From the NCBI GenBank assembly GCA_018064475.1, contig JAGHVD010000002.1, forward strand, positions 1-56,650: 56,650 bases of DNA, written 5' to 3'. Positions 1 through 56,650 of this stretch are shown here, in pieces. Numbering within the stretch: the stretch's first letter is position 1; each line of letters opens with the position of its first letter. Made by a program: the position numbers and the translations under genes. The notes under the pieces were generated by a model that saw only the letters and a list, made by a program, of their open reading frames with translations, was not told where the DNA came from and ran no database searches. The DNA comes from Candidatus Scatonaster coprocaballi. GTDB taxonomy: Bacteria; Bacillota; Clostridia; Saccharofermentanales; Saccharofermentanaceae.

Positions 1-110
1 TATTAGAGGAGACGAAACGGAGAAGTCACCCTTGATTTATGGAATCTCTTTTCTTTCCATGCCTTTGTTAATTGTCTTCTATCCCAAGGAAAACGTGAAG
101 AACCTAAAAT

Positions 111-149
111 AATGCCAAAGGCCACCCTCGAAAGGGTGGCCCCGGCATT
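111..149 (-). terminator. Hairpin terminator after the solute-binding protein gene
   Basis: A nine-base-pair stem (120-128 with 133-141, loop CGAA) is extended by a second pairing of AATGCC (111-116) with GGCATT (144-149). On the minus strand it is followed by ATTTTAGG, a modest U-rich tract. It lies 49 bases past the stop of the binding-protein gene and probably ends the importer operon. Nothing else could be supported in bases 1-110. Confidence 0.75.
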
Positions 150-197
150 GTAACATCCACAGTGTGTTTTAGGTTATATCAATGATTAGTGTAATGA

Positions 198-1961
198 TTA
201 ACCCTTATAAATCTTGTTGTAGAGTTCTACGAGCTCGTCAACTCTCTTGCTGTTAACAGCCTCAACGTAAGCATCCCACTCAGTAGCAACGTCTCTCTGA
301 CCTGTTACGAAGGAGAGTGTCCATGTGTTAACTTCGTCGATAAGAGGAGTAACGATGAGAGTCATCTCTTCGTTCTGATCTTCTGTCGGAGCAATAGCAG
401 GAGCCAAAGCCGGAACTTCACGGTTAGCATTGTTGGACTCAACAAAGTGCTTAACTTCTGGGATGAAGTTATCGCTCATCTCAGCAACGGTATGACCATA
501 GAAATAGTTACCGCAAGCATAACCCCACTTGAGACGAATATCTGTATCTGTCTCAGCGCCGCTGATACCCAGACCGCCGCAGCAGAAACCAGGCAGCAGT
601 GACTTAGATCCATCAGCATTCTTTGTGAAGGTCTCGCCCTCAACACCCCACTTAATGAGCTCATAAGCTTCGGAGGAGTAGAACAGCCAGTCAACGAAAC
701 GGCACATCTTGATGAAGTCCTCTTCACCGAGCTCATCGAGAGCTCTCTGGGAAAGCATAACGCCGCACTCAAGACGAACGTTACCAGATGTAGAATAGTT
801 GAACTTCTGGCTTCTCGGCGGGATAGTAGCATACAGTTCGAAGTTGCCTTCGCCAAGGATATCAGTTGTGTTCTGTACCCAAGAAGCATACTGGCTCTGG
901 TTAACACTCATGATAACTGTCTTACCATTGTAGAATTGGTTTGTAGCTGTTGTGTCATCCTGTGTGAAAGTAGCAGGATCGAGGATACCCTCGTTAACGA
1001 ACTTAGCAGCCATTGTAAGGAAATCCTTGTACTCTTCTGTTGTGCAGCTGAAGTACCACTCATCCTTAGCCTGGTCATAACGCATACCGTCGCCAATACC
1101 CCAACCAGCATTTACATCGTATGTGATACCCATGACTTTCAAGAGGTTACCACCATTGCCCTGGCCGGACTCGTTGCCGCACCACAGGTCAGACCAAATG
1201 TAGTCGGACTCGGAGCACATGCCCTGAGCTACCATGTAAGCCTTAACTGTCTTGAGAGCTTCGAGAAGATCTTCCCAAGTCCAAGTAGCTTCCATACCTT
1301 CTACGTCAACGCCTGCTGCATCGAAGATATCCTTACGGATGATAAATGTGTAGTTAAGAAGTGTGTTCTCCAACATACCTGGGAGACGATAGTACTTACC
1401 ATTGCTTCTGGTGATTGTACGAACGTCAGCAGCCATGTCATAGGTGTTGTAGAAATCTACATAGTTCGGCATGTACTGAACATAGTCAGAAGCCGGAACG
1501 ATAGCGCCACCATCAACGAAAGCACTGTCATCATAGATTTTCGGGATAATGTAAGCGGACTCACCAGCGTTGATGTCCAATGTTACATTGCTCATGTAGT
1601 CATTGGAGTCGTAGGAGATCAGTTCCAACTCAACGTTTGTCAGATCCTTGATCTTCTTGAAGACACCCTCTGTCTCCCATGTGTCAACCTTAGCGTACCA
1701 AGATGCATCACTAAAGAACATTGAGTACTTCACCGGCTCATCAGAGTGGAAAGTTGTGTTCAGACCGAACTCATAACCCAACTTCTTCTCTGTTTCAGTT
1801 GCGTCTGAAGCAGAAGCATCAGCAGTTGCCTGAGTCGTAGTCTCGATCTTGTCTGGTGCAAGTGTTGTCTCGCTTGACTCTTTCTCTTTATCGCTGGAAC
1901 ATGCTACTGTACCGAGCATCATAGCAGCTACAAGAGAAACACTGATAATTTGTTTTTTCAT
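198..1961 (-). CDS. LplA-type extracellular sugar-binding lipoprotein of an ABC importer
   Basis: Predicted 587-residue lipoprotein that would capture oligosaccharides outside the cell and deliver them to the two permeases encoded just upstream. The ATG at 1961 is chosen because AGGAGG lies six bases before it and because it starts a classic lipoprotein signal: a Lys-Lys N-terminus, a hydrophobic stretch and the lipobox GTVAC, followed by a Ser/Thr/Glu-rich linker to about residue 60. The body matches the long, about 550-600-residue LplA-like family 1 binding proteins. In Paenibacillus, LplA/LplB/YtcP-type systems import aldouronates; hexuronate genes nearby make glucuronoxylan fragments the likely ligand (inference). 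It is the third gene of lplB-ytcP-lplA, transcribed from the promoter near 4.18 kb. No ATPase gene is present; such importers often share a multi-sugar MsmX-type ATPase encoded elsewhere. Confidence 0.88.
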   Translation of the reverse strand: MKKQIISVSLVAAMMLGTVACSSDKEKESSETTLAPDKIETTTQATADASASDATETEKKLGYEFGLNTTFHSDEPVKYSMFFSDASWYAKVDTWETEGVFKKIKDLTNVELELISYDSNDYMSNVTLDINAGESAYIIPKIYDDSAFVDGGAIVPASDYVQYMPNYVDFYNTYDMAADVRTITRSNGKYYRLPGMLENTLLNYTFIIRKDIFDAAGVDVEGMEATWTWEDLLEALKTVKAYMVAQGMCSESDYIWSDLWCGNESGQGNGGNLLKVMGITYDVNAGWGIGDGMRYDQAKDEWYFSCTTEEYKDFLTMAAKFVNEGILDPATFTQDDTTATNQFYNGKTVIMSVNQSQYASWVQNTTDILGEGNFELYATIPPRSQKFNYSTSGNVRLECGVMLSQRALDELGEEDFIKMCRFVDWLFYSSEAYELIKWGVEGETFTKNADGSKSLLPGFCCGGLGISGAETDTDIRLKWGYACGNYFYGHTVAEMSDNFIPEVKHFVESNNANREVPALAPAIAPTEDQNEEMTLIVTPLIDEVNTWTLSFVTGQRDVATEWDAYVEAVNSKRVDELVELYNKIYKG

Positions 1962-2054
1962 AGTTTTCCTCCTCACTAAAAGTGGATGTTTATTTCTGCT
2001 CTGCCCACGCCAGCTTCCACCCTGACGCACGCAGTAACATACAATTTAAATAGT

Positions 2055-2086
2055 GGAGTAGTCATTCCAGTAAGTTGGACTACTCC
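2055..2086 (-). terminator. Intercistronic stem-loop between ytcP and the binding-protein gene
   Basis: GGAGTAGTC (2055-2063) pairs with GACTACTCC (2078-2086) around a 14-base loop. On the minus strand the hairpin is followed by ACTATTTAAATTG, which is U-rich but interrupted. Sitting between a permease and its binding-protein gene, it may act as a partial terminator or as an mRNA-stabilising 3' end that sets different protein levels; the sequence alone does not decide. Confidence 0.5.
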
Positions 2087-2099
2087 TGTGGTGCCAGGA

Positions 2100-2954
2100 T
2101 CACTCCTTAACACCACCGAGCATCATGCCCTGTACGTAGTACTTCTGAATGAACGGATATACGCAGATGATTGGGAGAACCGTCAATACCATGGAACAAG
2201 ACTTAATGTTTGTTGCAACAGTCTGTGCGTCCGGATCATTTGCACCCTGGCCACGGATGATGGTCTGCAGGTAATAAGCTACCGGCCACTTCTCTTTACG
2301 CAAGTACAAGAATGCCTGATACCAGTTGTTCCAGTACATAACTGCATAGAAGAGTGTCATCGTTGCCATGATTGGTTTGGAAAGCGGAAGTACGATTCTT
2401 CTGAATACGCCGAACTGACTCAAACCATCCAACTCACCAGCTTCTTCCAAGTCTTGTGGTGTACCTGCGAAGAAGGACTTCATCAAGAGTACATAGTATG
2501 TGCTGATCATCATAGGCAGGATGAATGCAGCAATCGTATTCTTCATACCGAGCTTTACAACCAATACGTAGTTCGGGATCAATCCACCACCGAAGTACAT
2601 CGTGAAGATGATGAACGGGGTCAGAATCTTTACACCACGCAGATTCGGCTTTGAGAGCGGATATGCAAGCATGGACGAGAAAAACAGAGATGCAATTGTA
2701 CCAATGAATGTGTAGATGATAGTGTTCTTATAGAAATTGAGGAAGTCGCCGGTCTTCAGTACATACGAATAAGTCTTCAGATTGAATCCCTTCGGAATCA
2801 GGCTAACGTGTCCCTCAATAATCGCTTTCTCAGAAGAGAAAGACTGGGATACGAGATACAGGAACGGATAGAGTGTCGCCACAGATATGAGGATCATGAT
2901 GATCGTATTACATACCAAGAACACCTTATATCCGGTATTTTCTTTAATCTTCAT
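2100..2954 (-). CDS. ytcP: YtcP/LplC-type sugar ABC transporter permease
   Basis: A 284-residue inner-membrane permease of the carbohydrate uptake (CUT1) family, with about six hydrophobic segments. The ATPase-docking EAA loop is visible as EAGELDGLSQ followed by RIVLPLSKP around residues 180-205. The ATG at 2954 has AAGGAGG eight bases upstream, and that ribosome binding site overlaps the stop codon of lplB, so the two permeases are translationally linked. With LplB it would form the membrane channel for the oligosaccharide delivered by the lipoprotein encoded downstream. Confidence 0.92.
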   Translation of the reverse strand: MKIKENTGYKVFLVCNTIIMILISVATLYPFLYLVSQSFSSEKAIIEGHVSLIPKGFNLKTYSYVLKTGDFLNFYKNTIIYTFIGTIASLFFSSMLAYPLSKPNLRGVKILTPFIIFTMYFGGGLIPNYVLVVKLGMKNTIAAFILPMMISTYYVLLMKSFFAGTPQDLEEAGELDGLSQFGVFRRIVLPLSKPIMATMTLFYAVMYWNNWYQAFLYLRKEKWPVAYYLQTIIRGQGANDPDAQTVATNIKSCSMVLTVLPIICVYPFIQKYYVQGMMLGGVKE

Positions 2955-2967
2955 CGTGCATACCTCC

Positions 2968-3924
2968 TTAGAACAATCCGCTGTCCGTCAATTTCTTCGA
3001 TACAAAGTTCGCGATCGTCAACAATACCAAGTTGATCAATCCCTCGAAGAGGCCAACTGCCGTCGCGTAACTGTAGTTACCGGATCCAATACCCATTCGG
3101 TAAACGTATGTGGAAACGATATCTGCGGAAGAGTAGATCATTGGGTTATAAAGGAGGAATACCTTCTCGAAGGATCCGCCGGAACCAACAAGTCCACCAA
3201 TATCCAGGATCAACAGTGTAGTGATTGTAGGCAGGATGGAAGGAAGTGTGATGTGCCATACTCTCTGGAAGTGACCAGCACCGTCAACCGCTGCAGCTTC
3301 ATAAAGTGAAGGGTTGATGTTGGCCATAGCTGCGAGGTAGAGGATGGTACCCCAACCAATGCTCTGCCATACACCAGAGATCGTGAAAATCGGAACGAAG
3401 TACTTCGGAATCTGGAGGAACTGAATCTTCTCACCACCGAACATTTCAACGAGTGCGTTGAGAGGACCATTGGTACCAACGAGTTCCTTAATCATACCGC
3501 AGACGATAACCATGGAGATAAAGTGCGGAAGGTAAGATACTGTCTGTACGAACTTCTTCCAGTGAATGTTACGAATCTCATTGATCAACAGTGCAAAAAT
3601 CAGCGTCAATGGGAAACGAACTGCCAAATAGGTCAAGTTCAAGGTCAATGTATTCTTGAATGCACGCCAGAAGGAATCATCCTTGACGAAACTCTTGAAA
3701 TACTTGAGTGTTACTTTTCCCGAACCGAAAAGACTTCCGCCGGCACGATATCTTCTGAAAGCGATGACGTTACCGAACATTGGTATATATCTAAATACGA
3801 TATAATACACAATCGGAATCACCAACATGGCATAGAGCTGCCAATTCTGGTTTACATGTCTGGCTAAGCTTTTCTTCGGAGGTGTCCAACCGGTTTTGTG
3901 AGATTCTTGTTGATTTAAACTCAT
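2968..3924 (-). CDS. lplB: LplB-type sugar ABC transporter permease
   Basis: A 318-residue permease, first gene of the importer operon. The N-terminus has about 30 polar residues before the first membrane segment, as usual in LplB. Six hydrophobic segments follow, and the EAA loop reads EAAAVDGAGH then WHITLPSI near residues 215-240. Start ATG at 3924 with AAGGAG ten bases upstream. The promoter at 4164-4192 gives the message a 5' leader of roughly 230 bases. Partner of YtcP; the substrate is inferred from neighbouring esterase, uxuA and uxuB to be an acidic xylo-oligosaccharide. Confidence 0.92.
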   Translation of the reverse strand: MSLNQQESHKTGWTPPKKSLARHVNQNWQLYAMLVIPIVYYIVFRYIPMFGNVIAFRRYRAGGSLFGSGKVTLKYFKSFVKDDSFWRAFKNTLTLNLTYLAVRFPLTLIFALLINEIRNIHWKKFVQTVSYLPHFISMVIVCGMIKELVGTNGPLNALVEMFGGEKIQFLQIPKYFVPIFTISGVWQSIGWGTILYLAAMANINPSLYEAAAVDGAGHFQRVWHITLPSILPTITTLLILDIGGLVGSGGSFEKVFLLYNPMIYSSADIVSTYVYRMGIGSGNYSYATAVGLFEGLINLVLLTIANFVSKKLTDSGLF

Positions 3925-4163
3925 TTTACCATTTCTCCTTACTATTTATGTGTTTTATTTATACCCACTCTTTACTCGTACCAGCGTGGAAGCGCGGGAC
4001 TTGGAAAGCAGTATCGTCAGGAGGTCGTAGTTTTGCCATGTGCCCGTCCGCTCTGCGAAGAATAGGACTGGGTCGAATGCTCTTCCTTCGACCTTCGCAT
4101 GCGCGCGTCCCTTCTTCGAAATATCATTCTTCCACACTTGCATACTAGTTGTCTATGTATAAA
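3925..4163 (-). ncRNA. Long, structured 5' leader of the lplB operon
   Basis: This gene-free stretch is transcribed as leader RNA if the promoter at 4164-4192 is real. It contains a nested hairpin: TGCGAAG (4054-4060) pairs with CTTCGCA (4093-4099), enclosing GTCGAA (4072-4077) paired with TTCGAC (4087-4092) with an asymmetric internal loop. GC content looks higher than in the flanking AT-rich sequence. No known riboswitch class was recognised, and the short reading frame inside it has no ribosome binding site. Confidence 0.35.
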
Positions 4164-4192
4164 AGATTACTACCGTACTAGGCAGATGTCAA
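4164..4192 (-). promoter_or_regulatory. Sigma-A promoter of the lplB-ytcP-lplA operon
   Basis: On the minus strand TTGACA (4187-4192) is a perfect -35 box, separated by 17 bases from the -10 box TAATCT (4164-4169). The orientation points to lplB. An ACTAGTAT element lies just downstream (around 4143-4150), related to the palindrome at the uxuA promoter. Confidence 0.75.
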
Positions 4193-4270
4193 CGGTATTT
4201 CATTAATAAAAGGTAAAAGTTTAGTGAGGATGCACATAACGCGAACATATCGTTAGCATGTTATTCTTTA

Positions 4271-5800
4271 TTAGTAATACAGTTTCAACGCCGCTTCCGC
4301 CATTCTCTGTCCGAGTTCGCTCTTTCTCTGAGGATGCAATTCGAGTGGTGTCATCAGGTCTTTCGCCGATACCACGACACAGTCCGGCAGATCCTGCTGC
4401 GCCTGACGCTGTTGTGCCTGGATTGATGTCCATCCGTCCGGCATCTCGCCCGAGATCGGATCTGAATAATCCGGCATCTCGATGCAGATCAATGGCATAG
4501 TCTGTTCGTAGAGCTGACGCCAGTGAGACATCAGCGCCTGGAATTTCTCCGCATATCCTTCCGGCTCATCTGTATTGGATTCACCCTGATACCACCAGTT
4601 GCCACGGAACGCATAATTTCTCAGCGGAAGAACGGAAGTCTTATATAGCGCTGTCGGGACAACCTGCCCACGCACGCCCACAGGGAGTGGAGAAACCGGA
4701 GTCTGACCGTATACGATCTTCCAGTCTCCTTCGATGGAGACCTGCTCATCTCCAGCGCGCAGATAGTATGGATGTGCGCCGACGAAGCCACCATCGCCGT
4801 TCTCAATCAGCAATCGTACAGCGATCAGGTTCTTGCCGCGACGAAGGATACTGCCGTCGAAGGGATATTTTCTCGGCGGATAACGATATTCGGTGCGTCC
4901 GACCAGCACGCCGTTAATAAACGTCTGGTCCGCATCGATCAGATTACCTAGATATAGGAACGCGTCTTTCGATGGCTCCTGCTGAAGTTCCACTTCCTTA
5001 TAGAACCACACGATACCCGTGAAAGCATTTCCATCTTGTTTGCGAAGTAGGCCTGGCACGGTAAAATCACCTGCGTTCGCGGGAATTTCTCTTCGATTCG
5101 TCTCGTCCTCCGCAGATTCGAGCGCCGCTCTCCATTGTGCATTCAGTTGCTCTTGTTTCTGAAGATATGCAGCCAGTTCGCCTTCCTTCATGAACGGTGC
5201 CATCGTCTTCTGATTCGTACCATTTTCCGGAAGTAATGAAGAAGGCATCCATGCCTCAATTGTAGAGCCGCCCTGTGCACCCAGTACAAGTCCGATCGGC
5301 ACCTTCTTCTCATCATAGATTCGCTTCGCGCAGTAGAATCCGGCCGCGCTGAATTGCATCAGTTCTTCACCATCTGCACATGTCCAAGGCTGTTCCGGAA
5401 GATCGATACTCGCATCTTCTGCAAGTTCAAAGGCCGGCGTTACGCGGTACTGACGGATATATGGATAGTGAGAAGCACGAATCTCTTCTTCGGATACGTC
5501 CATGGTTCGATAGACTGGAAGTTCCATGTTCGACTGTCCACTCAAGTAGAAGACATCACCGAAGCAGATATCCGTCAGCTCGATACTGCAGCTTCCGGAG
5601 ATCGACATGTGTACATTTCTCGCCGCCTCATGAGGGGGCATCTCAATCATGAATTGACCATTCTCAACTTTCCCCATCATCGACATTCCCTCGATCATCA
5701 CGAAGACATATTCCGCCATGTCTTCGTAACCCCATATCTTATATGCAACGTCCCGCTGGATAACCATTCCACTATTGATAATTCCTGCTAGTCTGATCAT
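4271..5800 (-). CDS. Cytoplasmic sialate/acetylxylan O-acetylesterase (SASA family)
   Basis: A 509-residue SGNH-fold esterase of the sialate O-acetylesterase (SASA, PF03629) type. The nucleophile block GQSNMELP is near residue 110, and WYQGESN, another conserved SASA block, near residue 425. Between them (about residues 270-340) lies a beta-jelly-roll-like insertion with FINGVLVGRT, resembling the sugar-binding domain of GH2 enzymes. There is no signal peptide, so it probably removes acetyl groups from imported oligosaccharides. The ATG at 5800 is chosen for its AGAAGG site seven bases upstream and because the family-like sequence starts there. Acetylated xylan fragments are a more likely substrate than sialic acid given the importer and hexuronate genes (inference). 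Confidence 0.82.
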   Translation of the reverse strand: MIRLAGIINSGMVIQRDVAYKIWGYEDMAEYVFVMIEGMSMMGKVENGQFMIEMPPHEAARNVHMSISGSCSIELTDICFGDVFYLSGQSNMELPVYRTMDVSEEEIRASHYPYIRQYRVTPAFELAEDASIDLPEQPWTCADGEELMQFSAAGFYCAKRIYDEKKVPIGLVLGAQGGSTIEAWMPSSLLPENGTNQKTMAPFMKEGELAAYLQKQEQLNAQWRAALESAEDETNRREIPANAGDFTVPGLLRKQDGNAFTGIVWFYKEVELQQEPSKDAFLYLGNLIDADQTFINGVLVGRTEYRYPPRKYPFDGSILRRGKNLIAVRLLIENGDGGFVGAHPYYLRAGDEQVSIEGDWKIVYGQTPVSPLPVGVRGQVVPTALYKTSVLPLRNYAFRGNWWYQGESNTDEPEGYAEKFQALMSHWRQLYEQTMPLICIEMPDYSDPISGEMPDGWTSIQAQQRQAQQDLPDCVVVSAKDLMTPLELHPQRKSELGQRMAEAALKLYY

Positions 5801-5972
5801 AGAAATGCCTTCTTTCTTGCTTTTGTCTATAGAGTAGCACAAAGAATGGTTGATGACTATCAAAATAATTCTAGTATGTAAGTTTCCTTCGCTGACTTGT
5901 TTTTTCGCCTATATCCGTCTAATATATTTAAATAGAAACTATAATTCCGTTTCATAGAAGGAGTGATCGCTC

Positions 5973-6788
5973 ATGGATGATAATTTCTATGACCGTATTT
6001 CAAATAGCGTGTTCTACGATATCGGCGACAAGCTCGGCGATATCATTCTTCTGTGTCTGTGCTGGTTGTTGTGCTGTATCCCAGTCGTTACGATCGGTCC
6101 CTCATCTTCTGCACTCTACTACGCAGTCAACAAGCGTTTCAAAGACGGTTCCGCGACCCCGACGAAAGACTTCTTCCATTCTTTCAAGCAGAATTTGCGC
6201 CAGGGCGTTGTCATCACGATCATAGTCCTGCTCTATACCGCTGCGACGATCTTCAACATCTTGTTTGCAATCTATGGTTTCGCAGATGTCAAACTTCCTA
6301 GTTGGTATCTCCCCTTTGCGATCCTGCTGTTGTTACCGCTGATCTTCACGCTGACATACATTGCACCTTATCTGTCCCGCTTTACGAATACAGTCCGTGG
6401 GACAATGTTCCATAGTTTCACATTCTCGACCATGCACATCGGTCATACCCTGCTCATGTGGGTCTACATACTTGTATCTCTGGCGCTCATGATCTTCTTC
6501 TTCCCTTCTCTTCTCTTCATGCCCTTCACCTGCACATACCTGTGCTGGCGCCTCTGTGAGAAGGACTTCTCGTCTGCGCTGAGCATGAAGGCTAAGCGTG
6601 AAGATGCAGAGCGGATCGCACAGGAGGCGGATGCCAAGCAACTTGAGGAAGACGAACTGCTGCTGGCGGAGATCACCGAGGCAGACTTGGCCGCCATTGA
6701 AGGCGCGGAGAAGGAAGACTCTGATCCTGAAGAAGAAATTGAAGAAGATACTGACAGTTCTGATGAGAACGGAAATGAGGAAGAGTAA
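5973..6788 (+). CDS. YesL-like DUF624 membrane protein with an acidic tail
   Basis: A 271-residue membrane protein. The N-terminal segment, with NSVFYDIGD followed by a Cys-rich hydrophobic helix and VVTIGPSSSALYY, is typical of DUF624/YesL proteins, which usually sit beside polysaccharide-uptake genes in Firmicutes but have no proven biochemical role. About five membrane segments end near residue 190; the last 80 residues are a charged, probably coiled tail very rich in Glu and Asp. GAAGGAG precedes the ATG. It starts divergently from the esterase gene, and only two bases separate its stop from the next start, so the two downstream genes are co-transcribed. Confidence 0.75.
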   Translation: MDDNFYDRISNSVFYDIGDKLGDIILLCLCWLLCCIPVVTIGPSSSALYYAVNKRFKDGSATPTKDFFHSFKQNLRQGVVITIIVLLYTAATIFNILFAIYGFADVKLPSWYLPFAILLLLPLIFTLTYIAPYLSRFTNTVRGTMFHSFTFSTMHIGHTLLMWVYILVSLALMIFFFPSLLFMPFTCTYLCWRLCEKDFSSALSMKAKREDAERIAQEADAKQLEEDELLLAEITEADLAAIEGAEKEDSDPEEEIEEDTDSSDENGNEEE

Positions 6789-6790
6789 GC

Positions 6791-7174
6791 ATGTCTGAAA
6801 TAGAAAGAAAAGTCATTATGTTTGCCTCACTGATTGGATGCTTCGTCCTGCTGTTTGCTGGATTCCGTGCCCCAACCAAGGAGTTGAAGAAAGATGATGG
6901 ACCGTCCAAGGTTCCGTCAGAAATCATGGTCCGCTCGACTCTGATGCTGGTTGCATCGGTCATACTACTCGGTGTATTTACGGCATGCACGAATTTCGAT
7001 GACTACAGAAATGGCTTATGTACCCTCTCTGAACTTTACATCACGCACATCGAGCAGATCTGCTTCAAATTCGGCTGGATCGTGCTTTTCCCATGGCTCC
7101 TTGGCATTTACAACAAGCACAAGCAGGCCCCCGAGAAGGACGATGAGACAACGATCGGCAGTCAGAAGAAGTGA
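6791..7174 (+). CDS. Small membrane protein, unknown function
   Basis: A 127-residue protein with three predicted membrane helices (about residues 8-24, 48-66 and 92-108) and a charged C-terminus. No family was recognised. It begins two bases after the stop of the DUF624 gene and is followed by a strong hairpin terminator, so the pair forms one unit; it may be an accessory subunit of the YesL-like protein (inference from position only). Confidence 0.6.
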   Translation: MSEIERKVIMFASLIGCFVLLFAGFRAPTKELKKDDGPSKVPSEIMVRSTLMLVASVILLGVFTACTNFDDYRNGLCTLSELYITHIEQICFKFGWIVLFPWLLGIYNKHKQAPEKDDETTIGSQKK

Positions 7175-7234
7175 GTACTTCTCACTCGTGAAGGCCTTGC
7201 CTCCAGTAACGGGAAAACAACTCGAATTCTTCCG

Positions 7235-7262
7235 AAGAACCGCGCAAAGCGGTTCTTTGTTT
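7235..7262 (+). terminator. Rho-independent terminator after the DUF624 pair
   Basis: AAGAACCGC (7235-7243) pairs with GCGGTTCTT (7249-7257) around a five-base loop, followed by TGTTT. It separates the two membrane-protein genes from the uxuA promoter. Confidence 0.85.
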
Positions 7263-7311
7263 AGTAGCGACCAAGCAACTGAAATTGTTGGTTTCAAGGC
7301 TTATTCCCCGC

Positions 7312-7342
7312 TTGACATCATGTTAGTCCGCTAGTATACTAG
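7312..7342 (+). promoter_or_regulatory. uxuA promoter with an operator-like palindrome over the -10 box
   Basis: TTGACA (7312-7317), a 17-base spacer and TATACT (7335-7340) form a near-consensus promoter. The -10 box lies inside the perfect 12-base palindrome CTAGTATACTAG (7331-7342). Its GTATAC core matches the core of the GGTATACC palindromes bound by ExuR/UxuR regulators of the FadR/GntR family in enterobacteria. A FadR-type regulator is encoded two genes downstream, so repression at this site is plausible. Confidence 0.75.
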
Positions 7343-7382
7343 TTGATAGTGAGATAATCTTGCATGAAATGAGGCAAGTAGC

Positions 7383-8456
7383 ATGAAAATTGTATTCCGT
7401 TGGTGGCCGAATGGTGATGATACGGTCACGCTCGCCCATATCCGTCAAATTCCGGGGGTTTCCGGTGTTGCAACGATGTTTTCCGATATTCCGGCCGGTG
7501 AAGTTTGGCCGAAGGAAACCATTCTTGCTTTGCGCGATCAGGTCCATGAAGCAGGTCTCGAGATGGAAGTCATCGAGAGCGTCAATATCCACGAGGATAT
7601 TAAGAAGGGCCTGCCTTCCCGCGATGAGTACATCACAAATTACATTACGACCATGAAGAACCTGCACGAAGCAGGCGTGAAGTGTATCTGCTATAATCTG
7701 ATGCCGGTCATGGACTGGTTCAGAAGCCAGCTTGAGTATCCGCTCAAGGATGGCAGTTATGCAATGGCCTACGAGCATGCAGTCGCCAAGGGACTCTCTA
7801 TGGATACCATCATCCAATCCATGATGGATGGTTCTCAGGATATGACCCTTCCTGGCTGGGAGCCGGAGCGTTTCCCTGCTATGGCGAAGGATATCGAGTT
7901 CTATAAGAATGTCTCCGCAGAAGAGTATTTCAAGAATATCTCTTATTTCCTGAATGCTGTCATGCCGTACGCAGATGAGTATGATATCGATTTCGGTGTA
8001 CACCCGGATGATCCGCCGTGGCCTCTGTTCGGTCTTCCGAAGGTAATCTGCAGTGCCGATTCGATCCGCACATTCTTGAATCTGAACGACAGCAAGCGTA
8101 ACGGCCTGACCCTCTGCACCGGAAGTCTGGGCGCAAATCTTGATAATGATGTACCGGCGATGGCGAAGGAATTTGCCGCAATGGGACGTGTACCTTTCGT
8201 ACATCTCCGTAACGTTCGTCACACAAGCCAGACCGATTTCCATGAGAGTGCACACCTCTCATCTGAAGGCGATCTGGATATGTATAATATTGTAAAAGCA
8301 CTCTACGAGAATGGTTTCGACGGCTATATCCGTCCGGATCATGGTCGTCGTATCTGGGGCGAGATCTCTCGTCCGGGCTATGGACTTTATGACCGTGCAC
8401 TCGGCGCCGCTTATATCGAAGGTCTCTGGGAAGCAGTTTCTAAGAGCCACCGTTAA
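7383..8456 (+). CDS. uxuA: Mannonate dehydratase
   Basis: A 357-residue enzyme of the UxuA family, converting D-mannonate to 2-keto-3-deoxy-gluconate in glucuronate breakdown. The N-terminus with FRWWPNGDD and the IRQIPGVSGVATM segment is diagnostic. Metal-ligand regions are visible around the GVHPDDPP and CTGSLG segments (about residues 200-245) and near RPDHGR close to the C-terminus. Full family length. It starts about 40 bases from its promoter and is followed 38 bases later by uxuB, with no terminator between, so the two form an operon. The glucuronate isomerase (UxaC) and KDG kinase that complete the pathway are not in this window. Confidence 0.95.
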   Translation: MKIVFRWWPNGDDTVTLAHIRQIPGVSGVATMFSDIPAGEVWPKETILALRDQVHEAGLEMEVIESVNIHEDIKKGLPSRDEYITNYITTMKNLHEAGVKCICYNLMPVMDWFRSQLEYPLKDGSYAMAYEHAVAKGLSMDTIIQSMMDGSQDMTLPGWEPERFPAMAKDIEFYKNVSAEEYFKNISYFLNAVMPYADEYDIDFGVHPDDPPWPLFGLPKVICSADSIRTFLNLNDSKRNGLTLCTGSLGANLDNDVPAMAKEFAAMGRVPFVHLRNVRHTSQTDFHESAHLSSEGDLDMYNIVKALYENGFDGYIRPDHGRRIWGEISRPGYGLYDRALGAAYIEGLWEAVSKSHR

Positions 8457-8494
8457 GGATCGTCTCGTTTCTTATTAGAAAGGAGCATATACCT

Positions 8495-10120
8495 ATGCAG
8501 AATATGTCTTTGACGCGTGATTCACTTTCTGAGAAACAATGGTGGGCCGATCGGAAGATTGCCCTGCCACAGTATGATTTAGACGAAGTATCTGCCCGCA
8601 CCGCGAAATCGCCAACCTGGCTGCATTTCGGCGCGGGTAATATTTTCCGTGGATTTGTCGCGAGACTTCAACAAGATCTCCTGAATCAGGGTCTGGCCGA
8701 CACCGGCATCATTGCCGCCGATACTTTCGACTATGAGATCATCGACCGCATCTATCGCCCATATGACAATCTGACCTTGATGGCCGATCTTCGCGCAGAC
8801 GGTCAGGTCGGCTATGAAGTGATCGCGAGCATTACCGAGGCAAGGAAAGCCGATCCGAATCAGCCGGATGAGATGGCACGTCTGGAAGAGATCGTGTCCT
8901 CCCCGTCCCTTCAGATGATCAGCTTCACCATTACTGAGAAGGGCTATGCACTTCAGGATATGCAGGGCAATCTTCTCCCTATCGTTGTACAGGATATGCA
9001 GACCGGCCCTTCCTCTGTCCACCACGCCATGAGCGTAGTCTGCGCATTAATGTGGGCACGTTTCCAGAATGGTGCAGCACCACTGGCTCTGGCCTCCATG
9101 GACAACTGTAGTCATAACGGTCAGAAACTTCAGGACAGTATCCTCTCGATTGCAGAAGCTTGGGAGAAGAATGGATTCGTTACTTCTGACTTCCTCGCTT
9201 ACCTGAAGGATCCGAAGCAGGTAGCCTTCCCGTGGAGCATGATCGATAAGATCACCCCGCGTCCGGACGCATCTGTCGAGGCGATGATCGCAAAGATGGG
9301 CGTACAGGAGATGAGTCCTTTTACCACTTCTAGAGGAACATTTATTGCACCGTTCGTCAATGCGGAAGTTCCGCAGTATCTGGTCATCGAGGATACCTTC
9401 CCGAATGGTCGCCCGCCGCTTGAGAAAGCAGGCGTCTACATGACCGACCGTGACACCGTCAACGCTTCCGAGCGTATGAAGGTAACGACCTGTCTGAATC
9501 CGCTTCACACCTCGCTGGCTGTATTTGGCTGTCTGCTTGGCTATACCCTCATTTCTGAGGAGATGAAGGATCCGGATCTGGTTGGGCTCATTACGAAGAT
9601 GGGATATGGCGAAGGCCTTCCTGTAGTGGACGACCCGAAGATCCTGAATCCGAAGGCTTTCATCGCAGAAGTCATTGAACAGCGCCTTCCAAATCCGTTC
9701 ATGCCGGATGCACCACAGCGAATCGCAACAGACACAAGTCTCAAGGTTCCGATCCGATTCGGTGAGACCATCAAGTCCTACATTGCTGATCCGAACTTGG
9801 ATGTGACCGCGCTGACTTACATTCCGTTGACCATCGCCGGTTGGTTCCGTTACCTGCTCGGTGTGGATGATAATGGAAATGAGATGTCGCTCAGCTCCGA
9901 CCCGCTCCTCTCTACTTTGCAGCAGGAATTGGCCGGTGTGAAGTTCGGAGAACCAAAGAGCGTCGAAGGACAGCTGAACGGGCTACTCGCCAACGTATCG
10001 CTGTTTGCTTCCGACTTAGTTGCCTGCGGTCTTGCACCGAAGATCGAGGGTATGCTATCTGAGATGTTAGTAGGTCCTGGAGCAGTCCGTGCAACCCTCC
10101 AGAAGTATGTAAATGTATAA
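8495..10120 (+). CDS. uxuB: D-fructuronate reductase (mannonate oxidoreductase)
   Basis: A 541-residue member of the mannitol dehydrogenase family, reducing D-fructuronate to D-mannonate with NADH. The Rossmann start HFGAGNIFRGF is near residue 45 and the C-terminal domain carries KVTTCLNPLHT, a typical catalytic-region motif with Lys and Asn. AGAAAGGAG precedes the ATG. Position directly after uxuA supports fructuronate rather than tagaturonate or mannitol as substrate. No clear terminator follows; the next 160 bases hold the regulator promoter. Confidence 0.93.
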   Translation: MQNMSLTRDSLSEKQWWADRKIALPQYDLDEVSARTAKSPTWLHFGAGNIFRGFVARLQQDLLNQGLADTGIIAADTFDYEIIDRIYRPYDNLTLMADLRADGQVGYEVIASITEARKADPNQPDEMARLEEIVSSPSLQMISFTITEKGYALQDMQGNLLPIVVQDMQTGPSSVHHAMSVVCALMWARFQNGAAPLALASMDNCSHNGQKLQDSILSIAEAWEKNGFVTSDFLAYLKDPKQVAFPWSMIDKITPRPDASVEAMIAKMGVQEMSPFTTSRGTFIAPFVNAEVPQYLVIEDTFPNGRPPLEKAGVYMTDRDTVNASERMKVTTCLNPLHTSLAVFGCLLGYTLISEEMKDPDLVGLITKMGYGEGLPVVDDPKILNPKAFIAEVIEQRLPNPFMPDAPQRIATDTSLKVPIRFGETIKSYIADPNLDVTALTYIPLTIAGWFRYLLGVDDNGNEMSLSSDPLLSTLQQELAGVKFGEPKSVEGQLNGLLANVSLFASDLVACGLAPKIEGMLSEMLVGPGAVRATLQKYVNV

Positions 10121-10187
10121 AAATCTTTGAGTTTTATATGTAAAAAGAATCGAAATCGAACAAGTAATTGCCGTTCTTCGGTAAAAT

Positions 10188-10219
10188 AACTTGTATGCAA
10201 GTTATCTATACTGTATATT
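10188..10219 (+). promoter_or_regulatory. Promoter and palindrome upstream of the GntR regulator gene
   Basis: AACTTG (10188-10193) and CAAGTT (10198-10203) form an inverted repeat around TATG. TTGTAT (10191-10196) as a weak -35, a 17-base spacer and TATATT (10214-10219) as -10 make a plausible promoter overlapping the repeat, compatible with autoregulation. Confidence 0.45.
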
Positions 10220-10289
10220 AATCGTATGTGCTTCATCAGATGCTACTTATGACTACATAAGAAACCAACAATGAATAGGAGATTTGACC

Positions 10290-10973
10290 ATGATTGTTCC
10301 AGCTAAGAACCCCAGTGAGACAAACCGTGAATACGCCTTTCGTGTAATTAGCGAAAACATCATCAGTCTGGAGATTGAACCAGGCAGCATGATCGGTGAG
10401 CAAGAGATCGCCACGATCCTTGGTCTTTCCCGTACACCTGTTCACGAAGCACTCCTAGAATTGAGTAAATCGAAGATCGTCGACATCCTTCCACAGAAGG
10501 GATGCTCGGTGTCCATGATCGATTCCGATCTCATCCGTGAAGCGCGTTTCCTTCGTATCACTGTAGAAGCTGCATTGGTGGAAGACGCCTGCGAATTGGC
10601 AACTGAAGCCGATCTTCAGGAATTGGAAGAGAACCTGCAACTTCAGGAATTCTACCTCAAGAAGGATCAGAGCAAGCTTCTGACTCTCGACAATGATTTC
10701 CACGAGATCATCTACCGCATCTGCAACAAGATGCAGTGCCACTACATGGTCAGCCTCATGAGCATGCACTTCGACCGTGTACGTAACCTCAGCCTTCGTT
10801 CCGTCAAAGATCTGAAGATCGTATCCGACCACCGTGCCATCTTCGATGCCATCAAGGCTAAGGATCCGGTAGCGGCTCGTGCAGCATTCCAGAAGCATAT
10901 GGCACGCTTCGATCTGGATTGGAACATTATCAGCCAAGAGTATAAGCAGTATATCTCCGATGGCAAGAACTAA
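10290..10973 (+). CDS. FadR-subfamily GntR transcriptional regulator
   Basis: A 227-residue regulator. The N-terminal winged helix is recognisable by EPGSMIGEQEIATILGLSRT and VHEALLELS (about residues 30-60); the C-terminal all-helical FCD ligand-binding domain has the metal-ligand pattern with LDNDFHEIIY around residue 135 and a His-rich segment with SDHRAIFDAI near residue 185. The ATG at 10290 is preferred over an upstream TTG at 10284 because AGGAG sits eight bases before it. Next to uxuAB it most likely senses a hexuronate intermediate and represses the uxu, importer and GH115 genes (inference). Confidence 0.88.
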   Translation: MIVPAKNPSETNREYAFRVISENIISLEIEPGSMIGEQEIATILGLSRTPVHEALLELSKSKIVDILPQKGCSVSMIDSDLIREARFLRITVEAALVEDACELATEADLQELEENLQLQEFYLKKDQSKLLTLDNDFHEIIYRICNKMQCHYMVSLMSMHFDRVRNLSLRSVKDLKIVSDHRAIFDAIKAKDPVAARAAFQKHMARFDLDWNIISQEYKQYISDGKN

Positions 10974-11006
10974 TTCCAATCTTTTATATCCGTTTTCGTC
11001 ATTTCT

Positions 11007-11034
11007 CACGCCTTCTGCCCAATCGGAAGGCGTG
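11007..11034 (+). promoter_or_regulatory. Hairpin covering the ribosome binding site of the FkbM gene
   Basis: CACGCCTTC (11007-11015) pairs with GAAGGCGTG (11026-11034), ending one base before the ATG at 11035. The only purine-rich ribosome-binding candidate, GGAAGG, is locked in the stem. No U-tract follows, so it looks more like translational control than a terminator of the preceding regulator gene. Confidence 0.5.
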
Positions 11035-12129
11035 ATGTCTATCTGGACATATTTGCAGCAAGCCGGACGCCCTGTCGTCCTCTACGGGACCGGCAACGGC
11101 GCGGACAAGATCCTCGACCGGTTAGCTGAACACGATATACCCGTCTCGGGTGTTTTTGCCAGTTCTGAATTCGTACGGGACCGTTCTTTCCGTGGATTCA
11201 AGGTGGAGACCTACGACACTTTACATACGCGATTTCCTAACATGATCGTCCTGGTCTGCTTCGGCACTTCCCGTCCTGAAGTACTTGGAAATATCGAGCG
11301 CATTGCCGCAGAATGTGAGGTATTCGCGCCAGATGTCCCTGTGTATGGCGACAATCTCTTCGACGACACGTTCTTCCTAGAACATGAAGCTGAGCTGAAT
11401 CAGGTGTACGCAGAATTAGAAGATGACCTCTCCCGCGCGACATTGAACCAGATCGTCCGCTACAAGTTATCCGGCGACTATCGTCTTCTGAGAAGCTGTG
11501 AACGCCCCCTCTCAGACCATATTGATCTACTCCAAGACAAGTTCGACCCTGACGGTTACTTCGTCGATCTCGGCGCGTACACCGGCGACACTGTCGAGTA
11601 TTATTCAAGTGCTTTTGCCAACGAAATATCGAAAGTCCTGGCCGTGGAACCGGACGGTCGAAATTTCCGGAAGCTCCAAGAAACTTCTCTGCGACTGACC
11701 ACACCTTCGCTCGCAATACGTTGTGTTCGTGCACTGATTTCGGATCGGGATGGCGTCGTTCACATTGATCGGAACAAGGGGCGTGGCGTGCATATTCAGG
11801 ACGTTCAAGCGAAGAAAGACGCCCCACAAGCTGCCTCTTCCGAAATCGGCGAAGAGATTACAGCCGCAAGCCTTGTCACACTGTTACAGGGCGAGAAAGC
11901 ATCGCTTATTAAGATGGATGTAGAAGGCGCTGAGCTTGCCGCAATTTCAGGTGGAGAAACGATCATCCAACATGACCGGCCGTCCCTGATCGTGTCCTGT
12001 TACCATCGGAATGAGGACCTATTTACCCTCCCCTTAAGGCTGAAAGAACTGGTACCGGAGTATAAGATCTACATGCGACATCACCCACATCTGCTTAGTT
12101 GGGACACTGAATATATACTTACCACGTAA
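11035..12129 (+). CDS. FkbM-family SAM-dependent methyltransferase
   Basis: A 364-residue protein. An N-terminal nucleotide-fold segment (VVLYGTGNGADKIL, about residues 15-30) precedes a methyltransferase domain whose SAM-binding motif I is YFVDLGAYTGDTVEYY near residue 175; the C-terminal FkbM signature IKMDVEGAEL is near residue 295. FkbM proteins O-methylate sugars or small molecules. The start at 11035 is chosen because the frame upstream runs through the end of the regulator gene and lacks family-like sequence. A role in methylating a surface glycan or 4-O-methyl-uronate chemistry is possible but not shown. Confidence 0.8.
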   Translation: MSIWTYLQQAGRPVVLYGTGNGADKILDRLAEHDIPVSGVFASSEFVRDRSFRGFKVETYDTLHTRFPNMIVLVCFGTSRPEVLGNIERIAAECEVFAPDVPVYGDNLFDDTFFLEHEAELNQVYAELEDDLSRATLNQIVRYKLSGDYRLLRSCERPLSDHIDLLQDKFDPDGYFVDLGAYTGDTVEYYSSAFANEISKVLAVEPDGRNFRKLQETSLRLTTPSLAIRCVRALISDRDGVVHIDRNKGRGVHIQDVQAKKDAPQAASSEIGEEITAASLVTLLQGEKASLIKMDVEGAELAAISGGETIIQHDRPSLIVSCYHRNEDLFTLPLRLKELVPEYKIYMRHHPHLLSWDTEYILTT

Positions 12130-12289
12130 CGTGTTGATTCACCTTCCGCCGATTCTTGCCGTGATCGCAGAAATATACTCGCTATTCTTCTTCGACAGAT
12201 ATTTTCTATGCGGCTTTTCTATTGTAATATATTGTTGATATTTAGGCCTATCACGTATGTCATAGGGAAAATGAGAAGGGGTATTTGAA

Positions 12290-13540
12290 ATGGCTAAGAC
12301 GTGTCCCGGCTGTGGCGGGATTATGGAGTATGATCCAAGTTTTGATTCATTAGTTTGTTCCACCTGTGGTAATATTATCGATCCGAGTACGCTACCTGAT
12401 TCGGATGATTTCTATCACTCAACCGACGGACCCGTCGACATTGAAGAAACACTACAAGAATTCGAAGAATTAACCAGTGAGATGTTCGACATGCACGTCT
12501 ATAAGTGCAGTCAGTGTGGTGGTGAGGTGCTGGTATCTGATACAGAAATCAGTACGAAGTGCGTATACTGTGGCGCAACTGCTGTTGTATTCTCACGAAT
12601 CACGCAGAATCAACGTCCGGACAAGATCGTTCCTTTTGCCGTAACGAAAGAAGAAGCCATCGAAAGCTTAGAGTCGAATCTGAAGTCCGGACTTCTCATT
12701 CCGAAGGCCTTCAAGAAGATTCCTCCGGAATGTGTTCGTGGTATCTATATTCCGTATTACACCTACGATGGAACGATCACCGATACACAGCATCACGAGT
12801 GGCGACTTCCAATGAATGACTCCTGCGTACTCGAGGGTACTGCAGAGTTTGAGAATCTGCTGGTAGAATGTTGTACCGCATTGGATGACCGCACGACCGC
12901 ATTATTGGAACCCTATAATCTCCAAGCAGCCGTAGATTTCGATACCTCATACTTGATGGGATTCTATTCTAACGTTCAGGATTCCAATGTGCGTGAAGGC
13001 CTTCGGAAGGCAGAGTTGAAAGCTCGTACCATTTTCCATGCACGAATGCGTGAACAGAGCCCGAAGCGACCATTCAAGCAGATTCATTCTCTGCCGACGA
13101 TCAATCTTCATCGAACCGCTTATGTATTGCTTCCCGCCTGGTTCATCACCATTAATTCGAAGGGAACACCGTATACCTTCCTGGTAAATGGTCAGACAGG
13201 CAAGACCTCCGGTACGGCCCCATGGAATCAGACCGCTTTTTTCGCCGGCATCATCGGTGCGTCTGCAGCCATCTGCGCAGGACTCACTGTCCTTCGCTCC
13301 ACGGTCGTCCATGATTATATATATGGCTTAAGCGCTTGGGATTTTGCTGAAAAATTAGAATTGGGGTCCATATCGTTCAATAACAAGTTGCGGATTCTCC
13401 TGACCGCACTCATCCTGCTGGCCATCCCACTATCTGTTTTTGCAATTAAACAATTACGTCGTCTCCTCGCGAAGCGTGTACGTGCCGGCTCCGCCGCTAC
13501 CCACTCCTTCTCCAGAAGAAGACAAGGAGGTGTGAAATAA
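12290..13540 (+). CDS. Zinc-ribbon membrane protein, unknown function
   Basis: A 416-residue protein beginning with a CxxC...CxxC zinc ribbon (CPGCGG and CSTCGN, residues 5-27), then a second one (CSQCGG and CVYCGA, about residues 73-102). A long soluble middle part includes HEWRLP and VLLPAWFI, and two membrane helices lie near residues 320-345 and 370-390, followed by a basic tail rich in Arg. AGAAGGGG precedes the ATG. It resembles hypothetical zinc-ribbon proteins common in Clostridia; no function is known to me. Its stop overlaps the start of the next gene by one base (TAATG), so both are translated together. Confidence 0.7.
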   Translation: MAKTCPGCGGIMEYDPSFDSLVCSTCGNIIDPSTLPDSDDFYHSTDGPVDIEETLQEFEELTSEMFDMHVYKCSQCGGEVLVSDTEISTKCVYCGATAVVFSRITQNQRPDKIVPFAVTKEEAIESLESNLKSGLLIPKAFKKIPPECVRGIYIPYYTYDGTITDTQHHEWRLPMNDSCVLEGTAEFENLLVECCTALDDRTTALLEPYNLQAAVDFDTSYLMGFYSNVQDSNVREGLRKAELKARTIFHARMREQSPKRPFKQIHSLPTINLHRTAYVLLPAWFITINSKGTPYTFLVNGQTGKTSGTAPWNQTAFFAGIIGASAAICAGLTVLRSTVVHDYIYGLSAWDFAEKLELGSISFNNKLRILLTALILLAIPLSVFAIKQLRRLLAKRVRAGSAATHSFSRRRQGGVK

Positions 13541-13860
13541 TGTCTATCTTCCCACAACCCTTATTTAGCTTGAACCCACCGCCGGATGCGCTCTTCTATG
13601 TCAGTGATGGAGACCAGAATGTAGCTTATCTATTTACGTTCTTTATACTGATTGCGCTCTGCGTGATTGTGATCAGTTGTGTCATCTTGCTCTTCGTTCA
13701 TATCGTGACAAAGTCCAATGACTTCGGCGACGAAGATACTACCGGCCTTCACAAAGGCAGTGAATCCACAAGACACATTGGCGCCGAGTTCGGCTCGGAT
13801 ATTGCTGTCAACAGTAGCCTCAGCATGAAGCATTTTAGTGTCAAAGACGTTACGAAGTAA
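13540..13860 (+). CDS. Small single-pass membrane protein coupled to the zinc-ribbon gene
   Basis: A 106-residue protein with one strong membrane helix (about residues 28-55) flanked by a Pro-rich N-terminus and a polar C-terminal half rich in Ser, His and Asp. No family recognised. The ATG overlaps the upstream stop by one base, a sign of translational coupling and of a functional partnership with the zinc-ribbon protein. Confidence 0.6.
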   Translation: MSIFPQPLFSLNPPPDALFYVSDGDQNVAYLFTFFILIALCVIVISCVILLFVHIVTKSNDFGDEDTTGLHKGSESTRHIGAEFGSDIAVNSSLSMKHFSVKDVTK

Positions 13861-13891
13861 CTAGTCATTCCAGATATATAACGTCTACGTA

Positions 13892-13930
13892 GTGAGTACG
13901 GTGTGCCTCAGAAAGGGCACGCGTACTCAC
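13892..13930 (+). terminator. Hairpin between convergent genes
   Basis: GTGAGTAC (13892-13899) pairs with GTACTCAC (13923-13930), and inside it GTGCC (13903-13907) pairs with GGCAC (13916-13920). On the plus strand TTTCTGCTTTCTTG follows. The hairpin includes the last codons of the convergent minus-strand dehydrogenase gene, so it probably ends the plus-strand pair. Confidence 0.65.
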
Positions 13931-14654
13931 TTTCTGCTTTCTTGACTGCATCTTCCAGCGTCATGCCGCAGAAATCCTGAGCAGGGAAATATCTTCCGGA
14001 TTTTCCATCGTTTACAAAAGCACCGACAACAATGCCTGGAATCGTCGATTCGGGACTATTCGGGGCAGAAGGTCCACCCAGATCCGTGCGACACCATCCT
14101 GGGTCTGCAAGGCTGATGATGACATCCGTTCCATTCACCTTCGAACCAAGATCCACCGTCACACGGTTCAATGCATACTTACTAGCAGAATAACCAGCCT
14201 GTTCCGGCTCATTCATGATGCCGCTGGATGTGTTTACGATTCGGCCGAATCCGCGAGATTGCATCTTCGGCAGGAAGTGGTAGCAGATCATCATCGGCGC
14301 GATCGTATTGATGCGAAGACTGATCTCATAGTCAGAGACCGGCGTCGTCAGGTAGTCCGTGCGATAGGCAATCTGGACACCCGCATTATTCAGTACGATG
14401 TCGACATCTACACCCAGTTCATCGATGGCCTGAAGCATCGCAGTCACCTGCTCTGGTTCAGACAGTTCCGCCGCCACACAGTGTACTTTCACACCAAGTT
14501 CACGTACCTGCGCCGCCACCTTCTCCAGATGCTCAACTGAACGACTGTGAAGAATCAGATTACATCCCTGCTTCGCAAGGAAAATCGCAGAAAGCGCACC
14601 GATTCCTCTCGATGCACCGGTAACTAAAGCCCACCTATTCTTTACATCCAACAT
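13908..14654 (-). CDS. Short-chain dehydrogenase/reductase
   Basis: A 248-residue classical SDR. Cofactor motif TGASRGIG (residues 12-19), structural NNAG near residue 92 and catalytic Ser plus YSASKYALN (YxxxK) near residues 145-160 are all present. The Asn-containing LNNAGVQ and Arg after the glycine motif are compatible with NADP(H). The ATG at 14654 has AAGAGGAGAG just upstream. Substrate unknown. It lies at the 3' end of the exopolysaccharide genes and could be co-transcribed with them, although its own function need not be related. Confidence 0.8.
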   Translation of the reverse strand: MLDVKNRWALVTGASRGIGALSAIFLAKQGCNLILHSRSVEHLEKVAAQVRELGVKVHCVAAELSEPEQVTAMLQAIDELGVDVDIVLNNAGVQIAYRTDYLTTPVSDYEISLRINTIAPMMICYHFLPKMQSRGFGRIVNTSSGIMNEPEQAGYSASKYALNRVTVDLGSKVNGTDVIISLADPGWCRTDLGGPSAPNSPESTIPGIVVGAFVNDGKSGRYFPAQDFCGMTLEDAVKKAESEYACPF

Positions 14655-14735
14655 CTTCTTCTCTCCTCTTCGCGAAAGACTGCGACCAAGGAATTGCGTA
14701 CACATAATAAGTTTTTTCCTGTGTCACGCACTTCA

Positions 14736-15851
14736 CTAATTCAACTTAAATATTTTGCAAAACTTGACGTTGATTCCTCTTTTTTTGTCCAAGGCCTCCC
14801 ACAATTTACTATATATGAAGCCCAACCCCCAAGATACAAAAAATACTATTATGATACCTAGAGGAATAGTATACACAGGATTGCTTTTTCCGCCATTTAC
14901 TTTAAACCAAACATTTGAGATGATATTCCAAACTCCAGCATGGAACAGATAAATGAGAAACGTGTCATTGGAAAGTCTCACTAACCGTTTGCTATTCATG
15001 CGAAGGAAAGAAAAACCGACAAAAATGAGAAGGGAGGCAATAATTACAATCGGGCTAAAGTTTCCGTTTAGACTGTATTTTTCATCCTTTTCAGCAATCA
15101 AATCAATCGTGTGATTGTATTGGATATAGGAAAGGAACAATAGAGCTAACATAGCGAATACTATACAGAGTATACCCTTGAAATTTCCTTTTTTGTGTGT
15201 CATACGAGTAATCTGATATCCGATCAGTACATACCCTATGTAACACACGACTTTTGAGATGCTCCAGTTTAGCAGAAAAGATGAGGTAAAACCGCTAGCC
15301 ATGGAAACACAGAATACTATCCAACTGAATATGGCGAATGTCTTCTCGCCGATGTCTTCTTTAATACGAAGAAGTACAGGAATGAATAGATAGACACCAA
15401 TCAAGGTGTAAAGATACCACATATGATAATACGGTGAACCTTTTATCAAAGATTTTACTGGATCGACATAAGCACGGTACGACTCCCCATTCAAGAATAT
15501 TCTTGCGGATACTACAGCAATGCGATAAAGAAAGTATAGTATCGAGAAAATAAAAGTGGGAATTCCTATGTTCACTAAAGTCTTTTTGTAGAAAAACTTG
15601 TAATCTTTGTTCTTCTCATTTGAGAGTAATAGAGCACCTGAAAGCATCATAAAGCAAGGTACTGCAAACCGTGTTAAGGTATTATACAGAGTAGTAGAAA
15701 TGATATGACACTTATACGGATCCTTTGTATCTGTATAAGCATCTTTGTACGGTGCACTTACATGAATTATGATGACAGCAATTGTACAAATGATACGCAG
15801 TAAGTCATAATTCGCTTGTCTATTCGTCAATTTCTTCGTAGTTTCTTGCAT
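14736..15851 (-). CDS. Acyltransferase-3 family membrane O-acyltransferase
   Basis: A 371-residue integral membrane protein with about ten hydrophobic segments. The family signature (Arg near the first helix and a His at its end: DLLRIICTIAV then IHVSAP) is at residues 20-40. Members such as OafA/WecH transfer acetyl or succinyl groups to sugar hydroxyls of surface polysaccharides. ATG at 15851 with GGGGGTG upstream. Last gene of the exopolysaccharide operon and clearly more AT-rich than its neighbours, as often seen for acquired surface-glycan genes. Confidence 0.85.
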   Translation of the reverse strand: MQETTKKLTNRQANYDLLRIICTIAVIIIHVSAPYKDAYTDTKDPYKCHIISTTLYNTLTRFAVPCFMMLSGALLLSNEKNKDYKFFYKKTLVNIGIPTFIFSILYFLYRIAVVSARIFLNGESYRAYVDPVKSLIKGSPYYHMWYLYTLIGVYLFIPVLLRIKEDIGEKTFAIFSWIVFCVSMASGFTSSFLLNWSISKVVCYIGYVLIGYQITRMTHKKGNFKGILCIVFAMLALLFLSYIQYNHTIDLIAEKDEKYSLNGNFSPIVIIASLLIFVGFSFLRMNSKRLVRLSNDTFLIYLFHAGVWNIISNVWFKVNGGKSNPVYTIPLGIIIVFFVSWGLGFIYSKLWEALDKKRGINVKFCKIFKLN

Positions 15852-15895
15852 TTTTTCACCCCCAAAAATCAATTTGTAATTTCATCCCTTTGTTC

Positions 15896-16984
15896 TCAAG
15901 ATAATTCTTCTATGAGGTCCACCCACTGCTGTTTAATTGTACTCTGACGGAACTGTTCAAGATTGGTATACGCGTGGTCAGACAGATTCTGTCGCATCTC
16001 TGGATGATCCATCAGGACTGAAATACGTGTCGCCATTTCTTCTATCTCATAAGGTTTCACGAGAATGCCATTCACGCCATCTTCGAGGATCTCTCTTGGT
16101 CCTGAGACAATGTCAAAGCTGACACAAGGAATCTTATAGGCCTTTGCTTCCAGAAGAACGAGTGGCACGCCTTCACGATAAGAGGGCAGTACATACATCG
16201 CAGCGTTCTGGTATACCGCACGCATATCACTACAGAATCCCTTCAGTCGGAGTTGTTGCCCAATGCCATTCTTCTCTACCATTTCACTGATTTCTTGAAG
16301 CATGGGGCCTTCTCCGTACACATCCCAATGCCAGTCCGGATGTTTCGGAAGAACCAAAGAAGCAGCTTGAACCATCATGTCAAAGCCCTTCTCCTTCGTG
16401 AACCGACCGGCTGTAACGATGGTCGTAGAATCGACAGGATACGTCCTGTTCTCGTCAATCAATGACTCGTCGACCCAGTTATATATGTATGTGAGTTTTT
16501 TTGCCTTCGTATTGAAGATCTTCTTGTAGTCATCTTCGCTTCGCTTCGTCAGTACAACCACTTTATTGCTGCATTTAGTGGCCAACTTACGCATCTTCGT
16601 AATATCTGCATCATCCAACTGATTCGCCAACGCACCGTGGTCACAGAACACTACCTTCGTTCTCGACAAGAAGCGCAATGGAGCGGTAATGAAGCCACAG
16701 AATGTAGCTTCCGAGAATGCAACCTTGATATGATTCTTCCGGAAGAATTTCCGTAACGGGCGAATCGCAGAGGTCATTTGTGTACGTAGTCTTCCGGTAG
16801 GAAGGTTGAGGAATTTGACCTCAATAGAAGGATCAAAATGTAGAGACGGATTTGCCTGATCACCATGTAGTGAGACTAGATACACTTTATATGTATCCGT
16901 CAGTTGATTCGCTAATCCTTCTACGACTTTCTCTACGCCACCTACAATGGTTAAATCGTATAGAATGAAACAGATGCTTCTCAC
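15896..16984 (-). CDS. GT4-family glycosyltransferase
   Basis: A 362-residue GT-B fold retaining glycosyltransferase (GT4, RfaB/PglA-like). The N-terminal acceptor domain has the loop TIVGGVEKVVEGLAN (residues 12-26). The donor domain shows GRFTKEKGFD near residue 190 and the E-x7-E motif YREGVPLVLLEAKA near residue 285. It starts with GTG at 16984, six bases after AGGAG. Expected to add a sugar to the lipid-linked repeat unit on the cytoplasmic side of the membrane. Confidence 0.9.
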   Translation of the reverse strand: MRSICFILYDLTIVGGVEKVVEGLANQLTDTYKVYLVSLHGDQANPSLHFDPSIEVKFLNLPTGRLRTQMTSAIRPLRKFFRKNHIKVAFSEATFCGFITAPLRFLSRTKVVFCDHGALANQLDDADITKMRKLATKCSNKVVVLTKRSEDDYKKIFNTKAKKLTYIYNWVDESLIDENRTYPVDSTTIVTAGRFTKEKGFDMMVQAASLVLPKHPDWHWDVYGEGPMLQEISEMVEKNGIGQQLRLKGFCSDMRAVYQNAAMYVLPSYREGVPLVLLEAKAYKIPCVSFDIVSGPREILEDGVNGILVKPYEIEEMATRISVLMDHPEMRQNLSDHAYTNLEQFRQSTIKQQWVDLIEELS

Positions 16985-17008
16985 AGTATTCTCCTGATGT
17001 TATTAGAT

Positions 17009-18079
17009 TCAGCCTTCCGCCTGCATATTCTTCAGAATATCGATCGTACGAACAATACCTTCCTGGATCGCAAAGTGAGGCTTCCAGCCCAACTCTACCA
17101 ACTTGTTTCCGTTGAGACGGGCCTTCGTTGCAGTGCTATAACCTGCAGCTTCTTTCATATCCGGAATCTCAAAGACTACCTCTTTACCGTTATAGGCCGC
17201 GATCAGTCCAGCCAAGTCTTTCAGGGTGATATCCGATTCCTCATGTGCAATGTTATAGGCTTCACCGGTTTTGCCACAAAGAAGGATCGTCAGAAGACCG
17301 CTTACAGAATCAGACATGTACTGGTAGGAATAGAACTGATTTCCTGCTGATTTCAGAATAATATCCTCGTTGAGAACACCTTTCTTGATGAACTGGCTGA
17401 CTGCTTTCGAATCCGACCAAAGCATGGTCGGACCATAGGAACGTGTCAGTCGGGCAATTACACAGTCAAGATTCTTCTGGGAAATATACGCCTGGCACAA
17501 TGCTTCTCCGCAACGTTTGCTCTCCGGATATCCGGCACGCAACGTATTACAGTTAATATAGCCACAATAGTTCTCGTCGAAAATCTCTGCATCACCACGA
17601 TTCTCGCCGTACACTTCGTTGGAGGAAGCAAATGCAAATCGCGTGGTGTGATGGGCCGTCGCAAACTCCAGCATATTCTGGAGACCGATGATGTTGGTCG
17701 TAATCGTACCGATCGGATCTGTAGAATACTGGAGAGGATGGGTATTGGAAGCCAAGTGCAGAACATAGTCGGCATTTTCAATCTCGGGAGCAACCAATGG
17801 TTTCTGAACATCGTACGATACGAAAACCAGATTCTCCGCGTCTGCGTAGCGAGAGAAACGGCTCTTCGCCTTCTCTGGGTTTCTTGTCAGCGCGTATACG
17901 GTACAGTTCAGACCTTCACGCACATTCTTCTCCATAATGACATCTACAAGGAAACTTCCGATCAAGCCTGTCGCACCGGACAGCATCAGACTCTTGTTAC
18001 TCAATTTCTCCCACGGAAGATCCAAAGACGCAACGCGGGAAATATCCTCCAGATATAGCGATTGATCGTAAATGCTCAT
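17009..18079 (-). CDS. Extended-SDR NAD-dependent sugar epimerase/dehydratase
   Basis: A 356-residue extended SDR. The NAD-binding GATGLIGS motif is near residue 35, ADYVLHLAS near residue 105 and catalytic YPESK (YxxxK) near residue 190; the RLTRSYGPTM segment is typical of UDP- or dTDP-sugar enzymes. The gene is immediately downstream of a TarI-like cytidylyltransferase (ten bases apart). In classical ribitol-phosphate pathways the TarI partner is the TarJ alcohol dehydrogenase, which this is not, so the pair may make a different CDP- or NDP-activated sugar. Substrate unknown. Confidence 0.8.
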   Translation of the reverse strand: MSIYDQSLYLEDISRVASLDLPWEKLSNKSLMLSGATGLIGSFLVDVIMEKNVREGLNCTVYALTRNPEKAKSRFSRYADAENLVFVSYDVQKPLVAPEIENADYVLHLASNTHPLQYSTDPIGTITTNIIGLQNMLEFATAHHTTRFAFASSNEVYGENRGDAEIFDENYCGYINCNTLRAGYPESKRCGEALCQAYISQKNLDCVIARLTRSYGPTMLWSDSKAVSQFIKKGVLNEDIILKSAGNQFYSYQYMSDSVSGLLTILLCGKTGEAYNIAHEESDITLKDLAGLIAAYNGKEVVFEIPDMKEAAGYSTATKARLNGNKLVELGWKPHFAIQEGIVRTIDILKNMQAEG

Positions 18080-18088
18080 AGTCTCTCC

Positions 18089-18805
18089 TTACTTCAGCCA
18101 AGTGCTGCTGTCTGCTTTCAAATAGGCCTTAAACATCTCAAGGTCATCTTTCGTGGTCAGCTTGATGTTCTTATCAGAACCCGCTGCAAAATAAAGACGT
18201 ACGCCCAGTTCTACCATCATGGTGTTCGTATAGTGAGAACCGTAGATACCAATTTCTTTCTCGAAAGCTTCGTGATACTTCGAATCCAGAAGATCGAACT
18301 TGTAGGCTTGCGGAGTAGAGACACGACGCAGTGTCTCTCTTGGAATAAACTTCACAGTACTGATCTCATCATCCACAACGAAGATCTGCTCGTTGTATGG
18401 CATAGAGGTCACTGCATTTCCGTACTGCTGGCACTTGATGATCACATCTGAGAGAACGGTATCATCCACAAGCGGACGAATTCCATCGTGGATAATAATG
18501 ACATCCTCCGGACCTACTTTCCCCTCAAGGTTATATACGCCATTTCGGATCGACTCCTGACCGGTCTTGCCGCCTGAGACGATCCACTTCAGCTTGTCGA
18601 TACCGAACTGTTTTGCATAAGCCCACAGAACATCATGCCATCCATCGATACATACAACTTCGATTGCATCGATCTGTGGATGCTTCTGGAAGCTCTCCAA
18701 TGTATAGATCAGAATTGGCTTATCGTACACATTAATAAACTGTTTCGGGATATCTTGTCCCATTCTGTTTCCGGAACCTCCGGCAATAATTACAGCAACA
18801 TTCAT
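18089..18805 (-). CDS. TarI/IspD-type cytidylyltransferase
   Basis: A 238-residue nucleotidyltransferase. The CTP-binding start reads AGGSGNRMG then PKQF (residues 8-22), HDGIRP is near residue 108, and the C-terminal DKNIKLTTKDDLEMF is closer to TarI (ribitol-5-phosphate cytidylyltransferase) than to IspD. Located between two glycosyl/epimerase genes in a polysaccharide operon with LicD and a TagF-like protein, it most likely makes a CDP-activated polyol or sugar phosphate rather than an isoprenoid precursor. AGGAGG lies eight bases before the ATG. Confidence 0.82.
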   Translation of the reverse strand: MNVAVIIAGGSGNRMGQDIPKQFINVYDKPILIYTLESFQKHPQIDAIEVVCIDGWHDVLWAYAKQFGIDKLKWIVSGGKTGQESIRNGVYNLEGKVGPEDVIIIHDGIRPLVDDTVLSDVIIKCQQYGNAVTSMPYNEQIFVVDDEISTVKFIPRETLRRVSTPQAYKFDLLDSKYHEAFEKEIGIYGSHYTNTMMVELGVRLYFAAGSDKNIKLTTKDDLEMFKAYLKADSSTWLK

Positions 18806-18818
18806 AATCTATTCCTCC

Positions 18819-19820
18819 TTAATCAGCAACGGTCTGCTTTCTTTTCTTAATATATTTGCGAAGGCATATCTCGTAAAACTTTCGATGAACCATCAGACCG
18901 GTCACAGCAATCTTACGCGCTCGGCCAACATATTGGTTGCGCATGATTTTTCGATAGTTCTTCTTAACCGTACTGGACACTTCTTTGTATTCGTTGTTGT
19001 CACCGAAACACTTTGAACGGAACATCTTATCTAATACATAGAAGAGTGACCAATAATAACGGAACTCTGCCAGTTCCAGATACTCTGGAAATCTCTCTTC
19101 AATAATCCGCATATTATTCGTGTACGCCTCGATAATACTCATATCGCTGGCCTTGAACGGTCTGGTAGTAATCGTACCTTCTCGGTGAACATAGTAATAT
19201 TTCGGCTGCATATCAAAGACAGCTTTCTTGATGTCACAGAGATATGGTATTTGGAAATGTGCATCTTCAGAAGTCTTACCAACTAAGAACGGATGCTTCA
19301 CCAGAATGTCTTTTCGATATAACTTATTGACTGCACTAACCGATGAAATCACACCATGCATGACAATTTCTACTGCCTTCTTCGCATCGGTCGTAAATAC
19401 TTTACCATCGTTGTTATAAGCCGGTTTGGTTCCAGTTGCATAAACATCGTAGATACCGCAGAAAGCAACATCAGCCTCTTCACGAACGATATTGTTGTAG
19501 AGTAATTCATACATGTCATTCTCAACGTAATCATCGCTATCCACAAATCCGACATATTTTGCTTTGGCGACTGCGACACCGGCATTACGTGCATCACTTA
19601 GTCCACCGTTCTTCTTGTGAACCACAACAATTCGTTCCTGTTCCTGATACTCGTCACACAGTTTGCCGGAAGAATCCGTCGACCCATCGTCTACGAGAAT
19701 AATCTCGATATTCTTAAGCGTCTGGGCCAACAGTGAATCCACTGCCTTATTCAAATACTTCTCCACGTTGTACACAGGTACAACAACGGACACTAATGGT
19801 TCAACGTCACTCTTGCTCAT
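18819..19820 (-). CDS. GT2-family glycosyltransferase
   Basis: A 333-residue GT-A glycosyltransferase. VSVVVPVYNVEKYL at the N-terminus, VDDGSTD near residue 45, KNGGLSDARNAG near residue 72 and the metal-binding VDSDDYVE near residue 95 are classical. The ATG at 19820 is preferred to an upstream GTG because AGAGG is seven bases away and because it overlaps the stop of the preceding gene in an ATGA junction. The basic C-terminus (IKKRKQT) may associate with the membrane. Confidence 0.9.
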   Translation of the reverse strand: MSKSDVEPLVSVVVPVYNVEKYLNKAVDSLLAQTLKNIEIILVDDGSTDSSGKLCDEYQEQERIVVVHKKNGGLSDARNAGVAVAKAKYVGFVDSDDYVENDMYELLYNNIVREEADVAFCGIYDVYATGTKPAYNNDGKVFTTDAKKAVEIVMHGVISSVSAVNKLYRKDILVKHPFLVGKTSEDAHFQIPYLCDIKKAVFDMQPKYYYVHREGTITTRPFKASDMSIIEAYTNNMRIIEERFPEYLELAEFRYYWSLFYVLDKMFRSKCFGDNNEYKEVSSTVKKNYRKIMRNQYVGRARKIAVTGLMVHRKFYEICLRKYIKKRKQTVAD

Positions 19821-20968
19821 TTGCACACCTCTTCTACCAAATTATACAACATCTCGGAAGCTTTGCCATTTTCATACGAACCGAATTTCGATACGGAAGT
19901 AGTGGCAATTTCTTTGCACTTTTCATAAGGGGGATTCGCGAGGAAGTGACAAAGTGTCTCCTCATCGTAGATTGCATATCCCGGCCAAGTTTCGATGGGG
20001 GTGTATGTACCGCGTTCGTTCTGATACTCTTTGATATCTGGGATATAGAGCACGCAGGGTCTTTGTAAGAATGCAAAGTCCCATATGCTGGAGGAGAAAT
20101 CTGTAATGAGGATATCTGAAGCCGCAAGTAGTTCCTGCATATCCGGGTAGGAATTTACATTCAGAATGTTCTTGCCTTGCGGCGTCTTTGAATCGGCCAG
20201 CACATAGTGCGAACGGTTAAGAATGATGACTTTTCTGTTTTCTTTGGCAAAAGCACCCGTCACCTTCTCATACGGGAAGGGAGATGCACTTTCTGTTCCG
20301 CTTCCGAAATCTCCTCGGAAAGTCGGTGCGAAGAGAATGACTGTTGCATCTTGTATGCCAAGCTGTTCTCTCACTTTCGCACTTGTTCTCTTGACCTGTT
20401 CGTGATCGAAGAAGAGGTCATTTCGGGGCATACCATAGTTCACGACTTCGCCCTCATAACCATATGCCTCTTTGATGTTATACTTGGTAAACGTGTCAGA
20501 GCTGGAAAGATAATAGGATGTTTCTTTACAGACGCTGCGGTTCTGCCAACGAGAGACCTTGGACTGAATCTTATCGTATGAAAGACCAACCTTCTTATAT
20601 GCGCCGCCGGCATGCCAAGTGTTGATGCTCCGTTGAGACTTACGAAGCGGAATATAGACCGCATCAGTCATGTTCGTCACAATGACTTTCGAGGTCATGT
20701 GATAAAAGAAATAACGGATGCTGTTCTTCTTGATCTTCTTCACACGTGCCGGGGCCTCAACCTGTTCCGGTTGACGGAACGCCCACACCAGCTGATACTT
20801 TCCTTGGTCATGCGCCATGATATATTCGCAAAGATACTTCGGATTACAGGAATAGGATCTGCCCGCATAGCTTTCGAAGAAGATACGATTACGCTTCACC
20901 GGGAAAATACAGAACACCCGCATGCATGTTCGAATGATCACATATATCGCTATTTTGAGATTATCCAT
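19817..20968 (-). CDS. CDP-glycerol glycerophosphotransferase-like protein (TagF/TagB family)
   Basis: A 383-residue peripheral membrane protein of the Glyphos_transf family (PF04464), which transfers glycerol-phosphate or ribitol-phosphate from CDP-alcohols. NTWHAGGAYKKVG near residue 120 corresponds to the family's WHG motif, PTFRGDFGS near residue 220 and ILITDFSSSIWDFA near residue 305 to the conserved C-terminal TDYSS block. AGGAGAAG precedes the ATG. Together with the TarI-like and LicD genes this indicates a phosphodiester-linked substituent or backbone. Confidence 0.85.
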   Translation of the reverse strand: MDNLKIAIYVIIRTCMRVFCIFPVKRNRIFFESYAGRSYSCNPKYLCEYIMAHDQGKYQLVWAFRQPEQVEAPARVKKIKKNSIRYFFYHMTSKVIVTNMTDAVYIPLRKSQRSINTWHAGGAYKKVGLSYDKIQSKVSRWQNRSVCKETSYYLSSSDTFTKYNIKEAYGYEGEVVNYGMPRNDLFFDHEQVKRTSAKVREQLGIQDATVILFAPTFRGDFGSGTESASPFPYEKVTGAFAKENRKVIILNRSHYVLADSKTPQGKNILNVNSYPDMQELLAASDILITDFSSSIWDFAFLQRPCVLYIPDIKEYQNERGTYTPIETWPGYAIYDEETLCHFLANPPYEKCKEIATTSVSKFGSYENGKASEMLYNLVEEVCK

Positions 20969-21013
20969 ATTTCTTCTCCTGAATACTCACTTCATCCATC
21001 TACCATCATATTC

Positions 21014-22534
21014 TTACTTGCGTATCAGTCGTCTTGCATACTGGAAGCATCCCTTCACACTCTTGGCATCGATCAGATAGTTTACGATTACGAAAACCAT
21101 GCTCACACCTATGAAGAAAGGAACCGCACAAGCAATCCAAGTCAGCCAGGAATGGATCATCGGTGCAATCATGAGTACACCGAACGTCGTCATCGCGCCA
21201 CAAAGCAGTAAGTTCACAACAAAACGTATCGTCGTTCGGAACAGCGTACGATGTAAGAAATGGTTCGCATTGTAGATGATTACGTATGTCGAGCGGAACA
21301 GATAGGCCGTCAACGTGCCGATGAGTACACCTCTGATGCCAAGCGGACGAATCAATGCGATGGAGACACCCAAGTTCAGCACGGCTTCAATGAGTGCTGC
21401 ACCCTGTGTCTGCTTGAAATGCCCTGCAGCGATTTGAACCGTCATACCCGGGATTCGGATATTCTGTACAATACCACAAGCCGTAAAGATCACGACCAGT
21501 GCGATTCGAGGATAGAGCGCAGCATCATCGTAGTCCTGTGTGTAAAGAACGATAAACGAATATAGGAAAACACCCATACAGGTATAGACGATAAACAACA
21601 GAATGAAATACATCAGTTCAAAGAGATTAAACGAATTCTGAAGAGAAGTCTCATCATCCTTAGCAAGGATGCTACCGAATGTGGCGCTGACACCTTTCGA
21701 TATGGAGTTGAAAAGCGTAGTAAGATTCGCCGCGACAAGATTATACGCAGAATAGACACTGACTTCGAACAATGCGCCACTCTGTATCATCACAGTCAGC
21801 AAGGCAATATCGGTATTGTTGCAGATCATGCCGACCACCTGGTGGAACAAAGCGGATCTTCTTTGTGGGAAAGCACTGGAAGAATAAGGTCTTGAGAAGT
21901 CCAAATAACCATACATCTTCCGACATTTCCATACCAGATACAACGTTCGAAGAATATAGACGATACCCGTCACGGCCTTCACGATTACAGATGATACCTC
22001 AAGTTTAATGAGGATAAGCGAGGAGATCAGTGTGACGACCGTACCTACACACTGCGCTATAGCAATTAAATATGTCTTCTGGTCTGCGACCAACAGCACA
22101 CGGTATTTTCCAAGTACGAAATAATCGACGATTCCGCTGATCGATAGAACCAGGATCATCATTCTGACGAAAGAAGCATCCGCAATCTCGTTCTTAACAA
22201 TGAGCGGATAACCGATGATTAAGAGTGCATCAAAGAAGAGGAACGCCAATCCGGATCGGTAGTAGAATCCTTTCGCCGAACTTAAAATCTCGTTGATACG
22301 ATCATGATCGTTATTGGCCAGTGGCTTATACAATTCAACTGTAGCTGCCGCGCTGACGCCTGCCTCGACAAGTCCAAGGTACGTAATGAAGTTTCCGATG
22401 GAAGACACAAGTCCATTCACGGATGAACCATAAGTTTCCGTGAAGAAACGAGGCAGAATAATGCCGGAAATGACCGCAATAAATTCAACCAGCAAGCTGG
22501 ATACTGTATTTTTTACAGCATAACTATTTTTCAT
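21014..22534 (-). CDS. Wzx-type polysaccharide flippase
   Basis: A 506-residue membrane protein with about 12-14 helices. The start (AVKNTVSSLLVEFIAVISGI and LPRFFTETYGSSVNGL, first 45 residues) is typical of the polysaccharide transport family of MOP flippases. It would move the undecaprenyl-linked repeat unit across the membrane. The ATG at 22534 follows AAGGTGG and overlaps the end of the polymerase gene by 11 bases. Confidence 0.88.
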   Translation of the reverse strand: MKNSYAVKNTVSSLLVEFIAVISGIILPRFFTETYGSSVNGLVSSIGNFITYLGLVEAGVSAAATVELYKPLANNDHDRINEILSSAKGFYYRSGLAFLFFDALLIIGYPLIVKNEIADASFVRMMILVLSISGIVDYFVLGKYRVLLVADQKTYLIAIAQCVGTVVTLISSLILIKLEVSSVIVKAVTGIVYILRTLYLVWKCRKMYGYLDFSRPYSSSAFPQRRSALFHQVVGMICNNTDIALLTVMIQSGALFEVSVYSAYNLVAANLTTLFNSISKGVSATFGSILAKDDETSLQNSFNLFELMYFILLFIVYTCMGVFLYSFIVLYTQDYDDAALYPRIALVVIFTACGIVQNIRIPGMTVQIAAGHFKQTQGAALIEAVLNLGVSIALIRPLGIRGVLIGTLTAYLFRSTYVIIYNANHFLHRTLFRTTIRFVVNLLLCGAMTTFGVLMIAPMIHSWLTWIACAVPFFIGVSMVFVIVNYLIDAKSVKGCFQYARRLIRK

Positions 22535-23984
22535 ATGAAACCACCTTTGTAGGAGCAGTATATTGGGCAAACATGGCTGTCAGAACAAAGACAAGACAGA
22601 ATCCCAGAATTGTATAGAAATTGAAAACGCCACCGATGAACATATCAAAACTTCCTCTCGGTGCAAACAGAAGTTGATAGATCATCGCTAACTTGATGGC
22701 GTCAAACAATCGATCCTTGAATTGAATCTGATCGATTTTCACGATCAGTGAACCGTAAATCACACTTCCCAGAAATACGCCCAGTCCGCCAAAATCTCGC
22801 AGGAGTTCAGCAATATACGAACTACCTGTTCCACGGCCAGTTAAATAAGCATCTCCATAAGCGATATAAGAAAGACGGTGTGCAAGTATATCGGAATGCA
22901 TCGCCTTTTCGAGTGAATTGCCACTATATACATTCACAGAGAAAAGTCTTCTTCCGACTGCATTTTCAAATATAGCAGAGCGAATGGAAGAAAATGAAAC
23001 GAGTGTCATATCCTTGAGTTCTTCTGCATTGTAAATCGTTCGACGAATTGTATTCACACTTCCACCCTGAAGAACGAAGAAATCAGCAAATGAATTAAAA
23101 TACGATTCGGTACTAAATGCCTTTCCTACACGAATTGAATCATAAGCTGTCAGAAAGAGAAGTAAAACCGGTATACCCGCTATCAGTAGCGCACTCTTAA
23201 ATTTTGTCATCCAATGTTTCTCATCTTTACTTCTCATTAGATAGTAAATTAAAACAAACATACTGATTCCGACAAATGGATATCTCTGTCCCGTTAATAG
23301 CTGAAGCATTCCATATCCTTCGTACAGAATCAAAGCTGGAATTGCTTTTCTCTTTGTTGGTTTCGTGGCCAGATATAAGCACAGCATAGCGGGCATCATT
23401 CTGGAAGGATACCACAAAATGCTAGGAATTCCAGCATCTCCAACTTCAGAAGAGTATGAATTTACGTAACCTACACTTTTTACAAAACGGATTTGCATAA
23501 TCATGGCCAGAATAGAACAAACAAATGAAAAATAAAAGACAACTTCGCAAGCCATCTGATATTCGATTCCCATGTTCCATCTTTCAACAAAAGAAACATG
23601 TTTGATTGGTGTTTGCGGCGCCTTCAGACGGTTGGTGATCAAGAATCTGCCAACCACTAATCCGAATAAACTGATTAGCAAATACATATAAGTCTGGTCA
23701 TTGGTCTCGTCCAAAAACTCATAGACCTGAGTCATATGCAAATAGTGATAACAAACTTGTCGACCAAGAAGTAATACGAAAAAAGCAATAAGAAAGCAAC
23801 ACCACATTGGCGTACGCTTAATGTTAATCAGTGAATGCAAGAAAAGAAATGACCATGCTGCTATCAATGTGAAGAAAGAAAAGCTTACATTCTGCATGAT
23901 AGAAACCAGTGCCAGAACGATACCAAAAATCAGGTATATCGTTATGTGCCTATTATGAATCTTTTTTGTTTCACATGCTGTCAT
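22524..23984 (-). CDS. Wzy-like oligosaccharide repeat-unit polymerase
   Basis: A 486-residue, highly hydrophobic protein with about 11-12 membrane helices and a larger outer loop near residues 300-390 containing TGRGTGSSYIAELL. Sequence families of Wzy polymerases are poorly conserved; the call rests on topology, length, and position directly before the Wzx flippase gene. It would polymerise repeat units outside the membrane. AT-rich compared with the flanking glycosyltransferase genes. Confidence 0.75.
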   Translation of the reverse strand: MTACETKKIHNRHITIYLIFGIVLALVSIMQNVSFSFFTLIAAWSFLFLHSLINIKRTPMWCCFLIAFFVLLLGRQVCYHYLHMTQVYEFLDETNDQTYMYLLISLFGLVVGRFLITNRLKAPQTPIKHVSFVERWNMGIEYQMACEVVFYFSFVCSILAMIMQIRFVKSVGYVNSYSSEVGDAGIPSILWYPSRMMPAMLCLYLATKPTKRKAIPALILYEGYGMLQLLTGQRYPFVGISMFVLIYYLMRSKDEKHWMTKFKSALLIAGIPVLLLFLTAYDSIRVGKAFSTESYFNSFADFFVLQGGSVNTIRRTIYNAEELKDMTLVSFSSIRSAIFENAVGRRLFSVNVYSGNSLEKAMHSDILAHRLSYIAYGDAYLTGRGTGSSYIAELLRDFGGLGVFLGSVIYGSLIVKIDQIQFKDRLFDAIKLAMIYQLLFAPRGSFDMFIGGVFNFYTILGFCLVFVLTAMFAQYTAPTKVVSYEK

Positions 23985-24003
23985 GGTTTCTCTCCATAAT
24001 TAT

Positions 24004-24873
24004 TCATACACCCGTATACGGTCTATTATACTCTACATAAGATTTGTCTGGGTCAAGAATGACTGCATCATGCTGTGGAATCCGCTTCTCAACCGGTGGC
24101 ATCTGCATATAATCGCCAAACACAATTCGTAAATACTGGTCATATCCGGCTGGCACAGGCATCTCGGTATCTTCGAATGGCAAGTAGACTGCCCGCTCAA
24201 AGATCCTCTTCGGATATTTATTCTTCATGTATCCGGGTCCAGCGCAAATCTCCGTAATATTCTGACAAGAAGAAATGGGATACTTCGACATTTTTTTCTC
24301 TGCCTTGTGCCATACCTTGTACCGACGCTTCGGACTTCGAACCAGGCCTAATGCCATTTTCCCAACAAAACGCGTCATTTTACCATGATTCTCCGGAATA
24401 AGTTGAGCACAATATATTTGATAAACCAGTCCCCAAAATACCTGTTTCTTCCTTTGGAAGCTGCTATCCGGATATCCATCGATAGGGAAAATATCAATCG
24501 TGACACCATGAACAATATCCAAATCCTGTTGGTATGGCTTTATCATAGTAGAATTCTTATCACGAAGTGTCATGAACATATTGTGATCATTATAGGTTTC
24601 GGAAGGATAGCGAATCACATATTGATCTGTGTCTTTCCATAGCTGTTTGAGTCTCTCGTAGTCATCTCGCGGCATAAAGAAATCCAGGTCATCATCCCAA
24701 GGAATAAATCCTTTGTGGCGAACGGTACCGATACAACCGCCACCGCAGAAATAGCACAAAAGGTTGTTCTGCTTGCAATACTCGACGAAAAACTTCGCCA
24801 TGCGAAGATCGACCATCTGCACCTTCCTTAACAATTCCGAATCATACCGTTTCATTTCTTCTGATTTACTCAT
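24004..24873 (-). CDS. LicD-family phosphotransferase
   Basis: A 289-residue LicD protein. The hallmark reads CGGGCIGTVRHKGFIPWDD followed by LDFFMPRDDY (residues 42-75), with the Asp-rich motif that binds metal and nucleotide. LicD enzymes attach phosphocholine or related phospho-alcohols to glycans from a CDP donor. No choline uptake or LicA/LicC genes are nearby, so the donor may come from the TarI-like enzyme of this operon (inference). Confidence 0.88.
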   Translation of the reverse strand: MSKSEEMKRYDSELLRKVQMVDLRMAKFFVEYCKQNNLLCYFCGGGCIGTVRHKGFIPWDDDLDFFMPRDDYERLKQLWKDTDQYVIRYPSETYNDHNMFMTLRDKNSTMIKPYQQDLDIVHGVTIDIFPIDGYPDSSFQRKKQVFWGLVYQIYCAQLIPENHGKMTRFVGKMALGLVRSPKRRYKVWHKAEKKMSKYPISSCQNITEICAGPGYMKNKYPKRIFERAVYLPFEDTEMPVPAGYDQYLRIVFGDYMQMPPVEKRIPQHDAVILDPDKSYVEYNRPYTGV

Positions 24874-24885
24874 ATATTTCCTCGA

Positions 24886-25704
24886 TTATCTGTGCAAAAT
24901 CTTCTTGAATACAAAGCCTCTAAGTTTACCCGGCATCATCGCTACGATAAACTGAATGATGATTGTCTTCCAATAGTCCCAAGCACCAATGTAACCAGTG
25001 TCTCTGACCATTTTTCTACCCGTTTTATATTTCTTAAAATAACTCCACCCGCCACGTCTTTCGTACATATCATGACCGATTCTGGCATATACCAGAGCCT
25101 CATCGATATTGGCACATTGCGCACCACTTTGGAGCATGCGTACCCAGAGATATGTATCCTCCATCAACGGACAAGATTCGTAGTTCCCTGCACGCATCAC
25201 TGCCTCTTTCTTATACATGACAGTCATGTGGTTGAAGGCATCTCTCTTCTTCTGATACTTGGCAATCTCATCATGGGATGTAGGTACCGTTCGATGGGCA
25301 ACAATCTGCTCCGGCGTTGTCTCAAATTCATCAATCTGGGAACCGCAGATATCCAATTTCGAATCTGCTTCAAATAACGCCAATTGCTTCTCAAAGCGAT
25401 CGTTCCGTGCAATGTCATCTGTATCCATTCGGGCAATCAACTCGTACGTACATGCCGGAACACCTTCTCGTAAAGCCAATCCCAATCCCTGATTGGTAGC
25501 CAGTGGCACTCGCTTGATCAGTCCTGGATGACTCTTCTCGTATTCATCGAGGACTGCATACAATTCCTCAGTAAGTGGTCCATCCTCAACTACCAGCCAT
25601 TCCGAGGCAGGAACACTCTGGTTTAGAAGACTATCGAAGCACTGTCGCACATACTCCGGCTTCTCTTTGTGATAGATAGACATAAGTACACTGAACTTCT
25701 GCAT
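24886..25704 (-). CDS. GT2-family glycosyltransferase
   Basis: A 272-residue GT-A glycosyltransferase. FSVLMSIYHKEKPEYV at the N-terminus, VVEDGP near residue 40, TNQGLGLALREG near residue 70 and the metal-binding RMDTDD near residue 93 mark the family, close to the RfaG/WaaE-like enzymes of capsule clusters. Its ATG shares one base with the TGA of the initiating transferase gene (TGATG), so the two are translationally coupled; it may add the second sugar of the repeat unit. Confidence 0.88.
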   Translation of the reverse strand: MQKFSVLMSIYHKEKPEYVRQCFDSLLNQSVPASEWLVVEDGPLTEELYAVLDEYEKSHPGLIKRVPLATNQGLGLALREGVPACTYELIARMDTDDIARNDRFEKQLALFEADSKLDICGSQIDEFETTPEQIVAHRTVPTSHDEIAKYQKKRDAFNHMTVMYKKEAVMRAGNYESCPLMEDTYLWVRMLQSGAQCANIDEALVYARIGHDMYERRGGWSYFKKYKTGRKMVRDTGYIGAWDYWKTIIIQFIVAMMPGKLRGFVFKKILHR

Positions 25705-26399
25705 CAGTCATACTCCTTTCCAAGTACAGCCGCTACAGTACGAAACATGGTAACGATGTCTTTTCCGAAACTGAATTCACGAACACTCTTCAAGTTCCAC
25801 TTCATCTTGTCCGGGAGGACCTTCTCGATATATACACGATCTACATCCTCAGCCGCATCCAGAAGTTCCGCCTCATCCTTGTAACGAATGGAAGCTTCGC
25901 TTGTAATGCCGGCAGGAAGTAATAACGTAGCCTGATACTCCGGAAGATACTTCTCTACATACTTCACGGCCTCCGGTCTTGTGCCGACAAAGGTCATTTT
26001 TCCGGCAAAAACATCGAAGACTTGCGGTAATTCATCCAATCTGCAACCTCTTAACTTGGCTCCGATCTTCGTAATACGGGAATCCTGACCAACAGTAACC
26101 AATGAACCAATCTTATCCGCATTCGCGACCATGGTTCTGAACTTATGAATGCGGAAATGTTTCCCATATTTTGTGACACGTTCCTGTCGATAGAATACAG
26201 GACCTTTACTGTCGCACTTGATCAGAATGGCAATCACCAGCATCGGAAGGGCCAGGAGAATGATCATAATCAATGAAACAAGAATATCAAAGAAGCGCTT
26301 GCAGAATAACTGAAAGCGTTTCTTTCTCAAAGCATCGTAGTATGGTTTAACCTCGGGCACACGTAGTGCCTCCGGAAGATCATTCCACTTCTTTAGCAT
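25704..26399 (-). CDS. Initiating undecaprenyl-phosphate sugar transferase
   Basis: A 231-residue protein of the bacterial sugar transferase family (PF02397, PglC/EpsL/WcaJ-like). A single re-entrant or transmembrane helix at about residues 40-65 follows KRFFDILVS; SKGPVFYRQERV and FRIHKFRTM follow, with RLDELPQ and FVGTRPEA later, all diagnostic. It loads the first sugar phosphate on undecaprenyl phosphate and so starts repeat-unit assembly. The preceding aminotransferase gene overlaps it by seven bases, hinting that the first sugar is an amino-deoxy sugar, as in the PglC system. Confidence 0.92.
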   Translation of the reverse strand: MLKKWNDLPEALRVPEVKPYYDALRKKRFQLFCKRFFDILVSLIMIILLALPMLVIAILIKCDSKGPVFYRQERVTKYGKHFRIHKFRTMVANADKIGSLVTVGQDSRITKIGAKLRGCRLDELPQVFDVFAGKMTFVGTRPEAVKYVEKYLPEYQATLLLPAGITSEASIRYKDEAELLDAAEDVDRVYIEKVLPDKMKWNLKSVREFSFGKDIVTMFRTVAAVLGKEYD

Positions 26400-27718
26400 C
26401 CGATCATTTCCCTCGCGACTTGTCTAATGTTCTCGCAAATATAATCCACATCTTCATCGCTTAACAGTGTATGAAGCGGCAAAGTAATCAAATTACGGTA
26501 GTAATCGAACGCATTCGGGAAATCCTTGATGTCAAAGCCCATCGAACGATAAGCGGTCATCATCGGAAGTGGCTTGTAGTGAACATTCGTCGACACACCC
26601 TGCTCGGCCAGTCTCGTAATCATCTCATTACGCTTCTCTTCATCGAAAGAAGGAACTCTCATCAAGTACAGATGATTGCTGCTGTCGATTCCGGATACGT
26701 GATGATTCAGATGGGAGAAGCCCAACTCGTCGCACAATGCATCATACTTCTTAATGATTTCCACACGACGATCCAGAAGTCCCGGGTAACGGTCAAGCTG
26801 TCTAAGTCCTATTGCAGCCATCACATCCGTCATGTTGCATTTGTACCATGGCCCGATAATGTCATATTCCCAAGCACCGACCTTCGCCTTGGCAAGTGCA
26901 TCTTTATTCTGGCCATGCAAGCTCAACAACTGGTAGAACTTATAGATCTCTGCATTCTCAATGCCTGCGATCGGTCTCCATGTCGATGCACCACCTTCAG
27001 CAGTAGTGAAATTCTTCACGGCATGGAAGCTAAATCCGGTAAAATCAGCCAACGCGCCGCAGTAACGCTTCGCTCCGTCCACTTCGCGTGAACCGCCCAA
27101 GCCATGTGCACAATCAGAAACGACTGCCACACGTCCGAAGGCCTTCTGCAATCTGGAAGAGAACTCCTTCAGTGGAGTTCCATCGCTTTCCATCGGATGG
27201 AAAAGGTCCTTCTTCGCTTCGACAATTTCAAATATCTTCTCGTAGTCGCAGACAATACCGGCCAGATCTACACAGACAATTGCCTTGGTCTTCTCTGTAA
27301 TGGCTTCGGCAAGTTTGTCATAATCCATCGCCGGCATATGCGTAAGAGGCTCACCATCTTTTACGATGTCGACAAACTTCACTGTAGCGCCGCAATGAAC
27401 CGCAGCAGATGCAGATGCAGAATATGTATAGGCAGGAACGATCACCTCATCCCCTTCGCCTACACCGAAAATGCGGAGATTCAATTCTTCTGCAGCAGTC
27501 GCAGAATTCAGACATACCACGCGATTGGACCAACGGTCTACGTCGCTCTCCGTATCAATATCTACTCGGCCAGTCTCAATGTAAGCGGCCAGTCTTCTCT
27601 CAAGAAGTTTCGTACGAGGACCCGTTGTAATCCAGCCAGAACGAAGTGCCTCGCATACTTCACTGATCTCAGCTTCACTGATATCCGGCGGACTGAATTT
27701 AATAAAGCGCTTTTCCAT
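26393..27718 (-). CDS. DegT/DnrJ/EryC1-family PLP-dependent sugar aminotransferase
   Basis: A 441-residue aminotransferase. EALRSGWITTGPRT is near residue 28, and the PLP lysine lies in FSFHAVKNFTTAEGG near residue 230. Such enzymes aminate NDP-4-keto-sugars. A CapD/PglF-like dehydratase that could supply the 4-keto substrate is encoded at 34.2-36.1 kb. The second of two in-frame ATGs (27718) is preferred, since GGAG is seven bases upstream, against one base for the ATG at 27724. First gene of the exopolysaccharide operon. Confidence 0.9.
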   Translation of the reverse strand: MEKRFIKFSPPDISEAEISEVCEALRSGWITTGPRTKLLERRLAAYIETGRVDIDTESDVDRWSNRVVCLNSATAAEELNLRIFGVGEGDEVIVPAYTYSASASAAVHCGATVKFVDIVKDGEPLTHMPAMDYDKLAEAITEKTKAIVCVDLAGIVCDYEKIFEIVEAKKDLFHPMESDGTPLKEFSSRLQKAFGRVAVVSDCAHGLGGSREVDGAKRYCGALADFTGFSFHAVKNFTTAEGGASTWRPIAGIENAEIYKFYQLLSLHGQNKDALAKAKVGAWEYDIIGPWYKCNMTDVMAAIGLRQLDRYPGLLDRRVEIIKKYDALCDELGFSHLNHHVSGIDSSNHLYLMRVPSFDEEKRNEMITRLAEQGVSTNVHYKPLPMMTAYRSMGFDIKDFPNAFDYYRNLITLPLHTLLSDEDVDYICENIRQVAREMIGC

Positions 27719-27736
27719 AATCATGCTCCATCAATC

Positions 27737-27764
27737 TAGGTATACCTATTACTAGACTATTATA
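27737..27764 (-). promoter_or_regulatory. Candidate promoter and palindrome ahead of the exopolysaccharide operon
   Basis: On the minus strand TATAAT (27759-27764) is a good -10 box but no clear -35 was found. Downstream of it, the perfect palindrome TAGGTATACCTA (27737-27748) lies between the putative start site and the first gene. ATAGGTAT also occurs upstream of the -10 box, so two related boxes bracket it. Confidence 0.4.
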
Positions 27765-27806
27765 CACATACCTATGGCAAAAATACATTTCTTAAGAATA
27801 CAAGAA

Positions 27807-27828
27807 AATCACCCGAAAACGGGTGATT
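27807..27828 (-). terminator. Rho-independent terminator of the second acyltransferase gene
   Basis: AATCACCCG (27807-27815) pairs with CGGGTGATT (27820-27828) around a four-base loop; on the minus strand TTCTTGTATTCTT follows. It separates the acyltransferase gene from the exopolysaccharide operon promoter. Confidence 0.8.
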
Positions 27829-27902
27829 CTATTGCATGTCTACCAATTCTCGACAACAAAAAAGCTAATGATCTTGTCACTACATCGTTTCGAGAAAGAT
27901 AA

Positions 27903-28919
27903 TCATTTCCTCTTCAGTGGTTTTCCCACCATTATCGGCAAAAATCTACCATACAAGTACATTATAGGAAGGTTTAACGCAACAACCAGAACAAATAACA
28001 AAACTGCGCCATATAAATTCGTCGACATGGATGGAAACATATCAAACAATGTCTTGGACAGTATATCCCAAACAAGGCCAACACATATCATATGGGTACC
28101 CATCATGGTCATAGTATTCTGACCAATATATGTAAGCAGCTTTGAAGATAAGTTTTTCGATAACCCAATGATCCAATAAGATCCGGCAAGTCCACCGACA
28201 AGGCACAGAAACGGATTTCCGATACAACTTCCCCATATGTCTATTTGACCATTAAAATTTGAAATTGCATAAGTAGCAAGAAAAGACAGAACAATGCGGT
28301 CCCATCTTTGGTTCCTATCATCGAAGAAGTAATCCTTGAGGAAATATCCTGCCAGCATAAAGGTGTAAGCGATTACCCCGCGAACAAACACATTTGTATA
28401 ATGGTTATTGAATGGAAAATACAAATAAATCAGAAGAAATGGAACCCAAGCGACAAATTTGAAAATTGGTCGATAATATCTAAGCAAAAAATACAAAAAG
28501 ATTTCACCTATAAATAGAGCCGAAAGAAACCAATTCTCCCCAACATTGGGATGAATGGTGATAGTGTTTCTTATCACATTTTTCACAGAAGCAAGACTAA
28601 TTTCTCCACTCCTAATGATGCTGTAAATTCCACCAGTAATATCAAGAAACAGATAAGGTACGACGATTGTACGAATTCTTTTCAGCAGAAATTTCAGAAA
28701 CGGAGTTTCTCTAAAAATCTTCTCGGAAAATAAAACACCAGAAATCACAAAAAACAATGGAACATGGTACGTATAAATGAAAACGAGAAGCTTGGGATGT
28801 CGAACTCCTAAGTGGTCTCTGTAGTAGATGACTAGATGCCCTATCACTACAGAAAGCATTGCTATTGCACGAGCAGTATCTATATAAGTTAACCGTTTCT
28901 TGGGTAATTCTTTCTCCAT
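27903..28919 (-). CDS. Acyltransferase-3 family membrane protein
   Basis: A 338-residue membrane protein with about ten helices. The catalytic-region pattern YIDTARAIAMLSVVIGHL (Arg and His) sits at residues 11-28, as in OafA/fucose-4-O-acetylase-type enzymes. It would O-acylate a surface sugar. It is a separate unit, with its own terminator, just upstream of the exopolysaccharide operon. AT-rich. CTAGTATATTAG, close to the uxuA palindrome, occurs in its upstream region at 28954-28965. Confidence 0.82.
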   Translation of the reverse strand: MEKELPKKRLTYIDTARAIAMLSVVIGHLVIYYRDHLGVRHPKLLVFIYTYHVPLFFVISGVLFSEKIFRETPFLKFLLKRIRTIVVPYLFLDITGGIYSIIRSGEISLASVKNVIRNTITIHPNVGENWFLSALFIGEIFLYFLLRYYRPIFKFVAWVPFLLIYLYFPFNNHYTNVFVRGVIAYTFMLAGYFLKDYFFDDRNQRWDRIVLSFLATYAISNFNGQIDIWGSCIGNPFLCLVGGLAGSYWIIGLSKNLSSKLLTYIGQNTMTMMGTHMICVGLVWDILSKTLFDMFPSMSTNLYGAVLLFVLVVALNLPIMYLYGRFLPIMVGKPLKRK

Positions 28920-29006
28920 TCTATCTACCTTTCCTATTCTCAGTCTATTGTTTCTAGTATATTAGTGCAGTTATTATATGGCATGTGCACCAATACCTTG
29001 AATCGA

Positions 29007-29753
29007 TTACCTTGCATATACGCCTGTCGTCACTTCCTGGATGTATGCTTCTTTACTTGGAAGATTCTCCGTGGCTCGTGCGATCTCGGCTTCTCGCGTA
29101 TTGTCGTAGGGGATCTGAATCGAGGTGAAGTAGATCGGTGACTCATCCTTGGCGCCGAAATCTCCCTCTACGAGTAGTGCAGATGCTCTTGGGCGGCATA
29201 CTGCGTTGCCAACACTTCCGGTATTCACTACATACCCCTCGCGCAAGCCACGGATAAAGGGACGATGACTGTCTGCACAGATCAGGCCATCGTAGTGAGT
29301 CTTCTTATCACTACCAAGAAGGCCTCGACGGAGCAGATCATCCGGATCGTATCCCTGATAAAGTGAATCAATGGAACGTCCGTGAATGATACGGAAGTGC
29401 ATGCCACTGATCCATAGATCCGCTTCCTGTTCCAGACTGTCCAGCCACTGGATCCGTTCTTCACCCAATTGGTTCCAGAAGAACTTCAGTTCTTCATCGT
29501 ATGGATGTTTCCCGTCCGGTTTCTGATCTTTCCGCCTGTACGCGTGGCACACCCACTCGTCCCAGTTACCCTTGAGGAAATGATCACAATGGCTTCTCAC
29601 CCAGTCGCAAGTCTGATCGTTGGAAGGTCCTTTGCCCACCGCATCACCTAAGAACCAGATCTCATCCGGCGCGATCCGACGGATCTCTTCTTCCATCGCC
29701 AGTGTCGCCGTGATATTCCCATGCAGATCTGCCAGAAACATTATTCTCGCCAT
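29007..29753 (-). CDS. Calcineurin-like metallophosphoesterase (YfcE/MJ0936-like)
   Basis: A 248-residue dimetal phosphoesterase. The motifs DLHGN (residues 9-13), GDAVGKGP near residue 37, GNWDEW near residue 62, then HGRS and a C-terminal TGSVGN are visible; the usual GHTH is replaced by ADSHRP. The ATG at 29753 has AAGGAGG eleven bases upstream. Substrate unknown; relatives hydrolyse cyclic nucleotides or simple phosphodiesters in the cytoplasm. Confidence 0.82.
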   Translation of the reverse strand: MARIMFLADLHGNITATLAMEEEIRRIAPDEIWFLGDAVGKGPSNDQTCDWVRSHCDHFLKGNWDEWVCHAYRRKDQKPDGKHPYDEELKFFWNQLGEERIQWLDSLEQEADLWISGMHFRIIHGRSIDSLYQGYDPDDLLRRGLLGSDKKTHYDGLICADSHRPFIRGLREGYVVNTGSVGNAVCRPRASALLVEGDFGAKDESPIYFTSIQIPYDNTREAEIARATENLPSKEAYIQEVTTGVYAR

Positions 29754-29888
29754 ATTGGATTCGTCCTCCTTGTTCATACGAGTACCATTATATAGCAATC
29801 CATACCTTTCGAGTCATGCAACGTTCCTCCTTTCTGATTCGTCGTATAAGAGGTTTGAAGTAATATATTCGATGGATGGGGACTGACG

Positions 29889-31100
29889 ATGAGAAAATTT
29901 TTATCTTTTGCCACAGCAGCTGTTCTGCTGATTACGATGATTCCACATACAATTCTGGCCGATACGCCACACGTTTCTTTAGATGAGAAAACCGGTGTGT
30001 TGACACTGAGCGGAGCCGTTGAGGTCGACGAAGTACAAGCTTATGTCAACGATACTCGCGTGAAAACAGTCGTCGCGGAAGAAGGCACAGTCTTCCCGCG
30101 TGACTGTTCGTATATGTTTGCCGGCATCCAGGCCAAGACGATCGACTTAAGCAATGTGAGCACGGCTGGTGTCACAGATATGGGTGGTATGTTTGGCACT
30201 TGCATGGTTGATCTGCCTGAAGATGAGTACCAGTATGGCTGTACAATCGTAACCGCTAAAGCCGTCTCCTGCTATAATCTGGAAACGATCATTTTTGGAG
30301 AGCTGTGGGATACATCGGAAGTAACAGACATGAGCAGAATGTTTGAAGGATGTAGCAATCTCAAGAGACTGGATCTGTCTGGTTTCCAAACTTCCAAAGT
30401 AACTGATATGTCTTGGATGTTTCAGTGTTGCAGTGAACTGGTCGCGCTCAATATTTCTCATTTTGATACATCTAGTGTATCAACTATGCGTTTCATGTTT
30501 TCCAGTTGTTGTGCATTAACTGAACTTAATCTTTCTTTTTTCAACACATCAAACGTTACTATAATGGGAGAAATGTTTTCCGGCTGTTATTCGTTGACCA
30601 AACTTGATGTTTCTGGCTGGGATACTTCTCATGTTAGGGACATGTCTAAAATGTTCAATTATTGTACAAAACTTCGTACGTTGGACGTATCTGGTTTTGA
30701 TACATCGAATGTTCAATATATGGATCATATGTTTGCAGATTGTAAATCACTTACCGTGCTGGATGTTTCCCAGTGGAATGTCTCACAATTAAAAAGCGCG
30801 TACTATATGTTTGAAGGATGTCGTTCTCTGCAATCCATCGATTTAACAAATTGGGATGTATCGTCTTTGGGACTTGGTGAATATGACCGTCAAATGGGTG
30901 ATGACGTTACTGAGAAAATCATAAAGTATCCGAGTCAGTACTATATGTCGTCCACTCCAAAACCTGACTCATCTACGCCCACCTCATCTTCCTCACTCTC
31001 TTCGAAAATCCTCCCGATTTCGATTGGCGTGGTAGCGGTCGCCGGCGTGTTCCTGACTGTGGTACTCATTTTGAAACGTCGGAAAAAGCATTCGGCGTGA
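29889..31100 (+). CDS. BspA-like (DUF285) repeat surface protein with a C-terminal membrane anchor
   Basis: A 403-residue secreted protein. A signal peptide (cleavage probably after TILA, residue 25) is followed from about residue 70 by leucine-rich-like repeats of 22-24 residues with the pattern L-x-x-L-D-(V/L)-S-x-(W/F)-x-T-S-x-V-x-x-M-x-x-M-F, the DUF285/BspA type. A Ser/Thr/Pro linker, one membrane helix (about residues 373-395) and the basic tail KRRKKHSA end the protein; there is no LPXTG motif, so it stays in the membrane. Such repeats mediate adhesion in gut bacteria. The ribosome binding site is weak (GGGGA). Confidence 0.85.
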   Translation: MRKFLSFATAAVLLITMIPHTILADTPHVSLDEKTGVLTLSGAVEVDEVQAYVNDTRVKTVVAEEGTVFPRDCSYMFAGIQAKTIDLSNVSTAGVTDMGGMFGTCMVDLPEDEYQYGCTIVTAKAVSCYNLETIIFGELWDTSEVTDMSRMFEGCSNLKRLDLSGFQTSKVTDMSWMFQCCSELVALNISHFDTSSVSTMRFMFSSCCALTELNLSFFNTSNVTIMGEMFSGCYSLTKLDVSGWDTSHVRDMSKMFNYCTKLRTLDVSGFDTSNVQYMDHMFADCKSLTVLDVSQWNVSQLKSAYYMFEGCRSLQSIDLTNWDVSSLGLGEYDRQMGDDVTEKIIKYPSQYYMSSTPKPDSSTPTSSSSLSSKILPISIGVVAVAGVFLTVVLILKRRKKHSA

Positions 31101-31194
31101 TCGTTGATCGATACGATTTTCACCCCACTGTTCAAGTGCCACAATTGGATAAGAATGCTGGCGAAGAAACTCGCTTTTTTGGGTGTTCTGTTTA

Positions 31195-31223
31195 TTGTCA
31201 TATGCGCCTCGGAAGTATAGAAT
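31195..31223 (+). promoter_or_regulatory. Promoter of the purine gene pair
   Basis: TTGTCA (31195-31200), a 17-base spacer and TAGAAT (31218-31223) lie 46 bases before the IMP cyclohydrolase start. Good match to the sigma-A consensus. Confidence 0.65.
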
Positions 31224-31268
31224 TACTATGTTAAGTAATTGATTCATTTGAATTTTTGGAGGTGCAAA

Positions 31269-31985
31269 ATGATCACACAGAACTTGGGAAAAATCCTTAG
31301 TGAGAACGCTTATCCGGGAAGAGGTATCGTTATCGGTAAATCCGAGGACGGCAAGAAAGCAGTCACCGCTTACTTCATCATGGGTAGAAGCGTCAATTCC
31401 AGAAACCGCGTATTTAACGCTACAGAAGATGGCATCAAGACGGAAGCCTTCGATCCGTCTTTACTGACTGATCCGCACCTCATCATCTATTCTCCTGTCC
31501 GCGTTCTGGGCAACAAGACCATCGTGACCAACGGTGACCAGACCGACACAATCTATGAACTCATGGACAAGCAGCAGACATTTGAGCAGTCCCTGCGTGG
31601 CAGAGAGTTCGAGGACGATGCGCCGAACTTCACACCGAGAATCTCCGGCATCATGCACGTGGAGAATGGCGATTACAACTTCGCAATGTCCATTCTGAAG
31701 AGCGATGACGGTGATCCGGCTTCCTGCGAGCGTCATACCTTCACCTATTCCAATCCGAAGGCCGGCATCGGCCGTTTCATCCACACCTACATGGGTGATG
31801 GTAATCCGCTTCCGTCTTTCGAAGGCGAGCCGGAGAAAGTGGAAATCAAGGGTGACATCGATACCTTCACCAACGAAGTTTGGAACGGTCTCAACGAGGA
31901 CAATAAGGTTTCCCTCTTCGTACGTTTCATCGACATCGCAACTGGTGAGGCCGAGACACGCATCCTCAACAAGAACGTAAAGTAA
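31269..31985 (+). CDS. purO: PurO-type IMP cyclohydrolase
   Basis: A 238-residue protein of the archaeal-type IMP cyclohydrolase family (PF07826). The N-terminus with NAYPGRGIVIGKS and YFIMGRSVNSRNR (residues 10-45) is characteristic. It closes the purine ring from FAICAR to IMP, the job normally done by the N-terminal half of bifunctional PurH. The ATG at 31269 has GGAGGTG six bases upstream. The next gene, 54 bases downstream without a terminator, encodes the formyltransferase that makes its substrate, so the two form an operon for the last two steps of IMP synthesis. Confidence 0.87.
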   Translation: MITQNLGKILSENAYPGRGIVIGKSEDGKKAVTAYFIMGRSVNSRNRVFNATEDGIKTEAFDPSLLTDPHLIIYSPVRVLGNKTIVTNGDQTDTIYELMDKQQTFEQSLRGREFEDDAPNFTPRISGIMHVENGDYNFAMSILKSDDGDPASCERHTFTYSNPKAGIGRFIHTYMGDGNPLPSFEGEPEKVEIKGDIDTFTNEVWNGLNEDNKVSLFVRFIDIATGEAETRILNKNVK

Positions 31986-32039
31986 GTGCTTTTACCAAAG
32001 AATTCCATATAGAAATACTTCAAAACAAGGAGAACGATT

Positions 32040-33221
32040 ATGTCTAACGAAATGCAACTCAAATACGGATGCAATCCGAATCAGAAGCCGTCAAGAATCT
32101 TCATGCAGGATGGTTCTGAACTGCCGATCACTGTGTTGAACGGTAAGCCTGGCTACATCAACCTGCTGGATGCTTTTAACGGCTGGCAGCTGGTCAAGGA
32201 ACTCAAGGAAGCTACCGGTCTTCCGGCTGCTACATCCTTCAAGCATGTATCTCCTGCAGGTGCTGCAGTAGGTAAGCCGCTTTCTGAGACCGAAGCAAAG
32301 ATCTACTTCGTAGATGATCTCGGTGAGCTCTCTCCAATCGCTTGTGCATATGCAAGAGCAAGAGGTGCAGACAGAATGTCTTCTTACGGTGACTTTACTG
32401 CACTTTCCGACACATGTGATGCCATCACCGCGAAGATGCTGGCTCGTGAAGTTTCCGATGGTATCATTGCACCGGACTACACCGAAGAGGCTCTCGAGAT
32501 TCTGAAGACCAAGCGTAAGGGTACTTACAATGTCATCAAGATCGATAGTTCCTACAAGCCGGCTCCAATCGAGACCAAGCAGGTATACGGAGTAACTTTC
32601 GAGCAGGGTCGTAACGAGTTCGAGATCAACCACGCTTTGCTGGATAACATTGTTACAGACAACAAGAATATCCCGGAAGATAAGAAGATCGACTTGCTCA
32701 TCTCCCTCATCACACTGAAGTACACACAGAGCAACTCCGTTTGCTATGTAAAAGATGGCCAGGCAATCGGTATCGGTGCCGGTCAGCAGTCTCGTATCCA
32801 CTGCACCAGACTTGCAGGCAGCAAGGCGGACAACTGGTGGCTGAGACAGAGCCCACAAGTCATGGGCCTGCAGTTCGTAGACGACATCCGTCGTCCGGAT
32901 CGTGACAATGCAATCGACGTATATATGTCCGATGAGTACGAGGACGTTCTCGCTGAGGGCACATGGCAGACCATCTTCAAGGTAAAGCCGGAAGTCTTCA
33001 CACGTGAGGAGAAGAAGGCATGGCTTGCAAAGAACGACAACGTTGCACTGGGTTCCGATGCATTCTTCCCATTCGGTGACAACATCGAGCGTGCACACAA
33101 GAGCGGCGTGAAGTACATCGCTGAGCCAGGTGGATCCATCCGTGATGATCATGTCATCATGACATGTAACAAGTACGGTATTGCTATGGCATTTACCGGC
33201 ATGAGACTGTTCCACCACTGA
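32040..33221 (+). CDS. Stand-alone AICAR formyltransferase (PurH C-terminal half)
   Basis: A 393-residue protein equal to the AICAR transformylase domain of PurH, without the cyclohydrolase domain. LKYGCNPNQKP at the N-terminus, the catalytic Lys-His pair in SFKHVSPAGAA near residue 68 and EPGGSIRDDHVI near residue 363 are conserved. It uses 10-formyl-tetrahydrofolate to formylate AICAR; the neighbouring PurO then cyclises the product. An AAGGAG site precedes the ATG. A strong terminator follows. Confidence 0.9.
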   Translation: MSNEMQLKYGCNPNQKPSRIFMQDGSELPITVLNGKPGYINLLDAFNGWQLVKELKEATGLPAATSFKHVSPAGAAVGKPLSETEAKIYFVDDLGELSPIACAYARARGADRMSSYGDFTALSDTCDAITAKMLAREVSDGIIAPDYTEEALEILKTKRKGTYNVIKIDSSYKPAPIETKQVYGVTFEQGRNEFEINHALLDNIVTDNKNIPEDKKIDLLISLITLKYTQSNSVCYVKDGQAIGIGAGQQSRIHCTRLAGSKADNWWLRQSPQVMGLQFVDDIRRPDRDNAIDVYMSDEYEDVLAEGTWQTIFKVKPEVFTREEKKAWLAKNDNVALGSDAFFPFGDNIERAHKSGVKYIAEPGGSIRDDHVIMTCNKYGIAMAFTGMRLFHH

Positions 33222-33255
33222 TGAACCGTTTCAGTATATAGAAGCTTATTTGAGG

Positions 33256-33284
33256 AGGGCCGCCCTTATGGGGCGGTCCTTTTT
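33256..33284 (+). terminator. Strong Rho-independent terminator of the purine operon
   Basis: GGGCCGCCC (33257-33265) pairs with GGGCGGTCC (33271-33279), followed by TTTTTCC. One G-T pair is present; GC-rich stem and U-tract are textbook. Confidence 0.9.
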
Positions 33285-33296
33285 CCGTATAGGTGG

Positions 33297-33326
33297 TTGC
33301 GGCGTCACGAAGGGGCGTTGTAGAAT
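33297..33326 (+). promoter_or_regulatory. Putative promoter of the tcdA gene
   Basis: TTGCGG (33297-33302), an 18-base spacer and TAGAAT (33321-33326) precede the gene by 30 bases. The -35 box is weak. Confidence 0.45.
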
Positions 33327-33355
33327 AGATGCATGATCGATTCTCGGAGGAATAC

Positions 33356-34111
33356 ATGAATATCAACGATGAGGTTTTCTCAAGGACATATGGCATATAT
33401 GGACCAAACATGGCACGCCTGTTCGACGCACATGTGGCGGTGGTAGGATTAGGCGGCGTCGGTGGTGCATTGGCACTTTCGCTGGCCCGCGCCGGCATCG
33501 GGCACCTGACACTGATTGACGGTGACATCGTTGCCCCCTCCAATCTCAATCGCCAGATGATCGCCTCCCGTTCCGTCATCGGCCAGAAGAAGGCGGAAGT
33601 CTGTGCGCAACTCATTGCTGACATTAACCCGGAGATTGAAGTGCGGGTCATCAGTGAATTCATCAACAGTGAGAATATGCCCGATTACCTGCAGGGCGTA
33701 GATTACGTCGCTGATGCCATCGACGATGTGCGCGCAAAACTAGACCTGATCGAGTACTGCACGAAACACAAGATCGCCATCATCAGCTCTATGGGAGCAG
33801 GAAACAAGCGCAATCCATGTGGCTTCCGCGTATCTGATATCGCCAAGACCCAGGTCGATCCCCTCGCCCGTGTCATCCGTCAGGGACTTCGTAAACGCGG
33901 TATCCAGCATCTCAAAGTTGTGTATTCTGAAGAGGCGCCTTGCCGTGCTTTCGTGCAGGAAGGCGGCATTGATCCTTCGCCAGATGCAACGGAAGCGGAG
34001 GCAATCACGCCAGAGTATACCAAGCGCAACCCACCGGCCAGTTCCCCCTTCGTCCCTTCCGCAGCCGGGCTTCTTATGGGCAGCGCCATCGTAGAAGATC
34101 TCACACACTAA
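33356..34111 (+). CDS. tcdA: ThiF/E1-like tRNA threonylcarbamoyladenosine dehydratase
   Basis: A 251-residue ThiF-superfamily adenylyltransferase of TcdA type. The ATP-binding GLGGVGG is near residue 30, the DGDIVAPSNLNRQ segment near residue 55 and a C-terminal region with YSEEAPCRAF near residue 195. TcdA cyclises the threonylcarbamoyl group on tRNA A37. The ATG at 33356 is chosen because GGAGG is five bases upstream; an in-frame ATG at 33329 lacks one. Single-gene unit with its own promoter and a terminator shared with the convergent gene. Confidence 0.82.
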   Translation: MNINDEVFSRTYGIYGPNMARLFDAHVAVVGLGGVGGALALSLARAGIGHLTLIDGDIVAPSNLNRQMIASRSVIGQKKAEVCAQLIADINPEIEVRVISEFINSENMPDYLQGVDYVADAIDDVRAKLDLIEYCTKHKIAIISSMGAGNKRNPCGFRVSDIAKTQVDPLARVIRQGLRKRGIQHLKVVYSEEAPCRAFVQEGGIDPSPDATEAEAITPEYTKRNPPASSPFVPSAAGLLMGSAIVEDLTH

Positions 34112-34113
34112 AA

Positions 34114-34154
34114 AAGGACGTCTCGCGTGATTCAATCACTTCGGAGACGTCCTT
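34114..34154. terminator. Bidirectional terminator between tcdA and the CapD-like gene
   Basis: AAGGACGTCTC (34114-34124) pairs with GAGACGTCCTT (34144-34154); the apex holds GTGATTCAATCAC. A-run and T-run flank the stem, so it can act on both strands. It shares its apex with hairpins at 37.7, 40.8 and 44.1 kb. Confidence 0.85.
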
Positions 34155-34180
34155 CTTTATGTTGGTGCTTATGAGTAAAA

Positions 34181-36085
34181 TCACATGGATCCTGGTTTAT
34201 ATGTCGGAACGATCTCCTGTACATACATCTTGATGTTCTCATCATCGATCTTACTCTCGTTATCCAAGAACTCGACTTTGTCGATAAACCAGTCATCATC
34301 CATGGCGATCGGCTGGCCGATAAAGATCAGCTTATTGGCTGTAGTCTGCATACCTTCCTCATCCATGAGTTTCTCTTCGTAGAGTTTCTCACCGGGACGA
34401 AGACCTGTGTACTCGATCTTAATATCGACATCTGGCGTAAATCCAGAAAGCTTGATAAGGTTTCTGGCCATATCGTCGATCTTCACCGGATCACCCATAT
34501 CCAATACGAAGATCTCACCACCGCGAGCATACTGGGATGCCTGAAGTACCAGGGATACAGCCTCCGGAATCGTCATGAAGTAACGGATGATATCTTTGTG
34601 TGTAACGGTTACCGGGCCACCCTCTGCAATCTGCTGCTGGAACAATGGAACAACAGAACCATTGGAACCGAGTACGTTACCGAAACGAACGGCCACGAAG
34701 TTGGTAGTCGAGATCTTACGGTTCATCATCTGAATCACCATCTCGCAGATACGCTTGGATGCACCCATGAGGTTGGTCGGGTTAACAGCCTTGTCCGTAG
34801 AGATCAGAACGAATGTCTTTACGCCAGCCATCGCAGCAGCCTGCGCGGTCTTATATGTACCCATAACGTTGTTCTTGATGGCTTCGTTCGGGCTATCCTC
34901 CATAAGCGGTACATGTTTGTGTGCAGCTGCGTGGAATACGATATCCGGCTGATACTTCAACATGACACTGATGATACGGTGGGAATTACGAACCGAACCG
35001 ATCAAGGTAACCAGATTCAGCTTACCCTGGTACTTACGAACCAGTTCCTGCTGGATCGCATATGCATTGTTCTCATATACATCAAAGATGATCAACTGCT
35101 TTGGCTGATGTGCTGCAATCTGACGGCACAATTCAGAACCAATCGATCCACCGCCACCGGTAACAAGAATAGTCTTGCCCTTCAGCATCTGGAATACTTC
35201 TTCGTTATCAATGGTGATTGGATCTCTTCCCAGAAGGTCGGTCAACTCAACATCTTTCAGTCTGCTGGTGCTGACTTCACCGTTTGCCAACTGATATACA
35301 CCTGGAAGTACACGAACCTTTGCACCGGTCTCTTTGCAGATATCCAGAATGGCCTTACGGTCCTTCGGTGAAGCGGTCGGTATGGCCAGAATAATGGAGT
35401 TCACGTTATACTCTGCAGCCTTCTCGACGATCTCGTTTCTGGTACCCACGATCGGCACACCATACAATTCACGGCCAATCTTACCTGGGTTGTCATCGAT
35501 GATGCAAACCGGTCTCTGGTTCAGATGCTTATCGTTATTGATCTCACGGATCAGTACGCTACCGGAAGAACCACCACCAATGATCATGACGTTCTCAACT
35601 TCTCCACTCTTGTATTCTGAATACTTCATGTATCGGGTAGAGATGAAGTGAATCAATCGGTATGCAAAACGAATAAACACGTGACCGACGAATGCTAAGC
35701 AAATACCAAAGAAATAGAAAGATCTCGGAAGGTCGATCTTCATGACCTGGCGGAGGATGAGATAACAGATGACCAACACTCCGTAGGCCTTGATCATGGT
35801 CAATGCATCGTCGATGCTGACGTATGACCAAATGATGTGGTACAGTTTGAACACGAAGAAGACGGCCACTGTCACCAGACACCATGCCGGCATGATCGTG
35901 AGATACGTGTTAAAATAGTTCTTCGGAATTTTGCCGAATTGACAATCAAATCGCAACCACAGTGCGATAAAGTAAGCAGCCATCACAACAATTACGTCCG
36001 CTAAAATAACTACGAGCGTTCGTGCCACGCGCTGAAGGTCGAACTTCTTACTGCTCTTCTTACTTGCAGATTTTTCTTTATCCAT
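34181..36085 (-). CDS. CapD/FlaA1/PglF-type membrane-bound UDP-sugar 4,6-dehydratase
   Basis: A 634-residue protein with four N-terminal membrane helices (about residues 20-140), a first Rossmann region (MIIGGGSSGSVLIREI, about residue 170) and a catalytic SDR domain with TGGGGSIGSE near residue 310 and STDKAVNPTNLMGASKR near residue 430, where Met replaces the Tyr of YxxxK as is usual in this family. Relatives convert UDP-GlcNAc to its 4-keto-6-deoxy form. It could supply the DegT aminotransferase and initiating transferase of the operon at 25.7-27.7 kb, the PglF-PglE-PglC order of steps (inference). It has its own upstream region and a shared terminator. Confidence 0.9.
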   Translation of the reverse strand: MDKEKSASKKSSKKFDLQRVARTLVVILADVIVVMAAYFIALWLRFDCQFGKIPKNYFNTYLTIMPAWCLVTVAVFFVFKLYHIIWSYVSIDDALTMIKAYGVLVICYLILRQVMKIDLPRSFYFFGICLAFVGHVFIRFAYRLIHFISTRYMKYSEYKSGEVENVMIIGGGSSGSVLIREINNDKHLNQRPVCIIDDNPGKIGRELYGVPIVGTRNEIVEKAAEYNVNSIILAIPTASPKDRKAILDICKETGAKVRVLPGVYQLANGEVSTSRLKDVELTDLLGRDPITIDNEEVFQMLKGKTILVTGGGGSIGSELCRQIAAHQPKQLIIFDVYENNAYAIQQELVRKYQGKLNLVTLIGSVRNSHRIISVMLKYQPDIVFHAAAHKHVPLMEDSPNEAIKNNVMGTYKTAQAAAMAGVKTFVLISTDKAVNPTNLMGASKRICEMVIQMMNRKISTTNFVAVRFGNVLGSNGSVVPLFQQQIAEGGPVTVTHKDIIRYFMTIPEAVSLVLQASQYARGGEIFVLDMGDPVKIDDMARNLIKLSGFTPDVDIKIEYTGLRPGEKLYEEKLMDEEGMQTTANKLIFIGQPIAMDDDWFIDKVEFLDNESKIDDENIKMYVQEIVPTYKPGSM

Positions 36086-36359
36086 AACAACCTCGCTTGA
36101 GTTGAAACTTCAATCGTTTTCTAAAATATCCCTCATATAATAATAACACTAAAAAGAGACGCCTACGAGATATTAATATACAATGTTACTCATGTCAACT
36201 CAGGTCGACCTTCGCAGATTCCCTACTTTTCAAGATAAATCGGCATTTGTTTCATGCGGATTGACAGATATGCAACAATCTACAAAGAAGCATCGTCTTT
36301 TCTATGTGCTAAGATTGCACCATAGCAAGAAAACTTTACGGAACCGAAATGGGGAAAAA

Positions 36360-37682
36360 ATGATGAAAAGATTTAGAAAACTTGCAGCGACTCTACTGAG
36401 CACTTCTGTACTGCTGTCCATGGCAGCAGGTTGCTCCAAGAATAACGAAACAAGCCCTCGCACCAAGAAGACTGAGCTCACCTCCAATGAGACAAGTCTG
36501 ACCGTAACAGAAAGAAATAATGGCAAGACTCCAATCTTTGAGCTGGCCGCGCAGCATCCAGGCCAGACGATGTCGCAGGAGGAACTCAACAAAGCATATT
36601 CCACATTCATCTTTGAACTGATGAAGCATTGCTCCGAATCTGCAGATGGAAAGAATGTCCTAATATCCGCCGATTCCGTTCTCCTCGCCCTGGAGATGAC
36701 CGCAGCAGGTGCAGATGGCAATACACTGGATCAGATGCTCCAGACAATGGTGCCAAATGCCGACCATGCAAGTGCTTTTCAATTCGCGGTAGATCGTATG
36801 CATTCCCTTCAGAACGATTCCTTGCAGATTGCCAACTCGATTTGGATCAATCAGGCGGACAGTCATTCTGTGTACGAAGATTACCTGAATTATGTGGAGC
36901 GCCACTTCGATGCTTCCATTAGTGTCATTCCCTTCGACGATCAGGCAGTCAATACGATCAACAACTGGGTCGCTGATAAGACGAAAGAAAGGATCACAAA
37001 ACTTCTGGACCAGCTGGATAGCGATAGTCTTATGGTCCTGATCAATGCGATGGCTTTCGATGGCAAGTGGCAACAGACCTATGAGGATTCCAAGGTACGT
37101 GAACATGATTTTAGAAATGGAAATGGTGAAACAACTACCACCGATTTCCTCTTCTCTACCGAATCGATGTACCTCTATAACGCAGATGCTACCGGCTTCA
37201 TCAAGGAGTATGACGATGGGAAATATGCTTTCATGACCATCCTTCCGAATGATGAGAACGTAGATATCAACACTTTCGTCGCCAACATGTCCGCGGACGA
37301 TTATTGGGAATTCTGGGACAGTATGGAAACAGATTGTAAAGTATATACCCGTATGCCTGAATTCGAATCTGAGTACGATATTCAACTCAACGAGGTACTC
37401 AAGACGATGGGCATGGAGGATGCATTTAACGAGGCAAATGCCGACTTCTCCAATATGAGTCTGGATCCAGTATATATCTCCAAAGTCATCCACAAGACAT
37501 ATATCAATGTCAACCGCGAAGGTACCGAAGCGGCTGCCGCAACGGCAGTTGTTATGGAGAAAGGAGAAATAGCAGCACCAGAGATCTCCTACAACGTGTA
37601 CTGCGATCGCCCGTTCGCTTACGCCATCGTGGATATGGATACCGGTCTTCCGGTATTCCTCGGAACTGTAGAAACTGTCTAA
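36360..37682 (+). CDS. Lipoprotein serpin (serine protease inhibitor)
   Basis: A 440-residue serpin with a lipoprotein signal peptide (MMKRFRKLAAT, lipobox AAGC, residues 21-24) and a short polar linker. The serpin fold is recognisable by NVLISADSVLLALEMTAAGA near residue 100 and NSIWINQ near residue 160. The reactive-centre hinge reads NREGTEAAAATAV near residue 385, with the small residues needed for loop insertion, so it should be inhibitory; the C-terminal RPFAYAIVD matches the family. Expected on the outer cell surface, where it could block host or competitor proteases. The 274 bases upstream hold no gene; a TTGACA at 36263-36268 lacks a good -10 partner. Confidence 0.9.
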   Translation: MMKRFRKLAATLLSTSVLLSMAAGCSKNNETSPRTKKTELTSNETSLTVTERNNGKTPIFELAAQHPGQTMSQEELNKAYSTFIFELMKHCSESADGKNVLISADSVLLALEMTAAGADGNTLDQMLQTMVPNADHASAFQFAVDRMHSLQNDSLQIANSIWINQADSHSVYEDYLNYVERHFDASISVIPFDDQAVNTINNWVADKTKERITKLLDQLDSDSLMVLINAMAFDGKWQQTYEDSKVREHDFRNGNGETTTTDFLFSTESMYLYNADATGFIKEYDDGKYAFMTILPNDENVDINTFVANMSADDYWEFWDSMETDCKVYTRMPEFESEYDIQLNEVLKTMGMEDAFNEANADFSNMSLDPVYISKVIHKTYINVNREGTEAAAATAVVMEKGEIAAPEISYNVYCDRPFAYAIVDMDTGLPVFLGTVETV

Positions 37683-37705
37683 ATTTCCATATACCCTCTA
37701 TCACT

Positions 37706-37753
37706 GAAGAAGGCTGTCTCTTGTGAGAGAATCACGAGGAGGCAGCCTTCTTC
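37706..37753. terminator. Terminator between the serpin and GH115 genes
   Basis: GAAGAAGGCTG (37706-37716) pairs with CAGCCTTCTTC (37743-37753); the stem continues through CTC/GAG with a G-U wobble on the plus strand, and the apex contains GTGAGAGAATCAC. TTTG follows on the plus strand. Member of the apex-sharing hairpin family. Confidence 0.8.
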
Positions 37754-37768
37754 TTTGTTATAGAGTTA

Positions 37769-40699
37769 TTACTCTTCCCAATATGTTGGTGTCGGTCCAA
37801 GATAGGACGGCATCGGTGCCTGTTCCGCCTGGTAGATCACAAGTTTTATGAGGACGAAGTTTGGATCTATGGCTGTGATGTCAATATTGTTCAGTCCAGC
37901 CTTCAGATCCAGTGTCACCTCTGTCAATCGAAGATTGCGCAGCACACCGTCGCTCCAGATGTCGTTTCCATCGCCCACCGCAAATCCTTCACGGATCATG
38001 TTGATGCGTCTCATCTTCCCGCCATTAGCTGATACGCCACACAGAATCTGGGCGTCATGGGAATATGGATTACTGGGGTTCGTCAGAAGGCACAGTTCAT
38101 ATTTTCCATCCTTGGGAAGTTGTACCTGATACGTCAGCTTCGGGCCATCGCCGGCCTTACGGAAGATTACATCCTGCGGATAAGCTTTCATGGCGGTCAT
38201 GCCACGATCGTAATCCGGGATCTCTTTGAATTCACCCTTGGCGCCGGCCTGTTTCGCGCTATAGTTCGGGGCAAGGATCGAGATGCAATCTGCATCCTCT
38301 CCACACCAGAAGAAGACTTTGCCGTCTCCTTCACGCTTCAGTTCTTCCACCGGCACACGAATCTCCGCGAAACCGTCACCGAAGCGAACAATGATCTTCG
38401 CCTCGGTCTTACCGGACGACGCGGTTTTTGCCAACTTCTCACGATCGATCGTCACCTTGAGACGCTTACGTGTGAACGGTGCCACTACACCATTCGCAGG
38501 CTGCACATCGAGCCAATCTGCATCGCATTCTACGGTAAAAGCAATCTTCTTTGCGCAGGCGGTGCTCATTTCGATCTCGCCGTACTTGCGAGACGGATCG
38601 ATAAATGCCGGCAATGTCAGCATATGTCTGGTCCAGAAGAAGCCTTCTGTATATTGATCTGTGCCTGGAATCGATACGATGATCCTCGATTTATTTCCTG
38701 GGGCAAAAGTATGTACAACCGGATACTGGCAACCTTCCTCACACCAGTTTCGGAAACCGATGTGTTCAGAAAGGCCCATGCCGTACCACATGCCGTTATG
38801 CACAGTATGTAACTCCGAGACGATCTCCTGATCTCTCTCCAGACACGCAGCAATCTCCTCGGCCAGAGTACCTGCATAGGTGCTGCCCATCTTCGCATAT
38901 GCGTGATTCTGTGTTGTCAGAAGCCACATCTTCTGCACATTCAGATTCGCCATCAAAGGCAGATAGATCATCTCATAGAAACGATAGGCAACATTTCCTG
39001 TAAGCTTCTCATATAGTTTCGTCGTATCACGCTCCAGCACAGCAATCTGCGCCAACAGCTCGTCTGTCTCTCCGTATGCAAACGGCGCATAGACGTCGTC
39101 GTTCATAGCTTCTGTTCTTCTTGCGGATGTAATGCGGGTATATCCAAGGAGCAGTTCGGCCGCCTTCTTCTTCTGCGCGGCACTCAGTGTTGCACCGAAG
39201 TACTTCTCCACAAACAACTTCGTATACTCATGTGCACTGTTCTTGTTTGCCGTGCCCCATTTGTCGAAGTCGTAAGCCAGATCCAGGAAATAAGCCAGCG
39301 GATATTCATTGCTGAAAATATCGCCTACGTTAACGATCCAGAGATCACGGATGCCGAAGTCATATGCAGTCGTCATCTGCTCCCACACCTTCGGAAGGTG
39401 AGATGTATTGAACCACTCGAAGGAGATCGGGAAACCATGGTAGTCGAAGTGATAGTACATGCCGTAACCACCCTTGTGATCGCGCATTTCAGGTGTCGGC
39501 ACGGTACGAAGATTACCATAGTTATCGTCACAGAGCATCAGGGTTACACCCTCCAGTTCCGGATCACCCATGAGACCCGGCGTCTTCTCATCACCGTAGA
39601 AATACGGCTCCACTTCCTTGTAGAGTGCAAGCATTCTCGGCACTTCATCGAGTTTCGGATTCACATACTTCTTGATCAGACGATTCTGTGTCTTCAACAC
39701 TTTACGAAGCAAATTGATGTTGTCGGCCAATGTCGCTTCTTTGCCCATGATGGCCGTGTCCGCCTCACCACGCATACCGACTGTGATCACGTTCTCGAAC
39801 TTACCACTACGCTTCAGTCCATCCTCCCAGAAACGGGTAATGCCTTTCTCGTTACTCAGGAAATTCCACGCATCACCATAGATCGATCCCGGTCCACGCA
39901 GATACTTATACTCTTCGCCCTGACGCAGGCATGGCTCGTGATGGGACATACCCATTACCACACCCAGTTCATCTGCCAGCTCCGCACTTCCCAGTTCCGG
40001 TCCGTCGTTCGGGAAGATTGCTGACCACATGGCCGGCCACATATAGTTGCCCTTCAAGCGAAGCAGCAACTCGAAGACATGCTCATAGCACTTCGCATTG
40101 AAGCCACCGAAACGCTTATTGCACCAGTTACCGAATGCCGGCCACTCATCGTTGATGAAGAATCCACGGAAGCGAACCGAAGGTTCTCTCGACGTAAACG
40201 CATAATCCTGTGCCAGAACAACCGACGTCTTCTTCTCTGGCTTCACATCCAGCCAGTCAATAAATGGAGATACTCCGAGATATTCTGATACGGCAAAAAT
40301 ACCGTACACCGTACCACGCTTATCCGAACCTGCAATCACCAATGCGGTCGTTGCATTGGGAAGGATCACACCGGCCGGAATAGATTGAATTACTTGATGT
40401 CGATAGACTTCACGCTTACCGACGATATCGCCAAGATCCAGAAGTTTCGCCTTCTCCAACTTCGAAAGCGTATTGCTGCCATAGCCAACCGTACCGATCA
40501 GGATCGGTAACTCGATCTTGGAAGCCTGCGACTTCGATAATTTCTCGATGGAAGTAACCTGAGGTTCTGCACCAAATACAGCGCCCATATCCGATGCCAG
40601 TTTCGATGCGATTTTCTTCACACCGGAAAGTGCTGTTTCATCGTAGAGAATAACGATTTTTCCGTCCCGAATTGCCTTGGATGATAACTTCAGATCCAT
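37769..40699 (-). CDS. GH115 alpha-glucuronidase, probably cytoplasmic
   Basis: A 976-residue glycoside hydrolase of family GH115, which removes (4-O-methyl-)glucuronic acid from xylan and xylo-oligosaccharides. Hallmark segments: VRFRGFFINDEWPAFGNW near residue 155, RLKGNYMWPAMW near residue 195, MGMSHHEPCLR near residue 230 and VGMRGEADTAI near residue 280, followed by the C-terminal beta-domains. There is no signal peptide, unlike many family members, so it should act on imported fragments together with the acetylesterase at 4.3-5.8 kb. The ATG at 40699 has GGAGG six bases upstream. An operator-like GTATAC lies in its promoter. Confidence 0.92.
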   Translation of the reverse strand: MDLKLSSKAIRDGKIVILYDETALSGVKKIASKLASDMGAVFGAEPQVTSIEKLSKSQASKIELPILIGTVGYGSNTLSKLEKAKLLDLGDIVGKREVYRHQVIQSIPAGVILPNATTALVIAGSDKRGTVYGIFAVSEYLGVSPFIDWLDVKPEKKTSVVLAQDYAFTSREPSVRFRGFFINDEWPAFGNWCNKRFGGFNAKCYEHVFELLLRLKGNYMWPAMWSAIFPNDGPELGSAELADELGVVMGMSHHEPCLRQGEEYKYLRGPGSIYGDAWNFLSNEKGITRFWEDGLKRSGKFENVITVGMRGEADTAIMGKEATLADNINLLRKVLKTQNRLIKKYVNPKLDEVPRMLALYKEVEPYFYGDEKTPGLMGDPELEGVTLMLCDDNYGNLRTVPTPEMRDHKGGYGMYYHFDYHGFPISFEWFNTSHLPKVWEQMTTAYDFGIRDLWIVNVGDIFSNEYPLAYFLDLAYDFDKWGTANKNSAHEYTKLFVEKYFGATLSAAQKKKAAELLLGYTRITSARRTEAMNDDVYAPFAYGETDELLAQIAVLERDTTKLYEKLTGNVAYRFYEMIYLPLMANLNVQKMWLLTTQNHAYAKMGSTYAGTLAEEIAACLERDQEIVSELHTVHNGMWYGMGLSEHIGFRNWCEEGCQYPVVHTFAPGNKSRIIVSIPGTDQYTEGFFWTRHMLTLPAFIDPSRKYGEIEMSTACAKKIAFTVECDADWLDVQPANGVVAPFTRKRLKVTIDREKLAKTASSGKTEAKIIVRFGDGFAEIRVPVEELKREGDGKVFFWCGEDADCISILAPNYSAKQAGAKGEFKEIPDYDRGMTAMKAYPQDVIFRKAGDGPKLTYQVQLPKDGKYELCLLTNPSNPYSHDAQILCGVSANGGKMRRINMIREGFAVGDGNDIWSDGVLRNLRLTEVTLDLKAGLNNIDITAIDPNFVLIKLVIYQAEQAPMPSYLGPTPTYWEE

Positions 40700-40764
40700 A
40701 GTGAACCTCCCCCAGTCCGCGCAGATTTGCACGCGCAAACAACCGTCGAATTAGTACTTCCATA

Positions 40765-40775
40765 CAAGTATACCA
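40765..40775 (-). promoter_or_regulatory. Extended -10 promoter with operator-like core ahead of the GH115 gene
   Basis: On the minus strand TGGTATACTTG holds an extended -10 box (TGG before TATACT, 40767-40772) overlapping a GTATAC palindrome (40768-40773). No good -35 was found. The GTATACT overlap with the -10 box is the same arrangement as at uxuA. Confidence 0.45.
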
Positions 40776-40831
40776 CACGCTTTTTCTCGTGTATAGATTC
40801 ACTTGTTACTTCCTGATTTCTTCATAGAGAA

Positions 40832-40871
40832 AGGCTGTCTCCACGGTGATCGAATCACCCGAAGACAGCCT
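40832..40871 (-). terminator. Terminator of the charged lipoprotein gene
   Basis: AGGCTGTCT (40832-40840) pairs with AGACAGCCT (40863-40871) and GGTGAT with ATCACC inside; on the minus strand TTCTC follows the stem. The apex GTGATCGAATCAC is shared with three other hairpins in the window. Confidence 0.75.
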
Positions 40872-40901
40872 CTCACGATTTGTCAATGAATCGGAAAACG
40901 A

Positions 40902-41711
40902 TTAAGCGAATACTGCAGTATCTATCAAGTTCTGATATACAGACGTGATTGTATCCATATTTGCTTCATCATCCTTGCAAGCAAAGAGAACTACACAGTA
41001 TTCAGAACCTGTTTCCGGAACAACGAAAAGACGGCAAGCCATTGTTACAGCAGTACCGGAATAATCACCTTCGCACAAGATATCATCGTAGTAAACCGGT
41101 CCGTCTGTGTTGAAGGAAGAATCAACAAGCTTACCATCACCAAGAAGACCTACCATCTGGCTATCGGTAATTGCTGCAATCTGCTGAAAAGTCTTCTCAT
41201 CAATCGGCATACCAACTTCCTGATTGAAGATCATGATGAAAGTTTGGCTCACACTATCCGGGTAGAAGAGATACTGATAATCTATACCACCCTCTGCCGT
41301 CTCATAGTAGGTCCACTCTTTTGGTGCCACGTAAGACATGCTCTTATATGTATACATTGTTCCTTCCGGTATATCAATGGAAGGAGCAGATACTGTGGTT
41401 GACTCTGTAGCAGCTTCAGTCGTAGTTGTCTCTTCGGTCGTCTCCTCAGTTGTCTCTTCAGTAGTAGCTTCTGTTGGCTCTTCTGTCTCTTCAGTATCTT
41501 CTGTATCTTCTGTTTTCTTTGTCTTCTTAGTCTTCTTAGTCTTCTTTGTTTCGTCTTCATCGTCGTCATCGTCGTCTTCAATGTCTTCGATGTCTTCGTC
41601 ATCCTTGCTCTTCTTGCTCTTCTTTTTTGTCTCTTCCTTGCTGCAAGCAGATGCGAAAATGCCTGCTACGAGCAATACTGCCATTACACTTACCAGTTTA
41701 GACTTCTTCAT
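40902..41711 (-). CDS. Lipoprotein with long charged low-complexity linker
   Basis: A 269-residue lipoprotein. The ATG at 41711 starts a signal peptide with lipobox SAC (about residue 23). Residues 25-110 are simple sequence: Lys/Ser-rich, then Asp/Glu-rich, then KKT repeats, EDT/EET repeats and finally TTEE repeats, which would form an extended, charged stalk. A compact C-terminal domain (about residues 125-269) with YVAPKEWTYYE and VVLFACKDDE follows; it resembles small extracellular domains of unknown role. It ends with an apex-sharing terminator. Confidence 0.75.
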   Translation of the reverse strand: MKKSKLVSVMAVLLVAGIFASACSKEETKKKSKKSKDDEDIEDIEDDDDDDEDETKKTKKTKKTKKTEDTEDTEETEEPTEATTEETTEETTEETTTTEAATESTTVSAPSIDIPEGTMYTYKSMSYVAPKEWTYYETAEGGIDYQYLFYPDSVSQTFIMIFNQEVGMPIDEKTFQQIAAITDSQMVGLLGDGKLVDSSFNTDGPVYYDDILCEGDYSGTAVTMACRLFVVPETGSEYCVVLFACKDDEANMDTITSVYQNLIDTAVFA

Positions 41712-41902
41712 AACTTTCTTTCTCCTTTTATTCATTCTCAGATTGTTTCTCATGCGTGTACTTCACACATTTCGGCTTATTCCGCGAATAACGGCATTAT
41801 TATAGCATGGAACTTGTGTTTTTCTACCGTATCGCGCTCTATATAAAAAGACGAAGTAATATAAGAAAGCGTTGCTGATTTTAGCAATATTAATCAGTTT
41901 TA

Positions 41903-41931
41903 TCGACAACTGTACTTCTTAGGTATAGAAT
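41903..41931 (+). promoter_or_regulatory. aspS promoter
   Basis: TCGACA (41903-41908), a 17-base spacer and TAGAAT (41926-41931) lie 36 bases before the start codon of aspS. One mismatch in each box. Confidence 0.55.
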
Positions 41932-41966
41932 ATTGCGTGAATTGACTACGAAACGGGGTATTAGCA

Positions 41967-43766
41967 ATGATTCAATCAAGAACACATAATTGCGGTCAGC
42001 TTCGTCTTGCTAACGCAGGTGAGAAGGTTACGCTGGTCGGCTGGATGGAGAACATGCGTGAGGTAGGTAGCAACCTGGGATTCGTCGTATTGCGTGACTT
42101 CTACGGCACCACTCAGATTGTTCTCGAAACAGAAGATAAGGTGAAAGAACTGAAGTCCATCAACAAAGAATCCACGATTCAGGTAACAGGCGTGGTTCGT
42201 GAGCGTTCTTCCAAGAACCCGAATCAGGCAACCGGCGAGATTGAAGTCGTACCGGAAGAAGTGAAGATCTTGGGTCGTTGCCGTTACAATGAACTTCCTT
42301 TCGAGATCAATCACTCTCGTGAAGCAGATGAGAATGCTCGTCTGAAATATCGTTATCTCGATCTCCGTAATCCGGAAGTAAAGAAGAACATCATCCTTCG
42401 TTGCAAGGTCGTTGCTGCACTTCGTAAGGCCATGACCGACCACGACTTCCTCGAGATCACCACACCGATCCTGACTGCTTCTTCTCCGGAAGGTGCTCGT
42501 GACTATCTTGTTCCGGCTCGTAAACATCCGGGTAAGTTCTATGCACTTCCTCAGGCGCCACAGCAGTTCAAGCAGCTCCTGATGACCTCTGGTTTCGACC
42601 GTTATTTCCAGATCGCACCATGCTTCCGTGATGAGGATGCTCGTGGTGATAGATCTCCGGGAGAATTCTACCAGATGGATATGGAGATGGCTTTTGCCAC
42701 ACAGGAAGATGTTTTCTCCGTAATCGAAGATGTGCTTCCTCCGATCTTTGCCGAGTACGGCACATATAACCGCGCTTCCTCCGCGCCATTTGCACGCATT
42801 CCGTTCCTGGAAGCAATGGAAAAGTACGGTTCCGATAAGCCGGATCTCCGTATCGACCTGACTGTACAGGATGCAACCGAGCAGTTGAAAGACTGCGGTT
42901 TCCCACCTTTTGCTTCCAAGAATGAGGCGGGTGAAGACACAGACGTACGCATCAAAGCAGTCGTTATCTCTGACTTCAAGGAATCCCGTAAGTTCATCGA
43001 TAAGAACATCGCCGACATCGAAGTTCAGTCTGGTAACAAGTCTTGCTGGTTCCGTATGGACGAGAACGGCGAGATCGTTGGTGGTATTGCAAAGTTTGTG
43101 ACACCGATCAAGGACGCTGTCGTTTCTTCACTCGGCATCAAGCCGAATGATCTGGTCGTTCTCTCTTGTGGCAAGCTTCTGGCGGCTCAGAAGACAGCCG
43201 GCTGCATCGTTAAGACATTCGGTGCGACCGTACCGGGTCACATGGACAAAGAGCAGTACGCTTTCTGCTGGATCGTTGATTTCCCGATGTACGAGATCGG
43301 CGAAGAATCCGGTGAGTTGGAATTCTGCCACAACCCATTCTCCATGCCATCCGGTGGACTTGAAACATTGTTACAAGCCGAGTCTGGAGCGATCGATCCG
43401 CTCTCCATCACAGCAGACCAGTACGACCTCGTCTGCAACGGCGTAGAACTCTCCTCCGGTGCCGTTCGTAACCACGATCCGGAGATCATGATCAAGGCCT
43501 TCGAGATGGTTCGCCTCGGTGAAGAAGACGTAAAGGCGAAGTTCCCGGCAATGTACAACGCATTCTGCTACGGCGCACCGCCGCATGCCGGTATCGCTCC
43601 GGGTGTTGACCGTATGGTCATGCTCCTCGCAGGTGAAGACTCCATCCGTGAGATCATCCCGTTCCCGATGAACAAGAACGCACAGGACATCATGATGGAC
43701 GCACCTGGCTATGTCACCGAGAAACAGCTCCAAGAACTCCACATCAAGACAGTCGTAGAAGAGTAA
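41967..43766 (+). CDS. aspS: Aspartyl-tRNA synthetase
   Basis: A 599-residue bacterial-type class II aspartyl-tRNA synthetase of normal length. The N-terminal OB-fold anticodon domain has VTLVGWMENMREVGS (residues 19-33). Class II motif 2 is visible in ACFRDEDARGDRSPGEFYQ near residue 220, the bacterial insertion (GAD) domain follows at about 290-420, and motif 3 GIAPGVDRMVMLL is near residue 540. A housekeeping gene, transcribed alone and followed by a strong terminator. Confidence 0.97.
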   Translation: MIQSRTHNCGQLRLANAGEKVTLVGWMENMREVGSNLGFVVLRDFYGTTQIVLETEDKVKELKSINKESTIQVTGVVRERSSKNPNQATGEIEVVPEEVKILGRCRYNELPFEINHSREADENARLKYRYLDLRNPEVKKNIILRCKVVAALRKAMTDHDFLEITTPILTASSPEGARDYLVPARKHPGKFYALPQAPQQFKQLLMTSGFDRYFQIAPCFRDEDARGDRSPGEFYQMDMEMAFATQEDVFSVIEDVLPPIFAEYGTYNRASSAPFARIPFLEAMEKYGSDKPDLRIDLTVQDATEQLKDCGFPPFASKNEAGEDTDVRIKAVVISDFKESRKFIDKNIADIEVQSGNKSCWFRMDENGEIVGGIAKFVTPIKDAVVSSLGIKPNDLVVLSCGKLLAAQKTAGCIVKTFGATVPGHMDKEQYAFCWIVDFPMYEIGEESGELEFCHNPFSMPSGGLETLLQAESGAIDPLSITADQYDLVCNGVELSSGAVRNHDPEIMIKAFEMVRLGEEDVKAKFPAMYNAFCYGAPPHAGIAPGVDRMVMLLAGEDSIREIIPFPMNKNAQDIMMDAPGYVTEKQLQELHIKTVVEE

Positions 43767-43824
43767 TCACAACTGCGAAGCAGGTGCTTTTACCGGATCA
43801 AATCAATTGGCAATCACAAGAAAG

Positions 43825-43861
43825 TGGCTCAAATCTCTAAAATATGGGATTTGAGCCATTT
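43825..43861 (+). terminator. aspS terminator
   Basis: TGGCTCAAATC (43825-43835) pairs perfectly with GATTTGAGCCA (43848-43858) around a 12-base loop, followed by TTTG. Confidence 0.8.
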
Positions 43862-43907
43862 GTTTGGTTCATAACGGAAACCTGTACATGTGCACCCACC
43901 ATACGAT

Positions 43908-43995
43908 ACGGTTGAAAATCCATCTCCTCGAAAAACAACCGTGTTTTCACACCAAAATGTACGGTTGAAATCGCCGATTCTGGAAATCCAACCGC
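43908..43995. repeat. Pair of 35-bp spaced inverted repeats (ACGGTTG arms)
   Basis: Two units of identical size lie in the 371-base gene-free interval between aspS and the surface-protein gene. Unit A (43908-43942) has arms ACGGTTG and CAACCGT around 21 bases; unit B (43961-43995) has arms ACGGTTG and CAACCGC around 21 bases. Starts are 53 bases apart. A pair with the same 7-21-7 layout but different arms lies on the other side of the surface-protein gene. No gene with a ribosome binding site was found in the interval; the rest holds the aspS and surface-protein terminators. Confidence 0.7.
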
Positions 43996-44054
43996 CTTGC
44001 TCTATCCCTCTTTCATGAACAAGGCAGCGTTCTCGATCCATTACAGCAAAAAAG

Positions 44055-44100
44055 AAGGAGCTGCCTCTCCGTGAACGAATCACTCTTGAGACAACTCCTT
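44055..44100 (-). terminator. Terminator of the sortase-anchored protein gene
   Basis: AAGGAGCTGCCTC (44055-44067) faces GAGACAACTCCTT (44088-44100). The two mismatched positions become G-U pairs only in minus-strand RNA, and TTCTTTTTT follows on that strand, so it serves the surface-protein gene. The apex is GTGAACGAATCAC. Confidence 0.8.
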
Positions 44101-44137
44101 TGTTTTCATCACTTTACATTGCACTACTTGAGAAACT

Positions 44138-45781
44138 TTATGTTTCGTCGTGTTTTCTTCTCACTACGCACATTACGGAGGCGGCCGAAGCTGCGATCAG
44201 GAGGATTGCCATGATCGGCAGGAGCGATGCGCTTTCACCGGTCTTCGGTGTGCCGCCGCCTGGAGCAGGCGTAGGCGTTGGCGTCGGTGTGGCACCTGGT
44301 GTAGGCGTCGGTGTGGCACCTGGTGTAGGCGTCGGTGTTGCACCCGGCTCTGGTGTTGGTGTCGGTGTCAGTGCTGGAAGTTTCTTCGTTCCCAGCACAC
44401 GGCTGCAGACCAGACATTCTTGGTGCGCGGAACCGTCCTTGCCAAGCTGTGGCTGAGCATCCACGATCCAATCACTCGGATCATGTGCTTCACATGCGCA
44501 AGCTGGTTTGCCACACTTCTCACAAAGATGCCAGTGGCCATCCGCATCGTGTTCCCATTCCGAAGACGGAACATGTTCAACATCCATTTCCACGAAAACT
44601 TCCAAATAACTCAAACCACCAGAAGTAGATACATCGATATCAATAACTTTACCAGCTGGTACAGTGATATCGGAAGGTTTCATTTTTAGACTGAAATCAT
44701 AGCCGTCTTCAGTTTCGAAATAGTAGTATGCATAGGCCTTATTTCCGCCTTCAAACGTACCCAAAAATCCATCACTTGCATCAGCGTCTTTGATCCAGTA
44801 TGCAGGAAGGAATAGACCTCCGTTATCATCCAGATGGAAGTGAACGTCGGAAGGAATTGAAACTTTAGGGGGATTCGTCTGGGTATCCCAGTTATAATTA
44901 CCCGATGCATACTTATCAGCCGTTACCGTTGTGCCACAAAGTGGTGCCTCGTTGGTAAAAGAAACTGTTTTAATCAACTCATTTTCCGATACAGGAACAT
45001 ATAGCGTAACTTCCAACAACTGGGAACTTATTATATCGATTCTATAACTCATCCCACCTGTTCTGACATTCACATAGTTCGTATCGAATTCATACCCGTC
45101 ATCTGGTTCAAGGTACAACTTTACAAGCGCCGTGTCCCCATCTCTATATGAATTATTATTGAGAGGCTGGTTGTAAGTCGGATCCCAAAAGTAACTGGTA
45201 TACGGTGCGGTGTTGAGCAGGTGATAATGGTTTCCTTCATCGATCCACACATCCGGGGAAGGAGTCTGCGTCGTGCCATTCATAGTAATTGTTACACCTG
45301 CGATGTGATCGTCTGTATACGCACTCGCTTCGTGAATGATCTTTTTTCCGGCTTTTGTCGTAAATTTCAATGCATACTTGGAATATTGGGAAGCAGTCGA
45401 ATCGGAAATAACAAATTGACCGGTTATTACCGTATTGGATGGATTTGCGTTCGCTCTGTATGCAGTACCCAAAAATGATGCCTCGTTACCAGCATCGTCC
45501 AGTGCATAGACATGTACTGGGCCATCCATCATCGCACCAAATTCATACCCGGTCTTCAGGCTGATTTCATAATCGTAAGTAACTCCATACGTGAAAGAAT
45601 AAGGTGTGCTGAGATCCACCTGACTTCCATTAATATAGAATTTATCTACAGCATCGTTCCCAGCCGCATCGATAAGCTTTGCGATCACCGGGTCCGGATC
45701 AGCTGCAAATACCGTGACTGCCATGGACATGATCAGCAACACGCTCAAGCACACAGCCAAAAGCTTTTTAAATCTTCTCAT
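44138..45781 (-). CDS. LPXTG-type sortase-anchored surface protein with PTPTPG repeats
   Basis: A 547-residue secreted protein. Signal peptide at residues 1-26 (MRRFKKLLAV to VFA). The body, to about residue 425, contains Thr/Tyr-rich beta-sheet-like segments in repeated blocks. A short region with HWHLCEKCGKPACAC and CLVCSR (about residues 430-480) has paired cysteines. Then come ATPTPTPG repeats, the sorting signal TPKTG, a membrane helix and the basic tail RRKHDET. Sortase would link it to the cell wall. The ATG at 45781 is chosen for the signal peptide; AGGAGG lies about twelve bases upstream. Pairs of 35-bp inverted repeats lie on both sides. Confidence 0.85.
   Translation of the reverse strand: MRRFKKLLAVCLSVLLIMSMAVTVFAADPDPVIAKLIDAAGNDAVDKFYINGSQVDLSTPYSFTYGVTYDYEISLKTGYEFGAMMDGPVHVYALDDAGNEASFLGTAYRANANPSNTVITGQFVISDSTASQYSKYALKFTTKAGKKIIHEASAYTDDHIAGVTITMNGTTQTPSPDVWIDEGNHYHLLNTAPYTSYFWDPTYNQPLNNNSYRDGDTALVKLYLEPDDGYEFDTNYVNVRTGGMSYRIDIISSQLLEVTLYVPVSENELIKTVSFTNEAPLCGTTVTADKYASGNYNWDTQTNPPKVSIPSDVHFHLDDNGGLFLPAYWIKDADASDGFLGTFEGGNKAYAYYYFETEDGYDFSLKMKPSDITVPAGKVIDIDVSTSGGLSYLEVFVEMDVEHVPSSEWEHDADGHWHLCEKCGKPACACEAHDPSDWIVDAQPQLGKDGSAHQECLVCSRVLGTKKLPALTPTPTPEPGATPTPTPGATPTPTPGATPTPTPTPAPGGGTPKTGESASLLPIMAILLIAASAASVMCVVRRKHDET
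44265..44355 (-). repeat. 24-bp tandem repeat encoding the Pro/Thr wall-spanning region
   Basis: About three to four near-identical 24-base units (on the plus strand each contains GGCACCTGGTGTAGGCGTCG) encode the eight-residue unit ATPTPTPG. A wall-spanning Pro/Thr stalk is common in LPXTG proteins; near-identical units suggest recent expansion and possible length variation. Confidence 0.85.
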
Positions 45782-45849
45782 ACGTGAAAAGAACCTCCTC
45801 TTCAACAGACATGTCAATTCATACTATAACACTTGAATTCATCCGTGTG

Positions 45850-45947
45850 TACGACTTTTTTTCGATTTCCCTCATATAGTCGTAAATTTCCTTCACTGAA
45901 CATCCCGAGTGATACGACTATTTCTCATCTTTCCGAAAAAAGTCGTA
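45850..45947. repeat. Pair of 35-bp spaced inverted repeats (TACGACT arms)
   Basis: Unit 1 (45850-45884) and unit 2 (45913-45947) each consist of TACGACT, 21 bases, AGTCGTA. Starts are 63 bases apart; a further GGTCGTA lies at 45963-45969. Unit 1 sits just upstream of a TATAGT box (minus strand, 45823-45828) that may be the -10 box of the surface-protein gene, so a regulatory role is possible. The rest of the 45782-46027 interval holds no gene that I can support. Confidence 0.7.
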
Positions 45948-46027
45948 CATCCTCGTTCTCACGGTCGTACACCTTGGCCGCGCAGCCGCATACAGACCGT
46001 CAACCAGCATGTCCAGCGCCGCTGCAC

Positions 46028-46471
46028 TTACATCTCGTCCCCAACAGTGAACTGCGTCCACTCGATCTTGTTATACTGCATCACATCGTCGGCCTTCTCC
46101 ATGCCAAGCTTCTCGTAGAAGGGAATCGCGGCGTTATTAGCAATGAGGTACACCGCAATGTCTTTCTCACCGCCCGCAATCTCGTGGGCCTGCTTCATGA
46201 GGTGACGTCCGATGCCCTGTCCTTCATAGTCCCGCGCGACGCCGAGATCCGTCACGTACAGCCAGTAGCAGAAATCTGTCAGTCCGAACAGTACACCCAC
46301 AATAGTCTTCTCCTCATTTCGCGCCACCAGACTAATGGATACATTCCTCACCAGTTTTTCGATACGCGATTGGAATCGCTCTTTCGGGTACTGGGACCCA
46401 AGATTCGTTCGCTTCAGGAAATCAATATATTCTTCCGCCGTCAGTCTCTCTTCTTGATAAGTGATGTTCAT
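46028..46471 (-). CDS. GNAT-family N-acetyltransferase
   Basis: A 147-residue GNAT protein. The acetyl-CoA-binding motif A appears as LGVARDYEGQGIGRHLM near residue 85, and ANNAAIPFYEKLGM near residue 120 is the typical motif B. The ATG at 46471 overlaps the stop of the phosphopantetheinyl transferase gene (ATGA), with AAGGAG upstream. It is the last gene of the peptide-synthetase operon and could acetylate the free amine of the product or give self-protection (inference). Confidence 0.82.
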   Translation of the reverse strand: MNITYQEERLTAEEYIDFLKRTNLGSQYPKERFQSRIEKLVRNVSISLVARNEEKTIVGVLFGLTDFCYWLYVTDLGVARDYEGQGIGRHLMKQAHEIAGGEKDIAVYLIANNAAIPFYEKLGMEKADDVMQYNKIEWTQFTVGDEM

Positions 46472-47190
46472 GGATGACTCCTTCTTTCCGTTTTCTTTCC
46501 TTGTGTGAACGATTGGATCTGTTCTGTTGTAACGATTTGAATCGGTATGTTCTCTATCTCTTGGCCACTTCCACTGACACACCATGCAATCTTGTGGTGA
46601 GCATCGATATTGCGCGTTTGAAACCACACACTGTCATCTCGTTGGCCATGGAGCGTAACCACTATACCATCATGTTCCTGACTAATCACAAAATGATTCA
46701 GCGGCATACACAGTCCTTTCCCTATGTTCTTGACATAACTTTCTTTCAAAGTCCAGATCGTATAGAACTTATCGAGTCGGTCCGCTTCTTTACGCGAGTG
46801 AATGTAGGTGCACTCTTCTGTGCTGAAGAACTCATCTGCAATAGAAAGATCGATCACATCCATTCTCTCCACATCTACACCTAAATTGCAATCCCCGATT
46901 CCCAGGAACACCCAGTCACCAGAATGAGAAAGATTGAAGAATACTCCTTCCGGCTCCTTCATGATTGGCTTTCCATACTCATTTCTGTCTATAGCAGATT
47001 CACTGTATCCATATTTTTCGTGCAGTGCATATCGTAACAGTAATCCCGCAAATAAGCTCCGAATTCTATCCTCGTCAAAGTGGAAACGCGAGATCACCTG
47101 TCGTCTTCCTTCTGAAACAAAGGCGAGCAGATCCGCTACTTCCCGAAATGAGTGAATCCCACTTATGTTGTATGCGTATAGATCGATCAT
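46468..47190 (-). CDS. Sfp-type 4'-phosphopantetheinyl transferase
   Basis: A 240-residue Sfp/Gsp-family enzyme. It has the magnesium and CoA-binding motifs NLGVDVERM near residue 103 and WTLKESYVKNIGKGL near residue 147, and FNLSHSGDW near residue 85. It transfers phosphopantetheine from CoA to the conserved Ser of the carrier domains in the two synthetases of this operon. The start overlaps the stop of the deacetylase gene (ATGA), and the gene itself overlaps the acetyltransferase gene in the same way. Confidence 0.93.
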   Translation of the reverse strand: MIDLYAYNISGIHSFREVADLLAFVSEGRRQVISRFHFDEDRIRSLFAGLLLRYALHEKYGYSESAIDRNEYGKPIMKEPEGVFFNLSHSGDWVFLGIGDCNLGVDVERMDVIDLSIADEFFSTEECTYIHSRKEADRLDKFYTIWTLKESYVKNIGKGLCMPLNHFVISQEHDGIVVTLHGQRDDSVWFQTRNIDAHHKIAWCVSGSGQEIENIPIQIVTTEQIQSFTQGKKTERRSHP

Positions 47191-47924
47191 GATTCAACTA
47201 TCCGTTTGAAGTGGATGCCTTTATCTAGGAACGCTTTGATAATTGGTTCGAACATATCCGTTGTCTGTGGATGATCATGAATTACGATTATTTCATTCGA
47301 ACTTGGATCATTAAGTCCCATCCATCTCTCTGGAAGATCCAAATCCATCATCTCCAGGACATCCTCGATAGTTCGCACTCCAAATGGCGAATCTTCCTGA
47401 AAAACACACCATTCCATAGCATCATAGGTCCAAAGCCAGTCTACTTGCCCCGTAGCCTGCATTCTCTTAAAGTATTCGAAATTAATATTATCGAAAGGAT
47501 ATGTACCATAACCATTTTGAATCAAGATCTTCTGGATCGCTTCGATTCGTTCTCGATCTGACTCCGAATACGAAGTATCGAAGAAACCAGTGTTGACGCC
47601 TTTGTTTCCATATGGGAAACGAAAGAGTTTTATGGGGCGTTGCACACCTGCCTGCCGATATAATTTGTCAATCAACTCATCCGTTCGAATGATTTCTTCC
47701 TCGCACTGTGCGATAGAGATTTCAGAGAAATTTGGATGCGTATAACTATGATTGCCGATGACTTGACCCGCAAGAATTGTACGAATAGCTGCATCTGCGT
47801 TGGCTTCCATGTCTATTCCCATACTGAACCAGACAGCCTGAATGCCATATTTCTTCAGAATTTCCACTTTCTTGATACGATCAACAGATGGACCATCATC
47901 GATGGTAAGATAGGCTTCTTTCAT
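47187..47924 (-). CDS. NodB-type polysaccharide/sugar deacetylase
   Basis: A 245-residue protein of the polysaccharide deacetylase family (CE4-like). All core motifs are present: TIDDGP (residues 7-12, metal and base Asp), HSYTH near residue 58, RFPYG near residue 99 and VIHDH near residue 218. No signal peptide, so it should act in the cytoplasm, unlike peptidoglycan deacetylases. Embedded by ATGA overlaps between a UGT gene and the phosphopantetheinyl transferase gene, it may de-N-acetylate a sugar such as GlcNAc attached by the glycosyltransferases (inference). Confidence 0.87.
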   Translation of the reverse strand: MKEAYLTIDDGPSVDRIKKVEILKKYGIQAVWFSMGIDMEANADAAIRTILAGQVIGNHSYTHPNFSEISIAQCEEEIIRTDELIDKLYRQAGVQRPIKLFRFPYGNKGVNTGFFDTSYSESDRERIEAIQKILIQNGYGTYPFDNINFEYFKRMQATGQVDWLWTYDAMEWCVFQEDSPFGVRTIEDVLEMMDLDLPERWMGLNDPSSNEIIVIHDHPQTTDMFEPIIKAFLDKGIHFKRIVES

Positions 47925-49300
47925 TTCAGATTCTCCCTCTTCCGTTTAATAATATCCAGCAGAAGTGCCTTCTGCTTATCTGTACGACTTCCCTGTTTTG
48001 CATGAGTATCAGGCCCGCAGTCATGATCCACCTCATTCCGACAAACAGATGTATAATTCAGATTGATCGAGTACCGGTACTGGTCATTTCCCATCATTTG
48101 TTCCACACGATCAGCAGCAATCGTCACACCACTGTTCTCCTTCATGATGGCCATGTACTTCTTACAATTGGAGATAATCTCCTCTCGGCACGTCTGCGAG
48201 ATCATTGAAGCAATTTTCTCGGGCTGCCAGTTCGCTAGATAAAGATAATCACCTACACCCAATTTCTTAATCAACGTAGCATTGTACGGACGGTCAACAT
48301 AGCATGGCAGAATCAACTGTGGAACACCCGCGGCCAACGCCCCAGACAGGGTCCCCATTCCACCATGATGGATCAGCAGACTGACTTGAGGCAAAATCAT
48401 ATCTAGTGGTAATGCATCAAACCAGATAACATTATCCGGTAGTTTCTCTGGCAAGAATTCTCTATACTGGGTCAGCACCACCGTCGGCTGACCGAGCTGA
48501 TCACATGCAGCAATACTATTGGTATAGAAGTCCTCATGAATACACTTCGTTGTACCACCAGTAATCACAATCGGGTTCGGATGCTGTTCGATCCATACCT
48601 GAAAATCACTTGGAACCTCCCGTTGATACGCTTCTTTTCCCTGTTCTATCGGAAATCCAATCGTCTCGATTGTACTCGGCCATTCCTCGTCGGCCTCATC
48701 AAACCACGTTGGCCAGAAGGCCAAAGTCATTCTGGCGCTACTCTCCCACTGAAGCCAGGACTTAATCGGTGGCAGGCCAACACTGTCCCGTAAAGCATTC
48801 AATCTGGGAAGATCATTCATTCCTTCAATGTCTTCATAAAGAAGCATACTCTTGACTTCCGTTGGATTCATCATAACGGTTCCAAGTGATAATCCCAACT
48901 TCTCAGCAACGAGATACGCGGCAATACTTGAGCGATTTTTACAAAGAATCACCGTATCAGACCGGCAGCATGAAAGAACAATATTGTACTCTTTGAGTCT
49001 AATCTCGTTTGACTCATACCGCTGACGGAATTCACTAGACGAAAAAGAATAATGATTTTCCTGCGAATCATCCGTTTTATTCTGTTGCATGGACTCGACA
49101 AGAATGTTATATTCTTCCGGCGTATCCCAAGAACGGAAGCTTAAGCCAGCCATTTCCGCCATTTCCTGAAAATGGCAATGCGTGATTAAGGTCACATCAT
49201 GCCCACGTCTCTTCAATTCTCTACCAACCCGAATGAACGGAATTACATCTCCATCGAGCCAGTGTGTTACGATTACTACATTTCCCATTTCCCAGATCAT
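47921..49300 (-). CDS. UGT/MGT-family glycosyltransferase (second copy)
   Basis: A 459-residue GT1 glycosyltransferase of the UGT/macrolide type. VVIVTHWLDGDVIPFIRVG at the N-terminus and the donor-binding LIHHGGMGTLSGALAAGVP near residue 330 identify it. It is a paralogue of the next gene upstream, with which it shares the start, the HHGGMGT block and a basic Arg/Lys-rich end. The ATG at 49300 overlaps the upstream stop (ATGA); an in-frame ATG at 49288 is an alternative. Expected to glycosylate a small molecule from an NDP-sugar in the cytoplasm. Confidence 0.87.
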   Translation of the reverse strand: MIWEMGNVVIVTHWLDGDVIPFIRVGRELKRRGHDVTLITHCHFQEMAEMAGLSFRSWDTPEEYNILVESMQQNKTDDSQENHYSFSSSEFRQRYESNEIRLKEYNIVLSCCRSDTVILCKNRSSIAAYLVAEKLGLSLGTVMMNPTEVKSMLLYEDIEGMNDLPRLNALRDSVGLPPIKSWLQWESSARMTLAFWPTWFDEADEEWPSTIETIGFPIEQGKEAYQREVPSDFQVWIEQHPNPIVITGGTTKCIHEDFYTNSIAACDQLGQPTVVLTQYREFLPEKLPDNVIWFDALPLDMILPQVSLLIHHGGMGTLSGALAAGVPQLILPCYVDRPYNATLIKKLGVGDYLYLANWQPEKIASMISQTCREEIISNCKKYMAIMKENSGVTIAADRVEQMMGNDQYRYSINLNYTSVCRNEVDHDCGPDTHAKQGSRTDKQKALLLDIIKRKRENLK

Positions 49301-50628
49301 TCGCCTTTCCGTTGCTTCTTCCGGATAATCTCAAGAAGCACGTTTTTGGGTAATTGATTCACAGAAGCAGTATTGACTCCATGTTCCGTGTTCTGTTGTT
49401 TTGGTTGGAACGGTTCACAAGGACCAATCTGTGGTATCACATCTTTCCACAACTTTGCGTCATATGTTTCTCGATTCATATCTCTATAGTGAATGCACTG
49501 TTCCTTGATATTACCTTCAAGCAATGTCGTTAAGTTCTCAGCAATTCTATTTTCGTCCCAAAGAAGAGGTGGCAGTTTCACGGCGACACCCATTTTCACC
49601 AGACGGTCTGCATTATCCGGGCCATCTGTCAGGTGAGGCATAACAACTTGTGGTAGCGCAGCGTCAATGGCTTCATTAATCGTACCCATTCCACCGTGAT
49701 GAATCACAATGTCGACCTGTTTCATGAGATTTCTTAATGAAACATGATGTACCCAGACTACATTATGGGGAAGTACCTCTGGAAGGTATTCTTTATAAGG
49801 CGTCACCACAATCGCACAAACGCTTGCCTGGACACATCCTTGGATAGCTTTCTGATAGAATGATTTGCTGACCATTCTGCTACTACCTCCGGTGATAATC
49901 ACCAGTTTTTGTTCGGTTTGTCTAGCCTCGTTGATAAAAGCACTTAACTCCTCGTTCTGTTCATCCGAACCATTTGAGATGGTTTCTTCAATAAATCCTA
50001 TAGTTTCTGCACTTTCAGGCCATGTTTCATCCGCTTGTGCATACCATTCCGGCCACCCACAAAGAATATGTTTCGGTGAATATAACCAGTCTTTCCAGTT
50101 CGCGATTGGAGACATTTGAAGCTGGCTTCTCGCCTGATTAATTTCCTTGCAGAAATCCTCTCCAAATAACTGATCGTGCAGTTCCATGTGAGAGAAATAA
50201 TTCGGTGCGAGGATCATCGACGCATAGGGAAGATGGTTCTTCTCTGCCGCCAAGAGGCCGGATATACTGGAACGATGCCGAGCAATAATAATACTATGTT
50301 CAGTAGCAACCTGCTCGATCAAGGCCACTTCACGAAGCAGTCTTTCCTTGCCATGATACACTTGGTGGAAATGAACATAATCCTCCTTCTTGCCAAGTGG
50401 ATCTGCCAACATGGGCAGATCCCGATTCAGATGTTCATATCCATCTTCAGTGTCCACTGCCACAAAACCAAGGCCGGCCGCTTGGGCCTGATCTGCATAG
50501 ACACAATGCGTCAACAACGTAACACGATGGCCTTGTTGCTGAAGCATTTTCCCGAACCGGATAAATGGATAGACATCTCCACCGGTCCAGTGGGTTACTA
50601 GAACAATATCCGACACTTTATTCTCCAT
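49297..50628 (-). CDS. UGT/MGT-family glycosyltransferase (first copy)
   Basis: A 443-residue GT1 glycosyltransferase. IVLVTHWTGGDVYPFIRFG opens the N-terminal acceptor domain and IVIHHGGMGTINEAIDAALP near residue 325 marks the donor-binding site. The protein ends in VLLEIIRKKQRK, very like the end of its paralogue. The gene overlaps the end of the A-T synthetase gene by 11 bases. Two copies in tandem suggest two successive sugar additions or two different sugars on the peptide product (inference). Confidence 0.87.
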   Translation of the reverse strand: MENKVSDIVLVTHWTGGDVYPFIRFGKMLQQQGHRVTLLTHCVYADQAQAAGLGFVAVDTEDGYEHLNRDLPMLADPLGKKEDYVHFHQVYHGKERLLREVALIEQVATEHSIIIARHRSSISGLLAAEKNHLPYASMILAPNYFSHMELHDQLFGEDFCKEINQARSQLQMSPIANWKDWLYSPKHILCGWPEWYAQADETWPESAETIGFIEETISNGSDEQNEELSAFINEARQTEQKLVIITGGSSRMVSKSFYQKAIQGCVQASVCAIVVTPYKEYLPEVLPHNVVWVHHVSLRNLMKQVDIVIHHGGMGTINEAIDAALPQVVMPHLTDGPDNADRLVKMGVAVKLPPLLWDENRIAENLTTLLEGNIKEQCIHYRDMNRETYDAKLWKDVIPQIGPCEPFQPKQQNTEHGVNTASVNQLPKNVLLEIIRKKQRKGE

Positions 50629-52450
50629 CCACTAATGCTTGAATCTCTTCTTCAGAAAGATTGGCAAACAGATTATCTTCCACGAGAGAGGCAATCTCCT
50701 CAATTGTCATTACTCGTGAGAAAATCTCCACAAGTTTGATTGTGGTTCCGAAGGTATTGTTTAACTGCTTCACCATTCTATTTGCAAGGAGAGAATGTCC
50801 ACCCAGTGCAAGGAAATCGTCATGTACACTGACCTTGTCGATGTTCAGCAACTGTTTCCAGATATCAGCAACCATTTCCTCAATCTCGTTTCTTGGCGCT
50901 ACAAACTCGCCGTTCTGATCTTCGACATCATCTGTCATGAGCATCAATGCCTTACGATCCACTTTCAGATTCGCAGTCATAGGATACTCATCAACGTACC
51001 GGAAAACATTTGGAACCATATAGTATGGCAGAACGCCCTCCACAAAACTCTTCATATCTGATACAGCAGGTCGATCTTCCGTTTTCATTTTTATATACGC
51101 TTTGATCTTTGCTTCAGCATTTTCTCCAGATACAACAACGACCGCCTGCGCAACTGCCGCATGTTTCATGATGGCCGTTTCAATTTCTCCCAGCTCGATT
51201 CGGTAACCATGTACCTTCACCTGAAAATCACTTCGACCGATATAGACGATATCCTTTTCGTTGACGAACTTGACCACATCACCGGTCTTATAGATCCTTC
51301 CTCCATTCGCATCTAACGGATTCGGAATAAACCGTTCTTCTGTTAATTCAGGATTTTCAAAATATCCACGGGCAACACCAATTCCACCAATGTATAATTC
51401 ACCTTCTACGCCTGTTTCAACTGGTTTCAGTTCATGATCCAATACATAGATATCAGTCTGGCTAATTGGTGCACCGATTGGAATGTATGTATCCGCTTTC
51501 GTTATTTGATACATCGTTGAATAAATCGTCGTTTCCGTCGGTCCGTAGACATTCCAAAGTTGGCTACAACCACAATCTAGGATATCCTGCGCCAGCTGGA
51601 TACTCCATGGTTCACCACCAATAAGCATCTTCATTCCTTGCAGATTTCTCAATCCCGCATCAAGCAGCATATATGCTGTAGAAGGTGTAAAGCCACATAA
51701 GTCAATCTGTTCTTCTTCTATGAGCTTAGCAAGCAACGATCCGTCTTTTGCAGTCTCATTATCAGCCACAATCAGCGTGCCGCCATTGATCAGCGGCAAA
51801 AACATCTCGGAAATTGAGATGTCGAAAGTAATCGTTACAACGGAGAGACCATGTTCTGATCCATTAAGGTCTAGATGTTCACTCACACTCAGCAGGTAAT
51901 TTACCATACCTTCATGCTCAACCTCGACACCCTTCGGATTACCTGTTGAACCTGATGTAAAAATAACATAGGCCAACTGGTCTCCCCCTTGTAAACGATT
52001 CTCACAATTTTCCTCACCAGCACTGGTGATTTCATTCCAAATTTGATCCACACAGATGTTCTTAGCAGAAACATCGAAAATGTGTTCATACTTGCTTTCA
52101 GATAAGAGTATTGCAATATGCGATTTCTCAATGATGTACTTGTTACGCTCAATTGGGTGAGCTGGATCAAGTGGCACATATGCTCCACCGGCCTTCATGA
52201 CAGCAAGAATAGAAACGATCATTTTCTCAGAACGATCCATATAAATACCGACAAGTGACTCTTTTCCCACGCCACTTTGCTGTAATTTTCCAGCCAGTCT
52301 GTTAACCGCGTGACAGACCTCGGCATACGTTAGCATCTCGTTTCTGAACTTCAGCGCTACTTTGTCTGGAACAATCAGCGCTCGTTGCTCAATCAGACCT
52401 AGCAATGTTATCTCTTTTGTATTTCGTTGTTCGCCGTGCAAAACACTCAT
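50618..52450 (-). CDS. Two-domain nonribosomal peptide synthetase (A-T)
   Basis: A 610-residue synthetase: an adenylation domain (about residues 15-510) and a carrier domain (about 525-595). Adenylation motifs: FTSGSTGNPKGV near residue 170, NVYGPTETT near residue 310, YKTGD near 395, [12 protein letters not shown] near 420 and NLKVDRKAL near 500. The carrier Ser is in LGGHSLLAN near residue 560. My hand-derived pocket code is D-I-S-G-L-G-V-I-Y, which matches no signature I can recall well; it is loosely like glycine codes. No condensation or thioesterase domain is present. AGGAG is eight bases before the ATG, fifteen bases after the TrpB-like gene. It probably loads the amino acid accepted by the condensation domain of the A-T-C protein. 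Confidence 0.92.
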   Translation of the reverse strand: MSVLHGEQRNTKEITLLGLIEQRALIVPDKVALKFRNEMLTYAEVCHAVNRLAGKLQQSGVGKESLVGIYMDRSEKMIVSILAVMKAGGAYVPLDPAHPIERNKYIIEKSHIAILLSESKYEHIFDVSAKNICVDQIWNEITSAGEENCENRLQGGDQLAYVIFTSGSTGNPKGVEVEHEGMVNYLLSVSEHLDLNGSEHGLSVVTITFDISISEMFLPLINGGTLIVADNETAKDGSLLAKLIEEEQIDLCGFTPSTAYMLLDAGLRNLQGMKMLIGGEPWSIQLAQDILDCGCSQLWNVYGPTETTIYSTMYQITKADTYIPIGAPISQTDIYVLDHELKPVETGVEGELYIGGIGVARGYFENPELTEERFIPNPLDANGGRIYKTGDVVKFVNEKDIVYIGRSDFQVKVHGYRIELGEIETAIMKHAAVAQAVVVVSGENAEAKIKAYIKMKTEDRPAVSDMKSFVEGVLPYYMVPNVFRYVDEYPMTANLKVDRKALMLMTDDVEDQNGEFVAPRNEIEEMVADIWKQLLNIDKVSVHDDFLALGGHSLLANRMVKQLNNTFGTTIKLVEIFSRVMTIEEIASLVEDNLFANLSEEEIQALVDGE

Positions 52451-52465
52451 CCCAATATCTCCTGC

Positions 52466-53833
52466 TTACTCTACTGTCGGAATTGACTTTGCAAGTCTTT
52501 CAATCTCCTCATCGCTGACCTTATAGTCTTCGATACGATGCTCATTGTACTTCTGATATGCAGGCATATCGAAATATCCCGTTCCAGACAAAACAAACAG
52601 AATGTTTTTCTCCTCGCCTGTCTCCTTACACTTCAGTGCCTCATCAATAGCAACTTTGATTGCATGGCTGCTTTCTGGTGCAGGAACAATACCTTCTGTT
52701 TTCGCAAATAATGCTGCAGCATCGAATGCAGATGTCTGACTGATTGCTACTGCTTCGATCAGTTTATCTTCATAAAGCTGTGAAACAATCGGGCTCATAC
52801 CGTGATATCTCAGTCCACCAGCATGAATCGGTGATGGAACGAACTGACTGCCCAACGTATACATCTTAGCTAACGGGCAAATCATACCTGTATCGCAGAA
52901 ATCGTATGCATACTTACCTCTTGTCAGACTTGGACAAGCTTCCGGCTCTACTGCAATGATCCGATAGTCATTGATTCCCTTGATCTTCTCACCAATGAAC
53001 GGAGAAGCCAAGCCACAGAAGTTCGATCCGCCACTAGCACAACCAATGATAATATCTGGCTTGATATCGTACTTCTCCAGCGCTTTTTTCGTCTCAAGGC
53101 CAATGATAGACTGGTGCATCAGTACTGCACTAAACATGGAGCCGAGAACATAAGCATATCCATCCTGTGTGGTGGCAATTTCAGCAGCTTCCGAAATCGC
53201 ACATCCAAGGCTACCTGGCGTATTCGGGAACTCCGCGTTGATCTTCTTTCCGATTTCAGTAAATGTAGATGGTGAAGAAATAACATCTGCACCGAAAAGT
53301 TTCATTACTTCACGACGGAATGCCTTCTGCTCATAGGAAACACGTACCATACAAATTTTGCATTCCAAATCGAAAAAAGCACTGGCCACAGAAGTTGCTG
53401 TACCTACATTTCCTGCCGCTGTTTCTGTGACAATTCCTTTCAACCCCTGTTTCTTAGCATAGTAAGCTTGTGGAACCAATGAATTCAGTTTGTGGCTGTT
53501 AGAGGCATTCTCGCCCTCATGTTTGAAATAGATGTGAGCCGGTGTTCCCAATTTCTTCTCGAGTCTCTTCGCACGAATAACTGGAGTCGCTCTGTACATT
53601 TTATATATGTCCATCACTTCTTCCGGAATGTCCACATAAGGTTTGTCGAATGATAATTCCTGTCTTACTACTTCCTCACCAAAAATAGCTGTCAGATCCT
53701 CAAATGTGAGTGGTTCTTTCGTCGCCGGATTAAGGTACGGTGCTGGTTTGTTGACCATATCACTTCTGATGTCATACCACTGTCTTGGCAACTCATCTTC
53801 TGAAAGAATAATACGTACTGGTTCTTTGTTCAT
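52466..53833 (-). CDS. TrpB2-like PLP-dependent beta-replacement enzyme
   Basis: A 455-residue homologue of tryptophan synthase beta subunit of the TrpB2 type (long N-terminal extension, overall length, and C-terminal SGTGYFD instead of the Asp-bearing TrpB1 ending). The PLP lysine is Lys115 in NSHKLNS and the phosphate-binding loop is GCASGGSNF near residue 265. The catalytic Glu137 is kept, but the loop reads ETAAGNVG where tryptophan synthases have ETGAGQHG or ETGAGQWG. There is no trpA, and no other tryptophan gene. It lies between two peptide-synthetase genes, so it probably makes an unusual beta-substituted or dehydro amino acid for the pathway (inference). AAGGAG precedes the ATG. Confidence 0.85.
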   Translation of the reverse strand: MNKEPVRIILSEDELPRQWYDIRSDMVNKPAPYLNPATKEPLTFEDLTAIFGEEVVRQELSFDKPYVDIPEEVMDIYKMYRATPVIRAKRLEKKLGTPAHIYFKHEGENASNSHKLNSLVPQAYYAKKQGLKGIVTETAAGNVGTATSVASAFFDLECKICMVRVSYEQKAFRREVMKLFGADVISSPSTFTEIGKKINAEFPNTPGSLGCAISEAAEIATTQDGYAYVLGSMFSAVLMHQSIIGLETKKALEKYDIKPDIIIGCASGGSNFCGLASPFIGEKIKGINDYRIIAVEPEACPSLTRGKYAYDFCDTGMICPLAKMYTLGSQFVPSPIHAGGLRYHGMSPIVSQLYEDKLIEAVAISQTSAFDAAALFAKTEGIVPAPESSHAIKVAIDEALKCKETGEEKNILFVLSGTGYFDMPAYQKYNEHRIEDYKVSDEEIERLAKSIPTVE

Positions 53834-53908
53834 AAAAATACTCCTTATTATTTATTTTTCTACCTGTTCAGCTCCCGAACAAATAGATTAATAACCATAT
53901 GAATTGGT

Positions 53909-56650
53909 TTACTCGTCAATTGACAAGGTTTTCTTGATCCGCTGAAGGATCTCCTCATCAGGTTCCCCGTGGGTATAGAATGTCATATCAATTAACAACA
54001 TTTCTCGATACGAAATGCAGAATACTCTTTCTTCATCATCCGGAACATCAGTCAATTCAATCACATTAACCGTATGCGCCGTCTCATAATCAACTGCATC
54101 ATACATGTTCACAAAAACCACATCATGATCTACATTTGACATTATATCATTACTCAAATATGAATATGTCCTATCGATTTTTTGAGAAATTTTAGATAAC
54201 TTATCATAATAATCGAGTGTGTTCATATCAACGTTGAAAACTCCCGGAACATAATCCGCATATAAGCCGAGTGAACGAATCGAATTTTCGTTTCGTCCAT
54301 GATGAAGTGAGATGAATCCAATCTTTCCATTATCTTGATTTGCTGTGATTTCACTGTACTTCGACAATACCCACCTGATGTCATAGTTCTTTCCCTCCTC
54401 TCTTCTGATACTTACCACTAAATGTTTCGCGCCCGTCGCGCCATTTCTGACAATCGATGTATGATGTTTGAAACACTCTCTGATTCTTTCTATCTCATCC
54501 GCTGAAAGCATATGAATGTCAGATTCCATTCTGGACTTCACATAAGCATTAAAAGTCGGATCAGGAATAGAAATCTCCTCGTCCTTCAAATAACTCTCAA
54601 GAAGGTCCGCCATAACATCGTCACTCGTCCGATCCCACAATGCGTGATTGGTGCTGATATACACCTCGAAAGAATTGCTTGACAATGCAACGATTAGTAT
54701 CCTCGGCAGAACCTGTTCGCCTGTTGTAGCCGTAATCTTCGCCAACGTAGATGCAATGACGGTTCGATTCTCCACCTGTTCTATCGGAAGGACCGGAATA
54801 TTCCACTGACCGAATTCATACTCGGTCAATTCACCTGTCTCATATGAATAACAGGTACGGAAAATATCCTGATCTCTTACAATGCCAAGAATAGCCTGTC
54901 TCAACTGATCCAACGTTACACCGGAGACGGCCAGACCGACACCCGTCTGTCTCGGACGCTCATGTGAGTAATCGATAAACGTTCGTTGGATATAATTGGG
55001 TTTGTAAGAGCAGATGATCCGCTTGCCATTCAGATTGTTCAGATAGTCGTTGACTGCTTCAGCAACTTCTTCATTCTCAGGTCCTTGGGCTTCCATCTGG
55101 TAAACGTACAAAATATCGAATTGAGATACTTCATACAGTGCTTTTGCACTCGAGATCTGCTTAGCCTGACCATCGATACACTTCGCGATTTCTGCAATAC
55201 ATTTCTTCGAATAAATGTCCTTGACCGAGATGGAGTATTTATAATCGCGCAACAACGACGAGATACGAATACACTTAATAGAATCTCCACCAATTTCGAA
55301 GAAATTGTCATAAATGCTGACAGGACTGTAACCTAGGACTTTTGCAAAAAGATCCGCCAGAATTTGTTCCACCTCATTTCGAGGTGCCACATATTCCTTG
55401 CTCGTACGAACTTCAATGTCCGGAAGTGCACGTTTATCCAGTTTTCCGTTTCTCGTGATGGGTATCCTATCAATCTGCATCATGTAAGACGGAATCATGT
55501 AATCCGGCAAAATTGTAGACAATATCTCACGGATTTCCATTAACTGAATGTTCTCATCACTTACTACATAGGCACAGATCACCTTGTCTCCACTTGCATC
55601 TGCCCGAGCAATGACTGCACAGTCTTTCACTTTCTGTATCGCTTTAATCTGGTTCTCAATCTCACCCAGTTCGATTCGGAATCCGCGGATTTTCACTTGT
55701 TCATCGATTCGGCCGAGATACTCGATGTTTCCATCCGGCAACCATCTTGCCAAGTCGCCGGTACGGTACATCCGGCCTTCACCGAACGGATTCTTCACGA
55801 ATTTCTCATCTGTCAGCTCCGGTCGATTCAGATAGCCTCTCGCCACACCATCACCGGCAATACAGAGTTCACCAGGCACACCAATTCCGCAGAGGACGTC
55901 ATCATTCATAATATAAATCTGTGAATTCGAGAAAGGCTTACCTATAGTGATCCTATCTTCCCGTTCAAGTATTGAATACGTCGATGCGACCGTCGCTTCA
56001 GTCGGTCCATACTCATCGATTACGACAACACTTTCCCCTATCACTGTCTTAATTCTGTTTACAAGGCTCGTGGTAACTGCTTCACCGCCGAGCATGAGTG
56101 CATGAATCTTACAAGTACCACACTTCTCAATATCATCCATCACCAATCCAAGATGTGACGGGGTGATCTTCAGCACGGCAATATCATTCACCGAAGCAAA
56201 CTCGACAAGTTCCGTCTCACTGCTAAAAATCTGAAGTTTTTTGCCAAGAAGCATGCTACCGAAAATTGCTGTTACAGTCAGGTCGAATACATAATTCGTG
56301 ATCAGTGGTATAGCACCATCAAACCGGTAGAATTCTCGATCTACTGTAATCAGATAATTGTTCAACGAACGGTTGGTAATCTGCACGCCCTTCGGCTTGC
56401 CGGTAGTTCCGGATGTGTAGATACAGTAGATCAGGTCAGAAGGTGTATTCACACGCGCCGGGTTTTCTGACTTGCCTGTATAGAGGTTACTGTCTCCAAG
56501 ATCGATCACAGGAAGTTCTGTTTGGATCGTTGACTGGTATGTCAGTACCGCCTTTGGCTTCGCATCTTCCAACATGAACGCTATTCGTTCTGTCGGATAA
56601 CTTGGATCCATCGGTACATACGCACCGCCTGCCTTCAGGATTCCGAAGAT
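53909..56650 (-). CDS. Nonribosomal peptide synthetase A-T-C, 5' end beyond the window
   Basis: The frame is open to the right edge; 913 residues are visible, starting just before the A2 motif ([14 protein letters not shown]). The adenylation domain covers about residues 1-415 ([12 protein letters not shown] near 80, [10 protein letters not shown] near 215, YRTGDL near 297, NGKLDKRAL near 405). Its pocket residues read D-L-T-K-M-G-E-V-A, close to the asparagine code DLTKIGEVGK. The carrier Ser is in IGGDSIK near residue 457. A condensation-superfamily domain fills about 510-913; its HHxxxDG motif is degenerate (NHALWDR, with the second His and the Asp kept), and LHHGRNE lies further on, so a C or an E-like domain are both possible. 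No thioesterase follows. Confidence 0.9.

Follow-up and report, generated by a model that had tools for sequence, protein, structure and literature searches.

A possible glyco-loading unit beside the contig-cut end of a multimodular non-ribosomal peptide synthetase in Candidatus Scatonaster coprocaballi

It was concluded, with a probability of roughly 50%, that the genes at the right-hand end of the window (the whole 56,650-nucleotide stretch that was analysed) form a glyco-loading unit feeding a multimodular non-ribosomal peptide synthetase (NRPS), and that the contig end cuts the cluster there. Relatives in other anaerobic bacteria suggest that the first building block may receive its sugars ahead of peptide assembly. 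The following features were located.

53909..56650, minus strand: gene 1, 3' part of a large NRPS that is cut at the contig edge; domains A(partial)-T-C*
55442..56650, minus strand: A domain of gene 1 with the Asn-like code DLTKLGEVAK, matched from position 63 of the profile
55175..55363, minus strand: T (PP-binding) domain of gene 1
53912..55150, minus strand: C*, the terminal degenerate C/E-superfamily domain of gene 1, motif HxxWDR
52466..53833, minus strand: TrpB2-type PLP enzyme, a second copy that has diverged from the one on contig C83
50618..52450, minus strand: g3 (gene 3), a stand-alone A-T protein, code DISGIGVIYK; proposed loading module
49297..50628, minus strand: UGT1, a GT-B glycosyltransferase, motif GGDVYP
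49312..49359, minus strand: C-terminal helix of UGT1 (by sequence), similar to the N-terminal stretch ahead of C1 in the NRPS
47921..49300, minus strand: UGT2, a GT-B glycosyltransferase, motif DGDVIP
47936..47983, minus strand: C-terminal helix of UGT2 (by sequence), similar to the N-terminal stretch ahead of C1 in the NRPS
47187..47924, minus strand: CE4 (NodB/PgdA-type) deacetylase, with CE4 motifs present by eye
46468..47190, minus strand: Sfp-type phosphopantetheinyl transferase (PPTase), motifs GVDVE and WTLKES
46028..46471, minus strand: GNAT acetyltransferase, with an ATG at 46471

The eight minus-strand genes that the original prediction had placed at 46028-56650 were recovered, together with their junctions: gaps of 75 and 15 bases, then overlaps of 11, 4, 4, 4 and 4 bases, the last if the GNAT gene starts at the ATG at 46471 (its longest open reading frame, from a GTG, would overlap by 160). 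Pfam and NCBIfam searches upheld the annotation of the A and T domains, TrpB2, two GT-B UGTs, CE4 deacetylase, Sfp-type PPTase and GNAT, and the Condensation domain claimed for gene 1 fell away. Six-frame tblastn against the stretches of 13 other loci returned no relative of the TrpB-like or GNAT protein at E 1e-3, which ruled out both as core genes; the GNAT result also weakened the idea of a single translationally coupled operon, which the 4-base overlaps made reasonable. The locus was classified as an NRPS gene cluster, with A, T and PPTase in the window and canonical C domains only on other contigs and in relatives.

Across 14 loci, several of them cut by contig ends, the A-T protein, UGT1 and UGT2 were each present in 13 and all three in 12; the loci had been chosen by UGT similarity, so that the presence of the UGTs is partly a matter of choice. 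The deacetylase was found in eight loci and the PPTase in nine. The original prediction had staked itself on the UGT, deacetylase and PPTase genes being conserved with the synthetases, and in the compared loci they travelled together. Its claim that the locus encodes a pathway to a glycosylated non-ribosomal peptide, with deacetylase and PPTase included, was also supported; the pathway matched none that was found, and no cluster of this make-up appeared among the titles and abstract openings listed in literature searches. One family member lies in the isolate Sporanaerobium hydrogeniformans XHS1971, where the contig starts 608 bases before the A-T gene, and genes further upstream are therefore possible. 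In a sister branch the synthetase carries its own MFS exporter, joined to it through a Cys-type thioesterase.

The specificity positions were placed by motif on g3 and transferred by alignment. The resulting code was identical in eight loci. Comparison was made with codes that we take to stand for Asn, Val, Gly, Cys and Ile; the codes of two loci, G415 and G046, looked Gly-like. The g3 code DISGIGVIYK matches no code known to us, so that the starter may lack a group to glycosylate, a point against the main reading. The one-contig genome G522 carries an A-T protein, UGT1, UGT2, one NRPS (C-A-T-TE-MFS) and a deacetylase, and no further NRPS domain was found in the 35 kb read; thus, no loading module other than the A-T protein is visible there.

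Both UGTs were assigned to the GT-B class by matches to Pfam EryCIII-like_C, Glyco_transf_28 (26.0 against a cut-off of 26.2 in UGT2) and UDPGT, and by PDB relatives, for which the UGT2 profile only was used as the query. They fell well short of the macrolide glycosyltransferase (MGT) subfamily TIGR01426, scoring 72 and 91 bits against a curated cut-off of 260. Where MGTs have His, UGT1 and UGT2 have Asp (GDxxP), which we take to be the catalytic base as in the Gtf enzymes. The deacetylase matched PF01522, and T[IV]DDGP, NHxxxH, RFP[YF]G and [IVM]HDH, presumably the metal-binding and catalytic motifs, were seen by eye in 8/8 aligned sequences. A GHMP/GalU protein gave no match in the window's genome, in a search that had no positive control.

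Further, the C-termini of the UGTs were compared with the helix that opens the NRPSs. In an ungapped comparison, chosen after the result of a profile HMM was known, 17 of 22 UGT tails (related rows, not independent ones) resembled the NRPS N-terminal helix, against 0/17 control UGTs, a set that includes the weak relatives L016-L028, not counted as cassette loci. The score used, 16, was reached by 0/260 other open reading frames and by 61/1100 shuffled tails, the latter owing to the high content of K, L and R in the tails; at a score of 20 the figures were 10/22 real and 11/1100 shuffled tails. The seed consisted of nine 16-mers from NRPS N-termini, none from UGTs; the N-termini of L058 and of G019 17304, which has an extra residue, were omitted by hand. 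The profile HMM of the same helix reached at least 5 bits in 3/22 tails, 7/440 shuffles and 0/17 controls, and its failure was attributed to the gapped seed alignment. The helix was missing in both G522 UGTs and in the G415 UGT2, which counts against the main reading. The L058 UGT2 scored 16.7 from a stretch ending 14 residues before the C-terminus and 8.0 at the very end, which leaves 16/22 in the terminal place. The UGT2 of L060, cut by a contig end, stood outside the test, as did G010, which is near-identical to G016 and was also left out of the trees below; the fused UGT of G402 was scored apart.

It was proposed that g3 activates and holds the first amino acid, which UGT1 and UGT2 would glycosylate, most likely while it is bound to the carrier domain; this timing, like the order and identity of the sugars, we infer. 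The deacetylase would take the N-acetyl group off a sugar, probably converting GlcNAc to GlcN, and the starter would pass to the C domain at the start of the NRPS (C1). The NRPS would extend the chain by about six residues here, with Asn last, and the product would leave through C*, the T domains having been activated by the PPTase. The second TrpB2, seen so far in the window cluster only, may supply a non-standard amino acid.

The strongest alternative, which was considered rather doubtful, keeps the same multimodular NRPS and places the action of both UGTs and of the deacetylase after release of the finished peptide, in the manner of vancomycin-type tailoring, the tails being docking elements or relics of a past fusion. 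The Asp in place of His is shared with the Gtf enzymes, which in vancomycin-type clusters act on the released aglycone, and structures of GtfA, GtfB and GtfD were among the PDB relatives of UGT2. Glycosylation after release has also been proposed for suomilide (PMC13122637). Against this alternative stand the tail helices of the UGTs, which match the NRPS start in type, the gene order A-T, UGT1, UGT2, C1-NRPS in four loci (G415, G522, L058 and G046), with UGT2 directly before the NRPS, and the distant locus G402, whose UGT2-type enzyme is fused to a C domain. Decoration on the carrier was preferred. Its broader form, in which a glycosyltransferase of Clostridia, and perhaps of some actinomycetes, decorates the carrier-bound first residue and hands it to a matched first C domain (the two being fused as UGT-C in G402), is offered tentatively, with the odds slightly against it.

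In vancomycin-type clusters, too, an NRPS product is glycosylated by GT-B enzymes that carry Asp at the MGT His position; in contrast, the window combines C* and a CE4 deacetylase with tail helices on its UGTs and an A-T protein that stands alone. Of the X domain and Oxy P450s that mark vancomycin-type clusters, Pfam found no P450 among nine window proteins, the cluster being incomplete. Modification of an amino acid bound to a discrete A-T protein occurs in SyrB1/SyrB2 and NovH/NovI, whereas here two UGTs would do the tailoring by adding sugars. In the glycerate-starting NRPSs (suomilide/banyaside, cystomanamides and vioprolide), excerpts of two papers describe an FkbH loading unit, which in suomilide and cystomanamides lies within pathways to glycosylated peptides (PMC13122637, PMC8949500); the window cassette instead uses an A-T protein for loading. 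FkbH-T was found with a UGT and a C domain in G402 and in a Streptomyces plasmid locus, L085, the only relevant one of three neighbourhoods examined among the best 10 of 125 plasmid matches. If the proposal is true, an NRPS that starts with an already glycosylated building block would represent a new kind of initiation, and glycosyltransferases acting on the carrier would become components available for building into NRPS lines, with an engineerable tail and the natural UGT-C fusion as starting points. The idea is directly testable with the genes of the small G522 version and of the XHS1971 isolate.

The C-terminal ~410 aa of gene 1 (C*) were classed, by sequence, as a divergent domain of the C/E superfamily. 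C* gave no match to Pfam Condensation (PF00668) and has NHxxWDR or HHxxWDR in place of HHxxxDG; the Glu of the epimerization motif EGHGR was missing in 5/5 sequences, and nevertheless the C* profile matched E domains. An ordinary C or E domain was ruled out by the missing PF00668 match and the altered motifs. A PDB sequence search gave no match with the single sequence and only E of about 0.09 with the profile, and a structure prediction from two rows (the window and L053) had a mean pLDDT of 44. C* and UGT2 occurred in the same 5/23 genomes of the genus. His174 and Asp178 of HHxxxDG were retained in 5/5, and C* may therefore be active.

That retention counts against another explanation, in which C* would dock or tether an ABC exporter and not catalyse release, and which was judged unlikely. 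An ABC exporter pair was present in 4/6 C* loci (G016, G010, G019 and L053) and in 0/5 TE-MFS loci, which have the exporter fused to the synthetase itself; against the explanation, no pair was found in the covered parts of G020 (40.8 kb, two contigs) and of the window. In cereulide synthetase, with its CesCD transporter, a condensation-type domain is also possibly linked to an ABC exporter: an excerpt of PMC7527721 describes binding of the ABC ATPase CesC to C domains of the synthetase, and all three C domains tested bound it, not the terminal one alone. Release through C* remained the preferred reading.

The TrpB2 assignment was supported by NF009057 (638 versus 366 bits) and TIGR01415 (567 versus 519 bits), and the enzyme is a diverged second copy. 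It keeps K115 and E137, which we take to be the catalytic Lys and Glu; the loop beside them is altered from TGAGQWG to TAAGNVG, which makes its activity uncertain. Only one of 23 genus genomes has two TrpB2 copies, and the duplicate sits inside a biosynthetic cluster, as would be expected of a resistant copy shielding the producer from a TrpB-directed product. This explanation is quite improbable, since 101 of 348 positions invariant in 12 other copies are changed, loop included, which fits a new substrate better.

The contig stops at 56650 with the reading frame of gene 1 still open, and the A domain begins at position 63 of 384 of the Pfam profile. Therefore, together with the lack of a Condensation match in C*, gene 1 could not be upheld as the complete small A-T-C synthetase of the original prediction; nor could the terms 'compact', 'minimal NRPS' and 'short peptide'. 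The relatives of gene 1 are final modules of NRPSs that measure 3,522 to 8,461 aa, with C1 at the start and C* at the end, and the complete lines have three or seven modules. Three whole lines were available, of 3561 aa (G016) and of 3522 and 8461 aa (G019), the latter two with one A-T gene between them. A product of about seven residues is expected here, and its predicted Asn was supported by the code DLTKLGEVAK, called Asn-like by a reference code that we assume for Asn. That the two synthetases (A-T-C plus A-T) are complete as they stand, form two modules in all and yield a short glycopeptide with Asn is very improbable indeed: the Asn-like code and the one-extension-module versions in G522, L058 and L060 agree with it, and the open frame, the multimodular C*-ending relatives and three further NRPS contigs of matching type in the window's genome (C45, C64 and C9) argue against it.

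Those three contigs probably belong with the window cluster, C45 carrying a C1 start, and the joining order would be C45-C64-C9-C80. No 15-mer was shared between the window's last 400 bases and 16 ends of eight candidate stretches of this genome, C97 and C81 being covered partly, with one end each not a true contig end; joining by overlap was rejected, and the lack of overlap between contigs of this genome counts against the main reading. The C1 group was not recovered as resolved once a Streptomyces C domain was added to the tree. In a second tree the 11 C1 rows had support of 81/82, with the long-branch G402 domain at an open fork; three long-branch C domains (two from C97, one from C38) were removed from both of these trees. 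Monophyly of C1 was otherwise only moderate, at 86/71 for 11 rows and 96/96 for 12 rows including the G402 domain, which also counts against the main reading.

The aureusimine AusA/AusB models were the best NCBIfam matches for gene 1 (488 bits) and the PPTase (82 bits), far under their cut-offs of 2500 and 225 bits, which indicates a domain resemblance only; the best model for gene 3 was a different one.

All eight genes of the original prediction were found at the places proposed, on the minus strand. The annotations of a TrpB2-type enzyme, two GT-B glycosyltransferases (UGT1 and UGT2), a deacetylase, an Sfp-type PPTase and a GNAT protein were backed by Pfam and NCBIfam. The TrpB2-type enzyme exceeded the curated NCBIfam cut-offs, the deacetylase matched polysaccharide deacetylases, and AMP-binding and PP-binding domains were detected in genes 1 and 3. 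The predicted junctions, gaps of 75 and 15 bases followed by overlaps of 11, 4, 4 and 4 bases, were reproduced; the additional 4-base overlap of the GNAT gene holds only if its start is the ATG at 46471. However, gene 1, described as a small synthetase, proved to be partial: the window is the whole of contig C80 (56,650 bases), the reading frame leaves the contig edge, and the A domain starts at profile position 63 of 384. The protein encoded at 44138-45817 had no Pfam match above the cut-off; by eye, its Pro/Thr-rich stretch ending in PKTGE, hydrophobic segment and basic tail were like a cell-wall sorting signal.

The window-type cluster is conserved and large. In G016 and its near-twin G010, the relative of gene 1 formed the last part of a 3,561-aa NRPS of C-A-T-C-A-T-C-A-T-C* arrangement, where C* is an odd C-like domain; the A-T gene, UGT1 and PPTase came next. 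Two such lines, of 3,522 and 8,461 aa, were observed in G019 with one A-T gene between them; both opened with the same type of C domain and closed with C*. The longer one comprised seven modules and two E domains, with the characteristic first C domain (C1) leading and C* last:

L033-L034-L107 (G019, contig C50, 32218-57603): 8461-aa NRPS

Three more NRPS contigs of the window's genome fit the cluster: C45, with a protein similar to thioesterases and a C-A-T-E-C-A NRPS whose first domain is of C1 type; C64, with A-T-E-C-A-T; and C9, with C-A-T-C-A-T-E, then C-A. In the C-domain tree, the C domains following E domains, three from this genome and one from G019, formed one clade (100/100). Judged by domain logic, the contigs would follow one another as C45, C64, C9 and C80, an order that is inferred since they share no joining sequence overlap. 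Together with the A-T protein (gene 3), the resulting line of six extension modules would give seven residues. Another NRPS of the genome (contig C97, L046:5503-14439; 2978 aa, A-T-C-A-C-A-T by our own profiles) had C domains distant from those of the cluster.

Relatives of UGT2 were searched for in overlapping sets: 98 related genomes, a collection of named genomes, which yielded 9 loci, and genomes of the order (188) and of the class (391). Goat omasum, buffalo reticulum or buffalo rumen was given as the source in four of the nine named records; another was the isolate Sporanaerobium hydrogeniformans XHS1971 (class Clostridia). Fourteen loci with strong matches were compared: the window, G003, G010, G016, G019, G020, G046, G402, G415, G522, L052, L053, L058 and L060. 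The A-T gene, UGT1 and UGT2 were each present in 13 of them and all three together in 12; the deacetylase was found in 8/14 and the PPTase in 9/14, the PPTase relative in G415 being weak (34%) and without the motifs searched. All of these counts are lower bounds because contig ends truncate several of the loci, and those for the UGTs are partly a matter of choice because loci were picked on UGT similarity. For TrpB and GNAT, the examined stretches of the 13 other loci gave no match at E 1e-3. A variant in G003 (contig C7, L042:345-6731) encoded an FkbH-like protein, a glyoxalase-type protein, a thioesterase, A-T and UGT1, and both UGT2 and the deacetylase were absent from the stretch examined.

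The specificity code of gene 3, DISGIGVIYK, was shared by eight loci (the window, G010, G016, G019, G020, L052, L053 and L060), and we know of no matching code; the codes of L058, G003, G046, G415 and G522 differed. In the one-contig genome G522 the order was A-T, UGT1, UGT2, a single NRPS (C-A-T-TE-MFS) and deacetylase, with no further NRPS domain within the 35 kb read. Since this NRPS begins with a C domain, the A-T protein should provide the first residue. Sporanaerobium had the same order plus a PPTase, but its contig starts 608 bases upstream of the A-T gene. First C domains of the NRPSs grouped apart from internal ones at 86/71 (11 rows), at 96/96 (12 rows, including the UGT-fused C domain of G402) and, in another tree, at 81/82 (11 rows, G402 at an open fork). 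Given these values and the lack of resolution when a Streptomyces C domain was included, support for C1 as a separate group is moderate; its eight closest rows were joined at 100/100 in all three trees.

UGT1 and UGT2 fell on the two sides of a midpoint-rooted tree, with 12 rows each (99/95). All 26 enzymes read carried GDxxP at a site where the motif search also allowed GHxxP, and its Asp presumably serves as the base, a role that it also has in vancomycin Gtf enzymes. The solved structures nearest to the UGT2 profile were sterol glucosyltransferases, then bacterial natural-product glycosyltransferases including GtfD and GtfB. Most UGTs ended with a variable linker and a Leu/Lys-rich stretch resembling the first ~16 NRPS residues before C1. 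A gapped HMM, tried first for this likeness, failed. With nine seeds, all from NRPS N-termini, 17 of 22 cluster UGT tails scored at least 16, as did 0/17 related UGTs from elsewhere, 0/260 other ORFs and 61/1100 shuffled tails. One of the 17, the L058 UGT2, owed its score to a stretch upstream of its end (terminal stretch, 8.0). The UGT2 tails of G046 (14.6) and G019 (15.1) fell narrowly under the line, and the tail helix was missing in both G522 UGTs and in G415 UGT2. UGT2 lay directly 5' of the C1-NRPS in G415, G522, L058 and G046. In G402, a long-branched UGT grouping with UGT2 shared one 964-aa polypeptide with a C domain, the linker between them had the tail motif (score 21.2), and the preceding gene encoded FkbH-T:

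L083:13606-18702 (G402, contig C1): FkbH-T protein, then UGT-C fusion

This locus adjoins IS21-type (IstB) gene pieces. A near full-length relative of the FkbH-T protein (30%) was found on a Streptomyces plasmid, where an ACP gene overlaps a UGT gene and a C domain stands alone. The plasmid locus (Streptomyces sp. NBC_00441, L085, 69040-94227), an unassigned cluster, also contained a second UGT, an MFS gene and sugar-nucleotide genes. Judged from sequence, the cluster glycosyltransferases look like parts of the assembly line, and we tentatively favour glycosylation of a carrier-bound starter, to which the tail helix, the gene order, the UGT-C fusion and the Streptomyces locus would point.

CE4 motifs were seen by eye in the alignment of all eight deacetylases, and peptidoglycan GlcNAc deacetylases headed the list of solved-structure relatives. 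In G010, G016, G019, G020 and G046, a galactokinase-like GHMP kinase was followed by a GalU-type uridylyltransferase within one protein (families assigned on the G016 copy), which points to UDP-sugars; no match was found in the window genome. We infer UDP-GlcNAc as the probable donor and GlcN in the product.

C* had no Pfam Condensation match. His174 and Asp178 of HHxxxDG were retained, as [NH]HxxWDR, in 5/5, and the Glu of E domains was lacking. In profile comparisons by hhalign, E domains gave the better match (E 1.9e-4, probability 48%); extension C domains reached E 0.013 with a probability of 3%. C* occurred in 5 of 23 genus genomes, exactly those carrying UGT2, whereas a sample of 397 other genomes of the phylum had no match at E 1e-12. 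C* was present in six loci, and in five others its place was taken by TE-MFS (Pfam run on three of the five):

L058:5125-10599: NRPS-TE-MFS fusion
G415, contig C24, 62097-70712: NRPS-TE-MFS fusion
G522, contig C1, 2256831-2262401: NRPS-TE-MFS fusion
L052 and L060: NRPS-TE-MFS fusion

Synthetase and exporter are here one polypeptide, joined via a thioesterase whose nucleophile elbow carries Cys (5/5); discrete thioesterases had Ser in 6/7. Among the 391 class genomes, fused TE-MFS was confined to G415 and G522, and in the other 25 with matches at E 1e-40 these were stand-alone MFS proteins no longer than 476 aa. An ABC exporter pair accompanied C* in 4/6 loci, with none in the window or in the examined parts of G020. 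Because a cereulide study showed that C domains of the cereulide synthetase are bound by an ABC ATPase (PMC7527721), C* may be a release domain or a docking domain.

Neither such a cluster, nor on-carrier NRPS glycosylation, nor an NRPS-MFS fusion appeared among the literature matches listed (titles and abstract starts). The novelty of the cluster is provisional, because most subscription journals and MIBiG fall outside that search.

TrpB2 was present in 23/23 genus genomes, and only the window genome had two copies at E 1e-60, the second being on contig C83 (60% identity). A changed substrate appears likelier for the window enzyme than the role of a resistant spare copy: 101 of 348 positions that are invariant in 12 other copies were changed, among them the loop TGAGQWG, which had become TAAGNVG. 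The catalytic Lys and Glu were retained.
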